A program made the translations under genes and the position numbers. From Nocardioides humi (GTDB lineage: Bacteria > Actinomycetota > Actinomycetes > Propionibacteriales > Nocardioidaceae): a stretch of DNA of 64,000 nucleotides. Within the stretch, counting starts at the first letter, position 1. Every line of letters begins with the position of its first letter. The DNA lies in assembly GCF_006494775.1 (NCBI RefSeq), contig NZ_CP041146.1, positions 2,356,001-2,420,000 on the forward strand, written 5' to 3'. Below, piece by piece: positions 1 to 64,000 of this stretch. Below the pieces are notes generated by a model, which saw only the letters and a list, made by a program, of their open reading frames with translations, was not told where the DNA came from and ran no database searches.

Positions 1-1446
1 AACGAGCAGCTGGAGGGCACCATGTTCGGCACGCTCCTGGTGGAGCGCGACGGACGGATCGTGCAGCGCTGGTGCGGCGACAGCGGTGCGCGCCGCGTCT
101 TCGACAACCTCGGCGTGGACGTCGGCGCCTCGCTGCTGGAGGAGGTCGTCGGCACCAACGCGCTCGGGACGGTGCTGGAGACCCGGACCAGCATCTCGGT
201 CAACGGCCGCGAGCACTTCGCCGTCGCGCTGCGGCGGTTCAGCTGCTACGGCCACCCGATCTTCCATCCCACGACCCGCAGGATCGAGGGTGTCCTCGAC
301 ATCACGGCGCTGATGGAGGAGGCCAGCCCGCTGCTGCCGCCGCTGGTGGCCCGCGCGGTCGCCGACATCGAGCAGCGCCTGCTGGACGGGAGCCGGGTGT
401 CGGAGAAGCAGCTGCTCGCCGCCTTCCAGGCCGCCGCGAGCCGGCGCCGGGCGGTAGTCGCGATCGGCCACGACCTGCTGATGTCCAACCAGGCCGCCGC
501 GGACCTGCTCGGGTCGACCGACGTCGCGCTGCTGCGGATGCTGGCCTCGGACGTGCGTGGCGAGGCGGCGATCGAGCTGACCCTCGAGTCCGGGCTGGAG
601 GTCCGGGTCGAGGCCGCCCGTGTGGGCGGGGCCCGCGGCGGCGCGCTGCTCCACGTCGAGCCGCGCCGCGAGGCCCGACGTACCCGTCCCGCCGCCGAGA
701 CGCCGGCCGCGCACGCTCCGCTGCTGGTCTCCGGCCCACCCGGCTCCGGCCGCTCGACCGAGGCCCGCCGCATCGCCGGCCCGCAGCCCGTCACCGTGCT
801 GAGCGCCGCGTCCGCGCTGCTCGACGGCTCCGAGGCCTGGGTCCGCAACTTCGCCGCGGTGGTGCGAGCGGGACAGGGCTCGGTGTGCATCGACGGCTTC
901 GACCTGCTCCCCGACGACCTCCTCGACCTCGTCGCCGCCCATCTGGCCGAGCGCCGGGCGCCGCGCCTGGTGCTGGTCAGCGGGCCCGTCGACGGCCTGG
1001 CCGGCCGGGCCGCGGCGCTCGCCGGCGAGTGCACCGAGCGGACCCTGCTGACCCCGCTCGCCGGCCGGCCCCACGAGATCCCCGAGCTGGTCCGGGCGAT
1101 GCTGGCCGACCTCGGCGCCGACCCGTCGCTCCACTTCACGCCGGGCGCGCTCGCCGCCCTGTCCTCGCAGCCCTGGCCCGGCAACCTGCGCGAGCTGCGC
1201 GCGGTCGTCGAGCACGTCGTACGCCGCCAGCGCACCGGCGCCGTCGTCGTCGACGCCCTCCCCGAGGCCTACCGGACCCAGGAGCCGTCGCGCCGCCTCG
1301 CCCCGATCGACCGCGCCGAGCGCACCGTCATCGTGGAGGCGCTGCGCGAGCACGACGGCAACAAGGTCAAGGCCGCCCAGGCGCTCGGGATCTCCCGCAC
1401 GACGCTGTACGCCAAGATGCGGGCGCTGCGGATCACGGTCTACTGA
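1..1446 (+). CDS. AcoR-like GAF / Fis-type transcriptional regulator (5' truncated by window)
   Basis: The reading frame is open from the first base, so the gene starts outside the window; 481 residues are visible. The N-terminal part resembles the GAF sensor of AcoR-type regulators (ending in a GVLDIT-like strand near base 300). A Walker A motif GPPGSGRST lies near bases 734-760. An AAA+ lid motif PWPGNLREL lies near 1170-1200. A Fis-type HTH (NKVKAAQALGISRTTLYAK) ends the protein near 1360-1420. The central ATPase is short and I see no GAFTGA loop, the element sigma-54 activators use to contact sigma-54. Actinobacteria generally lack sigma-54, so this is probably a conventional DNA-binding regulator that kept the enhancer-binding-protein architecture. 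Its target is probably the gene cluster to its left, outside the window. Confidence 0.8.
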   Translation, partial: NEQLEGTMFGTLLVERDGRIVQRWCGDSGARRVFDNLGVDVGASLLEEVVGTNALGTVLETRTSISVNGREHFAVALRRFSCYGHPIFHPTTRRIEGVLDITALMEEASPLLPPLVARAVADIEQRLLDGSRVSEKQLLAAFQAAASRRRAVVAIGHDLLMSNQAAADLLGSTDVALLRMLASDVRGEAAIELTLESGLEVRVEAARVGGARGGALLHVEPRREARRTRPAAETPAAHAPLLVSGPPGSGRSTEARRIAGPQPVTVLSAASALLDGSEAWVRNFAAVVRAGQGSVCIDGFDLLPDDLLDLVAAHLAERRAPRLVLVSGPVDGLAGRAAALAGECTERTLLTPLAGRPHEIPELVRAMLADLGADPSLHFTPGALAALSSQPWPGNLRELRAVVEHVVRRQRTGAVVVDALPEAYRTQEPSRRLAPIDRAERTVIVEALREHDGNKVKAAQALGISRTTLYAKMRALRITVY

Positions 1447-1553
1447 GCCCGGGCAGAGGATCCCGGCGCGGGGTCGATAACCCGTATTTCGATGATGCCC
1501 ACGACCGCCGGCGCGATGGACGATGCGGGGACGTCCGAGCGAAGGGGATCAGC

Positions 1554-2573
1554 ATGCGAGTTCCGGTTTCAGTCGTGGCATGGGGTCTGGCGGGGGGACT
1601 CGTCTCCGCGACACTCGTCGCGCCGGCCACGGCATCCGCCAGCACGACGGCGGGGGCACAGGCCGCCGCGGCCTGCGTGCCGGCCAAGAACATCCAGGCC
1701 ATCATCGACGACTCGGGGTCCATGTCGGGGACCGACCCGACCCGGCTGCGCGTCCAGGCCATGAACCTGCTGATCGACGCGCTCGCCGCCTCCACGACCC
1801 TGGGCGCGACGGAGTTCGGCACCAGCGTGGCCGACGTCTTCGCGCCCGCCGCCGTCGGCCCCACCGCGCCGGCGATGAAGAACGCGCTCAACGCGGCCAT
1901 CCAGGCGGACAACGGCGCCACGGACTACAACCTCGCGTTCAGCACGGCGCGCGCGGTCAACCCGGGCGCGACGGCCCGGATCTTCCTGACCGACGGCGGC
2001 CACAACTCCGGCGCCTACGCCAACGCCCACCTCAACCCGGCCCCGCAGGCCCAGACGCCGACGTACGTCATCGGCTTCAGCCCCGGGCTGTCCGGGACCA
2101 CGGACCAGGCCCGGCTGCAGCAGATCGCCAACGAGACGGGCGGCGCCTACTACGCGCTCCCCGACGCGCAGGCGCTGCAGTCGGTGATGAACGACATCCA
2201 GACCCGGCTGACCTGCCAGTCGGCCACGAAGACGTTCGTCGACAACATCAAGCCGGGCAAGTCGAAGAAGCACGGCGTCAAGATCAAGAAGAAGTCGCGC
2301 TCCGCCCAGCTCACGCTGAGCTGGACCAGCCCGCTCGACACGTTCAAGATCAAGAAGCTGCGGATCGTGCGCAACGGCAGGGTGGTCGCGGTCAAGGGCC
2401 GCAACCTCAAGGTCAAGACGAAGAAGGGCACGACCTACCTGGTGATCAAGGTGACCAAGCTGACCCCGGGCAAGCTGAAGTTCAAGGTGAAGAACACCGC
2501 CGCGGGCTCCGGCGCCCCGGAGGTCACGGTGACGACCCAGGTGAGCCAGAGCAAGAAGAAGTCCGGCAAGTAG
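1554..2573 (+). CDS. secreted von Willebrand factor A domain protein
   Basis: A 339-residue exported protein. The ATG at 1554 follows a purine-rich GAAGGGG ribosome site. A signal peptide with an alanine-rich c-region covers about residues 1-40. The VWA fold begins near residue 48 with the MIDAS motif DDSGSMS (DxSxS), and FLTDGG supplies the later metal-site Asp. The last roughly 110 residues are very lysine-rich (many KKK and KIK runs) and predicted to be beta-rich, perhaps a wall- or polyanion-binding tail. I do not recognise the tail family. There is no membrane anchor or LPXTG motif. It lies alone between a regulator and a convergent marR gene and shares a palindromic terminator with the latter. 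The role is unknown; metal-dependent ligand binding at the cell surface is the family expectation. Confidence 0.8.
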   Translation: MRVPVSVVAWGLAGGLVSATLVAPATASASTTAGAQAAAACVPAKNIQAIIDDSGSMSGTDPTRLRVQAMNLLIDALAASTTLGATEFGTSVADVFAPAAVGPTAPAMKNALNAAIQADNGATDYNLAFSTARAVNPGATARIFLTDGGHNSGAYANAHLNPAPQAQTPTYVIGFSPGLSGTTDQARLQQIANETGGAYYALPDAQALQSVMNDIQTRLTCQSATKTFVDNIKPGKSKKHGVKIKKKSRSAQLTLSWTSPLDTFKIKKLRIVRNGRVVAVKGRNLKVKTKKGTTYLVIKVTKLTPGKLKFKVKNTAAGSGAPEVTVTTQVSQSKKKSGK

Positions 2574-2586
2574 GCGCGACGCAGGA

Positions 2587-2616
2587 ACGGCCCCGCGGAG
2601 ATCTCCGCGGGGCCGT
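2587..2616. terminator. bidirectional terminator, 15-bp perfect palindrome
   Basis: A perfect 30-bp palindrome (arms ACGGCCCCGCGGAGA and its complement) sits 13 bp after the VWA gene and immediately beyond the convergent marR stop. It can form a very stable hairpin on either transcript. There is no U tract, as is usual in high-GC actinobacteria. Confidence 0.75.
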
Positions 2617-2618
2617 CC

Positions 2619-3122
2619 TCACGCCGGGAAGTCGCCCGAGGCCTGCCGGAGCTGCCGGAGCAGGTCGTAGGCCAGGGCCTGCTGGTCCTCGGTGAGACCG
2701 GTGATCGCGAAGTCGATGGCGCTGACCGCCTCGGTGGCCTTGCGGACCGTGGAGCGGCCGGTGGCGGTGAGCCGGGCGAGGGTACGCCGACGGTCGTCCT
2801 CGTCGGGCACCCGCACGACGTACCCCTGGGCCTCGAGGCGGTCGATCGCGCTGGTGACCGACGTGGGGTGCACCATCAGCCGCTCGCCGATCTTGCTCAG
2901 CGGCAGCGAGCCGTGCTGGCTGAACAGCAGCAGCACGAGCACCTCGTAGCGGGAGAAGGTCAGCCCGTAGGGCTTGAGCGCGGCGTCGAGCGCGCCGATC
3001 ATCAGCTGCTGGACCCGCATCACCGAGGTGGCCAGCCGCATCGCGGTCGCGTCGCCGAAGTTCTTCTCCCACAGGTCGCCGGCACGGTCGATCGGGTCGA
3101 ACGGCAGGCGCGAGTCGGACAT
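2619..3122 (-). CDS. MarR family transcriptional regulator
   Basis: A 167-residue winged-helix repressor of normal MarR length. The winged helix spans about residues 55-110 (LPLSKIGERLMVHPTSVTSA as recognition region, then the DEDDRRRTLARLT wing, a typical MarR DxRxxxxxLT motif). I start at ATG 3122; an in-frame GTG at 3131 is possible. It is transcribed divergently from the icmF gene, 83 bp apart, with an inverted repeat between them, so it most likely represses icmF and itself. The likely ligand is an acyl-CoA or a carboxylic acid, by inference from the neighbour. Confidence 0.85.
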   Translation of the reverse strand: MSDSRLPFDPIDRAGDLWEKNFGDATAMRLATSVMRVQQLMIGALDAALKPYGLTFSRYEVLVLLLFSQHGSLPLSKIGERLMVHPTSVTSAIDRLEAQGYVVRVPDEDDRRRTLARLTATGRSTVRKATEAVSAIDFAITGLTEDQQALAYDLLRQLRQASGDFPA

Positions 3123-3164
3123 GGCCCGCACACTATCGGGGATGCGGACTTTTCCAGATTACTT

Positions 3165-3187
3165 GGACGTCCTACTATAGGAAGTCC
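3165..3187. promoter_or_regulatory. candidate MarR operator between marR and icmF
   Basis: Imperfect inverted repeat GGACGTCCTA-CTA-TAGGAAGTCC: 10-bp arms with one mismatch and a 3-bp spacer. It overlaps a TACTAT -10-like hexamer and ends just before the icmF ribosome site. Its position in the divergent intergenic region suits a MarR dimer controlling both promoters. Confidence 0.6.
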
Positions 3188-3205
3188 TAGGAGTCTGGAG
3201 GATCG

Positions 3206-6200
3206 ATGTCCGAGCGCACCCTGCACGTGCCGCAGCACCCCGTCCGCCTGGTGACGGCGTCCAGCCTGTTCGACGGGCACGACGCGTCGATCAACATCAT
3301 GCGGCGGATCTTCCAGAGCCAGGGCTGCGAGGTGATCCACCTCGGGCACAACCGGTCGGTGGCCGAGGTGGTCGAGGCCGCGATCGAGGAGGACGTGCAG
3401 GGCATCGCCGTGTCGTCGTACCAGGGCGGGCACGTGGAGTACTTCGAGTACCTCACCCAGCTGCTCCGCGAGCGCGGCGCCGGCCACATCAAGGTGGTCG
3501 GCGGGGGCGGCGGCGTCATCGTCCACGACGAGATCTCGCGGCTGCGCGAGTCCGGTGTCACGATCTTCTCCCCCGAGGACGGCCAGCGGCTCGGCCTGCC
3601 GGGCATGGTCAACACCGTCGTCGAGGCCTGCGACACCGACCTGTGGGAGACCGGCAGCGTGAGCGCCGAGCAGGTCCTCAGCGGCGACCGCGCGGCCCTC
3701 GCCCGCGCCATCACCGGCGCGGAGCTCGGCCGGCTCGACGCCCGGCTGCTGGACCGGTTGTCCGAGGCGGCCGCGGCGCACGCCGTACCGATCCTCGGGA
3801 TCACCGGCACCGGCGGCTCCGGCAAGTCCAGCCTCACCGACGAGCTGGTACGACGGCTGCGGGTCGACCAGCAGGACAAGGTCCGCGTCGCGGTGCTGGC
3901 CGTGGACCCGACCCGGCGCAAGGGCGGCGGCGCGCTGCTCGGCGACCGGATCCGGATGAACAGCCTCGACCTGTCCGGCCACGGGCTGGACCGCAACCAG
4001 GTCTACTTCCGCAGCCTCGCCACCCGCGGCGCCCACGAGGTGCCCGAGCACCTCCCCGACGTGCTCACCGTGCTCAAGGCGGCCGGCTTCGACCTCGTCG
4101 TCATCGAGACGCCCGGCATCGGCCAGGGCGACGCGGCGATCGTGCCCTTCGTCGACACCTCGCTCTACGTCATGACGCCGGAGTTCGGCGCCGCGTCGCA
4201 GCTGGAGAAGATCGACATGCTCGACTTCGCCGACGCGGTCGCGATCAACAAGTTCGAGCGCCGCGGCGCCGAGGACGCGCTGCGCGACGTGGGCCGGCAG
4301 CTGGTGCGCAACCGCGAGGCGTTCGGGCAGCAGCCCTCCGACATGCCGGTGTTCGGCACCTCCGCGGCGACCTTCGACGACGACGGCGTCACCGCGCTCT
4401 ACCAGCACCTGCGCGGCCTGCTCGCCGGGCAGGGCCTCGCCGTCGGCGACGGCCTGCTGGCCCCGATCGAGGGCAAGCGCTCCACCCGGATCCAGCAGGT
4501 GCTGCCCGCCGACCGGGTGCGCTATCTCGCCGAGATCGCCGAGACGGTCCGCGGCTACCACGCCGACACCGAGGTGTTCGTCGAGAAGGTACGCCGCGCG
4601 CAGCGCTTCGGCGCCGTCGCCGAGGAGCTCGGCGACATCGAGGAGCTCGCCGCCGCGGCCGCGCGCGCCCACGACGACCTCCCCCTCGACGTCCGCGACC
4701 AGCTCGCGGCGTGGCCGGGCGTGGTGGCGTCGTACGACGAGGACACTGCCACGAAGGGCCGCGAGTCGCTCGCCGGCAACCGGGTGCCGCGGGTCGCCGT
4801 ACCCCGCTTCGAGGACCACGGCGAGCTGGTGCGCTTCTGGCGCCGGGAGAACCTGCCGGGCCACTTCCCCTTCACCGCGGGCGTCTTCCCCTTCAAGCGC
4901 GCCGACGAGGACCCGGCCCGGATGTTCGCCGGCGAGGGCGACCCGTTCCGCACCAACAAGCGGTTCAAGCTGCTCTCCGAGGGCCAGCCGGCCACCCGAC
5001 TGTCGACCGCGTTCGACTCGGTGACGCTCTACGGCCGCGACCCCGACGAGCGCCCCGACATCTACGGCAAGATCGGCACCTCCGGCGTCTCGGTGGCGAC
5101 GCTGGAGGACATGAAGGCGCTGTACGACGGCTTCGACCTGCTGTCGCCGACGACCTCGGTGTCGATGACGATCAACGGCCCGGCGCCCGCCGTCCTCGCG
5201 TTCTATCTCAACACCGCGATGGACCAGGCCCGCGAGCGCGGGATCGACCCGTACGAGGCGATCAAGACGGTGCGCGGCACGGTCCAGGCCGACATCCTCA
5301 AGGAGGACCAGGGGCAGAACACCTGCCTGTTCTCCACCGAATTCTCGCTGCGCTGCATGGCCGACATCCAGGAGTGGTTCATCCAGCAGCAGGTCCGCAA
5401 CTTCTACTCGGTCTCCATCTCCGGCTACCACATCGCCGAGGCCGGGGCGAACCCGATCAGCCAGCTCGCGTTCACCCTCGCCAACGGCTTCACGTACGTC
5501 GAGTCGTACCTCGCGCGCGGCATGGACATCGACGACTTCGCGCCCAACCTGTCGTTCTTCTTCTCCAACGGGATGGACCCGGAGTACACCGTGATCGGCC
5601 GGGTCGCCCGCCGGATCTGGGCGATCGCGATGCGGGACCGGTACGGCGCCAACGAGCGCTCGCAGAAGCTGAAGTACCACGTCCAGACCTCCGGGCGCTC
5701 GCTGCACGCGCAGGAGATGGACTTCAACGACATCCGCACCACCCTGCAGGCGCTGATCGCGATCTACGACAACGCCAACTCGCTGCACACCAACGCCTAC
5801 GACGAGGCGGTCACGACGCCGAGCGCCGAGTCGGTACGTCGCGCGCTCGCGATCCAGCTGATCATCAACCGCGAGTGGGGCCTGGCGATGAACGAGAACC
5901 CGCTCCAGGGCGCGTACGTCGTCGACGAGCTCACCGACCTCGTGGAGGCCGCCGTCCTGGCCGAGTTCGACCGGATCTCCGAGCGGGGCGGCGTCCTCGG
6001 CGCGATGGAGACCGGCTACCAGCGCGGCCGGATCCAGGACGAGTCGATGCTCTACGAGCACCGCAAGCACGACGGCACCCTGCCCATCATCGGCGTCAAC
6101 ACCTTCCGGGCGCCCGACGGCGACGACGGCACCCCCGACCACATCGAGCTGGCCCGCGCCACCACCTCGGAGAAGGACTCGCAGCTCGTACGGCTCCGCG

Positions 6201-6376
6201 ACTTCCAGGCCCGCCACGCCGACGACGCGACCGCTGCGATCGCCCGGCTCAAGGAGGCGGCCACGAGCGGCGAGAACGTGTTCGCCGTCCTCATGGACGC
6301 CGCGCGGGTCTGCTCCCTCGGCCAGATCACCGAGGCCTTCTTCGAGGTCGGCGGGCAGTACCGGAGAAATGTCTGA
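3206..6376 (+). CDS. icmF: fused isobutyryl-CoA mutase IcmF
   Basis: A 1056-residue adenosylcobalamin enzyme that interconverts isobutyryl-CoA and butyryl-CoA (related acyl-CoAs are possible). The domain order is that of IcmF. The N-terminal B12-binding domain has FDGHDASIN near residue 22, giving the base-off DxH ligand. The MeaI-like GTPase chaperone has P-loop GTGGSGKSS near residue 200 and NKFE as the base-recognition motif. The C-terminal TIM-barrel mutase has [16 protein letters not shown] and [17 protein letters not shown]. The length matches full IcmF, so all parts are present. A GGAGG site lies 6 nt before the ATG. It stands alone as a transcription unit opposite a marR gene. It probably serves valine or fatty-acid carbon flow. 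A pivalyl-CoA or other side activity cannot be judged by eye. Confidence 0.93.
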
Positions 6377-6520
6377 GGTCTGGCGCCGGCCAGGGTCCGC
6401 TGTAACACGTTGATCGCTGCTCTGGCAGCCCGACCACCGCTGTAACACGTCGTTCGCTGCTCTGGCAGCCCGACCACCGCTGTAACACGTCGTTCGCCGC
6501 TCTGGCAGCCCCATCACCTC
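6377..6520. repeat. three 40-bp direct repeats
   Basis: Directly after icmF, a 40-bp unit beginning TGTAACACGT is repeated head to tail at 6401, 6441 and 6481; the third unit decays towards its end. The shared core is TGTAACACGT followed by CGTTCGCTGCTCTGGCAGCC-like sequence. No protein-coding signal was seen. Together with the next two repeat features it fills the 394 bases without a gene between icmF and the DGPF gene. A regulator-binding cluster or a decayed mobile repeat are both possible. Confidence 0.8.
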
Positions 6521-6572
6521 GGTAGCAGCCCGGCACAGGGGCCTTTTCGCGATGTCACCGGGCTGGTAGGTG

Positions 6573-6623
6573 AGCGAACTACGTGTTACAGCGCACCCGC
6601 CCTACGTGTTACAGCGCACCCGC
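6573..6623. repeat. inverted copies of the TGTAACACGT repeat core
   Basis: Two close copies of CTACGTGTTACAGCGCACCC at 6579 and 6602 are the reverse complement of the TGTAACACGT core found upstream. The first extends to AGCGAACTACGTGTTACAGC, matching the complement of the upstream unit at 19 of 20 bases, so the two blocks could pair as a long stem or bind the same protein in opposite orientation. Confidence 0.75.
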
Positions 6624-6680
6624 CGCCGGGCCACCCGCCGCCGGGCCACCCGCCGCCGCGCCACCCGCGCCACCCGCGCC
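6616..6680. repeat. GC-only short tandem repeat
   Basis: Three 15-bp units (CGCCGCCGGGCCACC and one variant) run into shorter CGCGCCACC units. The tract is almost entirely G and C. It ends just upstream of the predicted ECF42 promoter of the DGPF gene. Confidence 0.7.
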
Positions 6681-6702
6681 TGGAGAACTCGTCCAGAGTC
6701 CG

Positions 6703-6729
6703 TGTCGAAAGTGCGCCCGCCCGTTCGAC
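6703..6729 (+). promoter_or_regulatory. candidate ECF42-type sigma promoter
   Basis: TGTCGA at 6703-6708 and CGAC at 6726-6729 are separated by 17 bp, 42 bp before the DGPF start codon. From memory, TGTCGA at -35 with CGA at -10 is the recognition pattern of the ECF42 group, and the downstream sigma gene belongs to that group. This is therefore the expected target promoter. Confidence 0.65.
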
Positions 6730-6770
6730 GTAGGTTCGACAAGCACCTACGAACCGAGAGGTTGATCCGC

Positions 6771-7145
6771 ATGACGCGCTACATGGGCCTGATCCGGATG
6801 GAGGAGGGCATCACCGCCGCTCCCCCGCAGCCGCTGATCGACGCGATGGACGAGTTCATCGCCAAGACCACCGCCAACGGCAACTACCTCGACGGCGCCG
6901 GCCTGTTCGGCACCGAGGACGCCGTGAACTTCGTGATCCGCGGCGGTGAGACCACCCGGGTCGACGGGCCGTACGCCGAGGCCAAGGAGGTCGTCGGCGG
7001 CTGGGCACTGCTGCAGTTCGACTCCCAGGACGCGGCGGTCGAGAGCATGCGGGAGATGGCCCAGCTGCACGCCGACCACTGGCCCGAGCTCGACTTCGTG
7101 CTCACCCTCCGCCAGGTCGCCGAGGCACCCCCGCAGGCCGACTGA
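6771..7145 (+). CDS. YCII/DGPF-domain protein
   Basis: A 124-residue soluble ferredoxin-like alpha/beta protein of the YCII superfamily. Its group carries the DGPF signature, seen here as the variant DGPYAEAKEVVGGW near residues 64-77. Genes of this type sit next to ECF42 sigma factors across actinobacteria and are thought to be their regulon members. The biochemical function is not settled. I chose ATG 6771, which lies downstream of the TGTCGA/CGAC promoter. Longer in-frame starts would run through the GC repeats and the promoter, so they are unlikely. The sigma gene follows 249 bp later on the same strand. Confidence 0.88.
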   Translation: MTRYMGLIRMEEGITAAPPQPLIDAMDEFIAKTTANGNYLDGAGLFGTEDAVNFVIRGGETTRVDGPYAEAKEVVGGWALLQFDSQDAAVESMREMAQLHADHWPELDFVLTLRQVAEAPPQAD

Positions 7146-7149
7146 ACCG

Positions 7150-7380
7150 ACGAAGTGTGGGGGTTGCACGCGCGAGGTGTGGGGGTTGCACGCGCGAGGT
7201 GCGACCTCCGCACGCACGAAGTGCGAGGTCTGCAGGCGCGAAGTGCGGATGCTGCCGATCTCGCGCCCTGCAATTCCCTGATCTCGCCCCTGCAGTCCCC
7301 CGACTTCGCACCTGCCGGGGTCGTACTTCGCACCTGCCGGGGTCGTACTTCGCACCTGCGGGGGTCGCACTTCGCGCGGA
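7150..7380. repeat. intergenic cluster of CGAAGTGCG / CGCACTTCG repeats
   Basis: The gap between the DGPF gene and the sigma gene is packed with short repeats. GGGGGTTGCACGCGCGAGGT occurs twice in tandem at its left end. Several CGAAGTGCG words follow. CTTCGCACCTGCCGGGGTCG and variants occur three times in the opposite sense at the right end. The left and right halves are complementary over 10-12 bp stretches (GCGCGAAGTGCG against CGCACTTCGCGC), so the transcript could fold back on itself. No open frame looks coding. Confidence 0.75.
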
Positions 7381-7394
7381 CCTAGGCTGGCCCC

Positions 7395-8678
7395 ATGCCC
7401 GAGGCCGGCGCCACCGACGTCGTCATCGAGGTCTGGCGCCGGGAGGCGCCGGTCCTCGTGGCGGCGCTGACCCGGATGACCCACGACCTGGGGCTCGCGG
7501 AGGATCTGGCCCAGGACGCGTTCCTCGCGGCGCTCGAGCAGTGGCCGGAGCGCGGCGTACCCGCCAATCCGGCAGCCTGGCTGATGACCACCGCCAAGCG
7601 GCGGGCGGTCGACGCGTTCCGGCGCGCCGAGACGCTGCGCCGCAGGACCGCCGAGCTCAAGCGGGCGGCCGGGGAAGCGGATCCGATGCCCGGCCTGGAG
7701 GCCCAGGTGGACCACATCGAGGACGACGTGCTGCGGCTGGTGTTCCTGTGCTGCCACCCCGCGCTGACGCCCGAGTCCCGCGCTGCCCTCACCCTGCGCC
7801 TGGTCGGCGGGCTGACGACGACCGAGATCGCGCGCGGGTTCCTGGTCCCCGACGCCACCATGGGCCAGCGGATCTCGCGCGCCAAGCGCACCCTGTCCGA
7901 CGCCGGCGCCGAGCTGGAGCTGCCGACCGGCGCCGAGCGCACGGAGCGTCTCGACGACGTGATGGCGGTCGTCTACCTGATCTTCACGGAGGGGTACGCC
8001 GCCACGGCCGGCGACGACTGGACCCGACCCGATCTCGTGGCGGAGGCGATCCGGCTGGCCCGGCTGCTGGCCGAGCTCGCCCCCGCCGAGCCCGAGGTGC
8101 ACGGCCTGCAGGCGCTGCTCGAGCTCCAGGGCTCCCGCCTGCCCGCACGCGCCGACGCCGACGGCAGCCCGGTCCTGCTCGACGACCAGGACCGGGCGCT
8201 CTGGGACGAGCTGCTCATCCGCCGCGGCCTCGCCGCCCTCGCCCGCGCGGAGGCGATCGCCGCCCGGGGCGTGCCCGTGGGCCGCTACGTCCTCCAGGCC
8301 GCGATCGCCGCCGAGCATGCCCGCGCCGCCACCGCCGAGGCCACCGACTGGCCCCGCATCTCCCGCCTGTACGACGTCCTCGCCGCGGCCGCGCCCGGCC
8401 CGGTCGTGGAGGTCAACCGGGCCGTCGCCCACGGCCGCGCGCACGGCCCGGAAGCAGGACTCGCGGTCCTCGCGGCGCTCCCGGCCGACGCGCTACGCGA
8501 CTCCCCGCTGCTACCGAGCGTCCACGGCGACCTGCTCGAGCGCGCCGGCCGCCCCGCGGAGGCGGCCGAGGCGTTCGCGGAGGCGGCTCGTCGTACCCGC
8601 AACGCGGACGAGCGGACCCTGCTGGAGCGGAGGGCCGCCACGACCCGCGGTCAGGGCGCCGGGGCGCAGAGCACGTAG
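7395..8678 (+). CDS. ECF42-type RNA polymerase sigma factor with C-terminal TPR-like extension
   Basis: A 427-residue sigma factor. Sigma-2 covers about residues 10-80 ([35 protein letters not shown]). Sigma-4 covers about 115-170, with [26 protein letters not shown] forming its HTH. The roughly 230 residues after sigma-4 form an alpha-helical TPR-like extension, as in the ECF42 family, where the extension is needed for activity and no anti-sigma factor is encoded nearby. None is seen here either. The partner DGPF gene upstream carries a matching promoter. The trigger is unknown in this family. Confidence 0.9.
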
Positions 8679-9517
8679 GCGGTCAGCGTGCCGGGCGAGT
8701 GGGCGGCGAGGCTGGCGTAGACGACCGTCCAGCTGCTCGGCGCCGTGGTGACCGGAGCGCCGGCGCTGTTGCTGGGGTACGACTGCTGCAGGACCTGACC
8801 CGCGCTCACCGTGGCCGGATCGGCCGCGTGGACGCCGCCGCCGAGCGCGATCTCCCCCGCCAGGCAGTCGGCCGTGAGCGTGGTGATGGTCGCGCCGTCG
8901 GGCTCGAAGGTCGTGCTCGTGGCGGTGCGGTAGATCGCACCACCCAGCCCGCCGGCCGGGCCGGTGGGGCCGACGGGGCCGGTGGGGCCGGCGGGCCCGG
9001 TCGGCCCGGTCGCGCCCTGGGGACCGATGGGGCCCTGCGGGCCGGTCGCACCGATGGGGCCGGTAGGTCCGACGGGACCAGCGGGTCCGATGGCACCGAC
9101 CGGTCCGGCGGGACCGGCCGGACCCTGCGGGCCGAGCGGACCGATGGCGCCCTGCGGGCCGACCGGCCCGGCCGGGCCGGTCTCACCCTGCGGCCCCTGG
9201 GCGCCCGCCGGGCCTGCGGGCCCGGCCTCGCCCTGCGGTCCGGCCACGCCCGCGACCTGCCACCGGATCAGCCGCTCCGACCCCCGGCACTTCTTCTTGC
9301 CGGTACGACGCTCCGCGCGGTTCGGGATCACCCGCAGCTCGCCGGTGGCGATCGTCAGGCAGGCGGTGATGCTCGCGCGGGTGGCGGTCGCGCCGCCGTC
9401 CTCGTCGGCCGACGCTGCCGGGGCCGGCGCGACGCCGACGAGCGTCAGGCCCGCGACGACCGCGGCCGCGAGCGCACCCAGGAGAAGGCGGACGGCGGCC
9501 GGGGCGACGAGACGCAT
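8651..9517 (-). CDS. secreted collagen-like Gly-X-Y repeat protein
   Basis: A 288-residue exported protein. An alanine-rich signal peptide covers residues 1-35. A short domain with two Cys residues follows, then about 36 uninterrupted Gly-X-Y triplets ([13 protein letters not shown] and similar) from near residue 90 to 200. A C-terminal beta-rich domain with Cys pairs closes the chain. The low-complexity GPAG/GPTG repeats suggest a trimeric collagen-like stalk with a globular tip. No wall-anchoring motif is present. Its 3' end overlaps the last 28 bases of the convergent ECF42 gene. Collagen-like proteins in bacteria are usually surface or spore components; the role here is not known. Confidence 0.85.
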
Positions 9518-9581
9518 GGGACCACTATCGCCGCCGGCGAACTTTTTGTGAAGGGTGACGACAAATCCGGTGCCGCGGTCC

Positions 9582-10115
9582 TCACTCGTAGGACGGCGCC
9601 TCGATCTCGGCCATCGCGGGGTCCAGCGCGACGCCCCGGGCGAGCGAGGCCTCCGCCTCCGCGGTCTGCCCGAGGTGGAGCAGGGCGAAGCCGAGGCGCA
9701 TGTGGGCCGCGGCGAGGTCGGGGTCGATCTCGAGCACCCGGCGATAGGTCGCGATCGCCGCCGCGAGGTCCGTCCGCTCGTCGAGGATGGCGCGGTTGTA
9801 GAGCGCCGGGGCGTAGTCGGGATCGGCGGCCAGCGCCGCGTCGTACCTCGCCCGGGCCTCGTCCTCGTCACCGTCGGCCTGCGCGATCAACCCCAGGTTG
9901 TAGAGGGCGTACTGGTTGTCCGGGTCGAGGACCAGGACGTTCTCGAAGGTGCCCCGCGCGGCCGCGGTGGACCCCTCGCTGAGCTGGTCGAGGCCGGTCT
10001 GGAGCAGCGCGGACGCGCTCGACTCGGCTCCCGGCTCCTCGTCGCTGCAGCCGGAGAGCAGGGTGGCGGCCACGACGGCGGCGAGCGCCGCCAGCAGGTG
10101 CAGGCGTCGGGACAC
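9582..10115 (-). CDS. TPR-repeat lipoprotein
   Basis: A 177-residue lipoprotein. It has a signal peptide with lipobox LLSGC (Cys about residue 23), then four TPR-like helical hairpins ([53 protein letters not shown] and the last at the C-terminus). It is expected on the outer face of the membrane as a protein-protein scaffold. It lies 64 bp upstream of the collagen-like gene on the same strand, so the two could be co-transcribed. No enzymatic motif is seen. Confidence 0.85.
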
Positions 10116-10154
10116 GGCGCGGATCCTACGCGCCCCGGCGCTCTCCCCTCCCCC

Positions 10155-11090
10155 TCACCGACCGCGCAGGGTGACCGACGGCGCCACGCCGTACCTCTCC
10201 CGGTACGACGCGGCGAACCGCCCGAGGTGGGCGAACCCCCACCTGCTGGCGAGGTCGGCGACGCTGCCGTCGGTGGCGGCGAGCAGGTCGGCGTGCACCC
10301 GCTCGAGCCGGACGGCGAGGAGGTGCTGGGTCGGGGTGTGGCCGAGGTAGCGCTGGAAGCCCTGCTGGAGCCGGCGGATGCCGACGCCGGCCTCGCGGGC
10401 GAGCTCGGCGGCGGTCCAGTCGCGCGCCGGGTCGGCCTCGATCGCCTCGACGACCCGCGACACGATCCGCGGCCGGACCGTGCCGCACCCGGGCTCCTCG
10501 GGGAAGGAGGCGGCGACGAAGGCGGCGGTGAGGGTGGCCGCGAGACGCCGCGCCACGCGCTCGTCGCGGGCGAGGGCGGGGTTGCGCAGGGCCTCGGTGC
10601 CGATCGAGGCGAGCAGCCCGACCCAGGCGCGGCCGCCGTCGGTGCGCAGGTCCAGCTGGGCCGGGAGCCGGTCGGTGTGCAGGCCGACCAGGGCGGCCAC
10701 CTCCTCGACGAGATAGGCCCGGTCGACCCGCATCCCGACGATCGAGCAGTCGGCCGACCAGCGGGTCATCCGGGTCTCCTCGTTGGGCGGGCACACGGTG
10801 GCCTGCCCGTCGAGGGAGAGCACGTGGTGGGCGCCGATCTGCGCCTCGAGCACGCCGCTTCGGGGCACGTTCACCGCCCACGCACCGGGGTGGTCGGACT
10901 CGACGGAGACCTCCGAGCCCCAGCCGATCCGGGCCAGGCGCACCGGGCCGAGATCGACCGCACGCAGGTCGGCGGGACCGGTCGCACGACCCTTCACGAG
11001 CAGCCGGTGGGGGAAGTACGCGCGGGCGACGGAGTCGGAGAAGCCGCCCAGCTCGTCGGAGGACGCCGTGACCGTGCCGGTCGCGCTCAT
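10155..11090 (-). CDS. AraC-family regulator of the divergent flavin monooxygenase genes
   Basis: A 311-residue activator. An N-terminal cupin-like AraC-binding domain (about 1-190) is followed by two HTH motifs: WTAAELAREAGVGIRRLQQG near 220-240 and GSVADLASRWGFAHLGRFA near 270-290. It is transcribed away from the flavin reductase and hydroxylase genes, with a 202-bp promoter region between. The same arrangement of an AraC/XylS regulator beside two-component phenol or nitrophenol hydroxylases is known from Rhodococcus (PheR and NphR type). It probably activates these genes in response to the phenolic substrate. Confidence 0.85.
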   Translation of the reverse strand: MSATGTVTASSDELGGFSDSVARAYFPHRLLVKGRATGPADLRAVDLGPVRLARIGWGSEVSVESDHPGAWAVNVPRSGVLEAQIGAHHVLSLDGQATVCPPNEETRMTRWSADCSIVGMRVDRAYLVEEVAALVGLHTDRLPAQLDLRTDGGRAWVGLLASIGTEALRNPALARDERVARRLAATLTAAFVAASFPEEPGCGTVRPRIVSRVVEAIEADPARDWTAAELAREAGVGIRRLQQGFQRYLGHTPTQHLLAVRLERVHADLLAATDGSVADLASRWGFAHLGRFAASYRERYGVAPSVTLRGR

Positions 11091-11292
11091 GATCCACCCC
11101 CTCGGCCTCGATCGTGACGCCCCTCACACTAAGCGAACTCCGTCATCCGGAAAACGCACCCGATCCAACCCGGTGCGCAATCCGGACAGCGCCTTCGCCG
11201 AGCGGATCGCCGGGCCCGTCGTACCGGCCTAGCGTCCCGGCTCACGTGACCGCCACCACAGGGCGGTCCCCGAGACCGACGGAGGACCCCCC

Positions 11293-11838
11293 ATGGACCC
11301 GCGCACCCTGCGGTCGACCTTCGGCCGCTTCGCGACCGGCGTCACCGTCATCACCTGCCGTACGCCGGACGGCGCGCACCACGGCGCGACGGTCACCGCG
11401 TTCACCCCGATCTCCCTGGACCCGCCGCTGGTCCAGGTGGCGCTGACCCGGACGTCGAAGGCGGCGGCGTACCTCGACGGCGCGTCCTTCGCCGTCAACG
11501 TGCTGGCCTCCGACCAGGTCGACGTCGCGATGCACTTCGCGGGCCGGCCGGGCCCGGACCCGGTGCCGTGGTGCGACGGCGCCACGGCGCCCTCCCTGCG
11601 CGGTACGGCGGCCACCATCACCTGCCGCGCGCACCGCACCGACGACGGCGGCGACCACCTGCTGTTCCTCGGCGAGGTGGTCGACGTGGTCAGCACCGGC
11701 CGACCGCCGCTGCTGTTCCACGACAGCGCCTTCCACCAGATCGGCCGCCGTTCGTCCGACGTCGTCTGGCTCGGCTGCCAGGACGACCCCCACACCAGCT
11801 GGTTCGGCGCGCTCGTGCCGGCCGACACCCACTACTGA
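11293..11838 (+). CDS. flavin reductase component of two-component aromatic monooxygenase
   Basis: A 181-residue protein of the FMN-binding split-barrel flavin reductase family (HpaC/PheA2/NphA2 type). [16 protein letters not shown] opens the fold, and [17 protein letters not shown] is the family's central motif. It uses NAD(P)H to reduce FAD, which diffuses to the oxygenase encoded 11 bp downstream. The start ATG follows a GGAGG-like site (CGGAGGACCCCCC). The close spacing indicates one operon with the hydroxylase. Confidence 0.9.
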
Positions 11839-11849
11839 GGAGATTCCCG

Positions 11850-13439
11850 ATGACCGACACCCTCGCACCCGAGACGAGCGCTGCCGCCGACGGTCCGCCG
11901 ACCGTCAACCCGGCCGCGGACTCGCCGGCCAACCGGCAGACCAACTTCGCCTCCCGCCCGATGACCGGCGACGAGTACATCGAGAGCCTCAAGGACGGCC
12001 GGGAGATCTACCTCCACGGCGAGCGGGTGAAGGACGTCACCACGCACCCGGCGTTCCGCAACCCGATCCGGATGACCGCCCGCCTGTACGACGCCCTGCA
12101 CACCGGACCGCACGTCGACGAGCTCACCGTGCCCACCGACACCGGCAACGGCGGCGTGACGATGCCCTTCTTCAAGACCCCGACCTCCTCGGCGGACCTG
12201 CTCAAGGAGCGCGACGCGATCGCGCGCTGGGCGAGGATGACGTGGGGCTGGATGGGCCGCAGCCCCGACTACAAGGCGAGCTTCCTCGGCACGCTGCACG
12301 CCAACAAGGAGCTCTACGCGCCGTTCCAGGACAACGCCGAGCGGTGGTACCGCGAGTCGCAGGAGAAGGTCCTCTACTGGAACCACGCGATCATCAACCC
12401 GCCGGTGGACCGCAACCTGCCGCCGGACGAGGTCGGCGACGTCTACATGAAGGTCGAGAAGGAGACCGACGCCGGCCTGGTCGTCTCCGGCGCCAAGGTG
12501 GTCGCGACCGGCTCGGCGATCACCAACTACAACTTCATCGCGCACTACGGTCTGCCGATCCGCAAGAAGCAGTTCGCGCTGATCTGCACCGTCCCGATGG
12601 ACGCCCCCGGCATCAAGCTGATCTGCCGCTCGTCGTACACCGAGCAGGCCGCGAGGAACGGCACCCCCTTCGACTACCCCCTGTCGAGCCGGATGGACGA
12701 GAACGACACCATCTTCGTCTTCGACAAGGTGCTGGTGCCCTGGGAGAACGTCTTCATGTACGGCGACGTGGACCGCATCAACGCATTCTTCCCCCAGTCC
12801 GGCTTCCTCCCGCGGTTCACCTTCCAGGGCTGCACCCGGCTGGCGGTGAAGCTCGACTTCATCGCCGGCCTGCTTCTGAAGGCCCTCGAGACCACCGGCT
12901 CCGGCGACTTCCGCGGCGTGCAGACCCGGGTCGGCGAGGTCATCGGCTGGCGCAACCTGTTCTGGTCGCTGACCGAGTCGATGGCCCGCGACCCCGAGCC
13001 GTGGGTGGGCGACGCGGTGATCCCGAAGCTGGAGTACGGCCTGACCTACCGGATGTTCATGATCCACGGCTATCCGCGGGTCAAGGAGATCATCGAGCAG
13101 GACGTCGCCTCCGGCCTGATCTACCTGCCGTCCGGCTCCGCCGACTTCAAGTCCGCGGAGGTGCGCCCGTACCTCGACAAGTACGTCCGCGGCTCCAACG
13201 GCATCACCGCCGTGGACCGCGTGAAGGTGATGAAGGCGCTGTGGGACTCGATCGGGTCGGAGTTCGGCGGCCGGCACGAGCTGTACGAGCGCAACTACTC
13301 GGGCAACCACGAGAACGTGAAGGCCGAGCTGCTCTTCGCCGCCCAGAACCGGGGCATCGTCGACCGGATGAAGGGCTTCGCCGACGAGTTCCTCGGCGAG
13401 TACGACCTCGACGGCTGGACGGTCCCCGACCTGTTCTGA
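11850..13439 (+). CDS. FADH2-dependent 4-hydroxyphenylacetate 3-monooxygenase / phenol hydroxylase, large component
   Basis: A 529-residue HpaB-family oxygenase with the acyl-CoA-dehydrogenase-like fold: N-terminal helical domain ([19 protein letters not shown]), a beta domain, and a C-terminal helical bundle ending near WTVPDLF. It ortho-hydroxylates a phenolic ring using reduced flavin from the preceding gene. The substrate is not decided by sequence alone. 4-Hydroxyphenylacetate, phenol and 4-nitrophenol enzymes all share this fold, and no ring-cleavage genes lie next to it here. GAGGAG 6 nt before the ATG is a strong ribosome site. A long hairpin follows the stop. Confidence 0.88.
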
Positions 13440-13478
13440 TCCGCGACCCGGCGCAAGCTGACCCGCAATTCGCGCTGA

Positions 13479-13523
13479 CCCGGCGCGAAAGGACCTTTCG
13501 CGTGCAGGTCCTTTCGCGCCGGG
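13479..13523. terminator. 17-bp perfect hairpin between convergent hydroxylase and MFS genes
   Basis: CCCGGCGCGAAAGGACC pairs perfectly with GGTCCTTTCGCGCCGGG across an 11-nt loop. It lies between two convergent genes and can terminate both. The flanking GACCCGGCGC words recur in a related hairpin near 23.8 kb. Confidence 0.75.
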
Positions 13524-13526
13524 ACG

Positions 13527-13622
13527 GCGTCAGCTCGAGGTCAGGACGGGCCGGGTCGGCGTCAGCTCGAGGTCAGGACGGGCCGGGTCGGCGTCAGCTC
13601 GAGGTCAGGACGGGCCGGGTCG
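13527..13622. repeat. three perfect 32-bp tandem repeats spanning the MFS stop codon
   Basis: The 32-bp unit starting GCGTCAGCTCGAGGTCAGGA occurs three times in a row. The last two copies lie largely inside the MFS gene and code for its final residues, so copy-number change would alter the transporter C-terminus. Confidence 0.85.
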
Positions 13623-14836
13623 CGGGGCGGGACGGGGCGGGAGAGGACCCGGTTCGCCATGCCGGCGAGGACGACGACCCCAGCAGCGGCGATCGGCACG
13701 AACAGCGCGGTGGAGGTGCCGAACCGGTCGGCCAGCTCGCCGGTGACGGCCGAGGCGAGCGACTGGCCGACGATGACGGCCGAGCCGAGGATGGTCATCA
13801 CCGTGGCCGAGCGGCCGACGGGGCTGCGCAGGGCGCCGAGGCTGTACTGGGTGACCATGGTCGGCCCGATGCCGCAGCCGATGAGCAGCAGCACCGCGCA
13901 CATGGCCGCGACCGACGACACGTTCGGCAGCAGGGCCGCGCCCGCGAGCATCGTGGCGCCGAACACCAGCCAGCGCGCCCGCAGCGAGAACGAGGAGGGG
14001 AACAGCGCCACGCCGAGGGCCAGCGCGGCGGAGCCGATCCCCATCACGCCGTACACGAGGCCGGCGGAGGCGGGCCGGCCGTGGTCGGCCATGAACGACG
14101 TGAGCGAGGTGAGCATCGCGCCGAAGAACAGCCCGACGCCGAAGATCCCGACCACGACCGCCAGCACGGCGGGCCGGAAGAGATCGCGGACGGGGGCGGG
14201 CGGCAGCGCGTCCTCGTCGCGTCCGGCCGCGGCGAGCGCGGACGGGTGCAGCGCGAACGCCGTCACGAACACCAGCGTGAGCACCGCGGCGCCGGCGACC
14301 GGCGCCCACGGGTCGAGCGTCGTGCCGAGGATGCCGACGACGAACGGCCCGACGATGAAGACCAGCTCGTCGGCGGCCGACTCGTAGGCCATCGTGGAGT
14401 CGAAGGTCCGCGAGCGGCGCCCGGGTGCGATCCGCGCACCGATGATCTGCACCAGCCGGCTGCGCGACATGGGCGCGATCTGCGGCGCGCTCGCGCCGAC
14501 CAGGAAGGCGACCGCGAGCACGGCCGCGGCCGGCAGCGGGCTGTAGACGACCCACGCCATCAGGCCGAGCGCGGTCGCCGACGCCAGGCCGCTGACCAGC
14601 AGCACCCGCCGCTGGCCGAACCGGTCGGCGGCCGCGCCGAGCAGCGGCCCCACGCAGGCGGCGCCGAGGCCGACCACCGCCGAGTTGAGCCCGCCGAACG
14701 CGAGCGAGTCCCGCCCGGCGACGACCAGGGTGAGCACCCCGACGACCATCATCGCGTACGGCATCCGGGCCACGAGGGCGATCGGGAAGTACGACGGACC
14801 GGCGGCGCGGACCAGGGAGGGCGCGTGATCGTGCAT
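13562..14836 (-). CDS. MFS transporter
   Basis: A 424-residue integral membrane protein with about 12 predicted transmembrane segments. The family motif between TM2 and TM3 appears as GAAADRFGQRRVLL. A similar GELADRFG motif near the C-terminal half reflects the internal duplication of the fold. The best start is ATG 14836; longer in-frame starts lack a plausible N-terminus. Substrate specificity is not readable; a small-molecule exporter is the default. The C-terminal tail is made of tandem-repeat-encoded residues. It converges on the aromatic hydroxylase, so a link to phenolic compounds is possible but unproven. Confidence 0.85.
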   Translation of the reverse strand: MHDHAPSLVRAAGPSYFPIALVARMPYAMMVVGVLTLVVAGRDSLAFGGLNSAVVGLGAACVGPLLGAAADRFGQRRVLLVSGLASATALGLMAWVVYSPLPAAAVLAVAFLVGASAPQIAPMSRSRLVQIIGARIAPGRRSRTFDSTMAYESAADELVFIVGPFVVGILGTTLDPWAPVAGAAVLTLVFVTAFALHPSALAAAGRDEDALPPAPVRDLFRPAVLAVVVGIFGVGLFFGAMLTSLTSFMADHGRPASAGLVYGVMGIGSAALALGVALFPSSFSLRARWLVFGATMLAGAALLPNVSSVAAMCAVLLLIGCGIGPTMVTQYSLGALRSPVGRSATVMTILGSAVIVGQSLASAVTGELADRFGTSTALFVPIAAAGVVVLAGMANRVLSRPVPPRDPARPDLELTPTRPVLTSS

Positions 14837-15004
14837 GACCTCGACTCCAAGGGGTGGAACTGGTGCCGCCTTGGACCGCCGGTCCGACGACCGGCGCGAG
14901 GTAGATGCACCCACGGATGGGAACGACTCCGCTCAGATTATCGCGGCGTGCCGCACGTCAGCCAATCGGCACCGGATGTCGCCGGCGACGCTAGGGTCCG
15001 GGTC

Positions 15005-15502
15005 ATGAGCACGCAGCCGACGTACGACCAGCTCGTCACCCTGCCCGCCTTCGCGGTCCAGCCGGTTCCCAGCGCGTTCGAGGACAGCAACGGCTTCCTC
15101 AACGTGCGGCACTACCTCGGCATCGGCAGCGAGGGCCTGGACGAGTCGCTGTACGACATCGGGATCCCGTTCAACTGGCCGGTGCTCAGCGGCTTCGCCT
15201 GCCTGTCGGCCGAGCACCACCTGACCTACCTGCACGAGCTGCGGACCGGCGACCAGATGTCCGTGCGGGTGCGCCTGCTCGGCCGCTCCGAGCGCGCCGC
15301 CCACGCCCTCGTGCACATCCTCGACGACACCAACCAGCGCGTCGCCTGCTACTTCGAGGAGATCTTCCTCTGCGTCCGGCTCGCCGACCGCAAGACCGTT
15401 CCCTGGCCCGACGACATCGCCGTGGGGCTCGACAAGCGGGTCGCCGAGCACGCGGCGATCGCGTGGGAGCCGGCCACCTCCGGCTTCCTGGCGCTGCGCT
15501 GA
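15005..15502 (+). CDS. hotdog-fold thioesterase-like protein
   Basis: A 165-residue protein of the 4HBT/acyl-ACP thioesterase superfamily. FEDSNGFLNVRHYL near residue 25 corresponds to the active-site helix start (DxxGHxNNxxY in relatives, with Gly-Phe replacing Gly-His here). The following pattern (HHLTYLHELRTGDQMSVRVRLLGRSERAAHALVHI) matches the hotdog core. It probably hydrolyses an acyl-CoA thioester; the substrate is unknown. It is transcribed away from the MFS gene and stands alone. Confidence 0.75.
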   Translation: MSTQPTYDQLVTLPAFAVQPVPSAFEDSNGFLNVRHYLGIGSEGLDESLYDIGIPFNWPVLSGFACLSAEHHLTYLHELRTGDQMSVRVRLLGRSERAAHALVHILDDTNQRVACYFEEIFLCVRLADRKTVPWPDDIAVGLDKRVAEHAAIAWEPATSGFLALR

Positions 15503-15517
15503 CGCGGCCGGCCGGGC

Positions 15518-15865
15518 CTACTGCTCGTCCACCAGCACCCGGATGCTCGGCAGCTGCGCGAGGCCGTTGACCACCATGGAGAAGACGAGCAGCGCGATCG
15601 CCCAGTCCTCGTGGCCGGCGTCCCACAGCGCCACGCAGGCGAGGCCGAAGACGACGACCTTGGCCAGCGGGCGCACCAGCCCGCCGCCGTACGGCGCCTT
15701 CGGGGACGCGAAGCAGAACCACACCGCCATCCCGGCCACCGGGAGCAGCCAGACCAGCAGCCACCGCGGGTCGTGGTGCCAGCCCCAGACCCCGAAGGCC
15801 GCCACGGCGAGCAGCTCGTCGACGAAGACCAGGGCCAGCACGGACCACCCGAAGATCGCGTTCAC
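15518..15865 (-). CDS. YrdB-type (DUF2568) small membrane protein
   Basis: A 115-residue protein with four predicted transmembrane helices and the DUF2568/YrdB-like pattern (FASPKAPYGGGLVRPLAKV in the middle). GTG 15865 is the chosen start. Function is unknown in the family. It lies 26 bp after the GH16 gene on the same strand and may be co-transcribed. Confidence 0.75.
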   Translation of the reverse strand: MNAIFGWSVLALVFVDELLAVAAFGVWGWHHDPRWLLVWLLPVAGMAVWFCFASPKAPYGGGLVRPLAKVVVFGLACVALWDAGHEDWAIALLVFSMVVNGLAQLPSIRVLVDEQ

Positions 15866-15891
15866 GAGCCGATCATGGCGCGCGCGGGGAG

Positions 15892-16818
15892 CTACTGCCA
15901 GACCCGCACCCAGTCGACGCTCATCGTCGCCTCGGGCGGGGTCTGCTGGGTGATGGCGTTCCAGCTGCCGCCGAAGACCTGGGTGAGCACGACGTAGAAC
16001 GGCTGGTCGAACGGCTGCGGTGCCGTGAGCGGCGCGGACGGGGTCCAGGCGTGGGAGAAGCACTCCTTGCCGTCGTACAGGAAGCGCATCGAGGTCGGCG
16101 TCCACTCGACGGCGTACCGGTGGTACTCGGTGCCGGCGGTGGCCATCGTGCAGTTGTAGCCGGTGCTCAGCAGGGTGTTCTCGCCCGCGTAGTGCACCGA
16201 GGGGTAGACCCGGCCGGCGTCGGCGCTGAACCACTCGGCGACGTCGACCTCGCCGGAGTTGGGCCAGCCGCCGTAGGTGTGCTTCTGCGGGTACAGCCAC
16301 AGCGCCGAGTGGATGCCGGTCACGGTCGTGGCGGGCATCTTGGCGCGGAACTCGAACCGGCCGTAGGTCTGGGTGAACTTCCCGTAGGTGCCGATCGTGG
16401 CGGCCGTGCGCTCGGCGTTGTAGGTGAACAGCGGGCCCTTGCAGGGGAAGAACGCCGGCTCCTTGCGCGCGGTCAGGTGGAGCTGCCCGGAGGCCACCCG
16501 GATGTTGTCGGGGTCGTCGACGTAGCAGCCCTTGCCGAGGGCGCTGATGCCGGTGACCGCGGTCTCCTGGACGACCCACGTGGAGCGGTCGAGCGCGGTC
16601 CCGTCGAACTCGTCCTCGAACGTGCAGGCGTACCGCCCACCGGTCGGCTTCGCCGGCCGCTCGCCGCCGCAGGTCGGCGCCGCCGCGGCGGCGGCCGCGG
16701 TGGTGGCCGTGGCGGCGATCGCGGGCGCGGCCACGGTCGGGCCGGCGGCGACGGGCGCGAGCGCCGCGACGGCGGCCAGGGCCGCGCCGAGGGCGCACAG
16801 GAGTCGGAACCGGAGCAT
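15892..16818 (-). CDS. secreted glycoside hydrolase family 16 (endo-beta-glucanase-like)
   Basis: A 308-residue exported enzyme. A signal peptide and Ala-rich linker cover residues 1-48, followed by a GH16 jelly-roll. The catalytic ExDxxE motif is seen as GEVDVAEW near residue 190, with the nucleophile and acid/base glutamates present. RFEFRAKMP and HSALWLYP are typical flanking strands. Likely substrates are beta-1,3 or mixed-linkage glucans; exact specificity is open. There is no carbohydrate-binding module or anchor. It is released from the cell by inference. Confidence 0.9.
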   Translation of the reverse strand: MLRFRLLCALGAALAAVAALAPVAAGPTVAAPAIAATATTAAAAAAAPTCGGERPAKPTGGRYACTFEDEFDGTALDRSTWVVQETAVTGISALGKGCYVDDPDNIRVASGQLHLTARKEPAFFPCKGPLFTYNAERTAATIGTYGKFTQTYGRFEFRAKMPATTVTGIHSALWLYPQKHTYGGWPNSGEVDVAEWFSADAGRVYPSVHYAGENTLLSTGYNCTMATAGTEYHRYAVEWTPTSMRFLYDGKECFSHAWTPSAPLTAPQPFDQPFYVVLTQVFGGSWNAITQQTPPEATMSVDWVRVWQ

Positions 16819-16998
16819 GACGGACCTTTCTCTCCCCCCGGAATGCGATCCGGTCAGCCCCGTCAGGGGGCTCCCATGGCGGCCGGACCGCGAGGTCGGG
16901 ACGATCCTTGCGCATAGAACGTGTTACTGGCTAGAGGTCGTGAGGCGTCGGCCGGAACCTGTCGATCGGCTGTGAGAGCCCCGGGCTACGGTGGCCTG

Positions 16999-17751
16999 GT
17001 GACCTCCCGCGCCGTCGACGACCTCGGCGACGAGGTCCCCCTCCCCGGTCCGGTACGACGCGTGGTGTCCCTGGTGCCCTCGATCACCGAGGCCCTCGCG
17101 ACCGACGTGCCCGAGCGCCTCGTCGGCGCCACGGACTGGTGCACCCACCCCGCCGACCTCGATGTCACCCGGGTCCGCGGCACCAAGAACCCCGACCTCG
17201 CCGCGCTCCGCGCGCTCGAGCCCGACCTCGTGGTCGCCAACCAGGAGGAGAACCGCGCGCTCGACGTGCGCCGCCTCCGCGACGCCGGCGTGCCCGTCTG
17301 GGTCACCTCGATCGAGACCGTGCCGCAGGCGATCGCCTCCCTCGCCCGCCTCTACGACGAGGCGCTCGGCCTCCCCGAGCCCGGCTGGCTGGTCCGGGCG
17401 CGGGCCAGCTGGGACGGCCCGCCGCCGGCGCCGCGCGGCCGGGTCGTCGTACCGATCTGGCGGGACCCGTGGATGGTCGTCGGCCCGCGCACCTACACCG
17501 GCGACCTGCTGCGCCGGCTCGGCTGGGCCAATGCGTACGACGACGGGCCGGACCGCTATCCGGCGATCGACCTGGCCGACCTCGACCCGGCCGCGGTCGA
17601 CCTGGTCCTGCTGCCCGACGAGCCCTATGTGTTCACCGCCGACGACGGCCCGGAGGCGTTCCCGGACATCACGACGCGGCTGGTGTCGGGACGCCTGCTG
17701 ACCTGGTACGGCCCGGCGATGGTCGAGGCCCACGACGTGCTGTCAGGCTGA
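16999..17751 (+). CDS. cytoplasmic helical-backbone metal receptor (BtuF/TroA-like)
   Basis: A 250-residue protein with the two-lobed periplasmic-binding fold of the BtuF group (RRVVSLVPSITEALATDV near residue 20, LVGATDWCTHP, then PDLVVANQEENRALDVRRL in the first lobe). It has no signal peptide, lipobox or neighbouring ABC transporter, so it is probably intracellular. Relatives of this soluble type are common in actinobacteria and lack an assigned function. I start at GTG 16999; an upstream in-frame ATG would add a non-conserved tail. Confidence 0.8.
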   Translation: MTSRAVDDLGDEVPLPGPVRRVVSLVPSITEALATDVPERLVGATDWCTHPADLDVTRVRGTKNPDLAALRALEPDLVVANQEENRALDVRRLRDAGVPVWVTSIETVPQAIASLARLYDEALGLPEPGWLVRARASWDGPPPAPRGRVVVPIWRDPWMVVGPRTYTGDLLRRLGWANAYDDGPDRYPAIDLADLDPAAVDLVLLPDEPYVFTADDGPEAFPDITTRLVSGRLLTWYGPAMVEAHDVLSG

Positions 17752-17882
17752 CCCCGTGCGCGTCCTGGCGCGGCCCCGCGCCGAACGGCCGGATCGCCGG
17801 TGTCGTGCGCCTCACAGGCCGAGTCACGGATTCTTAACCAACGCGCTGGACATTGGAAACGTGAGGCGCGCAGGCTGGATGC

Positions 17883-18095
17883 ATGAAGACGACCTCTCCT
17901 GAGACCCAGACCGCAGGGCGTCACCTCGAGCCCGTCGACGACCTCGACCCCGTGGACCGCACCCTCGTCCGCCGCGCCGCTCTCCGCAGCCGCCATGCCC
18001 AGGGCCTCTCGCGCCTGATGGAGGAGCGCAGCGACCTGCGCGGTGTCCATCCGCTCGCCGACTTCGTCGACGACGCCATCCGCTGGACCGCCTGA
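17883..18095 (+). CDS. small hypothetical protein
   Basis: A 70-residue, highly charged, mostly helical protein (DPVDRTLVRRAALRSRHAQG) with no membrane segment or Cys. The ATG is preceded by GCAGGCTGG, a weak ribosome site. It ends 6 bp from the convergent HerA-like gene. Codon third positions are GC-rich as in real genes. Family not recognised. Confidence 0.5.
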   Translation: MKTTSPETQTAGRHLEPVDDLDPVDRTLVRRAALRSRHAQGLSRLMEERSDLRGVHPLADFVDDAIRWTA

Positions 18096-18101
18096 GGCGG
18101 G

Positions 18102-19757
18102 TCAGCGGCGCCGCCGGGCGGTGCCGAACATGCCCCGGGCGATCTCGGCGGCCGCGGTGCGCATGAACTGCTTGAACGCCGAGGACTGCACCACGTCCTT
18201 GGCGATCTTGCCGGCCCCGCCGCCGTCGTCCTTCTTCTTCGCCGTGCCGGCCTTCGGCTTGGCGGCGGGCGCGCCCTTCGCCTGATCGGCCGCCTTGGCG
18301 CCCTCCTCGAGCTTCTTGGCCAGGATCTCCCGGGCCGACTCGCGGTCGACGACCTCGGCGTACGTCGCGTAGCGGGAGCTGGCCTTGACGGTGGCCTCCA
18401 TGGACTCCGTGCTGCTGGGCGCCATCAGCGACTCCGGCGCCCGCAGGCGGGTCCAGGCCACCGGCGTCGGCGCGCCCTTCTCGCCCATCACCGTGACGAT
18501 GGCCTCGCCGATCCCGAGCGTGGTGATGACCTCGCCGAGGTCGTCGTACGCGCTCCGGGGGTAGGTGTTGACGGTCGCCTTGAGCGCCTTGGCGTCGTTG
18601 GGGGTGTGGGCGCGGAGCTGGTGCTGGATCCGCGAGCCGAGCTGCGCGAGCACGTCGTCGGGCACGTCGGTCGGGCTCTGCGTGACGAAGAAGACGCCGA
18701 CGCCCTTGGACCGGATCAGCCGCACGGTCTGGGCGATCTGCTCGAGGAACGGCTTCGACGCGTCCTTGAACAGCAGGTGCGCCTCGTCGAAGAAGAACAC
18801 CAGCTTGGGCTGGTCGACGTCCCCGACCTCGGGCAGGTCGTGGAACAGGTCGGCGAGCAGCCACATCAGGAAGGTGGAGAAGATCGCCGGCCGGTCCTGC
18901 AGGTTGGGCAGCTCGACCAGGTTGACCAGGCCGCGGCCGTCGGGCGCCTGCTGGAGCAGGTCGGCGGAGTCGAACTCCGGCTCGCCGAAGAACGCCTCGG
19001 CACCCTGGTCGGCGAACGCGATCAGCTCGCGCAGGATCACCCCGGCCGTCGCCGAGGACAGCCCGCCGAGCTCCTTGAGGTCGGCCTTGCCCTCGTCGCT
19101 CGTCAGGTGCTGGACCACGGCCCGCAGGTCCTGGAGGTCGAGCAGCGGCAGGCCCTGCTTGTCGGCGTAGTGGAAGACCAGGCCCAGGCTGGACTCCTGG
19201 GTGTCGTTGAGCCCGAGCACCCGGCTGAGCAGGATCGGGCCGAAGGAGGACACCGTCACCCGGATCGGGATGCCGATGCCCTGGCCGCCGAGCGCGTAGT
19301 ACTCCACCGGGAAGGCCGTCGCCGTCCAGTCCTGCCCGACCGACTTCGTCCGCGCGAGGAGCTTGTCGTTGGCCTCGCCGGGGGTGGCGATGCCGGAGAG
19401 GTCGCCCTTGATGTCGGCGGCGAAGACCGGTACGCCGGCGGCGCTGAGCTGCTCGGCGAGCAGCTGGAGCGTCTTGGTCTTGCCGGTACCGGTCGCGCCG
19501 GCGACCAGGCCGTGCCGGTTGAGCATCGCCAGCGGGATCCGGATCGTGCTGGCGGAGAGCTGGTCCGGGCCGGTCATCAGGCCGCCCAGCTCGAGCGCGG
19601 GCCCCTCGAAGGCGTACCCGGGGGCGATCGCCTCCTCGATCGGGCTGCTCGCCGCGGGTGCGGGCGGCGCGTCGGTCGCCGGGGTCTCCGCCGCCGGGGC
19701 CTCGACGGGCGGGCTGTCAGGTGCTGCGTCGGGAGTGGGCGTCTGCTCCTGCGTCAT
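18102..19757 (-). CDS. HerA-like / DUF853 ATPase
   Basis: A 551-residue P-loop ATPase of the HerA/FtsK superfamily with the DUF853 (YjgR) core. Walker A is GATGTGKTKT near residue 87, and Walker B is KLVFFFDEAHLL near residue 320. VFFVTQSPTDVPDDVLAQLGSRIQHQLRA is followed by an arginine-containing sensor. The N-terminal 45 residues are a Pro/Ala-rich tail and the C-terminus is Lys-rich. No NurA nuclease partner is nearby. Its exact role (DNA translocase or helicase) is not known. A TAGAGT box 6 nt before the ATG suggests a leaderless mRNA. Confidence 0.85.
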   Translation of the reverse strand: MTQEQTPTPDAAPDSPPVEAPAAETPATDAPPAPAASSPIEEAIAPGYAFEGPALELGGLMTGPDQLSASTIRIPLAMLNRHGLVAGATGTGKTKTLQLLAEQLSAAGVPVFAADIKGDLSGIATPGEANDKLLARTKSVGQDWTATAFPVEYYALGGQGIGIPIRVTVSSFGPILLSRVLGLNDTQESSLGLVFHYADKQGLPLLDLQDLRAVVQHLTSDEGKADLKELGGLSSATAGVILRELIAFADQGAEAFFGEPEFDSADLLQQAPDGRGLVNLVELPNLQDRPAIFSTFLMWLLADLFHDLPEVGDVDQPKLVFFFDEAHLLFKDASKPFLEQIAQTVRLIRSKGVGVFFVTQSPTDVPDDVLAQLGSRIQHQLRAHTPNDAKALKATVNTYPRSAYDDLGEVITTLGIGEAIVTVMGEKGAPTPVAWTRLRAPESLMAPSSTESMEATVKASSRYATYAEVVDRESAREILAKKLEEGAKAADQAKGAPAAKPKAGTAKKKDDGGGAGKIAKDVVQSSAFKQFMRTAAAEIARGMFGTARRRR

Positions 19758-19763
19758 GCCGGA

Positions 19764-19769
19764 ACTCTA
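19764..19769 (-). promoter_or_regulatory. leaderless promoter -10 box of HerA-like gene
   Basis: TAGAGT on the minus strand lies 6 nt before the ATG. The 17-nt string from this box through the start codon is identical to that of the ROK regulator gene at 57.9 kb. Confidence 0.5.
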
Positions 19770-19809
19770 GGCGGAACACGCCGTCGCGGTCAGCGGGCGG
19801 ACCGCCCCG

Positions 19810-19815
19810 TAGAAT
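19810..19815 (+). promoter_or_regulatory. leaderless promoter -10 box
   Basis: TAGAAT ends 8 nt before the GTG start at 19824, the spacing expected for a transcript beginning at or next to the start codon. No ribosome site precedes the GTG, which agrees. Confidence 0.6.
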
Positions 19816-19823
19816 CCGAAGCC

Positions 19824-20120
19824 GTGATCTTCAAGCGCGTGGGGGTCGGGCGTCCCTACCCCGACCACGGCCTCGACTCCAAGGGGTGGGCTGCCGTGCC
19901 TCCGCGCCAGGTCCGGCTGGACCAGCTGGTCACGACCAAGGACACGCTGCAGCTGTCGTCCCTGCTCGACGAGGACTCGACGTTCTTCGGCGACCTCTTC
20001 GCCCACGTCGTGCTCTGGCAGGGCGACTACTACCTCGAGGACGGGCTGCACCGCGCCCTCCGTGCCGCGCTGCAGCAGCGGCACGTCCTCCATGCACGCG
20101 TGATCCGGATGGAGGGCTGA
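19824..20120 (+). CDS. conserved actinobacterial protein, sometimes labelled VapB-family antitoxin
   Basis: A 98-residue protein with the conserved layout GRPYPDHGLDSKGW, PPRQVRLDQLVTTKDTL and YYLEDGLHRALRAALQQR. Homologues are found across actinobacteria directly before a LytR_C gene, as here. Databases often name them VapB antitoxins, but there is no toxin gene beside this one, so I treat the name as unproven. It reads like a small housekeeping protein. GTG start, leaderless promoter. Confidence 0.7.
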   Translation: MIFKRVGVGRPYPDHGLDSKGWAAVPPRQVRLDQLVTTKDTLQLSSLLDEDSTFFGDLFAHVVLWQGDYYLEDGLHRALRAALQQRHVLHARVIRMEG

Positions 20121-20127
20121 GACACCC

Positions 20128-20670
20128 ATGGACGGTCTCGATGTCAGGGCGAGCAGCCGCTCGGCGATCACGCTGGGCGCGCTGGCGGTGGTGTTCGTCG
20201 CCGCCGCGGCGTGGGGCTGGTCGCGGGTGACCGAGCCGTTCCCCGAGAAGGCCGAGGCGGCGCCGTGCACCGACACGCTGATCCCGGCGGGGGACGACCT
20301 CGCGCCGCCGCAGGTGATGGTCACCGTGCTCAACGGGGGCGGCGCCAACGGCCTCGCGAGCAAGACGATGGACGAGCTCGTGGAGTTCGGGTTCGCCAAG
20401 GGCAGCCTCGGCAACGCGCCCGACACCGACGGCCCGGTGGCCGCGCAGGTGTGGTCCGACGACCCCGACGATCCGGCGACGATGCTGCTGGCGTCGTACC
20501 TCGGTGACGACGTCGACGTCGTCGACCAGCCCTCGGGCTACCCGGGCGTGACGATCGTGGTCGGCAAGCGGTTCCAGGGCGTCGTCCAGGGCCACCCGAC
20601 GGTGACCGCCCGCGCCGATGCGTACGTCTGCACGCCGCCGCTCAGCAGCAAGCCCGACGACGCGACCTGA
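20128..20670 (+). CDS. LytR C-terminal-domain membrane protein
   Basis: A 180-residue protein with one N-terminal transmembrane helix (about residues 14-33) and an extracytoplasmic LytR_C domain (VMVTVLNGGGANGLASKTMDE, then GVTIVVGKRFQG). It lacks the LCP catalytic domain. It is likely cell-envelope-associated; LytR_C domains accompany wall-polymer ligases. It starts 7 bp after the preceding gene, so the two form an operon. Confidence 0.85.
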   Translation: MDGLDVRASSRSAITLGALAVVFVAAAAWGWSRVTEPFPEKAEAAPCTDTLIPAGDDLAPPQVMVTVLNGGGANGLASKTMDELVEFGFAKGSLGNAPDTDGPVAAQVWSDDPDDPATMLLASYLGDDVDVVDQPSGYPGVTIVVGKRFQGVVQGHPTVTARADAYVCTPPLSSKPDDAT

Positions 20671-20688
20671 GCCTGAGCCTACGGGAGG

Positions 20689-22182
20689 TCAGTCCTCGAG
20701 CCACTGCGCGAGCCGGCCTCCGGTGCTGACCTGCCGCAGCCGCTGCTCGGTGGCCTCGCGGAGCCGGCGGGGCGTGACGACGATGAGGTCGTCGCCGTGG
20801 CGCAGGACGGTACGACGCTCCGGCACCAGCGTCTGGCCCTCCCGGACGACCATGGAGACGTTCGCGCCCACGGGCAGGCGCAGCTCGCCGACCTCGACGC
20901 CGTGCAGCTGCGACCCCGGGCTGATGGCGATCTGCAGCAGGTCGGCGGCCACCCGGTCCAGGGGCGCCGCCTCGACCTCGATCCCGCGGGGCTCCGAGCG
21001 GCGCGCGACGCGCAGCAGCCGGGCGGTGAACGGGAGCGACGGCGCCGTGATCAGCGTGTCGAGGACGACGAGGACGAAGACGATGTCGAACAGCCGGGTC
21101 GCGCCGTCGACGTCCTCGGCCAGCGGGATCGTGGCGAGGACGATGGGGACGGCGCCGCGCAGCCCGGCCCACGACAGGAAGGCCAGCTCCGCCCAGCGCA
21201 TCGGCTTGACGACCGAGCTCACCACGACGGAGAGCGGCCGGGCCAGGAAGGTGAGGACGAGGCCGGCGACCACGGCCATGCCGACGGTCGTCCAGGACAG
21301 CCGGTCGGGCGACAGCAGCAGGCCGAGCATGACGAACAGCCCGATCTGGGCCAGCCAGGCCAGCCCCTCCACGAACGACCGCGTGGTCGGGCGGTGGGGC
21401 AGGTCGGCGTTGCCGAGGACGAGCGCGGCGACGTACACGGCCGCGAAGCCGCTGGCGTGCACCTCCGCGGCGGCGCCGTACCCGATCAGCGCCAGGCAGA
21501 GCACCGCGATCGGGTAGAGGCCGGACGAGGGCAGCGCGGCGCGCCGCATCACCCAGGCGCCGCCGAAGCCCGCCGCGAGGCCGATCGCGACGCCGGCGAT
21601 CAGCTCGTAGAGCACGATGCCGGTTGTGCCGAGCAGGCCGTGCTCCCCGACGGCACCGGAGGAGACGAGGGTGACGAGGACGACGGTCGGGGCGTCGTTG
21701 AGGCCGGACTCCGCCTCGAGCGTGCCGGTGATCCGCTTCGGGAGCGGTACGACGCGCAGCACCGAGAAGACCGCGGCGGCGTCGGTCGGCGAGCAGACGG
21801 CGCCGAGCAGGATGGACAGCTGCCAGGAGAGCCCGAGCAGGAAGTGCGCCCCCAGCGCGACCACGCCGATCGAGATGAGCACGCCGACGGTGGCCAGGGA
21901 CAGGCCCATCCGCATCGCCGGGCGCGCGTCGCGCCAGTTGGTCGTGAGACCACCCTCGGCGAGGATCACCGCGAGCGCGCCGAAGCCGATCGCGTGCGCG
22001 AGCTGCGCGTCGTCGAAGGCGATGCCGAGCCCGGACTCGCCCAGGGCGACGCCCATGAGCAGGTAGACGAGGAGGCTGGGGAGTCCGACCCCGGAGGACA
22101 TCCGGACCGCCAGCACGGCGAGGAAGGTGACTCCGGCGCCGATCAGCAGGAACGCGTCGAGCTGGTGGACGTCGAAGGACAT
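20689..22182 (-). CDS. potassium/proton antiporter (CPA family) with TrkA_C domain
   Basis: A 497-residue transporter. About 12 transmembrane segments carry the CPA motifs (LAEGGLTTNWRDARPA, AVCSPTDAAAVFSVLR, LEAESGLNDAPTVVLV, the last with the ion-binding Asp). A C-terminal cytoplasmic TrkA_C/RCK-C domain (LHGVEVGELRLPVGANVSM) begins near residue 415. It exchanges K+ or Na+ for H+, with the C-terminal domain probably binding a nucleotide signal. It is divergent from the KstD-like gene, 73 bp apart. Confidence 0.9.
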   Translation of the reverse strand: MSFDVHQLDAFLLIGAGVTFLAVLAVRMSSGVGLPSLLVYLLMGVALGESGLGIAFDDAQLAHAIGFGALAVILAEGGLTTNWRDARPAMRMGLSLATVGVLISIGVVALGAHFLLGLSWQLSILLGAVCSPTDAAAVFSVLRVVPLPKRITGTLEAESGLNDAPTVVLVTLVSSGAVGEHGLLGTTGIVLYELIAGVAIGLAAGFGGAWVMRRAALPSSGLYPIAVLCLALIGYGAAAEVHASGFAAVYVAALVLGNADLPHRPTTRSFVEGLAWLAQIGLFVMLGLLLSPDRLSWTTVGMAVVAGLVLTFLARPLSVVVSSVVKPMRWAELAFLSWAGLRGAVPIVLATIPLAEDVDGATRLFDIVFVLVVLDTLITAPSLPFTARLLRVARRSEPRGIEVEAAPLDRVAADLLQIAISPGSQLHGVEVGELRLPVGANVSMVVREGQTLVPERRTVLRHGDDLIVVTPRRLREATEQRLRQVSTGGRLAQWLED

Positions 22183-22230
22183 GAAATTGGCACTCGGCTC
22201 TCGTCGGGTGGCGGGGCCCTAGTCTATCGG

Positions 22231-22244
22231 TAGAACATGTTCTA
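22231..22244. promoter_or_regulatory. KstR-type operator
   Basis: TAGAACATGTTCTA is a perfect 14-bp palindrome and fits the published KstR consensus TNNAACNNGTTNNA exactly. It overlaps the -10 box of the downstream flavoprotein gene, so repressor binding would block RNA polymerase directly. Confidence 0.75.
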
Positions 22245-22248
22245 GATT
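22243..22248 (+). promoter_or_regulatory. leaderless promoter -10 box
   Basis: TAGATT ends 7 nt before the GTG at 22256; its first two bases overlap the KstR-type palindrome. No ribosome site is present. Confidence 0.6.
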
Positions 22249-22255
22249 TCAGGGC

Positions 22256-23769
22256 GTGGCATCTGCGATCTCCAACGTCCCGGCCGGCCTGACCATTCCC
22301 GACGTCCTGCCGGCGAGCCTGCTGACCGACGAGACCGAGCGTGCCGACGTCGTCGTCGTGGGCTTCGGGATCGCCGGCGGGTGCGCCGCACTCGAGGCAG
22401 CGCGCGCCGGCGCCCGCGTGCTCCTGCTGGAGAAGGCGGCCGTGCACGGCGGCACGTCGTCGATGTCCGGGGGGCACTTCTATCTCGGCGGCGGTACGGC
22501 GGTCCAGCGGGCCACCGGCCACGACGACTCGGTCGAGGCGATGGCGGCGTACCTCATGGCCTCCACGAAGGACCCCGACGAGGAGAAGATCCGCGCCTAC
22601 TGCGAGGGATCGGTCGCCCACTTCGACTGGCTGGAGTCGCTCGGCTTCGCTTTCGAGCGCTCCTACTTCCCCGGCAAGGCCGTGATCCAGCCCGGCACCG
22701 AGGGGCTGATGTTCACCGGCAACGAGAAGGTCTGGCCGTTCCGCGACCGGGTCCCGCCCGCCCCGCGGGCCACAAGGTCCCCGTGCCGGGCGACACCGAG
22801 GGCACCAGGATCGTGGTGGACCTGCTGCGCACCGCCGTCGAGGAGGCCGGCGTCGAGGTCCGCTACGAGACCGGCGCGACCAACCTCGTCGTCGACGGCC
22901 CGCCGGAGTCGGGCCGGGTGGTCGGGGTGGCCTGGAAGTCGTTCGAGCGCACCGGCGTGATCCGCGCCGACGGCGTCGTCGTCGCCGCGGGCGGGTTCGT
23001 GATGAACGCCGACATGGTCGCCCGCTACACCCCCGCGCTCGGATCCAAGCTGTTCACCCTCGGCTCGACGTACGACGACGGGCTGGGCATCCGCCTCGGC
23101 GAGTCCGTCGGCGCGGCCCTGGAGAACATGGAGGAGCCGTTCATCACCGCGCCGTTCTACCCGCCGTCCTCGCGGTGCAAGGGGATCATCGTCAACCGGG
23201 ACGGCCGCCGGTTCGTCGCCGAGGACAGCTACCACGCGCGGACGTCGTACCACGTGATGCAGCAGCCGGACGCGGTCGCGTACCTCATCGTCGACAGCGA
23301 GCACCTCGGCGAGGACCACATGCCGCTCGTCCCGCTCAAGGACGGCTTCGAGACCCTCGAGGAGATGGAGGCCGGCCTCGGCATGCCCGACGGCGCGCTG
23401 GTCGCCACCGTCGAGCGCTACAACGAGCACGCGGCCGACGGCGAGGACCCCGACTTCCACAAGCACCCCGACTGGATCGCCCCCCAGACCGCCGGCCCGT
23501 GGGCCGTCCTCGACCTGTCGCTGGGCGTCGCGCTCTACGCCGGCTTCACCATCGGCGGCATGGCCACGACCGTCGACGGCGAGGTCCGGCGTACCGACGG
23601 CTCGGTGGTCCCGGGCCTGTACGCCGCCGGCGCCTGCGCGTCCAATATCGCCCAGGACGGCAACGGCTACTGCTCCGGCACCCAGCTCGGCGAGGGTTCC
23701 TTCTTCGGCCGCCGAGCCGGGCGCCACGCCGCCTCGGCCCGGGCGCGCGAGCGCAGCGAGGCGCGGTAG
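22256..23769 (+). pseudogene. KstD-like FAD-dependent oxidoreductase, one-base frameshift
   Basis: A flavoprotein of the fumarate reductase/3-ketosteroid dehydrogenase family. The first part, from GTG 22256, has the FAD motif VVVVGFGIAGGCAALEAAR and HGGTSSMSGG. The frame breaks in the run CCCCGCGGGCC near 22761-22770, where the sequence should read PAPRGHKVPVPG. The other frame then carries on with VVAAGGFVMNADMVARY and the C-terminal NGYCSGTQLGEGSFFGRRAG. Adding one G restores 504 residues with no other defect, so a sequencing error is more likely than decay. With a KstR operator, it probably oxidises a steroid or steroid-derived ring. No other steroid genes were recognised in the window. 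Confidence 0.8.
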
Positions 23770-23829
23770 CCGACCCGGCGGAAACTGACCGCGAGCGCAG
23801 CGAGCCGGGGCAGTTTGCGCCGGGTCGGC
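23769..23829. terminator. long hairpin after KstD-like gene (dispersed repeat)
   Basis: GCCGACCCGGCGGAAACTG pairs with CAGTTTGCGCCGGGTCGGC at 18 of 19 positions across a 23-nt loop. The stem begins on the last base of the stop codon. The downstream sequence GAGGTCAGGA...GCCGGGTCGCGG resembles the repeats at 13.5-13.6 kb. Confidence 0.65.
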
Positions 23830-23877
23830 GTCTCAGGGAGGTCAGGATGCGCCGGGTCGCGGTGACAGGATGACCGG

Positions 23878-25047
23878 GTGACCGATCGCCTCACCGCCGC
23901 CGCCCGGGCGAACGTGCCGCCCTTCCACGTGATGGATCTGCTGGCCGCGGCGGCCGAGCGGCAGCGCACCCACGGCGACCTCGTCAACCTGGTGGCGGGC
24001 CAGCCCAGCACCGGCGCCCCGGCGACCGTCAACGCCGCGGCGATCCGGCTGCTCGGCGGCGGCGACCCGCTCGGCTACACGACCGCGACCGGGATCGTCG
24101 AGCTGCGCGCGGCGATCGCCGGCCACCACCGCCGGCGCTACGGCATCGAGGTGACCGCCGACGACGTGGTGCTGACGACCGGCTCCAGCGGCGGCTTCCT
24201 GCTGGCCTTCCTCGCGGCGTTCGACGCGGGGGCGCGGGTGGGGATCGCCCGGCCCGGCTACCCCTGCTACCGCAACGTGCTGGCCGCGCTGGGCTGCGAG
24301 GTGGTCGAGATCCCGACCGGCCCGGACACCCGCTTCCAGCCGACACCGCTGCAGCTGGCGCAGACGCACGCCCGGCAGCCGCTCGACGGCGTCGTGGTCG
24401 CCAGCCCCGCCAACCCGACCGGCACCATGCTGCTGCCCGAGGAGCTCGCCGCGATCGCGCGCTGGTGCGAGGACAGCGGCGTGCAGCTGGTCTCCGACGA
24501 GATCTACCACGGCATCCAGTACGCCGGCGCCCGGGCGAGCTGCGCCTGGGAGACCTCCCGGGAGGCGGTCGTGTTCGGCTCGTTCTCGAAGTACTTCTCG
24601 ATGACCGGCTGGCGGCTGGGCTGGATGCTCGCGCCCGAGCGGCTGCGCCGGCCGGTCGACGTACTCACGGGCAACTTCTCGATCTGCCCGCCGGTGCTCG
24701 CCCAGCAGGCGGCGCTGGCCGCCTTCGAGGACGCGGCGTACGCCGAGCTGGACGGCCACGTGCAGCGCTACGCCCACAACCGCGGGCTGCTGCTCGACGG
24801 CCTCCAGCGGCTCGGCATCACCCGGCTCGCCCCGGCGGACGGCGCGTTCTACGCCTACGCCGACGTCGGCCACCTGACGAGCGACTCGATGGCCTACTGC
24901 CGCGATCTGCTGGCCCGCACGGGCGTCGCGGTCGCCACCGGCATCGACTTCGACACCGTCGACGGCGGCCGGTTCCTGCGGTTCAGCTTCGCCGGGACCG
25001 CCGACGAGATCACCACCGCGCTCGACCGGCTGGACGGCAACCTGTAG
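23878..25047 (+). CDS. class I/II PLP-dependent aminotransferase
   Basis: A 389-residue fold-type I aminotransferase. SPANPTGTML carries the conserved Asn-Pro. SDEIYHGIQY supplies the PLP-pyridine Asp and Tyr. GSFSKYFSMTGWRLGW has the Schiff-base Lys and phosphate ligands. LRFSFAG has the substrate carboxylate Arg. GTG start after ATGACCGG. Substrate is not evident; relatives act on aspartate or alanine-like amino acids. It follows the KstD-like gene and its hairpin, so it is probably a separate unit. Confidence 0.9.
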   Translation: MTDRLTAAARANVPPFHVMDLLAAAAERQRTHGDLVNLVAGQPSTGAPATVNAAAIRLLGGGDPLGYTTATGIVELRAAIAGHHRRRYGIEVTADDVVLTTGSSGGFLLAFLAAFDAGARVGIARPGYPCYRNVLAALGCEVVEIPTGPDTRFQPTPLQLAQTHARQPLDGVVVASPANPTGTMLLPEELAAIARWCEDSGVQLVSDEIYHGIQYAGARASCAWETSREAVVFGSFSKYFSMTGWRLGWMLAPERLRRPVDVLTGNFSICPPVLAQQAALAAFEDAAYAELDGHVQRYAHNRGLLLDGLQRLGITRLAPADGAFYAYADVGHLTSDSMAYCRDLLARTGVAVATGIDFDTVDGGRFLRFSFAGTADEITTALDRLDGNL

Positions 25048-25106
25048 AAGAGTGGCGGGGGAATCCGCAGGTTTGGCACGGACACGAAAGGGGAAGGGCG
25101 CGTCTC

Positions 25107-25559
25107 ATGTACGGCGACAGCGAGGTCATCCGGCGTCGTGCCGCGCAGCTGCGGGACCAGGGTGCCGACGTCCGCGCCCTCGCCGACGAGCTGGTCGCAC
25201 GGGTCGAGGGCCTCGGGTGGACCGGCCGCGCCGCCGAGGCGATGCGGGAGCGGGTGACCGACCGCGCCAGCCACCTCCGGGTCGCCGCCGACCGCCACAT
25301 CGGCGCCGCCGACGCCCTCGCCGACCACGCGGAGAGCGTGGACGCGGTGCGCGAGGAGATCGCCGCGACCCAGGCGCGGGTGTCCGCGCTGGTCGCCGAC
25401 GCCCGGGCCCGGATCGCCGCGATCGCCGCCCGCAACGAGACCAACGACGGCCCGCAGGTCTCGCCCGACCCGCTCGACGAGGTGCTCGACGCCTTCACCC
25501 CGCCCCCGCCGGGCCACCGCGACTGGCTCGCCGTCGACGTCCCCGGCCTGGAGCGCTGA
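25107..25559 (+). CDS. WXG100-like protein
   Basis: A 150-residue, nearly all-helical protein. The N-terminal 100 residues form two long helices joined by GLGWTGRAAEAM, which carries a W-x-G turn as in type VII secretion (ESX) substrates. The rest is a Pro-rich tail. AAAGGGGAAGGG precedes the ATG. It is the first gene of a tight three-gene unit. No ESX ATPase or membrane core is in the window, so secretion is inference. It could also be a polymorphic-toxin-type helper. Confidence 0.65.
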   Translation: MYGDSEVIRRRAAQLRDQGADVRALADELVARVEGLGWTGRAAEAMRERVTDRASHLRVAADRHIGAADALADHAESVDAVREEIAATQARVSALVADARARIAAIAARNETNDGPQVSPDPLDEVLDAFTPPPPGHRDWLAVDVPGLER

Positions 25560-25566
25560 TCGGCGC

Positions 25567-26526
25567 ATGCCCACCGTCGACCTGACCTCGCTCGCGCCCC
25601 CCGACCGCGCGATCTCCGACAACTCGGACACCTCGGACGCCGCCGGCGCCCTGGCGGCCGCCCCTCGCCGGATCGGCCTGAACCTGGTCGAGCTCCAGCA
25701 CGCCGCGCACCTCGCGGGCGACGCGCCGCTGCCCTTCGAGGTCGCCGCGCCGCCGACCGCGGACGCCATGCAGGCGCGGCTCGGACAGAGCCCGGCCTCC
25801 CTCGACGACCAGTCCTTCCGCACCGTGGTGGCCGCGCTGCACGACCCGGCCGATGCCCTCGAGCGGCGCGGCCTGACCGCCGACGGCGTCCTCGACCCCG
25901 GCCTCGCCGGTGCGATCGGCCTGCTCGCGTCGCCGCACTTCGCGCTCGACGTCGACGTCGCGATGGGCGGGGTGCAGGCCAAGGTCTGGCACCGGCAGGA
26001 CGGCGGCGCGGTCGCCTCGCTGGCCACCGTCGACGGGATCGTCTACGAGCTCGGCTGGTTCGGCGCCGACGCCTGGGCCGCCGAGCTGGCCCGGGTCGCC
26101 GCGGTCTCCGAGGAGGTCGCGCTCGGGACCTCGGCCGTGCCGTCGTACGTCGACCTGCCGTTCGAGCTCGCCGACGCCGCCGCCGAGGCGAGCGGGTCCG
26201 GTCGCGGCGACCTGCTGCCGGTGCTCGCGGCCCGCCACGGCGGCGCCGTACGCGGACCCGACGGCGCTCTGGACGACGCCTCCGTGGTCGCCGTGCTCGC
26301 CGCCCTCGCGGGCGAGGCCCGCGGCCGGCTGCGGGCGCTGGTCGCCGACGTCTCCGGCGCCGAGGTCGACACCGTCGGCGTCGTCTCCTGGACCCTGCTC
26401 GCCGACGGCTGGCGGGCGCTGCGTCCGCACCACGACGGCGGCGTGCTGCGCCTGGAGGTGCGCGCGGTCGCGCCGGACGAGCTCGCCACGGTCGTCGCGC
26501 CGGTGCTCGGGGAGGCGGCCCGGTGA
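25567..26526 (+). CDS. EspG-like / ESX-associated protein, tentative
   Basis: A 319-residue soluble protein 7 bp after the WXG100-like gene and overlapping the next gene by 4 bp. It alternates beta strands and helices (ALDVDVAMGGVQAKVWHRQDG, GIVYELGWFG, LRLEVRAVAPDELATVV). The overall layout recalls EspG-type chaperones of ESX substrates, but I see no diagnostic motif, so that name is weak. It has no signal peptide and no catalytic signature. The position makes a chaperone for the first gene product the best guess. Confidence 0.5.
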   Translation: MPTVDLTSLAPPDRAISDNSDTSDAAGALAAAPRRIGLNLVELQHAAHLAGDAPLPFEVAAPPTADAMQARLGQSPASLDDQSFRTVVAALHDPADALERRGLTADGVLDPGLAGAIGLLASPHFALDVDVAMGGVQAKVWHRQDGGAVASLATVDGIVYELGWFGADAWAAELARVAAVSEEVALGTSAVPSYVDLPFELADAAAEASGSGRGDLLPVLAARHGGAVRGPDGALDDASVVAVLAALAGEARGRLRALVADVSGAEVDTVGVVSWTLLADGWRALRPHHDGGVLRLEVRAVAPDELATVVAPVLGEAAR

Positions 26527-28091
26527 CCGACGCCCACGAGACCGAGCTCGGCCGCACGGCCGGCAGCGTGGCGGACGGCGGCGAAGCCGCATCGCGCGAC
26601 GCCCGCGGTCCGAGCGGAGCGAGCGACCGTGCGGCGAGCTCGATATCCGACACGCTCGGCCCCGACGGGCCGTACGACCAGATGCTGCGCCTGGCCGACC
26701 TGTTCGACGACGCCGGCGCCCAGATGCGGGAGTGGTCCCAGCTGGGCCGCGACGTCCTGGCCGACCCCGAGGTCGCCGACTCCGCACCGCTCTCCCCCAC
26801 GACGTGGGCGAGCGCCGAGGAGGAGGTCCGCGCCGCGACCACCGGCAAGGGCAGCCTGCTGAGCCGCTCCATCGAGCTCGACGCCGACGCGCTGGTGCTG
26901 CGCGCGACCGTGCTGACCTACCGCTGGATCGACGAGCTCCAGGCGGCGGCGTACCAGACCCTCGGCTCGATCGCCGGCAAGGCCATCGGCTACCTCGCGC
27001 CCGAGGTCAACCTCGGCGGCGCGATCGTCGCGGCGGGCCTGATCGAGACCGACGCGCTCGACCGCGACGGCGTCGCGGCGTACCTCGGCGAGCTGGCCGA
27101 GGCCAACCCCGAGCTGATGGAGCACGTCACCACCGGCGGCGGCGTGCTCGACAGCCTGCAGATGCGGGGCCTGCTCACCGCGGGCGTGCTGGCCGGTGAC
27201 GCCGGGCGCTCGGCGCGCGCCGGTGGACTGCGGGCCACCGGCATCACGCCGCTGGCCGACGACTGGAGCGCCGCGCTGCGCGATGTCGCGATCGGCCTCA
27301 CCACGGCCGACCCCGGAACGCCGGCCGCGGAGGTCGACGAGCCGGCCGAGACGCCGGCCGGGCTGGGCGACCTGATGACGCTCCTCGACCGCAGCGCCGA
27401 GGGCGAGCCGGTCCGGATCCTCCGGGTCGCGCCCGGCCGACTGCTCGCCCTGCTCCCCGGCTGTGCCGCGCCCACGCCCACCGCGGCCGGCCGGCTGCGC
27501 CTGGTCTCCGGTGACGCCTCGGGGGAAGCGGCGGCGGTCATCCGGGCGCTCGCGGCGGCCATCGAGGCGGACGGAGCCGATGGAGCGGACGGAGCGGACG
27601 GAGCGGACGGAGCGGACGGAGCGGACGGAGCGGACGGAGCGGACGGAGCGGACGGAGCGGACGGAGCGGACGGAGCGGACGGAGCGGACGGAGCGGACGG
27701 AGCCGATGGCGCCGGCGAGCCGGGCCGGGTGATGCTGGTCGGTCGCGGCGGCGGCGCCGCGATCGCCCTGGAGATCGCGACCCGGACCGACCTGACCGGC
27801 TTCGTCGTCGACCAGGTCGTCACCGCCGACGCCCCCGCCACCCAGCTCGCCCTGCTCCCCGGCAGCGTGCAGGTCCTCTCGCTGGAGGACCGCAGCGACC
27901 CCGTCGCCCTCCTCGGCTCGCTGATCAACGCCGGGGCGGCCAACCGCCTCACCGTCGTGTACGACGCCGGGTCGGACCCCGGCGTACCCACCGTCGTCGC
28001 CGGCGGTCGGGCCGCCGACCGCGCCGACCACCCGGACCTCGTCGCCGCTCTCGACCGCTGGCGCGCCCTGGGCTACCTGCGCCCCGCCTGA
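26523..28091 (+). CDS. degenerate alpha/beta-hydrolase-like protein with (ADG)n repeat
   Basis: A 522-residue protein, start GTG 26523 overlapping the previous stop. The N-terminal 300 residues are helical (a WXG100-like coiled section followed by AGKAIGYLAPEVNLGGAIVAA). An Ala-Asp-Gly repeat stretch follows, encoded by 16 tandem 9-bp units. The C-terminal 130 residues match the ends of actinobacterial alpha/beta hydrolases of the DUF1023 kind (VVTADAPATQLALLPGSVQV, LSLEDRSDPV). The nucleophile elbow usually reads GHSQGG; here it is VGRGGGAA, so both the His and the catalytic Ser are missing. It is therefore probably a non-enzymatic partner. The function of the unit is unknown. Confidence 0.6.
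   Translation: MTDAHETELGRTAGSVADGGEAASRDARGPSGASDRAASSISDTLGPDGPYDQMLRLADLFDDAGAQMREWSQLGRDVLADPEVADSAPLSPTTWASAEEEVRAATTGKGSLLSRSIELDADALVLRATVLTYRWIDELQAAAYQTLGSIAGKAIGYLAPEVNLGGAIVAAGLIETDALDRDGVAAYLGELAEANPELMEHVTTGGGVLDSLQMRGLLTAGVLAGDAGRSARAGGLRATGITPLADDWSAALRDVAIGLTTADPGTPAAEVDEPAETPAGLGDLMTLLDRSAEGEPVRILRVAPGRLLALLPGCAAPTPTAAGRLRLVSGDASGEAAAVIRALAAAIEADGADGADGADGADGADGADGADGADGADGADGADGADGADGADGADGAGEPGRVMLVGRGGGAAIALEIATRTDLTGFVVDQVVTADAPATQLALLPGSVQVLSLEDRSDPVALLGSLINAGAANRLTVVYDAGSDPGVPTVVAGGRAADRADHPDLVAALDRWRALGYLRPA
27567..27710 (+). repeat. 16-unit 9-bp tandem repeat inside a gene
   Basis: The unit GCGGACGGA (Ala-Asp-Gly) is repeated 16 times: 13 perfect copies at 27585-27701, flanked by variant GCCGATGG units on both sides and one more perfect copy at the left. 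Length changes would be in frame, so copy number could vary between strains. Confidence 0.9.
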
Positions 28092-28105
28092 TTCGCCCGC
28101 TGTTC

Positions 28106-28168
28106 CCGCGCCCCATGCGAATCTGTCGCTGATCCGCCCGTTTCCCGACGAATTCGCATGGGGCGCGG
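28106..28168. terminator. 17-bp perfect hairpin after the WXG100-like unit
   Basis: CCGCGCCCCATGCGAAT pairs perfectly with ATTCGCATGGGGCGCGG around a 29-nt loop, starting 14 bp after the stop codon. Stem length is well above a normal terminator. Confidence 0.7.
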
Positions 28169-28242
28169 TTCAGAGTCCGCGATCCCCGTCACACCCGAGC
28201 AGGCCCCACCAGGCCGCGCAGCTGCCTTTCTGTCCGATCTCC

Positions 28243-28282
28243 TTGACAAAACCGGGGTCAATGTACGCAACATGGTGTTGCG
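28243..28282 (+). promoter_or_regulatory. promoter/operator region of the diiron oxygenase operon
   Basis: TTGACA at 28243 is a good -35 hexamer. Two inverted repeats follow: TTGAC...GTCAA (28243-28261) and CGCAAC-ATGGT-GTTGCG (28266-28282, 6-bp perfect arms). They are candidate sites for the TetR repressor encoded as third gene of the operon. No clear -10 box is visible. Confidence 0.45.
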
Positions 28283-28333
28283 CTAACAACGTGCATGCTC
28301 CCGCTTTCGATGAAGAGAACGGACCGAGGACCC

Positions 28334-29338
28334 ATGACTGCGACTGCCGACGCCCCGATCGACACCCCCACCGCGAGCGACCTGGAGGGCCTGAGCTACC
28401 AGGAGACCCTGCGCGTGCTCTCCGAGGCGTCGGTCCACCAGCACTTCGACGCCTTCCTCGACATCGCCTGGGACAGCCCGGAGTTCGAGGTCGTCGACGA
28501 CGACCCGCGCTGGGTGCTCCCGGAGGTCGACCCGCTCGGCCAGACCGAGTGGTACCGGTCGCTCCCGCTGGAGCGGCAGATCGAGATCGGCAAGTACCGC
28601 CTCGCCAACATCATGAAGGTCGGCCTGCAGTTCGAGCAGGTGCTGATCGGCGGCGTGATGAGCCACCTCATCGCGATGCCCAACAACCGGGCCGAGTTCC
28701 GCTACTCCACGCACGAGGTCACCGAGGAGTGCCACCACACCCAGATGTTCCAGGAGGGGGTGAACCGGATCGGCGTCGACGTCCAGGGCGGCCCGAGGTG
28801 GTTCGTGAAGGTCGCGCCCTTCCTCTGCCTGGCCGGCGGCCCGCTCCCCAACATCTTCTTCATCGGCATCCTCGCGGGCGAGGAGCCGATCGACTACCTG
28901 CAGAAGTCCGTGCTCCGCTCGGGCCACCCGATGCACCCGATCGTCGAGCGGGTCATGCAGATCCACGTCGCCGAGGAGGCCCGCCACATCGGCTTCGCGC
29001 ACGCCTACCTGGTCGAGCGCTCCCGCGACTGGGGCCGGCTGCAGCGCTTCGGCATCTCGCTGGCCTACCCGGTCATCATGCGCACCCTGTGCGACGTGAT
29101 CATGAAGCCCAGCCGCCGGATGCAGAAGGACCTGGGCATCCCGCGGTCGGTCATGCGCGAGGTCTACTGGCGGAGCCCGCAGTCGGAGAAGCTGCTGCGC
29201 GACACCTTCGGCGACGTCCGCATGCTCGCCGAGGAGCTCGGCCTGATGAACCGGGCCTCCCGTCCGATCTGGCGCGCCCTGGGCATCGCCGGCACCGCCT
29301 CGCGGTTCCGCAGCGAGCCCAAGTCCGCCGCGGCCTGA
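28334..29338 (+). CDS. AurF-type diiron oxygenase
   Basis: A 334-residue ferritin-like protein of the AurF/p-aminobenzoate N-oxygenase family (PF11583). The two iron-binding helices appear as EVTEECHHTQMFQEG near residue 130 and HVAEEARHIGFAHAYL near residue 215, giving the E-(x)-H and EExRH ligands. It probably uses O2 on a small organic substrate (N-oxygenation, hydroxylation or desaturation). Electrons are likely to come from the ferredoxin-reductase protein encoded 10 bp downstream. GAGGA precedes the ATG at 28334. It is the first of four co-directional genes. Confidence 0.8.
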   Translation: MTATADAPIDTPTASDLEGLSYQETLRVLSEASVHQHFDAFLDIAWDSPEFEVVDDDPRWVLPEVDPLGQTEWYRSLPLERQIEIGKYRLANIMKVGLQFEQVLIGGVMSHLIAMPNNRAEFRYSTHEVTEECHHTQMFQEGVNRIGVDVQGGPRWFVKVAPFLCLAGGPLPNIFFIGILAGEEPIDYLQKSVLRSGHPMHPIVERVMQIHVAEEARHIGFAHAYLVERSRDWGRLQRFGISLAYPVIMRTLCDVIMKPSRRMQKDLGIPRSVMREVYWRSPQSEKLLRDTFGDVRMLAEELGLMNRASRPIWRALGIAGTASRFRSEPKSAAA

Positions 29339-29348
29339 CGGCCGAGCC

Positions 29349-31031
29349 ATGCCCTACGTCGTCACGCAGTCCTGCTGCGCCGACGCCTCGTGCGTCGTCG
29401 CCTGCCCGGTCAACTGCATCCACCCCGCGCCGGGCGAGCCCGGCTTCGGCACCACCGAGATGGTGTACGTCGACGCGACCGCCTGCGTCGGCTGCGGCGC
29501 CTGCGCGACCGCGTGCCCGGTCGGGGCGATGGTGCCGGACGCCGCGCTGACGACGAAGCAGCTGCCCTTCCTCGACCTCAACGCCGCCTACTACGACACC
29601 TTCCCCCACGCCGACCGCACTCCCGTCGCGCTGGTCCCGCAGCAGCGGCGGCTCACCCGGCCCGGGCCGTTCCGGGTCGCGGTCGTCGGCGCGGGCCCGG
29701 CCGGGCTCTACACGGCCGACGAGCTGCTCAAGCACCCCGAGGTCCACGGCGTCGACGTCTACGACCGGCTGCGCACGCCGTACGGCCTGGTCCGGCACGG
29801 CGTCGCGCCGGACCACGCGTCGACCAAGCTGGTCACCCGGCTGTTCGAGGCGATCGAGCGGCAGCCGCGGTTCCGCTACTTCCTCGACGTCGCGGTCGGC
29901 GCCGACGGCGGGATCACCCTGGCCGACCTGCGCAGGCACTACGACGCCGTCGTGTACGCCGTCGGCGCCTCCGCCGACCGCAGCCTCGGCATCCCCGGCG
30001 AGGACCTCGCCGGCTCGGTGGCCGCGACCGCCCTGGTGGGCTGGTACAACGGCCACCCCGACCAGCAGGAGCTGGACGTCCCGCTCCGGCACGAGCGCGC
30101 GGTGGTGGTCGGCAACGGCAATGTCGCCCTCGACGTCGCCCGCGTCCTGGCCCGCCCCCTCGACGTACTGGAGCGCACGGACCTGGCGCCCGGGCCGCTC
30201 GAGCAGCTGCGCGCCAGCCGGGTCCGCGAGGTGGTCGTGCTCGGCCGTCGCGGCCCCGCGCAGGCGGCGTTCACCGTGCCCGAGCTGATCGGTCTGGCCG
30301 CGCTCGACGACGTCGACGTGGTGGTGGACGCCGACCCGGCGCTGCTGGCCGGCGACGACCAGCGCAGCGCACTGCTCCGCGAGCTGGCCGAGCGGCCGGT
30401 CGACCCGGCGTCCACGAGGCGCCGGATCGTGCTCAGCTTCACCTCCTCCCCCGTCGAGATCCTCGGCGAGGACGGCCGGGTCACCGGCGTCCGGGTCGCC
30501 CGCAACGACCTCGTCCCCGGCGACGACGGCACGATCCGCGCCCGGGCCACCGACGACGTCCACACGATCGAGACGGGCCTGGTCGTCCGCTCCGTCGGCC
30601 ACCGCGGCCGACCCGTCGCCGGGCTTCCGTTCGACGAGGCCGCCGCGGTCGTCCCCAACGAGAAGGGCCGGGTCGAGCCCGGCGTGTACGTCGTGGGCTG
30701 GATCAAGCGCGGTCCGGTCGGCTTCATCGGCACCAACAAGACCGACGCGCAGGAGACCGTCGAGACCCTCCTCGACGACCTCGACGCCGGCCTCCCCGCC
30801 CCTACCGGCTCGGCGTCCGCCATCGCGGCGCTGGTCGCCGAGCGGCACCCCGACGCCGCCGACCTCGCCGCCTGGCAGCGCCTCGACGCCGCCGAGCGCG
30901 ATCGCGGCACCCGGGCCGGCCGTCCCCGCGCCAAGATCACCGACGTCGGCGAGCAGCGCTCGATCGCCGCGCCGCCGGTCGTCGTACGCCGCCGAGGCCT
31001 GCTTCGGCGTACGGTGGCGCTGACGTCGTGA
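29349..31031 (+). CDS. ferredoxin - ferredoxin-NADP+ reductase fusion (FprB-like)
   Basis: A 560-residue fusion. Residues 1-65 are a bacterial ferredoxin with two Cys clusters (CCADASCVVACPVNC and ACVGCGACATACPVG). From residue 108 the chain is an adrenodoxin-reductase-type flavoprotein: FAD motif VAVVGAGPAGLYTADELLKH, NADP motif VVVGNGNVALDVARVL near residue 256, and the conserved VGWIKRGPVGFIGTNKTDA near residue 455. It carries electrons from NADPH through FAD to the Fe-S clusters. Next to the diiron gene, it is the obvious reductase for that oxygenase. Confidence 0.92.
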   Translation: MPYVVTQSCCADASCVVACPVNCIHPAPGEPGFGTTEMVYVDATACVGCGACATACPVGAMVPDAALTTKQLPFLDLNAAYYDTFPHADRTPVALVPQQRRLTRPGPFRVAVVGAGPAGLYTADELLKHPEVHGVDVYDRLRTPYGLVRHGVAPDHASTKLVTRLFEAIERQPRFRYFLDVAVGADGGITLADLRRHYDAVVYAVGASADRSLGIPGEDLAGSVAATALVGWYNGHPDQQELDVPLRHERAVVVGNGNVALDVARVLARPLDVLERTDLAPGPLEQLRASRVREVVVLGRRGPAQAAFTVPELIGLAALDDVDVVVDADPALLAGDDQRSALLRELAERPVDPASTRRRIVLSFTSSPVEILGEDGRVTGVRVARNDLVPGDDGTIRARATDDVHTIETGLVVRSVGHRGRPVAGLPFDEAAAVVPNEKGRVEPGVYVVGWIKRGPVGFIGTNKTDAQETVETLLDDLDAGLPAPTGSASAIAALVAERHPDAADLAAWQRLDAAERDRGTRAGRPRAKITDVGEQRSIAAPPVVVRRRGLLRRTVALTS

Positions 31032-31054
31032 CGACCAGCCGAGGAGGTGTCGCC

Positions 31055-31765
31055 ATGGGGACGGCGAGACGGGACCAGCCCGACGGCCGGAAGCGACGCT
31101 GGCAACAGCACAACGCCGACCGCCGGCAGGCCGTGATCGACGCCGCCCTCACCGTGCTGGCCCGGGACCTGGAGCCGGGAGCGGAGCTGAGCGTCCAGCA
31201 GATCGCCGACGAGGCGGGCGTGCACCGCACCGTGCTGTACCGCTACTTCGCGGACCGCACCGACCTCGACGTCGCCATCCAGCAGGAGATCTGCAACCGC
31301 GCGGGCGTGCTGCTGCTCGCCGCGGTCACCCTCGAGGGCACGCCGCGCGAGATCGCGCACCGGATCATCGACGCGTACGTCGGCTGGGGCGCCGAGAACG
31401 TCGCGCTGATGAGGTTCGCCGAGCGCGACATCGCCGGCGCCGCCTCCAAGCCGCTCGACGACGCGATCGGCCAGATCGCCGAGCAGATCGAGCTGGTCAT
31501 CGGCGGCTTCCTCGCGCTGCTCGACGCCGAGGTGAGCGACGAGGACCGCGACGCGCTCACGCCGTACGTCTTCCTGCTCGTCGGCGGCGTGATGGCCGCC
31601 GTGCGCAGCTGGAGCTCCCGCGACGAGCTCCGTCCCCCGGCACCCGCGTTCACCCGGCTGCTCGCCGACGTGACCTGGCTGCAGATCGAGGGGCTCGCCG
31701 CGTCCCGCGACATCGAGGTGCCCGACCTTCCGGTCGAGCAGCTCCTGAACATCGAGGAAGCCTGA
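31055..31765 (+). CDS. TetR family transcriptional regulator
   Basis: A 236-residue regulator. The HTH is ELSVQQIADEAGVHRTVLYRYFADRTDLD near residues 48-77, a classic TetR signature, followed by an all-helical ligand domain. GAGGAGG lies 8 nt before the ATG. It ends directly at the ATG of the monooxygenase gene (TGA then ATG), so the two are translationally coupled. It probably controls this operon through the inverted repeats at 28.25 kb. Confidence 0.9.
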   Translation: MGTARRDQPDGRKRRWQQHNADRRQAVIDAALTVLARDLEPGAELSVQQIADEAGVHRTVLYRYFADRTDLDVAIQQEICNRAGVLLLAAVTLEGTPREIAHRIIDAYVGWGAENVALMRFAERDIAGAASKPLDDAIGQIAEQIELVIGGFLALLDAEVSDEDRDALTPYVFLLVGGVMAAVRSWSSRDELRPPAPAFTRLLADVTWLQIEGLAASRDIEVPDLPVEQLLNIEEA

Positions 31766-33235
31766 ATGAGCGACTCCCCTGCCGTCACCCCGGAGCACCT
31801 CGACGTGCTCATCATCGGCGCCGGCCTGTCCGGCATCGACGCGGCCTACCACGTGAGCAAGGCGTTCCCGTCGAAGTCCTACGCCCTCCTCGAGATGCGC
31901 GACGCACTCGGCGGCACCTGGGACCTGTTCCGCTACCCGGGCATCCGCTCCGACTCCGACATGCACACCCTCGGCTTCGGCTGGAAGCCGTGGAAGGGCG
32001 CCAAGGCGATCGTCGACGGGCCCGACATCCTCGCCTACCTGAAGGAGGCGGCGGCCGAGAACGGCATCGACGAGCACATCCGCTACCACCACAAGCTGGT
32101 GCACGCGGAGTTCTCCACCGCCGACGCGCGCTGGACCGTCACCGTCGAGCGCACCGACACCGGCGAGACGCTCCAGCTGACCGCCGGCTTCCTGTGGTCG
32201 ACGTCGGGCTACTACCGCTACGACGAGGGCTTCACGCCCCTGTTCGCCGGCGTCGAGGACTTCGAGGGGCAGGTCGTGCACCCGCAGCACTGGCCCGAGG
32301 ACCTCGACTACCAGGGCAAGCGGATCGTCGTGATCGGGTCGGGCGCCACCGCCGTCACGCTGATCCCCGCGCTGGCCGACTCCGGCGCCGGGCACGTCAC
32401 GATGCTGCAGCGCACGCCGACGTACATCATCAGCCAGCCGACGTACGACAAGGTGTCGGCGCAGATGTACCGCCGGCTGCCCGACAAGCTCGCGCAGAAG
32501 CTGGTCCGCACCCGCTACCTCACCAGCCGAATCGCGTTCTACGAGTTCTGCCAGGCCCGGCCGAAGGAGTCGCGGGCGCTGCTGCGCAAGCTGCTCGAGC
32601 GGCAGCTGCCGACCGACGTCGACTTCGACGAGCACTTCAAGCCGCCGTACGACCCGTGGGACCAGCGGCTGTGCGCCGTCCCCGGCGGCGACCTGTTCAA
32701 GGCGCTGCGTCACCACACCGTCGACATCGTCACCGACCACATCGACCGGTTCACGCCGAAGGGCATCCTGCTGAAGTCGGGCAGGGAGCTGGAGGCGGAT
32801 ATCGTCATCACCGCCACCGGCCTCAACCTGCAGATCTTCGGCGGCGCCACCCTCGGCGTCGACGGCGCCGAGGTCAAGCCCGCCGACACCATGGCCTACA
32901 AGGGCCTGATGCTGAGCGAGATCCCCAACTTCGCGTTCATCATCGGCTACACGAACGCGTCGTGGACGCTCAAGGCCGACCTCGTGTGCGCGTACGTCGT
33001 CAAGCTGCTCAGGCGGATGGACGAGACCGGCGCCCGGCTGGTCGTCCCCCGTCGCGATCCGTCCGTCACGGAGGAGCCCTTCCTCGACTTCGAGGCCGGC
33101 TACGTGATGAGGTCCATCGACTCGCTGCCCAAGCAGGGGTCGACGTACCCGTGGCGGCTGAAGATGAACTACTTCAAGGACGTGCTGGTGTTCCGCAAGC
33201 CGGTGGACGACGAGGCGCTGGAGTTCGCGGGCTGA
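31766..33235 (+). CDS. flavin-containing Baeyer-Villiger-type monooxygenase (EthA-like)
   Basis: A 489-residue class B flavoprotein monooxygenase. FAD motif VLIIGAGLSGIDAAYHV, the Baeyer-Villiger fingerprint FEGQVVHPQHWPED near residue 168, and NADPH motif IVVIGSGATAVTLIPAL near residue 190 are all present. Length and motifs match the EthA group of ketone/thioamide monooxygenases. It inserts oxygen next to a carbonyl, or oxidises sulfur or nitrogen; the substrate is unknown. It is the last gene of the operon, ending 5 bp before a very large palindrome. Confidence 0.9.
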   Translation: MSDSPAVTPEHLDVLIIGAGLSGIDAAYHVSKAFPSKSYALLEMRDALGGTWDLFRYPGIRSDSDMHTLGFGWKPWKGAKAIVDGPDILAYLKEAAAENGIDEHIRYHHKLVHAEFSTADARWTVTVERTDTGETLQLTAGFLWSTSGYYRYDEGFTPLFAGVEDFEGQVVHPQHWPEDLDYQGKRIVVIGSGATAVTLIPALADSGAGHVTMLQRTPTYIISQPTYDKVSAQMYRRLPDKLAQKLVRTRYLTSRIAFYEFCQARPKESRALLRKLLERQLPTDVDFDEHFKPPYDPWDQRLCAVPGGDLFKALRHHTVDIVTDHIDRFTPKGILLKSGRELEADIVITATGLNLQIFGGATLGVDGAEVKPADTMAYKGLMLSEIPNFAFIIGYTNASWTLKADLVCAYVVKLLRRMDETGARLVVPRRDPSVTEEPFLDFEAGYVMRSIDSLPKQGSTYPWRLKMNYFKDVLVFRKPVDDEALEFAG

Positions 33236-33239
33236 GATC

Positions 33240-33341
33240 GGGTGCAGGAATCGCCGCTTCAGCGGCGAAACTGGCGCTTCTTGACCGTTGCAACGGTCAA
33301 GAAGCGCAGGAAACGCCGCTGAAGCGGCGATTCCTGCACCC
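33240..33341. terminator. large nested palindrome between convergent genes
   Basis: Outer arms at 33240-33267 and 33314-33341 match perfectly over 28 bp. Inside lies a second perfect 32-bp palindrome (33275-33306, CGCTTCTTGACCGTTG and its complement). Each outer arm also contains a smaller CGCCGC/GCGGCG hairpin. It fills nearly the whole gap between the monooxygenase and the VWA gene. At minimum it can terminate both transcripts. Confidence 0.8.
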
Positions 33342-34763
33342 TCACCACGCGAGGTCGTGCACGAACTCACTGAGCTGAGTGAGATTCCGGCACTCGATCA
33401 TCCGCACGATCTCGCCGTACGTCGGGGCGGCGGAGTCGCCGGTGCCCCAGTTCCGCTCGTGCTCGGGGTTGAGCCAGAACGCCCGCTTCACCGACCCGGC
33501 GAGCCGCTTGAGCGCGTCCTCGTGGAGGTCGCTGTAGTTGGAGCGGGCGTCGCCGAGGATGAGCAGCGTGGTCTTCGGGGTGAGCGCGTCGAGGTGGGAC
33601 TCCTCGAACTTCGTGAACGCCCGCCCGTAGTTCGTCCGACCCCACAGCGCGGCGTGCGACGCGGCCGCCGCGAGATCGGAGAGCACGTCCACCGGGTCGG
33701 CGCCGGGGCGGAAGTGGCCGGTGACCTCGTGGACGTGGTCGATGAAGGTGAAGGCGCGCATGCTCTGGAACACCTCGCGCAGCGCGAACACGAACAGCAG
33801 CGTGAACTGCGCGAAGTTCGCCACCGAGCCGCTGACGTCGCAGAGCACGACCAGGTCGGTGCGGTGCGGGCGCTTGGGGCGGTGGTGGGTGGTGATGGGG
33901 ACGCCGCCGGTGGCGATGGAGGCCCGGACGGTACGACGGAAGTCCAGCGGGGCCGTGCGCGCGTGGCGGGAGTGCTGCTCCTTGGCCAGCCGGGTCGCCA
34001 GGCGCCGTGCCAGCGGGAAGATCTCCTTGCGCATCTCGTCGAGGTCGGTGCGCCGGGCGGCCATGAACGCCAGCTTGTCGATGCTGGGCCGGACGGCGAC
34101 GTCGGCGACGTGGTCGGGGCCCTTCTCCTCGGCGATCCGGCGGCGGGCGTCGTCCTCGACCATCGCGGTGAACGACCCGATCCGCCGGTTGGCCTGCCGC
34201 CGGGCGTCCTCCGCGTCGGCGCCCTCGCCCATCAGGCCCGCGACGAGCCGGTCGACGAGCTCCTGCGGCGCGACCCGCTGGAGGGCGGTGTACGCCGACC
34301 ACGACGACAGCCCCGGTCCGCGGCCGGGCATCGCCCCGAAGACACCCACCATCTCGGCCGCCATCCGGCGCAGCTCGGCCTCGTCGAGCTGCGGGCCGTC
34401 GAGCGCCTCGGCGAGCCGGTCGCGGAAGTCGGCGAGCGCGGACGCGTTGTCGCGGACCGCCCCGCCGTCGTCCCCGGCATCCGCGTCCCCGGCTTCCTGG
34501 TCCCCGGCGGAGGCCGCCCCGTCCCCCACCATCGCGGGGAAGTAGACGTCGAAGAGCGCGTCGAACGTCGTCCGTTGCGCCTGCTTCTTGACCATCGTCG
34601 CCGCGAACGCGTCGCGCACCGTCGCGCGCTCGCCCCAGCGGACGGTACCGAGCGCGGCCAGCGAGTCGAGGTCCTCGGCGAGGGAGACCGACAGCCCGGC
34701 ACCGCGCAGCGCCTCGACGAACGCCAGGTGGCGGTCGAGGAGCCCGGACTGCTCGGCGCTCAT
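33342..34763 (-). CDS. CoxE-like VWA domain protein
   Basis: A 473-residue cytoplasmic protein with a C-terminal VWA domain of the CoxE type. LVVLCDVSGSVANFAQFTL carries the MIDAS DxSxS near residue 307, and LLILGDARSNYSD supplies the later Asp. The N-terminal 250 residues are helical and acidic. It starts 2 bp after the MoxR-type ATPase gene on the same strand. Such MoxR-VWA pairs act as chaperones that load metals or assemble complexes. The client is not evident; no CO dehydrogenase genes are near. Confidence 0.85.
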   Translation of the reverse strand: MSAEQSGLLDRHLAFVEALRGAGLSVSLAEDLDSLAALGTVRWGERATVRDAFAATMVKKQAQRTTFDALFDVYFPAMVGDGAASAGDQEAGDADAGDDGGAVRDNASALADFRDRLAEALDGPQLDEAELRRMAAEMVGVFGAMPGRGPGLSSWSAYTALQRVAPQELVDRLVAGLMGEGADAEDARRQANRRIGSFTAMVEDDARRRIAEEKGPDHVADVAVRPSIDKLAFMAARRTDLDEMRKEIFPLARRLATRLAKEQHSRHARTAPLDFRRTVRASIATGGVPITTHHRPKRPHRTDLVVLCDVSGSVANFAQFTLLFVFALREVFQSMRAFTFIDHVHEVTGHFRPGADPVDVLSDLAAAASHAALWGRTNYGRAFTKFEESHLDALTPKTTLLILGDARSNYSDLHEDALKRLAGSVKRAFWLNPEHERNWGTGDSAAPTYGEIVRMIECRNLTQLSEFVHDLAW

Positions 34764-34765
34764 CG

Positions 34766-35650
<885 letters not shown>

Positions 35651-35781
35651 GATCCCCATCCTGCCGTGACGGCGTGTCTGCCCGGTCACGCGGTCGTGAC
35701 CCGAGCGCCGCCGCGTCGTTGTGATCGGCAGTGGGGAAGGCCCGCTCGACGGGCGATCATCAGATGGCAAGGGGGACGGTC

Positions 35782-36147
35782 GTGCACGATTCCGTCGCGT
35801 CCCCGAGCTGGCCCCGGGTGGCCGTCCACGCCGTGCGTACGGCGATCACGATCGCCGCGCTCACCCTGCTCGTCGGCTTCGGCGCGCTGGGCAACGTCGC
35901 CTCGCCCGGACCGGCCGCCCCGTCCCACCGGGTCGACATGTCCGCGGGCCCGCTCGACGCGATGATGCAGCAGAACCGCTGCTCCTTCACCGGCTTCGAC
36001 CGCGACGTCATCCCGAGCAAGGCGATCGTCCGGACCCCGGACGGGAGCGTCGAGCTGGTGTCCTTCGACCGCGGCTGGGCGGTGTTCAGCGGTGCGATCG
36101 CCGGCGAGCTGGTCGCCGTCTGCCTCGGGCCGACGCGCGCCGGGTGA
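35782..36147 (+). CDS. small membrane-anchored hypothetical protein
   Basis: A 121-residue protein with one N-terminal transmembrane helix (AITIAALTLLVGFGALG) and a short extracytoplasmic domain with two Cys residues (NRCSFTGFDRDVIPS, VAVCLGPTRAG). I prefer GTG 35782 because AGGGGGA lies 6 nt upstream; ATG 35764 is the alternative. It resembles no family I know. Confidence 0.6.
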   Translation: MHDSVASPSWPRVAVHAVRTAITIAALTLLVGFGALGNVASPGPAAPSHRVDMSAGPLDAMMQQNRCSFTGFDRDVIPSKAIVRTPDGSVELVSFDRGWAVFSGAIAGELVAVCLGPTRAG

Positions 36148-36233
36148 TCCGGGTTCACCCTCGGGCCTGCCGGCTGGCGGGCCGGTGCCGTACGCGTCCC
36201 GGCGCTGACTACGGTGGGCCTGCGCCCCGACGT

Positions 36234-37574
36234 ATGAAGGAGCAGTGGTCGCCCGTGTCCGGAGCCCGGCTTCCCGCGGCCCTGCTCGTGCTCGTCCTCG
36301 GCTGCGCCGGGCTGGCCGGCTGCTCCGCCGGCGAGGACCCGGAGCCGGCGGGTCCGGCGGTGCAGCGGTCAGAGGTGGTGCGGGTGCCGCAGGACGCGGC
36401 GACCATCGGCGAGGCCCTGGAGTCCGTCGCCGAGGACGGGCTCGTCCTGGTCGGGCCCGGCACCTATCCCGAGCAGGTGCTGGTCGAGGTGGCGGGCGTG
36501 ACGATCCGCGGCACCGACCGCAACGACGTGGTCGTCACCGGCGAGGGCCGGCGGACGTCGGGGATCGTGGTGATCGCCGACGGGGTGACGGTCGAGAACC
36601 TGACCGTCACCAGCACGACCCTGTACGGCGTGCTGTTCACCGGCGTGCACGAGGGCCGTGAGGTGCTGACCCCGGGCCAGGACGGCTACGAGTCGTTCGA
36701 CCCCGCACGGTTCCCGCCGCTGGAGCGGTTCCGGATCGACCACGTGACGGCGACCAACAACGGCCTCTACGGCATCTACGCGTTCAACACGCGCCACGGC
36801 GTGATCGTCGACTCCTGGGCCTCCGGGTCCGCGGACAGCGGGATCTACGTCGGCCAGTGCCGCGAGTGCGACACCGTCGTCTCCGGGAATGTCGCCACCC
36901 GCAACGCGGTGGGCTTCGAGAACGCCAACGCGTCCGACTCGCTGACGATCGTCGGCAACCGGTTCAGCGGCAACCGGGTCGGGATGACGCTGACCTCCAA
37001 CTACCAGGAGGCCTTCGTCCCCCAGCGCGGCAACCTGGTCGCCGGCAACGTCGTCACCGACAACAGCGAGCAGCGGTCGCCGTCCCAGGCGGACGGCGGG
37101 TGGGGCATCGGCGTCGGCATCGGCGGCGGACAGGACAACCGCCTGGTGCGCAACCTGGTGGCCGGCAACCTGCGCGCCGGCGTCCTGCTCGACAGCGTCG
37201 AGGACGTGCCGAGCACCGGCAACACGCTGCAGGGCAACGCCTTCCGCCGCAACGGGGTCGACGTGGCCAACGCCTCCAGCGAGCTGACCCCCGCCGCGGG
37301 CAACTGCGTCACCAGGAGCGCGGGGCTGTCGGCCCTTCCGCCCACGCTCCTCGACAGCTGTACGGCGCCCGCGCAGCCGGCTGCGACCGTCGCCGACCTG
37401 CCCGGTGGCCAGGCGCCCGCCGGGATCAGCTTCCTCGAGGTGCCGCTGCCCGGCGACCTGCCCTCGCTGGAGGCCGGGGACGGCGTCCCGGCACCGCTGC
37501 CGGCCACCGTCGCGCACCCCGACCTCGCCCAGGTGCGGGTGCCCGCGGCGACGCTGCTGGCCGACCTCGGATGA
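36234..37574 (+). CDS. right-handed beta-helix lipoprotein (NosD-like fold)
   Basis: A 446-residue lipoprotein. A signal peptide with lipobox LAGC ends near residue 30. The rest is a parallel beta-helix with many NGLYGIYAFNTRHG-type rungs, as in NosD/pectate-lyase folds. No catalytic residues of polysaccharide lyases are obvious, so it may be a structural or copper-handling protein. ATG 36234 or GTG 36255 are possible starts. The stop codon overlaps the start of the DyP peroxidase gene (ATGA), which ties the two functionally. Confidence 0.75.
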   Translation: MKEQWSPVSGARLPAALLVLVLGCAGLAGCSAGEDPEPAGPAVQRSEVVRVPQDAATIGEALESVAEDGLVLVGPGTYPEQVLVEVAGVTIRGTDRNDVVVTGEGRRTSGIVVIADGVTVENLTVTSTTLYGVLFTGVHEGREVLTPGQDGYESFDPARFPPLERFRIDHVTATNNGLYGIYAFNTRHGVIVDSWASGSADSGIYVGQCRECDTVVSGNVATRNAVGFENANASDSLTIVGNRFSGNRVGMTLTSNYQEAFVPQRGNLVAGNVVTDNSEQRSPSQADGGWGIGVGIGGGQDNRLVRNLVAGNLRAGVLLDSVEDVPSTGNTLQGNAFRRNGVDVANASSELTPAAGNCVTRSAGLSALPPTLLDSCTAPAQPAATVADLPGGQAPAGISFLEVPLPGDLPSLEAGDGVPAPLPATVAHPDLAQVRVPAATLLADLG

Positions 37575-38791
37575 GCGGCGCGGACGGCGGCGGGTCGCCG
37601 CCGACGGCCACCCGCCGCCGGCTGCTGGCCGGCTCCGCCGCCGGGCTGGCGGCGGGCGGCGGGGCCGGCTGGTGGGCCGGCGCCCGCGGCGACGCCACGA
37701 GTACGCCGACCACGCCGACCACGGCGGACCCCACGAGCCCGGCCGGCGCCAGCGACGACGGCGCTCCCGTCGCGGCACGCGGCCGGCGCCAGGCCGGGGT
37801 CGACCGTCCGGTCCGGCCGCCGCACCACCTGTCCTTCGTCGTCCTCGGGGAGCAGGGCGATGCGGCGCTCGGCCGGACGGACGTCGCGGCGCTGCTCGCC
37901 GGCCTGGGCGAGCAGGTGGACGTCCTCACGACATCGGGCGACCCCCGCCTGCCCGACATGCCGGGGAATCTCACGGTCCAGGTCGGCGTCGGCGCCGCCT
38001 GGGCGGACCTGGCCGAGCCCGGGCTCGGCGACCGGGTGCGGCTGCCCGCGTTCCGGGGCAGCGACGCTCTGGCCGCGGACCTGCGGGGCGGGGACCTGGT
38101 ACTGGCCGTCGCCGCTGACGACCCGGCGCTCCCCGACCACGTCGTCGACCTGCTCCTCGCGGACCTGCCCGGCCTGCGGGTGCGCTGGACTCAGCGCGCC
38201 TTCCGCTCGCCGGGCACGGGCGCCGTCGTCCGCAACCCCCTCGGCTTCCTCGACGGCATCGTGCAGCCCGAGGACGCCGCCGCGATGGACGCCGGCGTGT
38301 GGATCCGCGACGGCGCGGCGACCGACGGGACGATCGGGGTGGTCCGCCGGTTCACCCTCGACGGCGCGGCCTTCGCCCGACTCGGTGCCGACGAGCAGGC
38401 GGCGGTGATCGGGCGCCGGCCCGACGGGACACCGCTGAGCGGCGGCGCCGCGGACGCCGACGTCGACCTGACGGCGAAGACCCCGCACGGGGAGTACCTC
38501 GTGCCCGCGGACTCCCACGTCCGGGCGGCCCACCCGTCGTTCACCGGCTCGGCACTGATGGCGCGGCGCAGCTACGCGATCCGGGTCGACGCCGACGGCG
38601 CCGCACCCCGGCCGGGCCTGCTCTTCTGCAGCTTCCAGGACGACGTGCGCGTCTTCGCCCGCACCCAGCAGCGGATGGACCGGGTCGACCGGCTGATGGA
38701 CTTCGCCACCCCCACCGCCGAGATCGGCTTCCTCGTCCTGCCCGGGTTCGCCCCGGACCGCCCGCTCGGCAGCACGCTGTTCGGGAGCTGA
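37571..38791 (+). CDS. Tat-exported DyP-type haem peroxidase
   Basis: A 406-residue dye-decolorising peroxidase. A twin-arginine signal (TRRRLLAGSAAGLAAGG) at residues 14-30 exports the folded haem protein. GFLDG near residue 225 is the DyP GxxDG motif with the catalytic Asp. The HPSF His near residue 319 is the proximal haem ligand, and ARRSY supplies the distal Arg. It oxidises phenolic or other substrates with H2O2 outside the membrane, or acts like EfeB in iron release from haem; no EfeU/EfeO genes are here. It starts inside the beta-helix gene's stop codon. Confidence 0.9.
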   Translation: MSGADGGGSPPTATRRRLLAGSAAGLAAGGGAGWWAGARGDATSTPTTPTTADPTSPAGASDDGAPVAARGRRQAGVDRPVRPPHHLSFVVLGEQGDAALGRTDVAALLAGLGEQVDVLTTSGDPRLPDMPGNLTVQVGVGAAWADLAEPGLGDRVRLPAFRGSDALAADLRGGDLVLAVAADDPALPDHVVDLLLADLPGLRVRWTQRAFRSPGTGAVVRNPLGFLDGIVQPEDAAAMDAGVWIRDGAATDGTIGVVRRFTLDGAAFARLGADEQAAVIGRRPDGTPLSGGAADADVDLTAKTPHGEYLVPADSHVRAAHPSFTGSALMARRSYAIRVDADGAAPRPGLLFCSFQDDVRVFARTQQRMDRVDRLMDFATPTAEIGFLVLPGFAPDRPLGSTLFGS

Positions 38792-38822
38792 CCGCCGAGC
38801 CGACCGCCGAGGTCGACCAGGC

Positions 38823-39608
38823 TCAGCCGCCCCTGCGCGAGGCCAGCACCTCGCTCGCCCGGGTCCGCAGCGCACCGTCGTCGGGACCGGACGCGACGAC
38901 GTCGACGCGGGCGAGCTCGCCGTCCGCCTGCCCCAGGTAGGCCTCGAACCGGACCAGCGCGCCGTCGTCGTCGAGCCAGTACCGGGTCCGGCCCGAGGCC
39001 GCGCCGCCGCCCGCCGACGCCGTCGCCTCGGCCGGCCGGGGTCCCTCGAAGACCGCGACCCGGGTCCCGTCCACCTCGTCGGAGCGCAGGCGGCGGGCCG
39101 TGCTCTGCCGCAGCAGGGCCGGATTCTCGGGCCGGTCGCTGCCCAGGTTGAGCGTGAGCGCGAGGAAGATGTCCTGGGCGTACTGCGTCGACAGCGCGCG
39201 CTGACTCCACGCGCCCGGCTCCGGCGGCGCCGCGTCCGGGGCGCCCGGCGCCGTCGCGACGGTGGCGAGGTCCCAGGCCACGAAGCCGGTGTCGGAGTCC
39301 TCGCCGTCGTGGGTCTCGAAGGTCCCCCAGGCGAGGTGCTCGCGCAGGTCCAGCGAGACGGTGTAGGAGATCGCGGGCGAGCCCGGCCACCTCATCGCCA
39401 CCCGCACCGGCGAGGCCGAGTAGAGCTGGAAGCGCACCAGGGCCAGCTGCTCGGCCTCCGCGCCGGTCAGTGGCCGCGGGTCGTCAGCCGGCTCCGGCCG
39501 CGCGGCGCCGGAGCCGGCGCCACAGCCGGACACCCCCAGGCCCAGCGCACCCAGCCCGAGCGCGCCCAGCGCACCGCCGAGCAGGGTCCTGCGTCGTACC
39601 GGCGTCAC
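38823..39608 (-). CDS. lipoprotein of unknown function
   Basis: A 261-residue exported protein with a signal that has VRRRTLLGGALG (possible Tat) and a lipobox VSGC at about residue 29. The mature part is beta-rich with a conserved-looking TRYWLDDDGALVRFEAYLG segment, reminiscent of LppX/LolA-type lipid-binding barrels, but this is weak. It is convergent with the DyP gene and downstream of the adhesin gene. No catalytic motif. Confidence 0.7.
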   Translation of the reverse strand: MTPVRRRTLLGGALGALGLGALGLGVSGCGAGSGAARPEPADDPRPLTGAEAEQLALVRFQLYSASPVRVAMRWPGSPAISYTVSLDLREHLAWGTFETHDGEDSDTGFVAWDLATVATAPGAPDAAPPEPGAWSQRALSTQYAQDIFLALTLNLGSDRPENPALLRQSTARRLRSDEVDGTRVAVFEGPRPAEATASAGGGAASGRTRYWLDDDGALVRFEAYLGQADGELARVDVVASGPDDGALRTRASEVLASRRGG

Positions 39609-39717
39609 CGGCGACCTCCTCGTCCTCGTGCCATCGTCTCGACCTCCCGACGCACCGCACCCCGGGCTCCGCTCGTCGCGGAGCCCGGGGCGGTGGGGCC
39701 GTGAGCCGGTCCCCGGA

Positions 39718-42700
39718 TCAGCTCACGGGGATCAGGGTGACCACCAGATTCCTGCGGTAGTGGAACCGTCCGTTGCCGTAGGTGACCTTGTCGGTGCAGG
39801 TGACCAGCTGGACCCGCGCCTTGCCGGTCATCGTGAACAGCTTCTTGGGCAGCGGCTTGGAGCGCAGGTAGGTCCTGGACTTCTTGACCTTGTAGGTGCG
39901 CACCGTCCCGTTCTTGTCGGTCAGCTCCACGAGCTGGCCCTTCTTGGCCTTCCTCAGGTTGTAGAAGGCACCGGGCCGGTCGTGGTTGTCGGACACGTGG
40001 CCGACGATGACCGCCGTACCGATGACGTCGCCCAGCTGCGCCGAGGTCCGCAGCCAGCCGGTGAGGCTCCGGTTGCCCGGCACCTTCGCCTTCTTGCCCG
40101 CCAGCCCGATCGGCACCACCTTCGCGTTGATGCCGAGCTTGGCGAACCCGAGCTTGACCGGCTGCGCCTTGCGGGCGGCCGGGCCGGCCTTGTCGGTGCC
40201 CGTGAAGCCGGTGTCGATCACCCGGACCGGGTTGACGCCGCGGTGGACCAGGCTGGTCTCCTCCTCGAGCCCGCACGCGTGGGTCGCCGCCTTGTTGAGG
40301 TCGTCGGCCGTGGTGCTGGCGACCCAGGTGTAGTAGCCCGGGGCGCTGACCGTGATCGACGGCGTCGTCACCGTGCCGTTCACCGGCGTGAAGGACACCG
40401 TCCCGACCGCGGTCGCGGGCGTGCAGGTCGCCGCGCCGGGCTTGGCGAACGGCCCGTACAGCGTCGCCGATCCGGTCGACGTGCCACCGCTGCGGAAGCC
40501 GCTGACGGTGATCACGTCGGACAGCGCCACCCCGACCTTGGCCTCGGCCTTCGACGACCTCGTCGTCAGCGTCACGGTGGCCGGCAGCAGCACGAACCCG
40601 AAGTCCAGGCTGCGGTCGCTGTCGCCGTCCGCGATGAGGTCGCCGGACTCCGCGGTCCAGGTCGAGGAGTCCGCCTCCCGGTCACTGCCGGCGCCGGCCT
40701 GGGTCGGGCCGTACGGCGCCAGCGCCGTCTGCGTCGACGCGGCGTTGCGGTCGATGGCGACCGTGTAGCTCAGGCCGGGCGGGAGCACCGGCAGGCCCTC
40801 GAACACGTAGTGGCCGGCCGCGTCGGTGGTCACCGGGCCCACGACATCGCCGTAGACGTCGGTCACCGGGTTGCCGTCGGGTCCCGTCAGGACCAGGACG
40901 ACGCCGGGGATGCCGGGCTCGCCCGGGTCCTGGATGCCGTCACGGTCCGTGTCGACCCAGACCAGATCGCCGACGGACACCGCGGGGCGCACGAACCCGA
41001 AGTCGAGCGTCGGGTCGCGGTCGCCGTCGGTGGTGAGGTCACCGGACTCCGCCTCCCATGTCGAGGAGTCCGTCGCTCCGGTGCCCTGCCCGGTCTGGGT
41101 CGGGAGGTAGCCGGACAGGGCGGCGACGGTGGACGGGGCGTCCCGGTCGATCTTGACCGTGTAGTGCTGGCCCGCCGGCAGCACCGGCAGGTCGTCGAAG
41201 GAGTAGTTGCCGTCGGCGTCGGTGGTCACCGGGCCCACGACATCGCCATGGACGTCGGTCACCGGGTGGCCGTCGGGTCCCGTCAGGACCAGGACGACGC
41301 CGGGGATGCCGGGCTCGCCGGCGTCCTGGACGCCGTCACGGTCCGTGTCCGCCCACACCAGGTCGCCGACCGACACCTTCGCCGGCACGAAGCCGAAGTC
41401 GAGCGTCATGTCGCTGGCGGTCGGCGTGGTCAGCGGTCCGGACCGGGCGCTCCCGGTCGAGGAGTCGCTGGCCGGGTCGCCGCCCTGGCCCGACAGGGTC
41501 GGGACGTACGGCGCCAGCGCGGGCTGGGCGTTGTCGATCGTCACCGTGTACCGGTCGTCGGGGTCGGTGAGGACCGGCAGGTCGGCGAACACGTAGAAGC
41601 CGTTCGCGTCCGTGGTCGTCGTGCCGATCGTCGCGCCGCTCGGGTCGAGCAGGGTGAGCGTGACGCCCGGGATGCCGGGCTCGCCGGGGTCCTGGATGCC
41701 GTCGCCGTTCGAGTCGACCCACACGTAGTCGCCGACCGAGACCGGCTTCGGCATGAAGCCGAAGTCGAGGGTCAGGTCCCTGGCGCCGGCCGTGGTCAAC
41801 TCCGTGGAGTCTGCCGTCCACAGCGAGGAGTCGAGCGCGTCGTCCCCGCCCTGGTTGGCCTGGGTCGGGACGTACGGCGCCAGCGCGGTGACCGTCGACG
41901 GGTCGGCCTGGTCGATGGTGACCGTGTAGTGGTCGCCCGCGGGGAGCACCGGCAGGTTGTCGAACAGGTACCGGCCGTTCGCGTCCGTCGTGACCGGCCC
42001 GACCGGGTCGCCGTTGACGTCGGTCACCGGGTTGCCGTTCTTGTCGGTCAGCTTCAGCACCACCCCTCGAGACCGGACTCGCCGGGGTCCTGGATGCCGT
42101 TGCCGTCGCTGTCGATCCACACGAAGTCGCCGACCGACACCGACGCCGGCTTGAAGCCGAAGTCGATGGTGTGGTCGTTCTCGCCACGGTTGCCCGTGGT
42201 GATGGACGCCTCCGGGTAGCCGCCGACCAGGGTGCCGTCCGAGTCGAGCCGGTCCTGCTCCGGTCCGGTCCCCTGGTCCTCGTCGGTGAGTCCCACCCCG
42301 GCCAGCTTGCCGTTGCCGGTGTAGTCCTCCGGCTTGTCCAGCCGGATGACGTAGTCGGTGTTGAACCCGACGCCGTCGTTGATGGAGTCGAAGTAGTACT
42401 CACCGCGCGAGTTGGTCACCTTGGTGGCCACCAGGTTCCCGGCGGGGTCGTACAAGTTGACGGTGACGCCGGCGATCCCGTCCTCGCCGGGGTCCTGGAT
42501 GCCGTCGCCGTTCTCGTCGTTCCAGACCCGGTTGCCGATCTGGATCGGCGCGAACTCGCAGAGCACCTCCATGTCGGCCATGCCCTGGCCCTTGCCGAAG
42601 CCGTCGGCCCCGGTGAGGCGGTTGCCCCAGTTGTCGCCGTCGTGCAGCACCTCGTCGGGGTCGGGCCCGGAGCCGTCGCCGGCGCTGTCCAGGGCCCGTC

Positions 42701-44471
42701 CCGTGCCGCGGGAGATCGACGCGTAGCCCTGGGTCCAGAAGCCGGCCGGGTCCATGATCGTGGTCGCCACGCCGCGTTCGCCGCGGCTGAGCGCCAGGCC
42801 GCCGAGGGCGGGCTCGTTGTGGGCGGTGCGGTCGCCGGTGAAGTACTCGCCGGCCTCCTGGCCGGCCGGGACGGCCGCGATGCCGCAGGCGCCGTTCATG
42901 TCGAGCACGAACATGCCGCCCGACGTGGCCGTGGGACAGGCCTTGTTGATGTCGCCCTCGGCGTTGTAATTGACCAGGCCCAGACGCGTGCCGCCGGTGC
43001 CGGTGGTGTCGGCGAACCAGATCGAGTTCAGGCCGAGCTGCTGGTCGCCGGTGCGGTCGCGGAAGCCCAGGATCAGGTCGCCGTTGTTCTCCACGACGAT
43101 GTCGCTGAGCCAGGCCTGCGGGTCCGGGACCTGGCCGTTCTTGTTGGTGCAGGTGATGCCCTCGTCGTTCCACGGCCGGTAGGTGGTCATGTCGCGACCG
43201 TTGCAGCCGCCGCCGTTGCCGGCGCCGCTGCCCTGGCGCTTGGCGGTGAGCGGCTGGTCCATCACCGTGCCGATGGGCGCGTAGGTGTCGGCGTCGTACG
43301 ACAGCACAATCGCCCGGACGTCCGCGGCGCTCTGCGTCGACTCGGCCGAGCAGACGCCGCCGACGTAGAGGACGCCCTTGCGCTCGCCGAGCGCGCCGGG
43401 GCGCCAGTCCGAGGCGGCGGCGCAGCCCGGGTTCGCGGACAGGTCGACGACGTGCGTCGGGGCGCCCATGGTGGCCGCCGACGCGTCGTACACGTAGAGC
43501 TCGCGGGTGAACAGGTTGATCACCTGGAGGTCGTCGCCGTCCTCGCTGACGTCGAGGTCGCCGAGCGACTCCTTGCCGACCGCCGGCGCGAAGTTCCAGT
43601 CCAGGCGGCCGCCGGGGAGGGTGTCGTTGGTGTGGGCGCGGGTCCCCACGTTGGGAACGGTGCCCCACAGGGTCGCGGGGCCGCCGCTGGCGTCGGTCAC
43701 GTAGATCGCGCCGGCGCCGCCCGGGCCGTAGTCGCTGCCGCGCTTGGCGTAGGCGCCGGCGAAGACGCGCCGGTCCTGCCTGCGGTAGCCGATGCCGTAG
43801 AGGGCGCCGGTCTCCGATTTGGTGGAGAGCGTGGTCTTGGCGACGTCGGCGCCCTCGGCGCGGTACGGCGCGGTGACCAGGGTGTCGCCGGTGGCGTTGT
43901 TCGCCGCCCCGCCGCCGCTGTTGAACATCGGCGGCTGGCAGGCCGTGACGATGAGCGGGTTCGACTGGCAGTAGTCGCCGGAGTCCCAGAACGCCGTCGT
44001 CATCTGGACGGTCTGGTTGGCCCCGACGGTGATGAACTCCTCGTTCGGCGAGAGCCACTTGGCGGCCGGGGTGTCCGCCGTCCCCGTCTTCTCGCGGGCC
44101 GGCGCCGGCTGGAGGGTCGCGGGGTCCGGGTTGACCGCCACGATCCGGTAGGAGCCCGGAGCGCCCACGATCTCCACCAGGCCGTCGCCGTCGGTCGTGA
44201 GGTCCTGGGTGACGCCGGCCTCGTCGGTCACCCGGACCGTCACACCCGCCAGGCCCGGCTCGATGAACGGGTCGTCCCACCCGCCGTCGCCGTTGTAGTC
44301 CTGGACGACGCGCACCTTGATGGTGCCGTCGCCCGGGGCGGCCTGGGCCGGGGCAGCCACCTGCGTCCCGCCCAGCACGGCCAGACCCGAGGCGGCGACG
44401 GCCAGGGCCGTCAGCCGTCGGGCGGGGTACGTCGGCAGGGACGACCTCACCTGTTCGAACCAGCGCTTCAT
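39718..44471 (-). pseudogene. SdrD-repeat adhesin with C-terminal sortase domain, one-base frameshift
   Basis: One reading frame runs from ATG 44471 (AAGGAG 10 nt upstream) to 42066 and a second continues to 39718. The break is in the C-run at 42062-42065, where GLEG should pass into VVLKLTD. Restoring one base gives 1584 residues. Order: signal peptide (to about 40); a small CnaB-like domain (VRVVQDYNGDGGWDD); a large 500-residue domain with Cys residues; five SdrD-type B repeats with Ca-loop motifs such as DSNGDGIQDPGE (about 645-1230); a Cys-containing Ig-like module (ATLYGPF, THACGLEEETSLV); and a class E/F-type sortase. The sortase keeps His (IVGHVSD), Cys (LVTCTDK) and Arg (HYRRN). There is no LPXTG or C-terminal membrane anchor. 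Confidence 0.85.
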
Positions 44472-44567
44472 CAGCGTGTCACTCCTTGGTCGGGGCATGC
44501 CACAGACATGCGCGGGATCGTATTTACGGAGAAGGGTCGCCCGGGGCGCTTCAGGTAAAGGGATGAA

Positions 44568-44592
44568 CCGGGGTGAGCGGGGCTCACCCCGG
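44568..44592 (-). terminator. hairpin after LuxR regulator gene
   Basis: CCGGGGTGAG pairs with CTCACCCCGG around a 5-nt loop, 51 bp downstream of the LuxR-type regulator stop and upstream of the adhesin start. It separates the regulator transcript from the adhesin gene. Confidence 0.6.
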
Positions 44593-44642
44593 ACGACGGC
44601 GGGCCCGTCCGCTCGTCGGTACGGACCGGCCGCGGGGGCATC

Positions 44643-46220
44643 TCAGACCTCCGGCCAGTCGGGGACGTCGTAGGTCCATGCGGGCGGCATCAGGGCGACC
44701 TTCTGCAGGACCTCGCGACGGCTGGTGACGCCGAGCTTGGCGTAGAGACTGCGGATCTGGGTCTTGACCGTGTTGATCGAGACGCCGAGCCGGTCGGCGA
44801 TCTCGCTGCGGGCCGCGCCCTCGAGCAGCAGCCGGAAGACCGCGCGCTCGCGCGGCGACAGCGGCGCGGCGAGGGCCGGTCCCGGCATCCACACGCCGAC
44901 CGCGTCCCGGGCGACCTCCGCGAGATCGCCCGACAGCAGGTCGTTCGTCAGGGCGAAGGCGACCAGTGGTCGCGGCAGTGACGAGACGAAGGAGCGCCAG
45001 CCCTGGCGCCGGGCCGTGTCGAGGAGGACGTCCAGCAGGCGCCGGGCGCTCTCCTCGTCCCCGGTGGCGACGCAGGAGGCGGCCTCGAGGCCGCGGAGCC
45101 GGACCGACTCGCGCAGGGTGAGGTCGTGGGCCGCGCGGGCGACCCGCGCGGCGTAGCGCACCGTCTCGAACTCGCCGCTGACGTAGAGGACCGTCGCCTC
45201 CGCGACCGCGGACCACGGCGTGCGGGAGCTGCCCGGCTCGACCGCGACCCAGGCCTCGCGCACATTGCCCAGCGCGATGCTGAAGTCCGCGCGGGCAGCG
45301 CGCATGATCTCGCTGGCGATGCCCTCCCCCGCGATGCCGGCGGGCACCGCGGCCTCGGCCTGTCCCAGCAGGCGCAGGCCCTGCTCGTGCCGCTCGGTCA
45401 GCAGCAGGAACTGGGCATGAGCCCACAGGGCCAGCGGCCACAGGACGCCGTACGACGCGGGCGTGCGGCTCTGGACCGTCCGGCTGGCCTCGGGGAACGC
45501 CCGGTGGTCGATCAGCAGGATCATCCGGGTGAGCTGGGTCGCGTCGCTCGTCGCCGCGACGACCTGCCCCAGCTCCGCGACGAGCGCGTCGACCGCGGCG
45601 AGCGCCTCGGCGGCGTCGAGGAGCTCACCCGCCACGGCGCACACGAGGGCGAGATGCGCGGCCACGTGCGCGCGTCCGGCGGGCGAACCGTGCAGGCCCT
45701 CGGCGTCGTACGCCGCCTCGAGCAGGTTGCGCGCGTCGGCGATGTCCCCGCACAGCAGCGCGGTGATGCCGTACTGCAGCCGGGCGAAGGCGACGAGGGC
45801 CGGGTCCAGGTCGCCGTCCAGCGCCATCGCGCGCCGGGCGGCGACCGGGCGCGCCCCGTCCAGGAGCAGCCGGGCCTGGAGGAGCTGCCCGCTGGCGCGG
45901 TGCTGGACGCCGGAGAGGAGGTGGGCGAGCAGGATCTCGTCGTCGGGTCGCCGGCCGCGTCGTACCGCGCCCATCGCCTCGTCGACCAGGGTCCAGGCGT
46001 CGGTCCCGGTCACCAGGCCGCTGGCCACGGCGACGAACCGGAGGCCCGGGTGCTGGGCGATCGGCTCCGGGCCGAGTCTCACCAGCAGCGAGCGCAGCGC
46101 CGCGGGCTCGACCGTGTACCAGAGCTGCACCCAGCTCGACTCGAACTCCTCGACCGCCTGCCGCACCCGTCCCGCGGCCGCCAGCTCGCCGAGGGCGTCG
46201 ACGGACACGACCGTGGACAT
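44643..46220 (-). CDS. large LuxR-family transcriptional regulator
   Basis: A 525-residue regulator. The first 440 residues are a helical TPR/solenoid-like region without a P-loop. The C-terminal LuxR HTH is LSPRERAVFRLLLEGAARSE and VSINTVKTQIRSLYAKLGV (about 455-505). The architecture resembles MalT-like regulators that lost the ATPase. It lies between the two sortase-adhesin genes and downstream of a NarL-type response regulator on the same strand, so it most likely controls the adhesins. GAGGAG precedes the ATG at 46220. Confidence 0.8.
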   Translation of the reverse strand: MSTVVSVDALGELAAAGRVRQAVEEFESSWVQLWYTVEPAALRSLLVRLGPEPIAQHPGLRFVAVASGLVTGTDAWTLVDEAMGAVRRGRRPDDEILLAHLLSGVQHRASGQLLQARLLLDGARPVAARRAMALDGDLDPALVAFARLQYGITALLCGDIADARNLLEAAYDAEGLHGSPAGRAHVAAHLALVCAVAGELLDAAEALAAVDALVAELGQVVAATSDATQLTRMILLIDHRAFPEASRTVQSRTPASYGVLWPLALWAHAQFLLLTERHEQGLRLLGQAEAAVPAGIAGEGIASEIMRAARADFSIALGNVREAWVAVEPGSSRTPWSAVAEATVLYVSGEFETVRYAARVARAAHDLTLRESVRLRGLEAASCVATGDEESARRLLDVLLDTARRQGWRSFVSSLPRPLVAFALTNDLLSGDLAEVARDAVGVWMPGPALAAPLSPRERAVFRLLLEGAARSEIADRLGVSINTVKTQIRSLYAKLGVTSRREVLQKVALMPPAWTYDVPDWPEV

Positions 46221-46366
46221 GATGGGGGCTCCTCGCCGGACGGGACCCCGGGCCCGCGCCCGAGGAGCGCACTGCCGCGCCGGAGTGACGCGTGGAGCAT
46301 CGGCGGGGCCGGGTGGCCCGAGCCGCTCGCCGGCGGTCTTTTTGCCCCCCGTTCGGGGACGCCGCA

Positions 46367-47047
46367 TCACCCGCGGTCGACGTACCCGTCGTCGATGGCG
46401 ATCCGGCTCAGGTCGACCTTGGAGCGCACCGGGCGGCCGGCGACGGCGTACTTGGACTTGACCCGGGCGATGTAGGTCTTCGCCGTGTCCGGCTTGACGC
46501 CCAGCGCCTCGGCCACGGCGCCGAGGGTGAGCCCGGACGCGTAGAGGACCAGCGCCCGCTCCTCCTGGTCGCTGAGCTGGGGACGCTCGGCGTCGGCGGC
46601 GATGATCGCCGCCAGGTCGGGCGTCATCCACTCGCCCTGGCGGAGTACCGTCCACACCGCGTCGATCACGTCCTGCTCGGAGTCGCGCTTGCCGACGATG
46701 CCGGCCACCCCGGCCTTGATCACCGACCGGACCAGGCCGGGCGAGGCGAGGGCCGAGAGCACCAGGACCCGGAGCCCGGCGTCGACGAGCCGGCCGACGA
46801 CGTCCGGGTCGACGCTGGGGCCGCGGTCGACGCTGAGGTCGAGCACGAGCAGGTGGGGGCGGGCGCTGCGGGGTGCGCGCTGGACCCAGGCCAGGAACTC
46901 CGGCAGGGTGGCGCAGCTCGCCACCACGATCAGGCCGGACTCGCGGCCGAGGATCTCCTCGGTACGCCGACGCTGCAGGAGGTGATCCTCCACCAGCGCC
47001 ACCTGCCAGACGGTCTCGGACGACTCCCCCGCACCCACGACGGGCAT
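46367..47047 (-). CDS. NarL/LuxR-type response regulator
   Basis: A 226-residue two-component response regulator. The receiver has ALVEDHLLQRR (acidic pocket), LLVLDLSVDRG (phospho-acceptor Asp near residue 70), VLSA and KRDSE (the conserved Lys). The LuxR HTH near 155-205 has LTLGAVAEALGVKPDTAKTYIARVKSKY. Its likely sensor is the membrane kinase encoded at 49.9-52.2 kb on the other strand. It sits directly after the thioester-domain adhesin gene and before the large LuxR gene, 146 bp from it. Confidence 0.87.
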   Translation of the reverse strand: MPVVGAGESSETVWQVALVEDHLLQRRRTEEILGRESGLIVVASCATLPEFLAWVQRAPRSARPHLLVLDLSVDRGPSVDPDVVGRLVDAGLRVLVLSALASPGLVRSVIKAGVAGIVGKRDSEQDVIDAVWTVLRQGEWMTPDLAAIIAADAERPQLSDQEERALVLYASGLTLGAVAEALGVKPDTAKTYIARVKSKYAVAGRPVRSKVDLSRIAIDDGYVDRG

Positions 47048-47068
47048 TCTGGCAGGCCACGCCGTGGA

Positions 47069-47100
47069 CCCTCACGGGTGAGGGGCATCACCCGTGAGGG
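47069..47100 (-). terminator. hairpin after thioester-domain adhesin gene
   Basis: CCCTCACGGGTGA pairs perfectly with TCACCCGTGAGGG across a 6-nt loop, 8 bp beyond the adhesin stop codon. Confidence 0.75.
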
Positions 47101-47108
47101 TCGGGGCG

Positions 47109-49648
47109 TCAGCCGTCCAGCGGGGTCGCGGTGACCACCACGTTCTGCCGGTAGTGGAAGCCGCCGTTCGAGGTGCCGACCCGGCCGGCGCAGCTGATCA
47201 GGACGAGGCGGTGCTCGCCGGTGGTCGAGAAGAACCGCTGGGGCAGCCGCTTCGAGCGCGAGAACCGCTCGACCGAGGTGACCCGGTAGCGCAGCTGCCT
47301 GCTGCCCTCCCGGACCGTGACCACCTGGCCCGGCCGGATCCGGGACAGCCGCCAGAAGGCGCCGGGGCGGTCGCGCCGGTCGGAGACGTGTCCGGCGATG
47401 ACCGTCGTGCCGATCAGGTCACCGGCGGCCGCCGACCTGCTCAGCTGACCGGTGCGGGCCACCTGGCCGGGCACCTGCATGGTCCCCTTCCTGATCCCGA
47501 CCATCGTGGTGCGTGCGTTCACCCCGAGGGCCGGGATGATCACCCGACTGACCTTCCGGCGGCCGTTCACGTCGGGCCCGGCGGAGCGGTAGCCGGTGCT
47601 CACGACCGGCGGGCGGTACGACGGCTTGCGCACGAGCGTGGTCTCCGAGGCCAGTCCACACGCGTGCGTGGCCGCCGTGTTGTGGCTGTCGGCCGTCGTC
47701 GCGGCCACCCAGGTGTAGTAACCGGTCCGGGTCACCGGCACCGCCGGCGTACGGATCACGCCGTTGCCCGGGGTGAAGGGCACCGTCGCGACCGCGTGCG
47801 CGGGGGTGCAGGTGATCGCGGCGCGGGACGCGAACGGGCCGTACAGGGTCGCCGAGCCGGTCGCGCCGTGTCCCGGCACGAAGCCGGTGATGGTCACGAC
47901 GTCGTGGATCCTCTTGCCCGGCTTCACGGCGGTCGTGGAGGTCTCGGTCGTCAGCGACACGGTCGACGGGGTCGTGCCCGGGGGCTGGTCCTCGACCAGG
48001 GTCGTCTCGGCAGCGAGGCCGCACTCGTGGGTCGCCGCGTCATTGTCGGCGTCGGCGCTCACCGTGACCTGCCAGGTGTAGAGGCCGGGCCGGACGACCG
48101 TGATCGACGGGGTGGCGGACGTCCCGTTCTGCGGGGCGAAGGTGACGCTTCCGGCCTCGTTCGCGGCGACGCACACGGTGTCGTCGACGGTGGTGAGCGG
48201 ACCGTAGAGGGTGGCGGTCCCCTGGGCGGTGCCGCCGGGGACGAGGCCGGTGATCGTGACGACGTCGTGCAGGGCGGCGCCGACCCGGGCCGTGGCCGCG
48301 GAGGCCTGGGTGGTGACGGTCGGGCCGGCCCTGACGGTGACGGTCTGCGCCGCGTCGTCGATGTCCTTGTGCTCGGCGACGACGACCGCCGAGCCGGTCT
48401 CGACCAGCTCCTCGAAGGCCACCAGCTGCTGTCCGGCGTACCCCGCCGGGACGGTGAAGTGGACCTCGACGGTCCCGTCCGCCTGGGTCGGCGTGAAGGT
48501 CGCCGAGCCGGTGATGCCGGTCGCCGAGCCGTCGGACCTGCGCATCAGCTCGCCGGTGATCGTGTAGGTCGTGCCCGGCACCAGATTCGCGTAGGCCACC
48601 GTGTCGGTCACGGAGCCGCCGGTCGAGGGCAGCACGTGGTCGCCGTCGGCGGCGTCGACCAGGGTCGTCCCGATCGCCGGAGCCGCGGCCGCCGCCCAGG
48701 CGACGGCGGCCTGATCGGTGACGGTGGCCGTGCTCGGCGCCACCAGGATGAGCGACTGCGCGTGGTCGCCGGCGGTCGCGGTGCCGCCGGGCTGGGTGGG
48801 CACCGAGATGATCTTGCCGGTCGCGTTCGAGCCCGTCGCCGTGACGGTGACGGTGGCCGACCCGGCGGCCGTGGTCCCGCGCAGGTCGAGGTACAGCTGC
48901 TGGCCGTCGACGACCGTGGACGCGTCGATCGGCGTACCGCCGGCGTCGGTCAGGGTGAGCGCCGGAGCGACCGAGACACTGACGCTCGGCTGGTCGGTGC
49001 CGACCGTGAACGGCCCGACGAGCGAGTCGGCCACTTGCGCCGCGGCGGGCCCGCCGATGGTCGCGGTGGTGCTCAGGTCCGCGGGGTCAGGCCGCCACTG
49101 GCGTTGGCGCCGTTGACGAGGTACCAGTAGGCGTCCTCGGAGTCGTCGCTCGCCCAGGCCCAGCTGGCGTCGTACCCGACGTCGGTGTAGCGCCAGATCG
49201 CGTACTGGGTGGCCTCGATCGCGTCGTTGAGCGCGATGCCCGGCACCCCGGACGCGGTGGCGAAGTCGGCGAGGCTCAGCGCCGGATAGCTGTGCGCGAG
49301 GACCCACAGCACCCTCGCCTGGACGGCGGGATCGGTGAAGTGGTTGCTGCCGAGGAAGTCGGACGCGGTGCCGACGCCGGCGGCGATGTTCGGCTTGGCC
49401 GTGACGTCGTGCTCGATGCAGTAGGCCCAGTAGTCGGGCGTGCCCGGGTTGCCCGGGTCGGCCGGCGTCTGCTCGAAGACGCCGTGGATGCCGCTGCCGG
49501 GATAGCCCTGCGACTTCGCGCCGACGTAGACGGTGTCGCCGGCGCCCGGCTCCGCGGACGCTCCCGGCGCCGACCACGGCGTCAGCACGGCGACGACCGC
49601 CAGCGCCAGCGCGGCGACGCCCGTGCGGCGCCCGTTGCTCATTCTCAT
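47109..49648 (-). pseudogene. thioester-domain / VaFE adhesin with C-terminal sortase domain, one-base frameshift
   Basis: Starts at ATG 49648 (GGAG 8 nt upstream). The frame breaks in a G/C run at 49083-49086, where SGGLTP should continue with ADLSTT. One added base gives 846 residues. Order: signal peptide (to about 34); a thioester domain with the Cys of YCIEHD and the Gln of ATQYAIWRYTD that form the internal thioester; a linker; a T-Q ester-bond (VaFE) domain with DTVAYANLVPG, VAFEELVET and HKDIDDAAQTV; two copies of a Cys-containing Ig-like module (ATLYGP, THECGLAAETTLV); and a sortase domain with His (IAGHVSD), Cys (LISCAGR) and Arg (HYRQN). Thioester domains bind host or matrix amines covalently in Gram-positive adhesins. 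Confidence 0.85.
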
Positions 49649-49865
49649 CGATCTGTCTCCGCCTGTTCGTGGACCCGATGGGATCCCGCGTCGCCGGTCG
49701 TCGGCCGACCGGTCGGAGCACCGTGCCCGATCCGGGCGGCGCGAGCGCGGCTCCACGGCGCGGCGCCCGCCGAATGTCCCCGTCCGGGGGACGTGTCCTC
49801 ACCCCCGGAGCGGGAAGGCACCGCCTCCGGTCACGCCCGGATCCGTCGTACGGCAGGCTGGGCCG

Positions 49866-52184
49866 GTGCAGATCGTCCGAGCCCGCCGGCACCTCGGGGA
49901 CCTGGCACGCGACCTGGTCCGCCGCGCCGCCCCCGTCCGGCCCGCGGTCGACGGCTGGGCGACGCGGACCCTGACCGGCGCGATGGCGCGGGCCTTCCTA
50001 CTCGCCACCGCCGCGTGGCAGCTGGTCATGCTGGCCGCCGTGGTGGCATCGCCGGGACCGGTGCGCGACCTGGTCCCGCTGCTCCTCGCCCACGCCGCCA
50101 CACTGGGGGCGATGCTCGCGGCCCGGGCGGGCCGCCTCCCCGCATGGGTCCCGGTCGTCGCGGTCTACGTGCTGTTCGTCGGCGGCTGGTCAGCGGCGGA
50201 CTCGATGGTCGACCCGCTGCTGTTCGCGTCCTGCTGGATGATGAACCTCGGCGGCGCCACGCCGGCCTTCGTGCTCCGCGGGCGGCCGGCCCTCGTGCTC
50301 CCCGCGCTGGCCTCGGTGACGGTCCCCGCGGCCATGCTGCTCCTGCGGCCGGATCTGCCGCCGACGCTGCCGATCGCCGTCTTCATCACGCAGTGGTCGA
50401 TCGTGCTGGCGACCCGGGTCGGGTTGACCTACCTCTTCGACTTCGCCGCCGAGGCCGACGCCGAGGCGTCCGCGGCGCTCCGTGACCGGGCCGCCGTCGC
50501 CGCCCAGGAGGCCGCGGGCCGGGCCGCGGCCGAGGACGCCCGGGTCCTGCACGACACCGTGATCAACACCCTCGCCGCCATCGCGAGCGGCGGCGGCGCG
50601 GTCCGCGACACGGAGGCGGTGCGCCAGCGCTGTGCCCGCGACATCGCGACCGTAGCGGCCCTGCAGGCCGGCACCGCGCCGGCGGACGACGACACCGGGC
50701 TCCGCGCGGCGTCGTACGACTCCCGGGTCCGGGTGCGCCACCTCGGGCTGGACGACGCGCGGCTGGCCGGGGCCGAGGCGCGTCTCGACCCCGCGCGGCT
50801 GCGGGCCCTGCGGCGCGCGACGACCGAGCTGGTCCAGAACGCCGCCAAGCACGCCGGCGTCGACGAGGTCAGGGTCCGTGCCGAGGAACGCGCGGGCGAG
50901 CTCGTGGTGACGGTCGAGGACGACGGAGCCGGGTTCGACGGCCGGACCGGGTTCACCGGCGGGCTGGCCACGTCCGTGCTCGACCGGGCCCGCGAGGCCG
51001 AGATCGAGGTCGGCCTCGACACCGCTCCCGGCGCCGGGACCCGGGTGACGCTCACCGTGCACCGGTCCTCGGGGGCCGGGCCGCGGCGGCGCGAGCGGCG
51101 CGGCGGCATCGCCGACGTCGTCCGCGTCCTGCGCCGCCGCGCCTGTCTCCTGTACGGCGCCGGCGTCTCCGCCGTCGGCTTCGTCCTGGCGGTCGGCAAC
51201 CACCCGGGCGAGCCGACGCCGGAGTACCTCATGGCGACCATCGCCGCGCTCGGCGCGGCCCTCGCCTGGTGGTGCACCCGCAACCGGCGCGCCCTGCCCG
51301 CCTGGGCGGCCCTGGTGCTCGCCGCCGCCGCACCCGCGGCCTTCGTGCTCTCCGCCGCCGCCGTCGACTACGGCCGCGACGACCCCGTGCTCTGGCAGGC
51401 GATCGGCGCCACCGGGATCCTCATCGTCCTCGCCGAGCTGGGTCCGCGGCCGGCCACGGTCGTGTGGGCCGGCCTCGGGTACGCCGTCGTGGTGCTGGTC
51501 GTGGCCGCCGACGTCGGCCGGTCCTCGCCGGCGGCCGCGACGATCGTGCTGATGGCCGGCGCCGCCGCCCTGGGGCTGGTCGCCGCGTGGCGGCGGTTCC
51601 AGCGCACCATCGGTGCGATCGGCGTCCGCGCCGCCGCCGACGAGCGCGCCGCGTGGGCCGCCCGCACCCAGCTGGCCGAGCGCGAGGCCGCCGACCGGTC
51701 CCGGGGGCGATGGCGCGCGGCCGGGCTGAACCGCTCGCTCTCGCTGCTGGAGGCCGCGCGCGACGGCGCCGACCCGGACGACCCGGCGCTGCGGTCACGA
51801 TGCGCCGAGGAGGAGGCGTACCTGCGCCAGCTCACCCTGCTCCACCCGGACCTGGTGCACATGGGCCAGTGGTTCGCCCGGGCGCTGAACGAGGCCCACG
51901 ACCAGGGCGTCCGGCTCGTCGTCCGCGCCGGCGGCGAGGACCTGCCCGCCCAGGTCGCGGCCGACCTCGGCGACCTCCTGCTCACGACCGTGGCGGGCAC
52001 GCCCACCGGTCAGGACCTCACCATCACGCTGTTCCCCAGCTCGGCCGGCGCGCGGATGACCCTCGTCGGCGCCCACCCGCACCTCGCGGACGGCATCCGG
52101 GCGGCTCGCGGTCCGCTCGCCGCGGCGACCCGGGTGACGTCGTTGGCCGACCAGGACGTCGCGGAGATCGTCGTCGGGGCCTGA
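49866..52184 (+). CDS. membrane sensor histidine kinase with duplicated membrane half
   Basis: A 772-residue protein. The first half has about six transmembrane segments, then a NarL-type kinase core: phospho-acceptor His in VLHDTVINTLAAIAS near residue 232, N box ELVQNAAKHAG near residue 322, and G box DDGAGFDG near residue 354. The second half repeats a membrane block (about residues 425-580) followed by a helical cytoplasmic region without recognisable His or ATP-binding boxes, so it looks like a degenerate kinase copy. It is divergent from the thioester adhesin, 217 bp apart, and probably signals to the nearby NarL-type regulator. GTG 49866 start. Confidence 0.78.
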   Translation: MQIVRARRHLGDLARDLVRRAAPVRPAVDGWATRTLTGAMARAFLLATAAWQLVMLAAVVASPGPVRDLVPLLLAHAATLGAMLAARAGRLPAWVPVVAVYVLFVGGWSAADSMVDPLLFASCWMMNLGGATPAFVLRGRPALVLPALASVTVPAAMLLLRPDLPPTLPIAVFITQWSIVLATRVGLTYLFDFAAEADAEASAALRDRAAVAAQEAAGRAAAEDARVLHDTVINTLAAIASGGGAVRDTEAVRQRCARDIATVAALQAGTAPADDDTGLRAASYDSRVRVRHLGLDDARLAGAEARLDPARLRALRRATTELVQNAAKHAGVDEVRVRAEERAGELVVTVEDDGAGFDGRTGFTGGLATSVLDRAREAEIEVGLDTAPGAGTRVTLTVHRSSGAGPRRRERRGGIADVVRVLRRRACLLYGAGVSAVGFVLAVGNHPGEPTPEYLMATIAALGAALAWWCTRNRRALPAWAALVLAAAAPAAFVLSAAAVDYGRDDPVLWQAIGATGILIVLAELGPRPATVVWAGLGYAVVVLVVAADVGRSSPAAATIVLMAGAAALGLVAAWRRFQRTIGAIGVRAAADERAAWAARTQLAEREAADRSRGRWRAAGLNRSLSLLEAARDGADPDDPALRSRCAEEEAYLRQLTLLHPDLVHMGQWFARALNEAHDQGVRLVVRAGGEDLPAQVAADLGDLLLTTVAGTPTGQDLTITLFPSSAGARMTLVGAHPHLADGIRAARGPLAAATRVTSLADQDVAEIVVGA

Positions 52185-52212
52185 CGGGGCCGGGTGGCGG
52201 TCGGGGTGGTGG

Positions 52213-53073
52213 TCAGGCGGTGGCGGTGACCAGCCAGGTGGCGGCCGGGTGCCGGACGACCCCGCCGACCATCCCGGACCGCAGCTCCGCGCGGACCTCG
52301 TCCACCAGGCCCGCCCACCCGGCCATGCCGAGCAGGGGGCGCAGTACGTCGGCGGCGCGCCGGCCCGTCGTCGTACCGAGGATGGTGGCGAGGCGCTCCT
52401 CGACCCCGTCCGACCCGTCCTGGCCGTAGTCGCAGACGAACTCGACCCGCTCGAGGTGCACCGCCGACCAGCCGGCGGCGGCGAGGATCCGCTCGACCTC
52501 GCCGGGGTCGGCCAGCGAGGTCGGCCCGGGGCCCGCGGCGGCGTAGCCGTTGCCCGCGCCCTCCGCGGCCAGGCGCCGGGTGAGCACCTCGGTGCCGAGC
52601 GTGAACATGGGATTCTCCTCGCGCGCCGTCCAGGCCGCGAAGGCGAGCAGGCCCCTGCCGTCCGCCGCCGCGCGGCGCAGGTTGGCGAAGGCGGCGACCG
52701 GGTCGGCGAAGAACATGACGCCGAAGCGCGACGCGACCACGTCGTACCCGCGGCCGCGCTGGCCGCCGAGCGCCTCGCGCAGGTCGAGCTCCTGCGCGTC
52801 GCCCAGCAGCACGGTCGCCTCCGGCACCCGCTCCCGGGCCGCCTCGATCATCCCCGGAGAGATGTCGACGCCGACCGCCCGCGCCCCCTGCCGCACGGCG
52901 GCCTCCAGCAGCGCCCCGGACCCGCACCCGACCTCCAGCACCCGGTCGCCCGGGTGCAGCGCGGCCGCGTCGAGCACCGCCGCGGTCACCGGCGCGAAGA
53001 GCCGGTCGAAGACCAGCTCGTTGGCCAGCCACCCCGCCGCTCCCTTGGTCCAGGTCTGCCGTACGTCGCTCAT
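52213..53073 (-). CDS. SAM-dependent methyltransferase
   Basis: A 286-residue class I methyltransferase. SAM motif I is VLEVGCGSGALLEAAVRQGA near residue 45, then VGVDISPGMIEAARER and LLGDAQELDL (motifs II and III). The rest resembles UbiE/MenG-like enzymes. Substrate unknown. The promoter region carries an iron-box-like palindrome at 53089-53107, so expression may respond to iron; a role in siderophore or quinone chemistry would fit but is not shown. Confidence 0.85.
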   Translation of the reverse strand: MSDVRQTWTKGAAGWLANELVFDRLFAPVTAAVLDAAALHPGDRVLEVGCGSGALLEAAVRQGARAVGVDISPGMIEAARERVPEATVLLGDAQELDLREALGGQRGRGYDVVASRFGVMFFADPVAAFANLRRAAADGRGLLAFAAWTAREENPMFTLGTEVLTRRLAAEGAGNGYAAAGPGPTSLADPGEVERILAAAGWSAVHLERVEFVCDYGQDGSDGVEERLATILGTTTGRRAADVLRPLLGMAGWAGLVDEVRAELRSGMVGGVVRHPAATWLVTATA

Positions 53074-53088
53074 GTCTCACCTTCGTCA

Positions 53089-53107
53089 ATAGGTAAGGCA
53101 TACCTTA
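53089..53107. promoter_or_regulatory. candidate IdeR/DtxR iron box
   Basis: ATAGGTAAGGCATACCTTA has the palindromic core GTAAGG-CATA-CCTTAC and agrees with the 19-bp DtxR/IdeR consensus at about 14 positions by my count. It lies 15 bp upstream of the methyltransferase start codon, where repression would be effective. Confidence 0.6.
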
Positions 53108-53167
53108 CTAGATGTCGACCACGACGGTCCGCCGGAGGCGGGTCAGCCTGTTCCTGGAGAAACAGCA

Positions 53168-53205
53168 ACAGCCCCCGACCTGCGTCTCCGCAGTGCAGGG
53201 GCTGT
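53168..53205 (-). terminator. terminator downstream of tRNA-Ser
   Basis: ACAGCCCC pairs with GGGGCTGT (8 bp, 22-nt loop containing a smaller hairpin). On the tRNA strand it follows the CCA end by 5 bases and is followed by GTTGCTGTTTCTCC. Confidence 0.6.
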
Positions 53206-53210
53206 CTCGC

Positions 53211-53300
53211 TGGCGGTGGCGGAGGGATTTGAACCCTCGGTGGGCTTGCACCCACAAACGCTTTCGAGGCGTTCTCCTTAGGCCGCTCGGACACGCCACC
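53211..53300 (-). tRNA. tRNA-Ser (anticodon CGA)
   Basis: A 90-nt cloverleaf. The acceptor stem is GGTGGCG with CGCCACC, G is the discriminator base and CCA is encoded. The anticodon loop is CTCGAAA between AACGC and GCGTT, giving anticodon CGA. A long variable arm and the TTCAAAT T-loop are typical of class II serine tRNAs. It reads UCG codons. Confidence 0.93.
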
Positions 53301-53437
53301 GCGGGAGAGATTACCGGAGCCCGGCCGCGCCGCCGAATCGCCCTGGGCCCGGGTCGCAACGTGGTTGCAACGTCTGCCGGGCATCGTCAGGGCGAGAGAC
53401 GCTGGTCACACGAGGGATCACCTTGTCTACTGGACTC

Positions 53438-54640
53438 ATGACACCGGACGCCGGACCCCGCCGCATGCGCGCGGAGGTCGCGGCGTCCTGGGAGCGCTCG
53501 GCGGCGGCGGGCGTGGACGTGACCCAGCGGGCGGCGCCGATCGCGCTCGACGTCCCGGACCTGCGCGGGCAACGGGAGGCCCATCCGCTGGCGCGGGTGT
53601 TCCCGCTGCTCGACGACGTGCTCGGCCGTGAGGTGCGCGACTGCGGGGCGGTGATGGCGCTGGCCGATGCCGAGGGCACGCTGCTGTGGGTGTGCGGTAC
53701 GCCGGAGCGGCTGCGCGAGGCGGAGCGGATCGGGTTCGTGGAGGGCAGCAACTGGGACGAGCGACTGGCCGGGACCAACGCGCCGGGGCTCGCACTCGCG
53801 ACGGGACGCGACGCGCGGGTCACCCGCGACGAGCACTTCCGCTCGTCGGTGCGCTCCTGGAGCTGCGCCGCCACGCCGATCCACGACCCGGGCACCAGCC
53901 AGCTGCTGGGCGTCCTCGACGTGACCGGCGGCGACGCGATCGTCGTACCGCAGACCATGGCGATGGTGCGGGCCGCGGCACGCCTGGCCGAGGCCGAGCT
54001 GGCGCGGCAGACCCCGCCTCCGCCGCCCGCGGAGCGCCCGACGGGGCTGCGGCTGGTGCTCGAGCTGCTCGGCCACGACGAGGCGCTGGTGACCGTCGAC
54101 GGCGGCGGCCGGCTCAGCCGGCTGCGGCTCTCGCGCCGCCACAGCGAGATCGTCGCGCTCCTCGCCGCCTCCCCCACCGGCCTCACCGGCGACGAGCTGG
54201 GCGTGCTGCTCTACGAGGCGGACGGCGGTACGTCGACCCTGCGCGCCGAGCTCAACCGGCTGCGCGGCCTGCTCGGCGACCAGCTGCTCGCCTCGCGTCC
54301 GTACCGCCTCACCGCGCCGGTGAGCGGTGACTGGCTCGCCGTCGAGGCCCAGCTCGCGGCCGGCGACCTGCGCAGCGCCATGCGCGGGTACGGCGGCCCG
54401 GTGCTCCCGCGGTCCACCGCGCCCGGCGTCGTCCGGCTGCGCGAGGCGCTGGCCGCGTCCCTGCGCCAGGCGCTGCTCCGCTCCCGGACGCCCGAGCTGA
54501 TGTCGGCCTGGACCCGGTCCGGGTGGGGGCGCGACGACTACGACATGTGGCTGGCCCAGCGGGCCGTCGTACCGGCGTCGTCGCCGATGCGGGCGCTCGT
54601 CGACGGACAGATCGCCCGGCTGGACCGCGAGCTGCTCTGA
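53438..54640 (+). CDS. GAF-domain regulator upstream of acetaldehyde dehydrogenase
   Basis: A 400-residue regulator. The N-terminal GAF-like sensor (AcoR-type, with LWVCGTPERLREAERIGFVE and GTNAPGLALATGRDARV) covers about residues 40-185. The C-terminal region (LRLSRRHSEIVALLAASPTG onward) looks like a winged helix and a helical tail. ATG 53438 is chosen; a TTG at 53423 has the better GAGGG ribosome site and would add five residues. This gene type commonly precedes the exaC/DUF779 pair in actinobacteria, so it probably activates the following aldehyde dehydrogenase operon. Confidence 0.78.
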   Translation: MTPDAGPRRMRAEVAASWERSAAAGVDVTQRAAPIALDVPDLRGQREAHPLARVFPLLDDVLGREVRDCGAVMALADAEGTLLWVCGTPERLREAERIGFVEGSNWDERLAGTNAPGLALATGRDARVTRDEHFRSSVRSWSCAATPIHDPGTSQLLGVLDVTGGDAIVVPQTMAMVRAAARLAEAELARQTPPPPPAERPTGLRLVLELLGHDEALVTVDGGGRLSRLRLSRRHSEIVALLAASPTGLTGDELGVLLYEADGGTSTLRAELNRLRGLLGDQLLASRPYRLTAPVSGDWLAVEAQLAAGDLRSAMRGYGGPVLPRSTAPGVVRLREALAASLRQALLRSRTPELMSAWTRSGWGRDDYDMWLAQRAVVPASSPMRALVDGQIARLDRELL

Positions 54641-54751
54641 TCCAGACGGCGCGAGCGCAGGGAGCCGAGGCAACGGACCTGCAACGTTGCGGCTCCTAGC
54701 GTCGTGATCACCGTCACACCGACGATCCCGATCACGACCACTGGAGCAGAC

Positions 54752-56274
<1,523 letters not shown>

Positions 56275-56275
<1 letters not shown>

Positions 56276-56664
56276 TGGACGACCCGGCTCGCACGGCACA
56301 GCGGGTCGATGTCACCGGTGAGGCTGCGGAGCTGCTCCGCAGCCTCACCGAGGCGAACGGCCCGGTGATGTTCCACCAGTCCGGCGGCTGCTGCGACGGG
56401 TCGTCCCCGATGTGCTACCCCGACGGCGACTTCCTGCTCGGCGACGCCGACATCCACCTCGGGGACCTCGACATCGGCCTGGACCGCGCCGTGCCGGTGT
56501 GGATGTCGAAGGCCCAGTTCGAGTACTGGTCGCACACCCACCTCACGATCGACGTCGTGAAGGGCCGCGGCGCCGGGTTCTCCCTGGAGGCGCCGTACGG
56601 CGTGCGTTTCCTGATCCGCTCGCGGCTGCTGACCGATGAGGAGGCGACGGCGCTCGCGCGATGA
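56275..56664 (+). CDS. DUF779 family protein
   Basis: A 129-residue protein with the DUF779 pattern: MFHQSGGCCDGSSPMCYPDGDF near residue 32 with three conserved Cys residues, possibly a metal or thiol site. It accompanies ExaC-type aldehyde dehydrogenases across bacteria; its exact role is unknown. Coupled to the dehydrogenase by a TGATG overlap. Confidence 0.88.
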
Positions 56665-56679
56665 CCGGTCACCAGCGCT

Positions 56680-56741
56680 CGTCGTACCGGACAGAACTGC
56701 TGCGAATCGGGCGATTCACGACCGTCCTGTCCGGTACGACG
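56680..56741. terminator. 14-bp perfect hairpin between DUF779 and ROK genes
   Basis: CGTCGTACCGGACA pairs perfectly with TGTCCGGTACGACG. The loop contains a second hairpin GAATCG-GG-CGATTC. The right arm lies inside the last codons of the convergent ROK gene, so both transcripts can be terminated here. Confidence 0.7.
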
Positions 56742-57927
56742 GATCACGGGCGAGGGCGAGCCGCCGGTCGACCGCGGCCGGGCTGAGCACCTCGTCCAGC
56801 GCCAGGGCGGCGCAGCCGACGAGACCGGCCCGGTCGCCGTACGTCGCCGGGAGGAACTGCAGCTCCCGCGTGGCGAGCGCGGAGGACCGGGCGTAGACGG
56901 CCTCGCGCACGCCGGCGGCGTAGACGTCGTAGGCCGCGGCCATGTCGCCGCCGAGGACGACGGCGCGCGGGTTGAGCAGGTTGATGGCGACAGCAAGCAC
57001 CTCGCCGACCATCCGGCCGCTCTCGCGCAGCAGCTGCTTGGCCTCGGGATCGCCGGCGAGGGCGTGGGCGACCAGGTCGCGGACGTGCTCGACGTCGCGC
57101 CCCTCCGCGCGCAGCCGCGCGACCAGCGCCCAGCCGGCGGCGATCGTCTCCAGGCAGCCGACGTCGCCGCAACGGCACGGGCGGCCCGCGGCCTCGGGGA
57201 CCTTGGTGTGGCCGAGGTCGCCGGCGCCGCCGCGGGAGCCGCTGACGATCCGGCCGTCGGCGAGCACCCCGAGCCCGAGCCCGGTCGAGGCCTTCAGCAC
57301 GAGCAGGTCGCGGATCTCGGTGGCGTGGCCGAGGTACTCCGAGCGGGCGAGGATGTCGGCGTCGTTGGCGAGGAACAGCGGGGCGTCCGCCACCGAGGAG
57401 AGGTACGGCGCCAGCGGGACGCCGTCCCAGCCGGCCATCACCGGCGTGTCGACGCTGACCCCGCGATCGGCGTCGACGGCGCCGGGCAGGGACATGCCGA
57501 TGCCGAGCACCGGCGGCGTGCCCGGCTCCAGCAGCCGGGTCAGCTGGCCGGCCACCACGGACATCACGGCGTCGGGCCCGGCGCCGACCTCGTGGTCGAC
57601 GGCGGAGGCGGCCAGCTCGGTGCCGCCGAGGTCGAAGACGGCGACCTGGGAGCGGGAGCGCCCGACCGCGACGGCGAGGACCGTGCCGGCGTCGGTGGCG
57701 AGCTCGAGGCTGCCGGGCGGGCGGCCGCCGGTGGAGGCGAGCTCGGCGCCGAGCCGCAGCAGCCCGGCCTCGCCGAGCGCGGCCACCCGGCTGACGACGG
57801 CGGTGCGGGACAGGCCGGTGAGCCGCCCCAGGTCGGCCCGGGTGGCGGCCCGGCCGCTGCGCACCAGCGCGAGCAGGTCGCCCGCCGTCGCCGTGTCACG
57901 GCCGACCGGCTGCCGTACCTCCGTCAT
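56716..57927 (-). CDS. ROK family transcriptional regulator
   Basis: A 403-residue repressor-type ROK protein. The N-terminal winged helix is ATRADLGRLTGLSRTAVVSRV near residue 28. The ROK sugar-kinase-like domain has AVFDLGGTELAA and the zinc motif CRCGDVGCLE near residue 250. It probably binds a sugar or sugar phosphate. It is divergent from the zwf-edd-eda operon with a perfect inverted repeat between them, so it most likely represses that operon. A TAGAGT box 6 nt before the ATG suggests a leaderless mRNA. Confidence 0.88.
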   Translation of the reverse strand: MTEVRQPVGRDTATAGDLLALVRSGRAATRADLGRLTGLSRTAVVSRVAALGEAGLLRLGAELASTGGRPPGSLELATDAGTVLAVAVGRSRSQVAVFDLGGTELAASAVDHEVGAGPDAVMSVVAGQLTRLLEPGTPPVLGIGMSLPGAVDADRGVSVDTPVMAGWDGVPLAPYLSSVADAPLFLANDADILARSEYLGHATEIRDLLVLKASTGLGLGVLADGRIVSGSRGGAGDLGHTKVPEAAGRPCRCGDVGCLETIAAGWALVARLRAEGRDVEHVRDLVAHALAGDPEAKQLLRESGRMVGEVLAVAINLLNPRAVVLGGDMAAAYDVYAAGVREAVYARSSALATRELQFLPATYGDRAGLVGCAALALDEVLSPAAVDRRLALARDPSYRTGRS

Positions 57928-57933
57928 GCCGGA

Positions 57934-57939
57934 ACTCTA
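57934..57939 (-). promoter_or_regulatory. leaderless promoter -10 box of ROK gene
   Basis: TAGAGT, minus strand, 6 nt before the ATG. Box, spacer and start codon are identical over 17 nt to those of the HerA-like gene at 19.76 kb. Confidence 0.5.
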
Positions 57940-57962
57940 AACCTCCACCACTTTGTCCGGAA

Positions 57963-57982
57963 AAAGACATAAGAATGTCTTT
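57963..57982. promoter_or_regulatory. candidate ROK operator
   Basis: AAAGACAT-AAGA-ATGTCTTT is a perfect inverted repeat with 8-bp arms. It lies between the divergent ROK and zwf promoters and is AT-rich against the GC-rich background. Confidence 0.65.
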
Positions 57983-58002
57983 CAAGGGACACTCTTGCGC
58001 AC

Positions 58003-58008
58003 TAGTCT
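58003..58008 (+). promoter_or_regulatory. leaderless promoter -10 box of zwf
   Basis: TAGTCT ends 8 nt before the GTG start at 58017 and about 20 bp after the ROK-type palindrome. Confidence 0.55.
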
Positions 58009-58016
58009 TGATCCAC

Positions 58017-59519
58017 GTGACCGCACCCGACCTCGTGCTCCCCCCTTGCGACTTCACCGTCTTCGGCGGCACCGGCGACCTCGCGCTGCGCAAGCTGCTG
58101 CCCGGCCTCTACGAGCAGGAGCGCCGGCGCCAGCTGCCCGCCGGCACCCGGATCGTCGGCGTCTCCCGCAGCGAGCTCGACGACACCGGCTACCGCGACC
58201 TCGTCACCCAGGCCCTCTTCGACCACGTGGCCGAGGACCACCTCGAGGCCGGCGCTCTGCACCGGCTGACGTCCCGGCTGCGCCACCTCACCCTCGACGC
58301 CCACTCCCCCGAGGACTGGGACCGGCTGCACGGGATCTTGAAGAGCGACCTCGTCATCACGACCGGTACCGACACACCGGCCCCGGACGACCGCAACCGG
58401 GTCTTCTACCTCGCGGTGGCCTCCGACCTGTTCGGCCCGATCTGCGACCGGCTCGACGACCTCGGCCTGGTGACCCCGCAGTGCCGGGTCGTGCTGGAGA
58501 AGCCGATCGGCAGCGACCTGACCTCGTCACGCCGGGTCAACGACGCGGTGGGCCGGGTCTTCGAGGAGCGCCAGATCTTCCGGATCGACCACTACCTCGG
58601 CAAGGAGAGCGTGCAGAACCTGCTCGTCACGCGCTTCGCCAACGTCTTCCTCGAGCCGATCTGGAACTCCCGCTGGGTCGACCACGTGCAGATCACGGTG
58701 GCCGAGACGCTCGGCGTCGGCGACCGCGGCGACTACTACGACCGCGCCGGCGCGCTGCGCGACATGGTGCAGAACCACCTGCTCCAGCTGCTCTGCCTGG
58801 TCGCGATGGAGCCGCCCACCCACGTCGGCGGCGCGGCCGAGGCGTCCGAGGACGCCGTCCGCGACGAGAAGCTCAAGGTGCTGCGTGCCCTCGCGCCGCT
58901 CACCGGCCGCGAGGTCGACCGCAACACGGTGCGCGGCCAGTACACGTCGTACGGCGCGGAGCTCGGCCACCCGAGCACGACCGAGACGTTCGTGGCGCTG
59001 CGGGCGGAGGTGCAGAACTGGCGCTGGGCGGGTGTGCCGTTCTACCTGCGCACCGGCAAGCGGATGGCGCGGCAGGAGTCCACGATCGAGGTGGTCTTCA
59101 AGGAGCCGCCGCACGCGATGTTCCCGCACAGCGACGGTGTGACGACCCCGAACCGGCTGACGATCCGGATGCAGCCCGACGAGGGCATGCAGCTGCACCT
59201 CACCGCCAAGCACCCCGGTCCCGGCGGGATCCGGCTGCACCCCGCGTCCCTCGACCTCACCTACGAGGACGCCTTCGAGGAGCGCAGCCCCGAGCCGTAC
59301 GAGCGACTGCTCATGGATGTCATGCGCGGCATCCCGACGCTGTTCATGCGCCGCGACGAGGTCGAGGCCGCCTGGGGCTGGGTCGAGCCGATCCTCGCCC
59401 AGTGGCAGGACACCGCGCTGGAACCCGTCCGTTACCACCCCGGCACCCACGGTCCCGCCGCCGCGGCGAGACTGCTGGCACGGGACCGCCGCTTCTGGCA
59501 GGAGAACGCCGATGCCTGA
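58017..59519 (+). CDS. zwf: glucose-6-phosphate dehydrogenase
   Basis: A 500-residue enzyme oxidising glucose-6-phosphate to 6-phosphogluconolactone with NAD(P)+. [20 protein letters not shown] is the cofactor motif near residue 12. [15 protein letters not shown] near residue 190 carries the catalytic His and Lys. GTG 58017 is chosen because it sits 8 nt after TAGTCT and fits the family N-terminus; an ATG at 57975 lies inside the operator. It overlaps edd by 8 bp, so this copy serves the Entner-Doudoroff branch. No 6-phosphogluconolactonase gene is in the operon. Confidence 0.93.
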
Positions 59520-61374
59520 GATCCTCCTCCACCCCGTCCTCGCCGACGTCACCCGGCGGCTCACCGAGCGCAGCGCGGCCGGCCGGTCGGCGTACCTCGA
59601 GCGAGTGCGGGCCGCTGCGGTGCGCGGTCCGGCGCGCGGGCGGCTGGCCTGCGCGAACCTCGCGCACGGCTTCGCCGCCTCCGATCCGCCGGAGAAGGCC
59701 GAGCTCGCGCGCGGGCAGAAGCCGAACCTGGCGATCGTGACGAGCTACAACGACATGCTGTCGGCGCACCAGCCGTACGTCGACTACCCGCCCGTGCTCA
59801 AGGACGCGGTGATCCGCGCGGGCGGTCTCGCCCAGGTCGCGGGCGGCGTGCCCGCGATGTGCGACGGCGTGACCCAGGGCCGCGACGGCATGCAGCTCTC
59901 GCTCTACAGCCGCGACGTGATCGCCATGTCGACCGCGATCGCGCTCTCGCACGACATGTTCGACGGGACGCTGCTGCTGGGGGTCTGCGACAAGATCGTG
60001 CCCGGCCTGCTGATCGGCGCGCTGTCCTTCGGCCACCTGCCGGCCGTGTGGGTGCCCGCCGGGCCGATGACCTCCGGGCTGCCGAACAAGGAGAAGGCCC
60101 GGGTGCGACAGCTCTTCGCCGAGGGGAAGGCAGGGCGGGAGGAGCTGCTCGAGGCCGAGGCGGCGTCGTACCACTCGAAGGGGACGTGCACCTTCTACGG
60201 CACCGCCAACTCCAACCAGCTGCTGATGGAGGTGATGGGCCTGCACCTGCCGGGCTCGTCCTTCGTCAATCCCGGCACGCCGCTGCGCGACGCCCTCACC
60301 CGGGAGGCCGCGGCGGTGGCGGTGCGTCGGACCAGGCAGTACGACGCGGCTCCTCCTCTGGGGGAGATGGTCGACGAGAAGGTCGTGCTCAACGCCTGCG
60401 TCGCGCTGCTGGCCAGCGGCGGCTCGACCAACCACACCCTGCACCTGGTCGCGATCGCCCGCGCCGCCGGCATCCTGCTCAGCTGGGACGACCTGGCCGA
60501 GCTGTCGGCCGTCGTACCGCTGCTGGCGCGGGTGTACCCCAACGGCGCCGCCGACGTGAACCACTTCCACGCGGCCGGCGGGATCGGCTTCCTGGTGCGG
60601 ACCCTGCTCGACGCGGGGCTGCTGCACGAGGACGTCGAGACGATCGTGGGGCGGGGGCTGCGGCGCTACACCTCCGAGCCCTTCCTGGCCGACGGTGAGC
60701 TGTCGTGGCGGCCGGGGCCCTCGTCGAGCCTGGACGAGGATGTGCTGCGGCCGGCATCCGCACCGTTCTCGACAGACGGCGGGCTGAAGGTGGTGCGCGG
60801 GCCGCTGGGGACCGGGGTCGTGAAGACGTCGGCGGTGGCTGCGGAGCATCGTTTCGTGTCCGCGCCGGCGCGGGTCTTCGACGACCAGCACGACTTCCTG
60901 GCGGCGTTCTCGGCCGGCGAGCTGGACGGGATCGACCTGGTGGCGGTGATCCGGTACCAGGGGCCGGCCGCCAACGGGATGCCGGAGCTGCACAAGCTCA
61001 CCCCGGCGCTCGGCGTACTCCAGGACCGGGGGCAGCAGGTCGCGATCGTCACCGACGGCCGGATGTCCGGCGCGTCCGGCAAGGTCCCCGCCGCCATCCA
61101 CGTCACCCCGGAGGCCGCGCTGGGCGGGCCGTTGTCGCGGGTGCGCGACGGCGACCTCGTCACGCTGGACGCCGACGCGGGACTGTTGACGGTGGCCGCG
61201 GACCTGGCGCACCGTACGCCTCTCGGGTCGGCTTCCTCAGGCTCCGCGTGGGCCGGGACCGGCCGCGAGCTGTTCGCCGCCTTCCGCGCCACCGTCGGAC
61301 CCGCCGACGAGGGCGCCTCGATCTTCCCCGTCCCCGCTGCCGCTGCCCCGGAGGTGCCCCTTGTCCGCTCCTGA
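59512..61374 (+). CDS. edd: 6-phosphogluconate dehydratase
   Basis: A 620-residue Fe-S dehydratase of the IlvD/Edd family, converting 6-phosphogluconate to [24 protein letters not shown] and [13 protein letters not shown] carry Fe-S Cys ligands; [14 protein letters not shown] is the third conserved Cys region, and [12 protein letters not shown] is the C-terminal family motif. ATG 59512 overlaps the zwf stop. It is the middle gene of a zwf-edd-eda operon. Confidence 0.93.
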
Positions 61375-61983
61375 GTCCGTGTTGGACCTCGTGCCGGTGC
61401 TGCCGGTCGTGGTGGTGGAGGACGTCGCCACCGCGGTCCCGCTGGCCCGGGCGCTCGTCGCCGGCGGCCTGCCCGCCATCGAGCTGACCCTGCGCACCCC
61501 CGCCGCGCTCGACGCGATCCGGGCGATCGCCGCCGAGGTTCCGGAGATCGCGCTCGGCGCCGGGACCGTGACGTCCGCGGCGCAGGCGGCCGCGGCGGTG
61601 GAGGCCGGGGCGGCGTTCCTGGTCTCGCCGGGCTGCACTCCCGGGCTGCTGGCGGCGCTGCAGGCGACCGGCGTGCCCTTCCTGCCCGGCACCTCCACCG
61701 TCTCGGAGGTGATGACCGTGCTGGAGGCGGGCGTGACCTCGATGAAGTTCTTCCCCGCGGAGGCGTCCGGCGGGGCGCCGTACCTGAGGTCGGTCGCCGA
61801 CCCGCTCCCCCAGGCCCGCTTCTGCCCGACCGGGGGATCAGGGTCGCCTCGGCGCCGGCGTACCTCGCGCTGCCCAATGTCGGCTGCGTCGGCGGCACCT
61901 GGATCACCCCCGCCGACGCCGTCGCCGCCGGGGACTGGGAGCGGATCGGCAAGCTCGCCGCCGAGGCCGCGGCGCTGGGCTGA
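61361..61983 (+). pseudogene. eda: KDPG aldolase, one-base frameshift
   Basis: Class I aldolase splitting KDPG to pyruvate and glyceraldehyde-3-phosphate. The TTG start at 61361 has GGAGGT 5 nt upstream and overlaps edd by 14 bp. [10 protein letters not shown] and [13 protein letters not shown] (Schiff-base Lys in MKFFPAE) are intact. The frame breaks in the G-run at 61832-61836. With one added G the sequence continues as [20 protein letters not shown] to a stop at 61983, giving 207 residues, the normal Eda length. This strongly suggests a missed base in sequencing. Confidence 0.85.
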
Positions 61984-61991
61984 GCCTCGCC

Positions 61992-62600
61992 TCAGGCCCG
62001 GCGGCCGAGGAGCGCGAGCAGCCGGACCAGCGGCTGTGCGTCGGCCGCGACGGGGAGGACCGTGCCGAAGGCGTCGCCCCGGAACTCCGCGGCCTCCGGC
62101 GTGGAGAACGGCTCGGCGAAGGCGAGGCACGCGGCGACGTCCTCGTCGCGAGCGGCGTAGGGCCGCTCGAGCGCGGTGGCCAGGTCCCAGCCGTGCACCA
62201 CGACCTCGTTGAGCGCGACCGCCGCCGCCTCGGCGCCGGACATCTCGACCGGGCCGGCGACCGTCTCGCCCTCGTACGCCGCCGGGTCGCGCCAGGCCTC
62301 GGCGAGCTCCACCAGGCTGCGGTCGATCCGGTCCCGCCATCCCGGCTCGAGCCGCGACGCGTCGCCGGTGCCGCCCTGCTCGGAGCCCGGCACCTGTTCC
62401 TTGCGGGCGGCACCGGTGAACGCGACAGCCAGCCCGCCGATGTGGTCGACGAGGTCGCCGACGGAGTACTCCGTGCACGGGGTCGACGCGGTCAGCCGGT
62501 CGTCGGGGACGGAGGCGACGAGCGCGCGGAGGGTGGTCGTGGCGGGTCCGAGGTCGAGAGGATCCATGCGGTGGGGACCGGGAGCCGCCGGCGAACTCAT
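61992..62600 (-). CDS. TIGR03086/maleylpyruvate isomerase-like DinB-superfamily protein
   Basis: A 202-residue protein of the mycothiol-dependent isomerase superfamily. STPCTEYSVGDLVDHIGGL near residue 40 and NEVVVHGWDLATAL near residue 140 give the expected metal-binding His residues. Most members are of unknown substrate; a mycothiol-dependent transferase or isomerase is likely. Its ATG overlaps the tadA stop (ATGA), so it is translationally coupled. Confidence 0.82.
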   Translation of the reverse strand: MSSPAAPGPHRMDPLDLGPATTTLRALVASVPDDRLTASTPCTEYSVGDLVDHIGGLAVAFTGAARKEQVPGSEQGGTGDASRLEPGWRDRIDRSLVELAEAWRDPAAYEGETVAGPVEMSGAEAAAVALNEVVVHGWDLATALERPYAARDEDVAACLAFAEPFSTPEAAEFRGDAFGTVLPVAADAQPLVRLLALLGRRA

Positions 62601-63061
62601 CGCTGGGCGGCGAAGAAGCCCTCCAGCAGGACGGCGGACTCCTCCGCGAGCACGCCGGCGATCACCTCGGGCCGGTGGTTGAGCCGGCGGTCGCGGACGA
62701 CGTCCCACAGGGAGCCGACGGCGCCGGCCTTGTCGTCGTACGCACCGAACACGACGCGGTCGACCCGGGCGAGGACGGCGGCGCCGGCGCACATCGTGCA
62801 GGGCTCGAGGGTGACGACGAGGGTGCAGCCGTCCAGCCGCCACTCGCCGCGGGCGGCCGCGGCGGCGCGCAGCGCGACCACCTCGGCGTGGCCGGTGGGG
62901 TCGGCGTCGCGCTCGCGGACGTTGCGACCGGCACCGACGACCAGCCCGGCGGCGTCGACGACGACGGCGCCGATCGGCACGTCGCCCGTGGCCAGCGCGG
63001 CGGAGGCCTCCGCGAGGGCGGCCCGCATCGGCTCCTCCCAGCGGGTGAGCGGTGCGGTCAC
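62597..63061 (-). CDS. tadA: tRNA-specific adenosine deaminase
   Basis: A 154-residue zinc deaminase converting A34 to inosine in tRNA-Arg(ACG). HAEVVAL has the zinc His and catalytic Glu; PCTMCAGA provides two Cys ligands. GTG start overlaps the stop of the upstream partner gene. Confidence 0.93.
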   Translation of the reverse strand: MTAPLTRWEEPMRAALAEASAALATGDVPIGAVVVDAAGLVVGAGRNVRERDADPTGHAEVVALRAAAAARGEWRLDGCTLVVTLEPCTMCAGAAVLARVDRVVFGAYDDKAGAVGSLWDVVRDRRLNHRPEVIAGVLAEESAVLLEGFFAAQR

Positions 63062-63552
63062 GCGGAGGTGAGGCCGACGGCGTCGTCGAAGAGGTCGCCG
63101 AAGCCGAGGCCGCGGGCGATCTCGGAGAGCATCTCGTCGGGGTACAGCTCGTCGTCGTCGAGGATGGCGGCGAGGTCCATCGCGTCGACGCCGAGGTCGC
63201 TGAGCAGCTCGAGGTCGCCGGCGGGCTCGGGGTCGTCCTCGTCCTCGACCGGCGGCAGGCCGAGGTGCTCGACGACGACGGCCGCCAGCTCCCACTCGGT
63301 CGCCGCCGTCACGTCGGACAGCATCACGCGGGTGCGCGGGCCGGCGACCCTGACCACGACGAAGAAGTCCTCCTCGACGGCCACCAGCCCGACGGCACCG
63401 CCGTCGCCCGGGAACCGGCGCAGCGCCCCGGCCAGGGTCTCGATGTCGGTGGCGTGGTCGGGCGTGAGCTCGGCGACCTGCCACACGCCCTCCTCGCGGT
63501 AGGCGGCAAGGGCGAAGTCGACCGAATCGATGGCCGTCCCGCTAGCGGTCAT
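63058..63552 (-). CDS. tRNA adenosine deaminase-associated protein
   Basis: A 164-residue acidic protein of the actinobacterial family always found next to tadA (TIGR03941 type). DSVDFALAAYREEGVWQVAEL opens it and the C-terminus is rich in Asp and Glu. Its function is unknown; the constant pairing suggests an accessory role in tRNA deamination. Start ATG 63552; its stop overlaps the tadA GTG start. Confidence 0.88.
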   Translation of the reverse strand: MTASGTAIDSVDFALAAYREEGVWQVAELTPDHATDIETLAGALRRFPGDGGAVGLVAVEEDFFVVVRVAGPRTRVMLSDVTAATEWELAAVVVEHLGLPPVEDEDDPEPAGDLELLSDLGVDAMDLAAILDDDELYPDEMLSEIARGLGFGDLFDDAVGLTSA

Positions 63553-63656
63553 GGCATCAGGGTGACACGGGAACCGGCGCAGGACCAGAGGATTTCGGCT
63601 CGACCCGCGCCGCTGTGGTGTCGCGTGGTAGGTGGCCGTCCACGGATCGAGGCTCA

Positions 63657-64000
63657 GGACGCGACGGGCACCGGTACGGCGTACCAGACGGTGCGGTGGC
63701 TCCAGTGCCCCGGGCCGAGCCGCTTGCCGGAGCAGACGACGATCACGAGCTGCTCGGGCCCCCACCACCGGAAGGCCTTCTTCCGGGGAACGCGCGCGGC
63801 GGCGTACCTCTTGCGCCGGGTGACCTGGTAGCAGGCGGCCTCGGTCCCCGCCTTGTTGCCGAGCACGACCCGGCCGCCCTTCCGCAGCGAGCGCAGCAGT
63901 GCGTTGCCGAGCGCGGTGCCGTCGGGCCAGGTGTGGGCGGTCATGATCACGGTGCCCTCCCCCTCGCCGGGGCGCGCCTGCGGATCCCGGCCCAGGAGCC
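63657..64000 (-). CDS. class E/F-type sortase (5' part cut by window end)
   Basis: The frame is open to the right edge of the window, so the N-terminus is missing. The visible 110 residues contain the sortase core: catalytic His in IMTAHTWPDG, Cys in IVVCSGKRL and Arg in SHRTVWYAVPV. The upstream residues GRDPQARPGEGEG fit the strand before the His. The sequence differs from the two fused sortases in this window and resembles stand-alone class F enzymes. Its relationship to the adhesin-sortase locus 11 kb away is unknown. Confidence 0.75.

Follow-up and report, generated by a model that had tools for sequence, protein, structure and literature searches.

How can an adhesin be attached to the cell when it ends in a sortase and not in a sorting signal? 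TED and SdrD-type adhesins are anchored by a separate sortase via a C-terminal sorting signal. In the window (the whole stretch of 64,000 nucleotides of Nocardioides humi that was analysed), two genes, here called adhesins A and B, combine an adhesin and a sortase in one protein. The original prediction for this locus proposed that such proteins could be self-attaching or self-polymerising, or that the sortase captures other proteins. The analysis described below led us to estimate at slightly better than even (about 0.52) the probability that A and B are self-sorting adhesins, in which the linker ahead of the fused sortase carries the motif on which this enzyme acts.

Organization of the locus

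The features of the locus are listed in Table 1. As anticipated, a response regulator, a LuxR-type regulator and a divergent histidine kinase accompany the two adhesins, with no unrelated gene between them. The start of the kinase was taken from the gene model and its membrane part was judged by eye. The LuxR-type regulator matched its relative in a syntenic locus (L063) with an E value of 1e-250. The lipoprotein-like protein adjoining A gave no family match in Pfam/NCBIfam-type profile searches. In adhesin B, the thioester domain was recognized by PF08341 with 57.6 bits and its YCIE fits the [YFL]C motif described for thioester domains in the cited part of PMC4450167, the thioester itself being putative.

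Table 1 Features of the adhesin-sortase locus (positions in the window)
Feature	Position	Strand	Remarks
Lipoprotein-like protein adjoining A, 261 aa	38823..39608	-	Also beside the A relative in L063
Adhesin A, C-terminal frame	39718..42120	-	SdrD B-like repeats, last Ig-like domain, linker, sortase
A, sortase domain	39742..40140	-	PF04203
A, sortase Cys in TCTDK	39787-39801	-	
A, sortase His in GHVSD	39988-40002	-	
A, linker motif V-I-D-T-G-F	40204..40221	-	Alignment-conserved columns
A, SdrD B-like repeats of the C-terminal frame	about 40584-42120	-	
Adhesin A, N-terminal frame	42054..44498	-	Signal peptide, head region, first SdrD B-like repeats
A, signal peptide	about 44328-44471	-	By eye
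LuxR-type (GerE HTH) regulator, about 525 aa	44643..46220	-	Profile match; relative in syntenic L063
NarL/UhpA-type response regulator, 226 aa	46367..47047	-	Profile matches; relative in L062
Adhesin B, C-terminal frame, coding part	47109..49085	-	Open frame extends to 49892
B, sortase domain	47121..47537	-	PF04203, AlphaFold
B, sortase Cys in SCAGR	47181-47195	-	
B, sortase His in GHVSD	47379-47393	-	
B, linker motif V-V-S-T-G-Y	47589..47606	-	Gly = model residue 130, alignment-invariant
B, T-Q ester domain	48333-48680	-	
Adhesin B, N-terminal frame	49073..49756	-	Signal peptide (Met near 49648) and thioester domain
B, thioester domain with YCIEH and TQYAIW	49103-49429	-	PF08341, TIGR03934
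Membrane histidine kinase, divergent from B	49869..52184	+	HATPase_c

A secreted sortase of 221 aa that is not fused to an adhesin (L159) is encoded about 11.5 kb away from the fused locus and extends across the window edge (63657-64000 and on to about 64320, minus strand). It lies just downstream of a second response regulator that resembles the one in Table 1.

The locus had been read as encoding two large exported proteins. Signal peptides (by eye) and sortase ends were found for both, but each gene is split over two frames in this assembly, so that the signal-peptide part and the sortase part stand in different frames, and the codon-position GC switches frame within both genes. The N-terminal frame of A stops inside the repeat region; the C-terminal frame of B comprises the T-Q ester domain, two Ig-like domains, the linker and the sortase. 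The fusions are considered real because intact relatives exist and because one protein, P0066 (844 aa), equals both frames of B: its residues 1-187 are identical to the N-terminal frame and residues 187-844 to the C-terminal one. Intact relatives of A are L063 (open frame of 1642 aa) and P0001 (1591 aa), while no identical intact copy of A was found in the genome and protein searches. Since intact relatives exist, the frame breaks are no feature of the family.

The genome holds four adhesin-sortase fusions in all. The third one (L008) also seemed split by eye, and the fourth (L007; P0014, 1283 aa) is open throughout. When 18 stretches of 20 kb from the same genome (L012-L029, 360 kb) were screened with a simple gene model, 37 candidate frame switches were obtained; several of the 11 sites inspected were ambiguous. 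This assembly may thus contain many broken frames.

A sortase domain at the C-terminus

Both C-termini proved to be sortase domains, as claimed from the sequence: PF04203 matched A with 53.6 bits and B with 48.0 bits (cut-off 26.6), and a structure search with an AlphaFold model of the end of B returned sortases as all of its best 50 matches, class C enzymes ranking first. A PDB search with the sequence of the last 150 residues of B gave no match at E 0.1, and the search with a profile yielded five weak sortase matches. The best NCBIfam sortase model for A and B was that of class F (NF033748), with 79.0 and 73.4 bits, respectively. Its curated cut-off of 166 bits was not reached, and the domains are thus termed class F-like and not filed as members of the class. 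The N-terminal membrane anchor shortly before the core, a class F trait, is absent, the signal peptide being hundreds of residues away. The comparison was extended to 114 non-redundant fusions, which were obtained by thinning on shared 3-mers from 225 sequences in which 250 aa or more of the frame precede the core. A single marginal hydrophobic stretch was detected in the last 450 aa of these 114 proteins, and 0-17 residues follow the sortase domain.

A His, a Cys and an Arg had been claimed for both proteins. The His and Cys are present in A and B and are kept in 113 of the 114 fusions. A candidate for the catalytic Arg of strand 8 is likewise found in A (HYRRN) and B (HYRQN), where it comes after a Tyr like R329 after Y328 in SrtE1, but it is not general: the position holds Arg in 55 and Thr in 43 fusions, including Thr in both other fusions of this genome, so that Arg does not seem to characterize the family. 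In four pairs the sortase core had a rough dN/dS of 0.30-0.45, and for the degenerate L075 the value was 0.79. This fusion sortase (9525-10424, genome G029) has neither His nor Cys (GQVAARG, LVTKAG) and retains a VTTG linker. The N. humi genome also encodes a membrane sortase-like protein in which the catalytic Cys is missing (LVTAEGQ; L009 6559-7218, minus strand), and which adjoins a gene resembling, by eye, the phosphate-binding protein PstS.

A conserved motif in the linker

According to the original prediction, the adhesins lack LPXTG and a tail anchor. This holds for the C-terminus, where the sortase domain was found instead of LPxTG, helix and basic tail, but an LPxTG-like pentapeptide lies just before the core, namely VIDTG in A and VVSTG in B. 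The corresponding sequences are KIETG in L007 and EVSTG in L008. When the 114 fusions were aligned, the linker between the last Ig-like domain and the core displayed the consensus P-x-[IV]-x-T-G. The Gly is present in all 114 sequences and the Pro in 87; the third position is Ile in 70, Val in 43 and Phe in one (L099, the sole motif without I/V). The residue before the Gly (P1) is Thr in 85, Gly in 18, Ser in 8 and Ala in 3. Conservation is far weaker in the residues that follow, and the distance from the motif Gly to the sortase core is at most 35 residues in 108 of the 114.

A search that did not depend on the alignment gave a similar picture. The pattern x[IV]x[TSGA]G was found in 113/114 fusions, against a mean of 30.2 and a maximum of 46 in 500 shuffles. 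Among 51 ORFs taken as stand-alone sortases, one of which (L154) is a fusion, it occurred in 12 (shuffles: mean 9.5, maximum 18). As judged from these sequences, the motif is at background level before the stand-alone class F sortases tested.

P1 was found to covary with an Asn near the C-terminus, which is present in 94 of the 96 fusions with Thr, Ser or Ala at P1 and in 1 of the 18 with Gly. This covariation comes mostly from one clade, and the single Thermoleophilia-type sequence with Gly retains the Asn. Mutual information was dropped as proof of coupling, its strongest pairs partly tracking the split between two lineages.

Structural model of the end of adhesin B

The last 290 residues of B were modelled with AlphaFold from 79 sequences. 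The one model obtained had a pLDDT of 95.1 and a pTM of 0.90, with values of 92 for the block containing the motif and 71 for the next block of the linker. DSSP assigned a strand or bridge to residues 126-127. In the alignment with S. coelicolor SrtE1 (5cuw), model residues 126..290 correspond to 168..339, these being the first and last aligned residues only, and VVSTG begins with residue 126. In SrtE1, a linker tripeptide (residues 168-170) occupies the enzyme's own active site and is set off from the core by 22 unseen residues, as described in the cited part of PMC5148588; the title of 5cuw reads 'with tripeptide in the active site'. Because its start aligns with this tripeptide, the motif is read as docking: in the model it seems to lie in the sortase groove, in the same chain direction as the SrtE1 tripeptide.

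Junctions and relatives without a sortase

In order to judge the specificity of the motif, 151 junctions between Ig-like domains, taken from 56 of the 114 proteins, served as an internal control for 111 terminal junctions. P.[IV].[TSGA]G was found in none of the 151 internal junctions and in 87 of the 111 terminal ones, whereas the looser [IV]x[TSGA]G occurred in 17 and 110, respectively. The pattern P.[IVL].T stands at the start of 142 of the 151 internal Ig-like domains. The motif resembles the start of a next Ig-like domain, and part of it would therefore be inherited; by sequence it seems to have grown from this common domain start, the Gly alone being specific to the sortase junction.

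This resemblance, together with the strand or bridge at residues 126-127, fits another explanation, namely that the motif is a remnant of an Ig-like first strand that packs the linker, and that the sortase is an ordinary, perhaps secreted, transpeptidase or wall-binding domain. We regard this as quite improbable in view of the restriction of the Gly form to the sortase junction, the retention of His and Cys in 113/114 fusions and the alignment of the start of the motif with the active-site tripeptide of SrtE1.

The sortase core was present in 172 of the 202 homologues returned. The remaining 30 lack it, and by eye 23 of them terminate with a membrane helix followed by a basic tail. These tails are preceded by xIx[TS]G in six cases (TIKTG, QIISG, GIESG, AIDSG, TINTG and DISTG), by an LPxTG/LAxTG-like sequence in 14 and by no clear motif in three. 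In P0196 and in three members of the LPxTG/LAxTG-like group, two or more of which are from Enterococcus, the tail is far from the last detected Ig-like domain. The other seven have no membrane tail, some being seemingly incomplete. Of six further sortase-less relatives, four carry tails with LPFTG, LPATG, LPFTG and IVRTG. The other two, L192 and L196, continue into another domain, L192 with PTIMTGR ahead of it. In two more loci (L080 and L081), relatives end with the Ig-like domain and carry no sortase and no sorting signal, and no separate sortase was found in those two loci.

Distribution and origin of the fusions

An Ig-like domain and a sortase in one frame were detected in at least 11 of 37 genomes of the genus, including that of N. 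humi. When named genomes were scanned with a single peptide pattern, 37 loci were revealed, all of them labelled as Nocardioides, Pimelobacter, Nocardioidaceae or Propionibacteriales, and protein searches added fusions named as Thermoleophilia, Gaiellaceae, Solirubrobacteraceae and Conexibacter. An even sampling of the phylum gave module-spanning matches in at least 6/396 genomes, again including N. humi, with two candidates scored per genome. In the phage search, three unannotated records matched, and the matches were confined to the stalk part. One genome (G014) contains six fusions, and its syntenic locus (L062, L063) retains relatives of A, B, the LuxR-type regulator, the response regulator and the kinase.

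A tree was calculated in which 62 fusions (61 of the set and L154) were placed together with 51 other sortases. The fused cores lie amid class F sequences of the stand-alone kind and group by type, with one clade (100/100) for the Nocardioides-type fusions and a second (100/93) for those of the Thermoleophilia type. The fusion label requires two changes on the best tree and one is also compatible, so that one or two origins of the fusion are possible on the basis of this phylogeny.

Proposed mechanism

For a self-sorting adhesin, the following course can be proposed. A signal peptide would export a protein made of an adhesive/stalk region, the last Ig-like domain, x-[IV]-x-T-G and the class F-like sortase, the latter standing where a classical sorting signal has its membrane helix and basic tail. 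The motif would go into the groove of the sortase of its own chain, probably in cis rather than in trans. The Cys would attack after the motif Thr and the adhesin would be held on the enzyme as a thioester, which an amine, most likely that of a wall precursor, would resolve. The remaining sortase piece would start with the motif Gly. Since a sortase in the same chain needs no membrane-retained substrate, this course would explain the absent anchor.

The self-attaching option of the original prediction is thus favoured by the conserved linker motif, the sorting signals on sortase-less relatives and the docking in the model, from which cleavage and anchoring are what we infer. It is about an even chance that the fusions are a single-turnover self-sorting family of two Actinomycetota classes, with the wall-anchoring enzyme and its substrate in one chain and the sortase as a disposable C-terminal sorting signal. 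Several observations count against self-sorting: P3 of the motif is I/V, where known sorting signals have Pro or Ala; P1 is Gly in 18/114; L075 keeps VTTG without His and Cys, and in L192 the domain that follows PTIMTGR is no sortase; the Arg position varies; and the motif is partly shared with the start of Ig-like domains.

The sortase of one molecule could also cut the motif of another, thereby chaining adhesins. The presence of more than one fusion in a genome (four in N. humi, six in G014) would suit sorting or polymerisation in trans, as would L075, whose motif and dead sortase occur in a genome with another fusion. The short linker and the docking within a single chain fit action in cis, and we consider the trans reaction very improbable. 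As regards the self-polymerising system originally envisaged, nothing found here points to it.

Regulators and candidate partner proteins

The original prediction had raised the question of whether the two-component genes travel with the arrangement. A sortase C-terminal to an adhesin does recur, within the genus and in Thermoleophilia, but the two-component genes follow it in one clade only. Relatives of the response regulator and kinase of the window were found in 7 of the 37 named loci, from 5 genomes, and these regulators are therefore outside the general architecture. The 37 loci (about 20 kb each) were also compared with 20 random 20-kb stretches of the N. humi genome. A GerE-type HTH occurred in 17/37 loci and 7/20 stretches, with no clear enrichment, and regulation was dismissed as a part of the system. 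A large LAL-type LuxR regulator was present in 7/37 loci and 0/20 stretches.

A general conserved LPxTG partner was rejected as well, LPATG genes being found near 4 of the 37 loci with the pattern used. In the N. humi genome, an LPATG sequence was noted by eye next to the L008 fusion, and the L007 fusion has a small LPDTG protein upstream. Such neighbours of some fusions hint at the capture of other proteins, the last option of the original prediction. In three loci (L062, 7097-8443; L106; L109), the neighbour of a B relative resembles collagen by eye and bears an LPATG sorting signal. No such protein was seen between these genes in the window.

These neighbours bear on the main rival of self-sorting, in which the motif is a lid, that is, an uncut pseudo-substrate over the active site, and the sortase serves other proteins while the adhesin positions the enzyme. 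Such a lid would agree with the linker tripeptide in the active site of SrtE1, for which a class C-like lid function is discussed in the cited part of PMC5148588, with the class C sortases at the top of the structural matches, and with the LPATG and LPDTG genes just mentioned. It is nevertheless unlikely in our opinion: real sorting signals, some with xIx[TS]G, follow the stalk in sortase-less relatives; an uncut lid needs no near-invariant Thr-Gly pair; no LPxTG neighbour was detected with the pattern used at 33/37 loci; and the membrane anchor expected for an enzyme acting on membrane-held substrates is absent near the fused sortase.

Comparison with known systems

Among the matches listed for open-licence PMC full text, no description of sortases fused to adhesins was found. 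The databases already contain such proteins, with names such as 'VaFE repeat-containing surface-anchored protein' or 'class F sortase'. What class F sortases do physiologically is described as unknown in the cited part of PMC13251363. In a survey of fibrillar adhesins, no more than about half of the training set had a known anchor, and its authors suspect that there are anchors yet to be recognized (PMC9210967, cited part). If true, a sortase and its substrate site in one chain would provide a substrate for a class F-like group and a new anchor. Self-sorting would further mean protein attachment without a membrane-held intermediate and a self-contained ligation module, and this reading names the bond and the residue by which cleavage can be tested.

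The fused domains resemble the class F sortases (NF033748; SrtF1-4 of Actinoplanes missouriensis) in their best NCBIfam match and their position in the tree. In contrast to these, they sit C-terminal to an adhesin, have no anchor near the core and score below the cut-off. The linker motif is near-invariant in the fusions and at background level in the stand-alone class F sortases tested. The class F proteins of A. missouriensis have 184-273 aa, and their quadruple mutant showed no phenotypic change according to the cited part of PMC13251363.

With the LPxTG signals and the LAxTG signals of class E, the fusions share a pentapeptide with a final T-G after the last stalk domain, but they have I/V at P3 and then a sortase instead of a helix and basic tail. 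With SrtE1 (5cuw) they would share a segment of the linker before the core in the active site, which in the model was aligned with the start of the B motif. The SrtE1 tripeptide, AQA, has no T-G, and neither SrtE2 nor other class E enzymes conserve it, as far as the cited part of PMC5148588 describes them. SrtE1 also differs in having a membrane helix and in not being an adhesin. The adhesive parts are those of TED adhesins and SdrD-type stalks, B having thioester and T-Q ester domains and A having SdrD B-like repeats. The parts are thus already known, and what is new is the merger of adhesin and sortase and the motif in the linker that joins them.
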